A stretch of DNA of 10,976 nucleotides from positions 1 to 10,976 of the forward strand of contig JAJXTX010000071.1 in assembly GCA_021783385.1 (NCBI GenBank), read 5' to 3'. Made by a program: the position numbers and the translations under genes. The stretch's first letter is position 1. Each line of letters opens with the position of its first letter. This document shows positions 1 to 10,976 of this stretch, one piece after another. This DNA is from Pseudomonadota bacterium. GTDB taxonomy: Bacteria > Pseudomonadota > Gammaproteobacteria > Xanthomonadales > Rhodanobacteraceae. The notes beneath the pieces are model-generated. The model was not told the origin of the DNA. It was given only the letters and a program-made list of their open reading frames with translations, and did no database searches.

Positions 1-1490
1 TGCAGTCCGTTCAGCACCGCCTGCAGCCGGTGCGCGGAGCCGTCCAGATAGAACGTGTCGGCGGTGCCCACGTAGAGGTGGATCTTGCCGTCGAGGTCGG
101 GCTTCAGCTGCGCCCAGTCGTGCTGCAGCCGCCATGCGATGTCGTAGTGGTCGCGCCAGTAGGCGATCACCGCCGGATCGACGGCGCCGGTGTCGCGGTT
201 GAACATCGACTCCGGCCGGCCGTCCTTGCCGCGCGGCGAGAACACCCAGTCGAACGAGGTGAGCTGGCCGCCATAGGAGCCGAGCACGCGCTCGAGCTTG
301 GCGAACTGCTCGAAAGTGCCAAGCACCTTGGCGTGATCGCGCACCAGCGGCCAGGCCGTGCCGTCGGGCCGGTGGTAGACATTGGCCTGCGGCGCGTACA
401 GATCGATGCCGGTGAAGTTGTGGAAGTCGCTGGGGTCGGGCGAGGTCGACCAGGTGCCACCAAATATTTTCGGGTAGCGCGTCTGCAGCCACAGCGTGGC
501 CCAGCCGCCGGAGGAATGGCCGTTGAGGAAACGGCCGTCCGGACGGCCATCCATGCGGTAATGCGATTCCAGCTGCGGGATCAGTTCGGCGGTCAGCGCA
601 TGGCCCCACGGCCCGTTGTTGACCGAGTCGGCGAACTCATGCGTGCCGGTGGGGCTGGACTCGTCCAGGAACACCCAGATCATCGGTGGCATCGCGCCCG
701 TGGCCATCGCCGCATAGACGCCGGCCAGCGGGTCGATCACGCGGTCGTTGTTGCCGCCGAAGCCCTGCGTGTAATACACCGTGGGGTAACGCCTGGCAGC
801 CTTGGCATCATAGCCCGGCGGCGTCAGCACCCAGCCCTTCATGGCGATCGGGCGGCCCCAGAAGGCGCTCAGCGAGGGGCTGGTGAAATCCACCAGGGTG
901 GCGTGCCGATGCGCCGCCGCGATGCGCTCGCGCAGCTCGGCCGGCGCGCTGGCGGCTACCGCCCACGGATCGCTCGCGGGCAGCGCCTTGACCAGGGTGA
1001 GCGTGGGGATGCTGGCAGTGGGCAGGTGGATCTTCACCACGGCGCTGACGAGGTCGCCGGCGCTGCGCCCCAGATAGTTGTAGCTGTGGTCGACGTCGAG
1101 CACCGCCTGCACGTAGTAGTCGCCCGGCGGCAGCTGCGAGTAGCCGGCCGGAAATGCGAGCTGGTCGGCGTCCAGGTCGATCGTCTGGCCCGGCACCCAG
1201 CGGCTCACCTCGCGCGCGGCCACACTGGTCTGGGTGGCGCGGAACGGGTTGGCGTCCACCTCGTCCACCGCGCTGCTGGTGCCGCCGGATTCGGCGCGCG
1301 CTTCGGCCTCGGCGGTTTTCGCGTCCATCGCGAACAGCAGCAGGCGTCCGGCCGTGGGCCGGGTGAATGCCGCGCCCAGCTGCAGATGGAACAAGCGGTG
1401 GGCCGGCACGGCCTCGGTGCGCGCATGGGCCGCACCGATCAGCCATCCCAAAGCCAGCAGCGCGACAACCACATGATGACGGTAACGCAT
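1..1490 (-). CDS. Exported alpha/beta-hydrolase esterase (Esterase D/Fes-like), 3' end cut off by the window
   Basis: I translated the minus strand from the ATG at 1490; it stays open for 496 codons to the left edge, so the C-terminus is missing. Residues 1-23 form a signal peptide (hydrophobic VVVALLALGWLIGAA, then an AHA cleavage motif), so the product is probably periplasmic or secreted. Residues about 30-165 look like an all-beta N-terminal domain. The catalytic domain follows and carries the nucleophile elbow GHSSGG at 324-329, with Ser326 the likely nucleophile. Asp478 in VGTADTF is a candidate for the acid of the triad. The catalytic His would lie beyond the edge. This layout fits the 'putative esterase' superfamily (PF00756) of enterochelin-esterase/esterase-D type proteins; the substrate is unknown. 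The start is 42 bp after the stop of the serine hydrolase on the same strand, and AGGGG stands just upstream as ribosome binding site, so the two genes are probably co-transcribed. Confidence 0.85.
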   Translation of the reverse strand, partial: MRYRHHVVVALLALGWLIGAAHARTEAVPAHRLFHLQLGAAFTRPTAGRLLLFAMDAKTAEAEARAESGGTSSAVDEVDANPFRATQTSVAAREVSRWVPGQTIDLDADQLAFPAGYSQLPPGDYYVQAVLDVDHSYNYLGRSAGDLVSAVVKIHLPTASIPTLTLVKALPASDPWAVAASAPAELRERIAAAHRHATLVDFTSPSLSAFWGRPIAMKGWVLTPPGYDAKAARRYPTVYYTQGFGGNNDRVIDPLAGVYAAMATGAMPPMIWVFLDESSPTGTHEFADSVNNGPWGHALTAELIPQLESHYRMDGRPDGRFLNGHSSGGWATLWLQTRYPKIFGGTWSTSPDPSDFHNFTGIDLYAPQANVYHRPDGTAWPLVRDHAKVLGTFEQFAKLERVLGSYGGQLTSFDWVFSPRGKDGRPESMFNRDTGAVDPAVIAYWRDHYDIAWRLQHDWAQLKPDLDGKIHLYVGTADTFYLDGSAHRLQAVLNGL

Positions 1491-1532
1491 GGTGGATTTC
1501 CCCTGAAGAATGCGATGCAGCAAAGTGGTGGA

Positions 1533-3212
1533 TCAGTCTGACGCCGCGGCCGTGCCGGCCGGCACCGGCACCAGCCGCAGGTCCTGGAAGTCGAAGCTGA
1601 AATCGGTGCGCGGCGAGATCGGCTGCATGCGCATCGCAGTGATCGCGCCGTCGGCATTCAGCGCGAAGCTGACGAACGCATCCGCGTTGAGCGCGCGGTC
1701 GTCCCAGCGCACCACGAAACTGTCGTGCTGCCATGGCGTCAGCGTGCCGACCAGCTGGGCGGTCTTGCTGAAGCGCAAGCGCAGCTTGCCGGCCTGGTCG
1801 CTGATGACGACGTCGCCATACCACGGGTCGCGATAGGTGCCGGCATATTTCGCCAGCGGCAGCGACGGCCTGGCGGCCTTGTCGCGCTGCTTCGCGTGCA
1901 TCGCCAGGCTGTCGTCAGCGCTGGCGTCGAATTTTTGCACCGCCTTGGCGTACACCGCCGTCCAGTCGGTCTTCGTGCCCGGGTTGAGGTAGGCGTCCAG
2001 CACGCGCCAGGTCACCGCGTTGAAGGCGGCGCCGGACTCCTGGTTGGTCAGCACCACCACGCCCAGATGCAGGCCCGGCACCAGCGTCACCCGCGAGACC
2101 ATGCCCGGCCAGCCGCCGGTATGCCAGACCAGCCTCTGGCCGCGGTAGTCGGACAGGAACCAGCCCTCGCCGTAACCGTAGAAGTCCGGTACCAGCGGCG
2201 CCAGCTCGGGGATCGGCGGCTTGCCGATGTCGATCGGCGTGAGCATCGACCACATCTGGTGGCGACTCGCCGCAGAGAACAGCCGGCGCGGCTTTCCGTC
2301 GGCCGCCGGCGGCAGGGCGCCATCGGCCAGCTGCACGTTCATCCACTTGGCCATGTCGTGCACGCTGGCGTAGATGCCGCCGGCGCCGGGGTCGTTGAGC
2401 CAGGCCATCGGCGGCACCGGTTCGAGCCGCGTGAAGTCGGCCTTGGCGTGGCCCATCGCCACGTCCATGCCGGGCTTGATCCAGGTCTTGTCGATCAGCG
2501 ACTCATCCATGCCGACCGGCTGGAAGATGTGCTGACGTACGTAGTCGGCATAGCTCTGACCGGAGGCCTGCTCGATCACCAGCGTGGCCACCGCGAACAG
2601 GATGTTGTCGTACGCGTAATGGCTGCGGAAGCCGTGCGCCAGCGGCACGTGGCGCAGCCGCTCGACCACCTCCTTGGTGGTATAGGACGTGGGCGGCCAG
2701 TACAGCAGGTCGCCCGCGCCCAGCGACAGGCCGCTGCGATGCGCCAGCAGGTCGCGGATGCGCATCTCGTGGGTGACGTACGGATCGGACATGCGGAACC
2801 ACGGCAGATGGTCGATCACGCGATCGTCCATCTTCAGCTTGCCCTGCTCGGCCAGCTGCTGCAGCGCCGCGGCGGTGAACGCCTTGGTGTTGGAGGCGAT
2901 CGCGAACAGTGTGTGCGCGTCGACACGGGCCGGCTTGCCCATCTCGCGCCGGCCGAAGCCCTGCTCGATCACCACCTGGCCGTCCTTGACGATCGCCACC
3001 GCGATGCCGGGCACGTCGAAGGTCTTGCGCACGCGCTCGACGTAGGCGTCGAAGTCCAGCAGCTGCGCGGGCAGTAGCGGTCGCACTGCATCGTGCGTGC
3101 CGACCGGCAGCGTCGGGGGCTGCCCTGCCGGCGCCTGCGCCCAGGCACCACCGGCCACGGCAAGCAGGACGCAGCAGATGGCCACGCGCAGGGACAGGTT
3201 TCGCAGGAACAT
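1533..3212 (-). CDS. Exported serine hydrolase, class C beta-lactamase/PBP-like, with C-terminal DUF3471-type domain
   Basis: 559 residues. Residues 1-26 are a signal peptide (RNLSLRVAICCVLLAVAGG, then AWA-Q), which places the protein in the periplasm or outside the cell. The catalytic core (about 50-400) carries the three motifs of the beta-lactamase-related family (PF00144). These are SxxK as Ser107-Asn-Thr-Lys110, YxN as Tyr201-Asp-Asn203, and the KTG-box equivalent His364-Thr-Gly-Gly367. HTGG in place of KTG is usual in esterase- and peptidase-like members, so true beta-lactam resistance is not the default guess. Residues about 450-555 (LPLAKYAGTYRDPWYGDVV onward) match the DUF3471-type domain often appended to these enzymes. 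The ATG at 3212 is preceded by GGAG at a suitable distance. It is the first gene of a probable two-gene operon with the downstream esterase. Known relatives cleave D-amino-acid peptides or small esters; the substrate here cannot be read from sequence. Confidence 0.93.
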   Translation of the reverse strand: MFLRNLSLRVAICCVLLAVAGGAWAQAPAGQPPTLPVGTHDAVRPLLPAQLLDFDAYVERVRKTFDVPGIAVAIVKDGQVVIEQGFGRREMGKPARVDAHTLFAIASNTKAFTAAALQQLAEQGKLKMDDRVIDHLPWFRMSDPYVTHEMRIRDLLAHRSGLSLGAGDLLYWPPTSYTTKEVVERLRHVPLAHGFRSHYAYDNILFAVATLVIEQASGQSYADYVRQHIFQPVGMDESLIDKTWIKPGMDVAMGHAKADFTRLEPVPPMAWLNDPGAGGIYASVHDMAKWMNVQLADGALPPAADGKPRRLFSAASRHQMWSMLTPIDIGKPPIPELAPLVPDFYGYGEGWFLSDYRGQRLVWHTGGWPGMVSRVTLVPGLHLGVVVLTNQESGAAFNAVTWRVLDAYLNPGTKTDWTAVYAKAVQKFDASADDSLAMHAKQRDKAARPSLPLAKYAGTYRDPWYGDVVISDQAGKLRLRFSKTAQLVGTLTPWQHDSFVVRWDDRALNADAFVSFALNADGAITAMRMQPISPRTDFSFDFQDLRLVPVPAGTAAASD

Positions 3213-3239
3213 CGGCTACGCTCCGCTGGGGTCAAGGCG

Positions 3240-3287
3240 CATGACTATCGCGGCAAATTCCAGCCCGCGCCAGCACCATCAGTCATG
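3240..3287. repeat. Interrupted inverted repeat upstream of the serine-hydrolase gene
   Basis: CATGACT (3240-3246) and AGTCATG (3281-3287) are exact reverse complements, 34 bases apart, in the 101-bp gap before the serine hydrolase start. They may be paired operator half-sites or chance. I found no clear -35/-10 pair in this gap. Confidence 0.3.
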
Positions 3288-3313
3288 TTTCCGGGCATGC
3301 CGGCCTGGTGACC

Positions 3314-3682
3314 TCAGCCGGTGCAGAACACGTTGAGCTTGTGGCCTTCCGGGTCGCGGAAGTAGCCGGCGTAGAAGCCGCCGCCGCGATCGCCCGGCGC
3401 GCCCTCGTCGCTGCCGCCCAGCGCCAGCGCCTTCGCGTGCAGGCGATCGACCTTGTCGCGGCCATCGGTCACCAGCGCCACCATGCTGCCGTTGCCGACG
3501 CTGGCCGGCGCACCGTCGAACGGCTTGATCACGCACAGACTGGGCTGCTGCATCGAAACGCCCCAGAAGATGTAGCGCTCGGTTTCCATCAGCCGGGTCG
3601 CGCCCAGCTCGCCCAGCAACGCATCGTAGAATCTGGCGGCAGCCGCCAGGTCGTTGCTGCCGAGGGTGACGTAACCGATCAT
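3314..3682 (-). CDS. VOC-family (glyoxalase/bleomycin-resistance fold) small protein
   Basis: 122 residues. The protein opens with MIGYVTLGSNDLAAAARFYD and ends with GGFYAGYFRDPEGHKLNVFC. These are the two beta-alpha-beta halves of a vicinal-oxygen-chelate domain (PF00903), including the typical 'RDPEGHKLNVF' strand. His113 and Glu112 in DPEGHK sit where metal ligands usually lie, but the first-half ligands are not clear, so enzymatic activity is uncertain. The frame stays open further upstream, and a longer start at 3720 would add 'MLAHPNSAAQAFA'. I chose 3682 because close relatives begin with MIGYVTLG and because an AGG stands 8 bases upstream. The gene is divergent from the ribonuclease gene, with 130 bp between the starts, and lies 101 bp upstream of the serine hydrolase on the same strand. 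Cytoplasmic; function unassigned. Confidence 0.88.
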   Translation of the reverse strand: MIGYVTLGSNDLAAAARFYDALLGELGATRLMETERYIFWGVSMQQPSLCVIKPFDGAPASVGNGSMVALVTDGRDKVDRLHAKALALGGSDEGAPGDRGGGFYAGYFRDPEGHKLNVFCTG

Positions 3683-3812
3683 GGCGAAAGCCTGCGCTGC
3701 GGAGTTGGGGTGCGCCAGCATCCGGCAATCGCGCGGCGCTGTCACCTGCCGGTTGATCGGCAGCAACCGTCGCATCAAGCTCGCTTCCGCCACTCCCTGC
3801 CAGCGAATCCGC
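3683..3812. promoter_or_regulatory. Divergent intergenic region between the VOC gene and the ribonuclease gene
   Basis: These 130 bp separate two divergent starts, so promoters for both genes should be here. I see no convincing -35/-10 pair on either strand. There is a perfect 6-bp inverted repeat, CTGCCG at 3746-3751 and CGGCAG at 3758-3763 with a 6-base spacer, which could be an operator or a chance hairpin in GC-rich DNA. Confidence 0.35.
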
Positions 3813-4214
3813 ATGCGTCGTCTTCCCTCTGTGCTGCTGCTCGTCGCGCTGCTGCTGGCAGGGGGGCTGTGGCAACGGCATGCCGCGACCCCGCTCGGCG
3901 GTCCTGCCGGCGCCGCCACCGCCAACATCGCGCCCGGCCGGCCGTCGTTGCTGCCACCGGAGGCGGCAGCCACGCTGGCGGCGATCGCCCGCAGCGGTCC
4001 GTTCGCGTACCGGCAGGACGGCGTGGTGATCGGCAACCACGAGCACCGGCTGCCGCCGCAGCCGCGCGGCTACTACCGCGAGTACACGGTGCCGACGCCC
4101 GGCGCCACCAGCCGCGGAGCGCGCCGCATCATCACCGGTGGCACGCCGCCGGCGGTCTATGACTACACCGACGATCACTACCGCAGCTTCCGTCACTTCG
4201 GGGGGCGCCAGTGA
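3813..4214 (+). CDS. Exported guanyl-specific ribonuclease, barnase/RNase N1-T1 family
   Basis: 133 residues. Residues 4-19 are a hydrophobic leader (LPSVLLLVALLLAGGL) after two arginines, acting as signal peptide or membrane anchor; I see no clear AxA site and no lipobox. Residues about 45-130 are a microbial ribonuclease domain (PF00545). The pattern GPF-YRQDG, YYREYTVPTPG, RGARRI, DHYRSF matches barnase. Glu90 (YRE) corresponds to barnase Glu73, the general base. Arg101 and Arg105 correspond to Arg83 and Arg87, and His122 (DHY) corresponds to His102, the general acid. All catalytic positions are therefore present and the enzyme should cleave single-stranded RNA after G. The start ATG at 3813 places the hydrophobic leader right at the N-terminus; the SD is weak. 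The TGA overlaps the GTG start of the barstar gene by 4 bp (GTGA), the usual arrangement of a ribonuclease with its inhibitor. Confidence 0.9.
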   Translation: MRRLPSVLLLVALLLAGGLWQRHAATPLGGPAGAATANIAPGRPSLLPPEAAATLAAIARSGPFAYRQDGVVIGNHEHRLPPQPRGYYREYTVPTPGATSRGARRIITGGTPPAVYDYTDDHYRSFRHFGGRQ

Positions 4215-4924
4215 ATACGCGCGCCTTCGATCCGGAGCTGACCCGGCCGGCCCAGAACGGCGTCTACTTCGTCGGCGGCGGCAGCGACCTTGAACGACTG
4301 GCGCGCACCGCCGCGTGCGACGAGCTGCAGGTATGCCGGATCGACCTGCACGGCTGCCGCGACCGCCACGCGCTGCTGCAGCGGCTGGCACTGGCGCTCG
4401 CCCTGCCCGCCAGCTTCGGCCACAACTGGGATGCGCTGGCCGACTGCCTGCGCGACCTCGGCTGGCTGCCGGCGTGGGGCTACGTGCTGCTGTTCGAGCA
4501 CGCCGACGGCTTGCGCCATGCGGCCCCCGCGGATTTCGAGATCCTGCTGGGCATCCTCGATGACGCCGCCACCTTTGCCGGCGAGCAGGACCAACCCTGG
4601 TTCGCGTTTCTGGCACTGCCGGACGAGCTCAGCGGCCGATCGCCCGCGGCCGCGCCTGAAGCGTGCCATCCTGAATCTTTCTCTGAAGGCCGGACCACCA
4701 TGCAAAACATCGAATTCGAACTGCAGGGCGACTACGTCGAACTGAACATGCTGCTCAAGCTGACCGGCCTGTGCGACAGCGGTGGCGCCGGCAAGGCGAT
4801 CGTGGCCAGCGGCGCGGTAGCGGTGGACGGCAGCATGGAGCTGCGCAAGACCTGCAAGATCCGCGCGGGTCAGCAGGTGGTCATCGGCGACGTGGCGATC
4901 CACGTATTGGCAGACGCGCGCTGA
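4211..4924 (+). CDS. Barstar-type ribonuclease inhibitor fused in frame to a YbcJ-type S4 RNA-binding domain
   Basis: 237 residues from a GTG start that overlaps the ribonuclease stop, implying translational coupling; a G-run at 4200-4205 can serve as SD. Residues about 40-138 are a barstar domain (PF01337). The segment LALPASFGHNWDALADCL (64-80) aligns with the barnase-binding helix of barstar. Asp74 and Asp78 match barstar Asp35 and Asp39, while the equivalent of Trp38 is Ala. Residues 164-237 match the small S4-like protein YbcJ of E. coli along its whole length (VELNMLLKLTGL, AKAIV-like helix, VDG, RKTCKI, AGQ). No stop separates the two parts. The linker (about 140-163) is Pro/Ala/Ser-rich. 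From 4655 to 4687 it loses the GC preference at third positions (CCT, GAA, CAT, TCT), which resembles former intergenic sequence. Expected to be cytoplasmic: the barstar part neutralises the RNase before export. Whether the full fusion is made, or the S4 part starts separately at 4700, is open. Confidence 0.82.
   Translation: MNTRAFDPELTRPAQNGVYFVGGGSDLERLARTAACDELQVCRIDLHGCRDRHALLQRLALALALPASFGHNWDALADCLRDLGWLPAWGYVLLFEHADGLRHAAPADFEILLGILDDAATFAGEQDQPWFAFLALPDELSGRSPAAAPEACHPESFSEGRTTMQNIEFELQGDYVELNMLLKLTGLCDSGGAGKAIVASGAVAVDGSMELRKTCKIRAGQQVVIGDVAIHVLADAR
4700..4924 (+). CDS. ybcJ: Possible separately translated YbcJ-like S4-domain RNA-binding protein (internal start)
   Basis: An ATG at 4700, inside the barstar frame, is preceded by GAAGG at 4685-4689 with 10 bases between. 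It would give a 74-residue protein of almost exactly the size of E. coli YbcJ (about 70 residues). It would begin MQNIEFELQGDYVEL, where stand-alone YbcJ relatives begin. The S4 features are visible: the helix LNMLLKLTGL, then SGGAGKAIV, VAVDGSMELRKTCKI and a terminal beta strand. YbcJ-like proteins are thought to bind structured RNA; their precise role is not settled. This entry is an alternative product of the same frame as the fusion, so the two may coexist. The SD and the conserved family N-terminus favour real internal initiation. Confidence 0.55.
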   Translation: MQNIEFELQGDYVELNMLLKLTGLCDSGGAGKAIVASGAVAVDGSMELRKTCKIRAGQQVVIGDVAIHVLADAR

Positions 4925-4995
4925 GCCAACGGCGGACCGCACGGTTCGACGCCACCCTTCACACAGCCGACGCAGCAGTGCCCGCAAGCTGGCGC

Positions 4996-5044
4996 CCGCC
5001 GCGGCATGTTGCCCGACGCGCACCGCGGCATCGGGTGCTTTTTT
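4996..5044 (+). terminator. Terminator-like hairpin with T-run upstream of the transporter gene
   Basis: GCACC (5020-5024) and GGTGC (5034-5038) form a 5-bp stem with a 9-base loop, directly followed by six T residues (5039-5044). A competing stem, CCCGA (5012-5016) with TCGGG (5031-5035), shares bases with it, so the two cannot form together. CCGCGGCAT occurs twice, at 4999-5007 and 5023-5031. The simplest reading is an intrinsic terminator for the RNase/barstar/S4 transcript. The alternative is an attenuator in the leader of the transporter, whose SD begins 17 bases further on. Confidence 0.5.
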
Positions 5045-5072
5045 CGCCGGATTACACATGGGGAGCCGCCCG

Positions 5073-6359
5073 ATGGACACGCAGATCGACCAGCAGGACA
5101 GCGAGTCGGACACCCGCTTCTGGGGCAAGTTGAATGCCGGCCTGATCAGCGGCGCAGCAGACGACGACCCCAGCGGCATCGCCACCTACTCGCAGGTGGG
5201 TGCAGCCTTCGGTTACGGCATGCTGTGGGCCATTGTGCTGACGATGCCGCTGATGATCGCGATCCAGGCGATCAGCGCCGGCATCGGGCGGGTCACCGGC
5301 CACGGCCTGCTCGACGGCATGCGCAAGCACTACCCGCACCCGCTGGTATACGCATTGGCAACGTTGATCTTCGTGGCCAACGTGATCAACCTGGCGGCCG
5401 ACATCGGCGCCATGGGCGCGGCGCTGAAGCTGCTGATCGGCGGCCCGGCGCTGGCGTATGCCGCGGGCTTCGCGGTGCTGTCGCTGGTGCTGCAGATCTT
5501 CATTCCGTTCTCGCGCTACTCACCGATCCTGAAACTGCTCACGCTGAGTCTGTTTGCCTACGTGGCGACCGTGCTGGTGATCCACGTGCCATGGCCGAGC
5601 GTGCTGAAAAGCGTGGTGGTGCCGCCGATCACCTGGAGCGCTGCCTACGCGGTTGGCCTGGTCGCCCTGCTCGGCACCACCATCAGCCCCTACCTCTTTT
5701 GCTGGCAGGCCTCGCAGGAAGTGGAGGAGATCGGCACGACCCGGCGGCGCAAGTCGCTGCGGCGGGCACCGAAGCAGGCACCGAACGCGCTGCGCCGCAT
5801 CGGCATCGACACCACGGTGGGCATGATCTATTCCAACCTGATCGCGTTTTTCATCATCCTCACCGCGGCAGTCGTGCTGCACGCGCACGGCAAGACCGAC
5901 ATCCAGTCCTCCGCGCAGGCGGCCGAGGCACTGCGACCACTGGCCGGCAAGCTGGCGTTTGCGCTGTTCGCCGCCGGCATCGTCGGCACCGGCCTGCTGG
6001 CGGTACCGGTGCTGGCCGGTGCCACGGCGTATGCGGTATCCGGTGCGTTCGGCCAGCGCAGCGGGCTGGAGCGCACGCCACATCAGGCGAAGTTCTTCTA
6101 TGGCGTGCTGATCGTGGCCAGCCTCGCCGGCATGGCGCTCAACCTGACCCCGCTCGATCCGGTCAAGGCGCTGTACTGGAGCGCGGTGATCAACGGCGTC
6201 GCCGCGGTGCCGCTGATGATCGTGATGATGCTGATGAGCTCGCACAAGCAGGTGATGGGCAAGTTCACCATCGGCTGGCCACTGAAGGTCTTCGGCTGGC
6301 TGGCCACCGCTGCGATGGGCGCCGCCGCGATCGTGATGTTCGCCACCTGGGGCCACTGA
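5073..6359 (+). CDS. NRAMP-family divalent-metal transporter homologue with divergent metal-site motifs
   Basis: 428 residues of alternating hydrophobic segments (roughly ten to eleven membrane helices) in the NRAMP fold (PF01566), inner membrane. Helix 1 carries Asp32-Pro-Ser-Gly35 where classical MntH/NRAMP has DPGN. Helix 6 reads ISPYLFCWQASQEVEE (204-219) where classical members have a M-P-H motif, so the soft Met ligand and the His are replaced by Ser205 and Tyr207. This belongs to the NRAMP-related subgroup common in Proteobacteria and not to canonical MntH; Mn/Fe specificity should not be assumed. A basic stretch (RRRKSLRRAPKQAP, 224-237) is a cytoplasmic loop. ATG 5073 is preferred over ATG 5058 because GGGGAG at 5060-5065 is well placed as SD for the former and would lie inside the coding region of the latter. 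It is convergent with the receiver-domain gene, 9 bp away. Confidence 0.88.
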   Translation: MDTQIDQQDSESDTRFWGKLNAGLISGAADDDPSGIATYSQVGAAFGYGMLWAIVLTMPLMIAIQAISAGIGRVTGHGLLDGMRKHYPHPLVYALATLIFVANVINLAADIGAMGAALKLLIGGPALAYAAGFAVLSLVLQIFIPFSRYSPILKLLTLSLFAYVATVLVIHVPWPSVLKSVVVPPITWSAAYAVGLVALLGTTISPYLFCWQASQEVEEIGTTRRRKSLRRAPKQAPNALRRIGIDTTVGMIYSNLIAFFIILTAAVVLHAHGKTDIQSSAQAAEALRPLAGKLAFALFAAGIVGTGLLAVPVLAGATAYAVSGAFGQRSGLERTPHQAKFFYGVLIVASLAGMALNLTPLDPVKALYWSAVINGVAAVPLMIVMMLMSSHKQVMGKFTIGWPLKVFGWLATAAMGAAAIVMFATWGH

Positions 6360-6375
6360 GCGCGGCGCTCAGGCC
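6351..6375. terminator. Hairpin spanning both convergent stop codons
   Basis: TGAGCG (6357-6362) and CGCTCA (6366-6371) form a perfect 6-bp stem around a CGG loop, and outer GGCC blocks (6351-6354 and 6372-6375) can extend it after a 2-base bulge. The TGA of the transporter and the TGA of the receiver gene (TCA on this strand) are the mirror arms. There is no T-run on either side, so factor-independent termination is doubtful; it may work as a 3'-end stabiliser for both transcripts. Confidence 0.4.
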
Positions 6376-6743
6376 ATCAGCGACTGTGCCTGCTCGATGG
6401 CCTGCAGCAGATCATCGCCGCCGAACGGCTTGCGCAGGTAGACGCTGTGCTCGGGCAGCGTCTCCTGCTCGGCCCGCGGGTCTGCGGAAATGACCACCAG
6501 GCCGACCTGCGGATGCAGCCGCCGCGCCATCCGGCAGATCTCGACGCCACCGACTTCACCGGCCAGGATCACATCGGCGATCACCATGTCGACTCGCCGG
6601 TGCGCCGACAGGCAGCGGGTGGCACCGTGCGAACCCACCGCGCAGTACACGCGAAAACCGCCCTTTCCCTCGAGCAGCATCTGCATCGTTTCCAGCACGG
6701 CATGATCATCGTCGACGATCAGCACGATTCGTTCGGCGTCCAT
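6369..6743 (-). CDS. Stand-alone CheY-like response-regulator receiver domain
   Basis: 124 residues from the ATG at 6743. It is a complete receiver domain (PF00072) with no output domain. The acidic pair comes from VDDDHAV (Asp11-Asp13). The phospho-acceptor is Asp57 in MVIADVIL, the switch Ser is Ser86 in VVISAD, and the invariant Lys is Lys105 in LRKPF. All phosphorylation residues are present, so it should be phosphorylated by a histidine kinase or act in a phosphorelay. No kinase lies in the window, so the partner is unknown. A GTG two codons upstream (6749) is an alternative start; I prefer the ATG because AAGG stands 5 bases before it. The gene follows the DUF3025 gene on the same strand after 220 bp and is probably transcribed from its own promoter in that gap. 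Cytoplasmic. Confidence 0.9.
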   Translation of the reverse strand: MDAERIVLIVDDDHAVLETMQMLLEGKGGFRVYCAVGSHGATRCLSAHRRVDMVIADVILAGEVGGVEICRMARRLHPQVGLVVISADPRAEQETLPEHSVYLRKPFGGDDLLQAIEQAQSLMA

Positions 6744-6963
6744 GGTCACCTTGTCCTATCGGTGAGTGACTCGGCCAGGTTCCCGGTCGCGAGCTCAAGG
6801 TATAAGTCTACTCGTCGCACGAGCAGCGCAACGAGCAGCAAAAGGCTGCATGCGCGATCTGCATCATACCGGCCAACATCGAAGGAAAATGCGTCGACCG
6901 CCATACGCAGCCTGTGCTGCTCGATGCAGGCGCCGCGCGGCCGCAGGCTTCCGCCAGCCTGAC
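6744..6963 (-). promoter_or_regulatory. Intergenic region upstream of the receiver-domain gene
   Basis: These 220 bp, the largest gap in the window, are less GC-rich than the genes. On the minus strand a TATGAT at 6868-6863 and a TTATAC at about 6808-6803 are possible -10 boxes, without clear -35 partners. A 9-base direct repeat ACGAGCAGC (6819-6827 and 6831-6839) and a small hairpin CTCGT-CGC-ACGAG (6811-6823) lie between the -10 candidates and the gene. I found no coding sequence here. Confidence 0.35.
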
Positions 6964-7776
6964 TCAGTCGAGCTGCTGTGCTGCCGGGTAACGGCGATCC
7001 GCGCGCCGCGGCTGGTAGCAGGGGGCACCGTGGTGGAATGCCTCGGCGTCGCTCTCGGCGCGCCAGCCCGGAATGCCCGACAGCGGCAGCGGCCGCAGCT
7101 GCAGCGGATCATCAAGCACGCGGCCGGTGCCAATCGCCTGCGCGCAGGCGGCGCGCAGCTGCCTGATGTCGGCATCGCCACGCGCCAGAAAGACCAGCGC
7201 CTTGCCGACCAGCAGCTTGTCCGGGCTCAGCGCGTGCTCCAGCAGCGCGTGGCCGAACACGTCGAGCTCGATCGCACCGTCGCGCCACGCCTGCCGCTGG
7301 CGCCAGAACAGGCCGTGCCAGTCGTGCGCATCCCACAGCGCCAGCAGCGCCGGATCGCGCAGCAGCACCAGCACACCGGCCTCGTCGAAATGCGTCATCG
7401 CGTACTGCGCGCGCGAGCGCAGCTTGGGACCCATGCGTCCGATCTCGGCCATCTGCCGTCGGTTCAGCGCCTGCTTGATCGCCGGATGGCGCAGCCAGAC
7501 CAGCGCGTTCAGCAGGTCATGCCAGTTGCCCTCGCGGGTGGCGATCTCGCCGCGTCCGGCGATGCGCTGCTCGTAGTGCAGGCCGTCGGCGAGCAGGGCT
7601 GGCGTCTGTGCCACGAAGCGATGGGAAGACGTCGCGGGCAGCAGATCGTTGAGCTGCCGGATGGACGGCCATTCGGCGCCTTCGAGCAGCACGGCGCAGT
7701 CACGCCAGGCCGCCAGCGGCGGCCGCGCGAACACCGCCGGGTCGACCGCATCGCGCGCGGGCGCGTGGTAGCGCAT
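6964..7776 (-). CDS. DUF3025 family protein
   Basis: 270 residues, matching the DUF3025 family (PF11227). The signature is HYEQRI (67-72), then an ATREGNWHDLLNALVWLR block (about 79-96) and KQALN just after. The same family shows FDEAGVLVLL and a conserved C-terminal part ending in a Pro/Gly-rich tail (IPGWR...). No signal peptide and no membrane segment; expected to be cytoplasmic. The biochemical role is unknown and I do not propose one. The ATG at 7776 lies only 3 bp after the rimO stop (TGA-gcc-ATG), so the two are co-transcribed and probably translationally coupled. The C-terminus (RRADRRYPAAQQLD) is at 6964. Confidence 0.88.
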   Translation of the reverse strand: MRYHAPARDAVDPAVFARPPLAAWRDCAVLLEGAEWPSIRQLNDLLPATSSHRFVAQTPALLADGLHYEQRIAGRGEIATREGNWHDLLNALVWLRHPAIKQALNRRQMAEIGRMGPKLRSRAQYAMTHFDEAGVLVLLRDPALLALWDAHDWHGLFWRQRQAWRDGAIELDVFGHALLEHALSPDKLLVGKALVFLARGDADIRQLRAACAQAIGTGRVLDDPLQLRPLPLSGIPGWRAESDAEAFHHGAPCYQPRRADRRYPAAQQLD

Positions 7777-7779
7777 GGC

Positions 7780-9105
7780 TCAGCCGGCGAGGCGCGCGTG
7801 CAGGTCGTGCTCGCTGGCACTTTCCACCAGCACCTCGACGAACTGACCGGGCCGGAGCTTCTGGCCGTCTGCAATGATCACGCTGCCGTCGATTTCCGGC
7901 GCATCGGCGGCCGAACGCGCCACTGCGCCCTCGGCGCCGGCCTCGTCAACCAGCACGGTGATGCGGCGACCGAGCTTGCGCTGCAGCTTGGCGGCGGAGA
8001 TTTCCGCCTGCACCGCCATGAACTGTTCGAGGCGGTCTTCCTTCAATTCCTCGGAGACCGGATCGGGCAGCGCGTTGGCCCTCGCGCCATCCACCGGCGA
8101 ATACGCGAACGCGCCCACGCGGTCGAGCTCGGCCTCGCGCAGGAACTCCAGCAGCTGCTCGAACTCGGCGTCGGTCTCGCCGGGAAAGCCGACAATGAAG
8201 GTGCTGCGCAGCGTGATGTCGGGCACCGCCTTGCGCCAGTTCTGGATGCGCTCCAGCGTCCTGTCGATATTGCCCGGACGCTTCATCAACTTGAGGATGC
8301 GCGGGCTGGCGTGCTGGAACGGGATGTCCAGGTACGGCAGGATTTTCCCCGATGCCATCAGCGGCATCAGCTCGTCGACGTGCGGATACGGGTAGACATA
8401 ATGCAGCCGCGTCCACGCGCCCAGCTCGGACAGGCCTTCGCACAGCTCGGTCATGCGCGTGCGGTACGTCCGGCCGCGCCATTCGCGCGGCGCATACTTC
8501 ACATCGACACCGTAGGCGCTGGTGTCCTGCGAGATCACCAGCAGCTCCTTCACGCCGCCCTTGACCAGCCGTTCGGCTTCCAGCAGCACCTCGTCCACCG
8601 GCCGCGAGACCAGGTCACCGCGCATCGAGGGGATGATGCAGAAGCTGCAGCGATGGTTGCAGCCTTCGGAAATCTTCAGGTAGGCGTAGTGCTTCGGGGT
8701 CAGCTTCACGCCCACGTCCGGCACCAGGTCGAGAAACTTGTTGCGCGACGGCGGCAGCGCCTGATGCACCGCATTCATCACGCTGGCATAGTCCTGCGGC
8801 CCGCTGATCGACAGCACCTCGGGGTAGGCCTCGCGGATCAGCGCCTCGCGCTTGCCGAGGCAGCCGGTGACGATCACCTTGCCGTTTTCATGCAGGGCAG
8901 TGCCGATCGCATCCAGCGACTCCTGCACCGCCGCGTCGATGAAGCCGCAGGTGTTCACCACCACCGCATCAGCCTCGCCGTAGCTGGGCACGACCTGATA
9001 ACCCTCCACCTTCAACTGGGTCAGGATGCGCTCGGAATCGACCAGTGCCTTGGGGCAGCCCAGGCTGACGAAACCGATTTTCTGCGAGGCGGCGGGAGTG
9101 GACAT
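7780..9105 (-). CDS. rimO: Ribosomal protein uS12 (S12) Asp methylthiotransferase RimO
   Basis: 441 residues, the same length as E. coli RimO. It adds a methylthio group to the conserved Asp of ribosomal protein S12 (Asp89 in E. coli numbering) using two 4Fe-4S clusters and S-adenosylmethionine. The N-terminal MTTase domain has its three cluster cysteines at Cys17 (LGCPK), Cys53 (NTCGF) and Cys82 (TGCLG). The radical-SAM motif is Cys149-x3-Cys153-x2-Cys156 (CNHRCSFC). The C-terminal TRAM domain covers about 375-440. [18 protein letters not shown] and the [17 protein letters not shown] block are RimO-type and not MiaB-type. A TTG seven codons upstream (9126) keeps the frame open, but the ATG at 9105 gives the usual family start and length. 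It is the first gene of a two-gene operon with the DUF3025 gene and is divergent from the dienelactone-hydrolase pair. Cytoplasmic. Confidence 0.97.
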
Positions 9106-9271
9106 GACGGCACGGCAAGTGGACAAGCCGGCGATTGTACCGCGACCGGGTGTCGCAGCCGGCCGCGACCATTCGCCAGTACCCCGCGCGGCGGTGCCCG
9201 GTTACCCTGCACGCCCCTGACGCGAACCAGGCTCGCCTCACCGCGCTCATCCCCACCACAGGACTTCATCC
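9106..9271. promoter_or_regulatory. Divergent promoter region between rimO and the first dienelactone hydrolase
   Basis: This 166-bp gap holds the outward promoters of both operons. On the minus strand TACAAT (9139-9134) is a good -10 box about 29 bases before the rimO ATG; I see no matching -35. On the plus strand TTACCCT near 9201 is a weak -10 candidate. CCGCGACC is repeated at 9140-9147 and 9163-9170 next to the rimO -10, a possible operator. Confidence 0.4.
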
Positions 9272-9928
9272 ATGGGCCACCTGATCAAGCTCGAGAGCAG
9301 CACCACCATCGACGCCTACCTCGCCGAACCAGCCGGTCCCGCGAAGGGCGGCGTGGTGGTGATCCAGGAAATCTTCGGCGTCAACAGCCATATCCGCGAC
9401 GTGGCCGATCGCGTGGCCGCGGCCGGCTATACCGCCATCGCACCGGCGGTGTTCGACTCGGTCGAGCCGGGCGTCGAGCTGGGCTACGACCAGCAAGGCA
9501 TGACGCGCGGCCTCGCGCTGATGAACCAGGTCGGCTTCGACCGCCCGCTGCAGGACATCGCCGCCGCCGCCAGGCGCATCGCCGCCGCCGGCAGGATCGC
9601 CACGGTGGGTTTCTGCTGGGGCGGCACGCTGGCATATGCGGCGGCGATCCGGCTCGGCCTGCCCGGCGTCAGCTACTACGGCGGCGGCAACACCCGCTTC
9701 GTGAACGAGCAGGCCCGCGCGCCGCTGATGTTCCATTACGGCGAGCTGGACGACCACATCAGCGCCGAGGATCGCGCCAAGGTGCAGGCAGCCAACCCGG
9801 ATGCACCGCTGTACGTCTATCCCGCCGGCCACGGCTTCAACTGCGACCAGCGCGGCAGCTTCGACGCCGACAGCGCGCGGCTGGCGTGGCAGCGCACGCT
9901 GGGCTTTTTCGCCAGCCAGCTGGGCTGA
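9272..9928 (+). CDS. Dienelactone hydrolase family protein (first of a tandem pair)
   Basis: 218 residues, a complete DLH-fold alpha/beta hydrolase (PF01738). The nucleophile is Cys115 in GFCWGG, the acid is Asp160 in GELDDH and the base is His187 in PAGHGFN. Glu33 in the VIQEIFG strand matches the Glu that holds the thiol in classical carboxymethylenebutenolidase. Classical DLH opens dienelactone to maleylacetate in chlorocatechol breakdown. No other aromatic-catabolism gene is nearby, so the natural substrate is probably another ester or lactone. No signal peptide; cytoplasmic. AGGA 8 bases upstream of the ATG at 9272 supports this start. It is 87 bp from a paralog of the same length class on the same strand, pointing to local duplication. 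Confidence 0.93.
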   Translation: MGHLIKLESSTTIDAYLAEPAGPAKGGVVVIQEIFGVNSHIRDVADRVAAAGYTAIAPAVFDSVEPGVELGYDQQGMTRGLALMNQVGFDRPLQDIAAAARRIAAAGRIATVGFCWGGTLAYAAAIRLGLPGVSYYGGGNTRFVNEQARAPLMFHYGELDDHISAEDRAKVQAANPDAPLYVYPAGHGFNCDQRGSFDADSARLAWQRTLGFFASQLG

Positions 9929-9943
9929 ATCGAGCTGACCCGG

Positions 9944-9975
9944 TGCCGCGGCGGGAGATCCATGCCGCCGCGGCA
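9944..9975. repeat. Perfect 11-bp inverted repeat between the two dienelactone-hydrolase genes
   Basis: TGCCGCGGCGG (9944-9954) and CCGCCGCGGCA (9965-9975) are exact reverse complements around a 10-base spacer (GAGATCCATG). As RNA this gives a very stable GC-rich hairpin 16 bases after the stop of the first gene and 41 bases before the start of the second. No T-run follows. It could be a terminator, an mRNA-stabilising hairpin or a protein-binding site. Confidence 0.6.
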
Positions 9976-10015
9976 GATCAGTAGACTGTCGTCTTTGCAG
10001 CGGCGGAATCCACGC

Positions 10016-10684
10016 ATGGGCCAGCACATCGCCATTCCCACCACGCGCACCCAGTGCATCGGTGCGTACCTGGCCGAGCCGGCCGGTGCACCCAAGGGCG
10101 GCCTGGTGGTGATCCAGGAGATCTTCGGCGTCAACGCGCACATGCGCCGCGTGGCCGACCGCTTCGCCGAGTGCGGCTACACCGCGATCGCACCGTGCTT
10201 CTTCGATCACCTGGAAACCGGGGTGGAGCTGGACTACGACGAGGCCGGCTTCGCGCGCGGCCGCGCGCTGGCCGGCGAACTGGGGCTGGAGCGCGCGCTG
10301 GAAGACGTCGCCAGCGCGGCGCAGGCGATCGCGTCAGCGGGGAAGATCGGCACCGTCGGCTACTGCTGGGGTGGCACCGTGGCGCTGCTGGCGGCGCTGC
10401 GGCTGGGCCTGCCGTCGGTGAGCTATTACGGTGCGCGCAACCTGCCGTTCCTGCACGAGCCGCCGCGGGCGCCGCTGATGTTCCACTTCGGCGAGCTGGA
10501 CAAGCATATCCCGCCGGAGATGGTGGCCAGGCATCGCGAACTGCTGCCGCAGATGCCCGTCTTCACCTACCCGGCCGACCACGGCTTCAACCGCGACGTC
10601 GGCGCGCAGTACCACAAGGCCAGCGCGGAGCTGGCGCAGCAGCGCACGCTGGAGTTCTTCGCGCAGCATCTGGCCGGCGCATGA
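10016..10684 (+). CDS. Dienelactone hydrolase family protein (second of a tandem pair)
   Basis: 222 residues, colinear with the preceding gene product over the full length. Shared blocks include AYLAEPAG, VVIQEIFGVN, GYTAIAP, GVEL-YD, RLGLP-VSYYG, RAPLMFH-GELD and HGFN; by eye more than half of all positions agree. The catalytic residues are all present: Cys117 in GYCWGG, Asp162 in GELDKH and His189 in ADHGFN. The Glu in VIQEIFG is also conserved. The frame is open upstream to 9962, but the ATG at 10016 aligns with the first paralog's MG start and has GGCGGAA upstream. Differences cluster around the substrate pocket region (residues 60-85 and 138-150), so the two may have different substrates. 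The stop overlaps the HIT gene start by 4 bp (ATGA), so these two are translationally coupled. Cytoplasmic. Confidence 0.93.
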   Translation: MGQHIAIPTTRTQCIGAYLAEPAGAPKGGLVVIQEIFGVNAHMRRVADRFAECGYTAIAPCFFDHLETGVELDYDEAGFARGRALAGELGLERALEDVASAAQAIASAGKIGTVGYCWGGTVALLAALRLGLPSVSYYGARNLPFLHEPPRAPLMFHFGELDKHIPPEMVARHRELLPQMPVFTYPADHGFNRDVGAQYHKASAELAQQRTLEFFAQHLAGA

Positions 10685-10976
10685 GCGGGGGCGATTTCCG
10701 CCTTGATCCGCGGCTGGCCGCCGACAGCTGCGCAGTCGCCACGCTGCCGCTGTGCGAGGTGCGGCTGATGCACGATGCGCGCTACCCGTGGCTGATCCTG
10801 GTGCCGCGGCAGGCCGGCCTGGTCGAGGTCAGCGACCTCACCGCCGCCGAGCAGACCCGGCTGTGGCAAGAGGTGACTCAGGCCGGTACCGCGCTGCGTG
10901 CAGTGGCCCCGTGCGACAAGCTCAATCTCGGCGCGCTGGGCAATATCGTGCGCCAGCTGCACGTGCACGTGATCGC
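10681..10976 (+). CDS. HIT-family (histidine triad) nucleotide-binding protein, cut off by the right edge
   Basis: 98 full codons from the ATG at 10681, then the window ends. The visible part has MHDARYPWLILVPRQAG, the substrate-strand pattern of a HIT domain (PF01230), followed by the helix TAAEQTRLWQEV. KLNLGALGNIVRQLHVHVI follows, where QLHVHV is the histidine-triad motif (His94 and His96) with Gln at the first position, as is usual in this proteobacterial subgroup. HIT proteins hydrolyse or bind nucleotides such as diadenosine polyphosphates and nucleoside phosphoramidates; the exact substrate is not shown. The missing C-terminal tail is short in this family. It overlaps the upstream dienelactone-hydrolase stop by 4 bp, so it is the third gene of that operon. 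Cytoplasmic. Confidence 0.88.
   Translation, partial: MSGGDFRLDPRLAADSCAVATLPLCEVRLMHDARYPWLILVPRQAGLVEVSDLTAAEQTRLWQEVTQAGTALRAVAPCDKLNLGALGNIVRQLHVHVI

Follow-up and report, generated by a model that had tools for sequence, protein, structure and literature searches.

What is to be made of a reading frame that runs without interruption from a barstar, an inhibitor of RNases, into an S4 domain of the YbcJ type? Such a frame of 237 codons lies on the forward strand at positions 4211-4924 of the window, by which we mean the whole stretch of 10,976 nucleotides analyzed here, and it raises the questions of whether the fusion is genuine, how it came about and what it might do. The fusion connects an RNase and its immunity protein with a translation-associated protein whose function is poorly known. 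Since fusions that recur classically hint that their parts are functionally linked, the locus offers a way into what YbcJ-type proteins do and into the places in the cell where RNase inhibitors act. Our analysis indicates that barstar-S4 is a new architecture made of known parts, and that it is real, inherited and recurrent; a search of the open-licence PMC literature found no record of it.

One frame with two domains and an RNase gene upstream

That a barstar and a complete S4 domain share a single frame had been claimed in a sequence-only reading of this DNA, and the Pfam profiles bear this out (residues 40-133 and 169-232; Table 1): the barstar profile PF01337 reaches 97 bits and the S4_2 profile PF13275 72.2 bits, above their gathering scores of 23.4 and 24.6, respectively. 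We file the S4 half as S4_2, YbcJ-type, and not as YbcJ itself because it scores 53.7 bits against NCBIfam YbcJ (NF008561), under the equivalog cut-off of 95. The same half aligns over residues 173-233 to PDB 1p9k, whose record reads 'orf, hypothetical protein' and which we take to be E. coli YbcJ. In the barstar half, alignment to solved barstars sets D74 and D78 against D35 and D39 of barstar, which means that the DxxxD barnase-contact motif is present. Residues 1-147 also gave structural matches to ORC AAA+ proteins at an rmsd of 3.5-4.0 Å, a resemblance that we took for a generic alpha/beta likeness.

Table 1. Features of the barstar-S4_2 locus, in window coordinates
Feature	Position	Strand	Details or basis
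Guanyl-specific RNase, PF00545, RNase Sa/barnase type, 133 aa	3813..4214	+	Pfam 65.3 bits
GTGA overlap of RNase stop and barstar start codon, 4 bases	4211..4214	+	Sequence
Barstar-S4_2 fusion ORF	4211..4924	+	237 aa, 25.5 kDa
Barstar domain, residues 40-133	4328..4609	+	Pfam profile match
Linker, residues 141-162, predicted disordered	4631..4696	+	pLDDT under 50; junction alignment
Out-of-frame TGA aligned with the barstar stop of unfused relatives	4657..4659	+	Presumed relic
RBS-like stretch GAAGGCCGGACCACC, directly 5' of the S4 ATG	4685..4699	+	Retained; anti-SD duplex energy
Former free-standing S4 (YbcJ-type) gene	4700..4924	+	ATG at 4700, 74 aa
S4_2 domain, complete, residues 169-232	4715-4906	+	Pfam profile match

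The sequence-only reading had also placed an RNase of the barstar-inhibited kind beside the fusion, and the PF00545 gene that overlaps the barstar start is indeed one. Its nearest solved relatives by alignment are RNase Sa chains, it possesses the residues aligned to the catalytic Glu, two Arg and His of RNase Sa, and its hydrophobic N-terminus suggests that the enzyme is secreted. An RNase gene followed by an overlapping inhibitor gene is the layout of the barnase-barstar pairs (Imm-Barstar; PF00545 + PF01337). The passages of PMC3482391 dealing with these systems describe the simple pairs as widely distributed and the barstar-type immunity proteins as specific to barnase-like toxins, with a DxxxD motif to which D74 and D78 of the window correspond. 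The window differs from such pairs in that its inhibitor bears an extra C-terminal S4 domain and in that about 38 residues (4211-4327), predicted to form a strand and a helix, stand ahead of the Pfam barstar domain, an extension found in fused and unfused long-form barstars alike. As for the other half, the window shares a complete and likewise single-copy domain with the YbcJ / S4_2 proteins (PF13275; E. coli YbcJ, B. subtilis YaaA), which, in contrast, are normally small and free-standing.

The fusion is genuine and inherited

The window genome is a fragmented metagenome assembly (377 contigs, 79.8% complete), and a base error that deleted a stop codon would produce just such a frame. An artefact of this kind is nonetheless practically inconceivable and can be excluded, since the identical uninterrupted fusion is carried by the closest genome relative, G015 (87% identical), and by the protein clusters P0001 (97%, 28 members) and P0002 (91%, 11 members), with a linker of equal length in all of them. 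A stop between the two parts in all close relatives, coupled to a sequencing indel in the window, had been named beforehand as the mark of an error; the nearest relatives are fused. Also arguing against an artefact are the low dN/dS values between the window and G015, 0.16 for the barstar (residues 13-137) and 0.20 for S4, which indicate that both domains are constrained. The linker (residues 138-163) gives 0.22, and the first 12 residues give 1.49, a value that derives from five differences only. Of the 16 differences within the linker, 8.5 are synonymous, with synonymous sites accounting for a quarter of it (one-sided binomial p 0.008-0.03), and its former-spacer part (residues ~149-163) is near neutral as judged by eye from the codon list. 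Barstar-S4 is thus a genuine, inherited gene fusion.

A row of neighboring genes and the origin of the window fusion

All 45 Rhodanobacter genomes of the genus set match the query, and in 40 of them barstar and S4 lie side by side: fused in two (the window and G015) and separate in 38, where a stop and a gap of 20-76 bases (median 39) precede the S4 ATG. Four genomes (G010, G019, G064 and G067) keep S4 in the absence of any PF00545 and PF01337 match, G010 having a remnant match from residue 98 onward with an internal stop, and in G022 S4 and the RNase-barstar pair sit on different contigs. One of the 38 separate loci, in G063, has an interrupted barstar; this locus (L060) presents an RNase beside a barstar split in two partial matches in different frames, which could stem from a sequencing error or from real breakage of the inhibitor gene.

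The gene row RNase-barstar-S4 recurs in family f1, the loci from genera other than Rhodanobacter being those with the best matches and hence a subset. Because the three genomes fetched from the next family, f2 (G036, G047, G056), have a barstar with no S4 near it, we read the adjoining of the RNase-barstar pair to S4 as a trait of f1, albeit one with exceptions: a further five barstar loci of f1 (L107, L108, L111, L112, L114) have no S4 within about 2 kb. Family-wide, RNase genes occur in 124 and barstars in 135 of 233 genomes; the RNase is present without a barstar match in G063 alone, whose barstar is interrupted, and the converse holds for 12 genomes, of which one has its locus at a contig edge and another retains an RNase piece. 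S4_2 is single copy in 18/18 genomes scanned.

Two origins had been envisaged from the sequence, namely an inhibitor that gained an RNA-binding module or the loss of a stop between two neighbors, and it is the latter that is favored, because unfused relatives have the same two genes adjacent with a stop. The loss does not, however, look like a simple stop substitution. In the junction alignment the window's CCTGAAGCGTGCCATCC stands opposite CCTGAAAGCGTGTCACCC or near variants in several unfused relatives, whose barstar stop is the TGA in CCTGAAAGCGTGTCACCC; the window has it at 4657-4659 in a different phase, and what was spacer downstream of it now codes for linker, the second half of the linker being derived from the old spacer between the genes. 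This relic suggests that the window fusion probably began with a frameshift in the variable tail of the barstar, caused by a small indel.

In several relatives S4 is in frame with the barstar and a single stop separates the two, as programmed readthrough of that stop would demand. We rejected this explanation because the phase of S4 relative to the barstar frame is spread as by chance, with 12 of the 38 separate Rhodanobacter loci in frame and 15 and 11 out of frame in the two other phases, and 11 in frame among 32 separate loci of other genera. The spacer motif AAGCGTGTCACCCT was considered as a dispersed repeat and likewise abandoned: six genomes hold only 0-4 matches each at one mismatch or fewer, so that it is merely shared spacer sequence.

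The two genes have been joined repeatedly

Uninterrupted fusions are also found in G170 (genus g34), in 4/4 g38 genomes (G209-G212) and in G222 (g41), the other g41 members fetched having separate genes. A search for co-linear barstar plus S4 hits in bacterial proteomes, advised by the sequence-only reading, was run and listed 30 fused proteins. One protein, P0127 (BTJ49_00075, 'hypothetical protein' at source), shares its junction with G209, and on that basis g38 is taken as Oleiagrimonas. A 354-aa barstar-S4 fusion, P0131, continues at its C-terminus for about 120 more residues that have no Pfam match at E 1e-3.

Over the 110 rows of the main tree, which uses both domains, excludes the linker and leaves out L060 (G063), parsimony requires seven state changes, of which the starred branches of a quick tree force four, and six on each of two reduced sets; these changes do not separate gain from loss. 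The AU test (50-row set) rejects all fusions as one clade (p = 2e-5), and with it a single origin of all of them. The same test rejects the joining of the window clade with g41 (p = 0.002), of the window clade with g34 (p = 1e-5) and of g41 with g34 (p = 2e-6). Given these pairwise rejections (p <= 0.002), the safe statement is that, not counting reversals, the fusion arose at least three times. Some groupings are not rejected: g34, g38 and the P0124-type as one origin (p = 0.14), g38 with the P0124-type (p = 0.375), and a single Rhodanobacter origin comprising the window clade, P0003-P0009 and P0010 (p about 0.5), though the linkers within this last grouping differ. The repeated joining hints that the fusion is useful or at least harmless.

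The architecture of the Oleiagrimonas fusion is that of the window, with an RNase gene upstream, as in the window, in 2/4 g38 genomes (G209 and G210). It differs from the window fusion in having lost the S4 start codon and in its unrelated linker, and its origin is separate (g34, g38 and the P0124-type together with the window clade being rejected at p = 1e-4), perhaps common with that of g34 and the P0124-type.

Contact residues of long-form barstars follow the presence of the RNase

Both contact Asp residues occur in all 83 barstars that have an RNase close by (six of them fused), a count that leaves out the interrupted barstar of G063 and rests on labels assigned by hand from the locus survey, two such RNases lying 280-334 bases upstream. 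By contrast, both Asp are present in 0/5 same-form barstars of RNase-less genomes (G211 and G212, fused; G161, G165 and G166, unfused) and in 0/7 further long-form copies away from any RNase, that is, in 0/12 in total. Short or divergent barstars lacking a nearby RNase, which probably serve other partners, retain both Asp in 8/12 cases, and for this reason the rule is restricted to the long form, defined by a family-profile score of 73 bits or more (the others score 50 or less, or do not match), a split that was set post hoc. The wider set comprises 19 barstars, a further five from genomes devoid of PF00545 and 14 second copies, whose residues were read by eye. Across the whole comparison the rows share ancestry, and the independent events behind them are few. 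Kept apart were 32 rows with no assignable RNase status (30 database proteins, L014 at a contig edge, and L112), of which 31 have both Asp and one, P0122, is short of one. G070 and G089, whose RNase is only partial or frame-broken, have kept both Asp; at the G089 locus (L120) the RNase profile match is split over two frames with an intact barstar alongside, a broken RNase with its inhibitor still present.

Since both Asp are found in 83/83 barstars next to an RNase as against 0/12 long-form ones away from it, a fused barstar with an RNase alongside seems to be kept as an inhibitor; this rule supports inhibitor function generally, rather than the fusion. In G211 and G212, the two fused g38 genomes without an RNase, the barstar reaches 39 and 51 bits, compared with 98 and 101 for G209 and G210, and the contact residues are changed, from which it seems that after loss of the RNase the contact residues decay while the fused barstar domain stays. 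These two loci (L122 and L123), with no PF00545 in the genome and a barstar score about halved, constitute a natural decay series. Ten unfused long-form barstars without an adjacent RNase (L116-L118 from G161, G166 and G165; L129-L131; L135-L137; L140) have lost DxxxD in 10/10 cases and may have another role or be decaying.

A probable fusion product and a possible free S4 protein

An open frame need not imply a fused product if translation in effect restarts at ATG 4700 and the linker is rarely passed. The window does retain this ATG and the CGGA-type sequence 5' of it, the anti-SD pairing ahead of S4 being -5.0 kcal/mol in the window, -3.5 in G015 and -1.7 to -4.0 in the 38 separate Rhodanobacter loci, and a Met is kept at the S4 start position in 10/10 Rhodanobacter-like fused clusters (P0001-P0010). 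Since its own ATG and ribosome-binding site persist, the latter stronger than average, S4 may be produced as a free protein too in the window lineage, and perhaps mostly in that form. An internal start would nevertheless add a product without removing the fusion, ribosomes coming from the barstar start encounter no stop before 4922, and the internal ATG is gone in the fused g34 and g38 genomes; we therefore regard an open frame devoid of fused product as very unlikely.

In the five fused g34 and g38 genomes the S4 ATG is replaced by GCG, CAT, ACG, GCA and GAA. From 30 bases before to 12 after the old S4 start, G210 has no in-frame ATG, GTG or TTG, and the other four offer a GTG or, in G209, an ATG 27 bases upstream, without a ribosome-binding site. 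Because S4_2 is single copy in these lineages and its own ATG is lost, S4 function there very probably comes from the fusion.

What the fusion might do

The reading that we prefer, and consider reasonably probable, is that of a two-headed cytoplasmic protein, an RNase inhibitor and an RNA- or ribosome-binding S4 domain separated by some 22 disordered residues, born by a tail frameshift from neighboring genes. The N-terminal barstar would block the RNase encoded just upstream until the latter exits the cell, and the C-terminal YbcJ-type S4 would bind structured RNA or the large ribosomal subunit, the disordered residues joining the two. A frameshift in the poorly conserved barstar tail would have bypassed the old stop and entered the frame of the S4 gene, and in the window lineage the retained ATG 4700 would give rise to free S4 protein as well. 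We infer that the fusion is translated, that it inhibits the upstream RNase and that its S4 half acts as YbcJ does.

As to where such an inhibitor might act, the parts of PMC2672614 concerned with E. coli YbcJ report that it copurifies with RluB, SrmB, DeaD, RNase E and RNase R and that its deletion lowers the rate of protein synthesis and its fidelity, and a mention in PMC11066096 cites it as associated with the 50S subunit. These accounts, by analogy, render tethering to ribosomal RNA more plausible, and with it an inhibitor tethered to ribosomes, although part of the S4 may be untethered in the window lineage given that the internal start is retained. One may go further and suppose that the fusion was selected for placing the inhibitor on ribosomes or the RNA-decay machinery, where unexported RNase harms most, a supposition in keeping with the YbcJ reports and with at least three origins, reversals left aside. 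Recurrence alone is no proof of benefit, however, because neighbors 20-76 bases apart fuse by a short mutational step; free S4 is probably still produced in the window lineage, and 38 of the 40 Rhodanobacter genomes with the adjacent pair have it unfused. We consider selection for such a tether rather unlikely.

Conversely, an expendable immunity gene may have joined a core gene by chance and at no cost, after which loss of the barstar would harm S4. The four of 45 Rhodanobacter genomes that miss both RNase and barstar yet retain S4, as well as the two of four fused g38 genomes that lack the RNase yet keep a barstar domain with changed contact residues, are compatible with this view; against it, three RNase-less same-form barstars in genus g30 persist unfused, as do divergent-form ones, and lock-in alone leaves the recurrence unexplained. 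We treat such a neutral course as tentative and somewhat unlikely. Our two-headed reading can also be extended to the conjecture, which we find doubtful, that one family has on several occasions fused a secreted RNase's immunity protein to an S4 protein associated with the ribosome, obtaining at once a tethered inhibitor that guards rRNA or nascent-chain sites and an immunity gene that is hard to lose. For the question of the tether, the family provides a natural series: loci with separate genes, fused with an internal start, fused without that start, and fused without an RNase.
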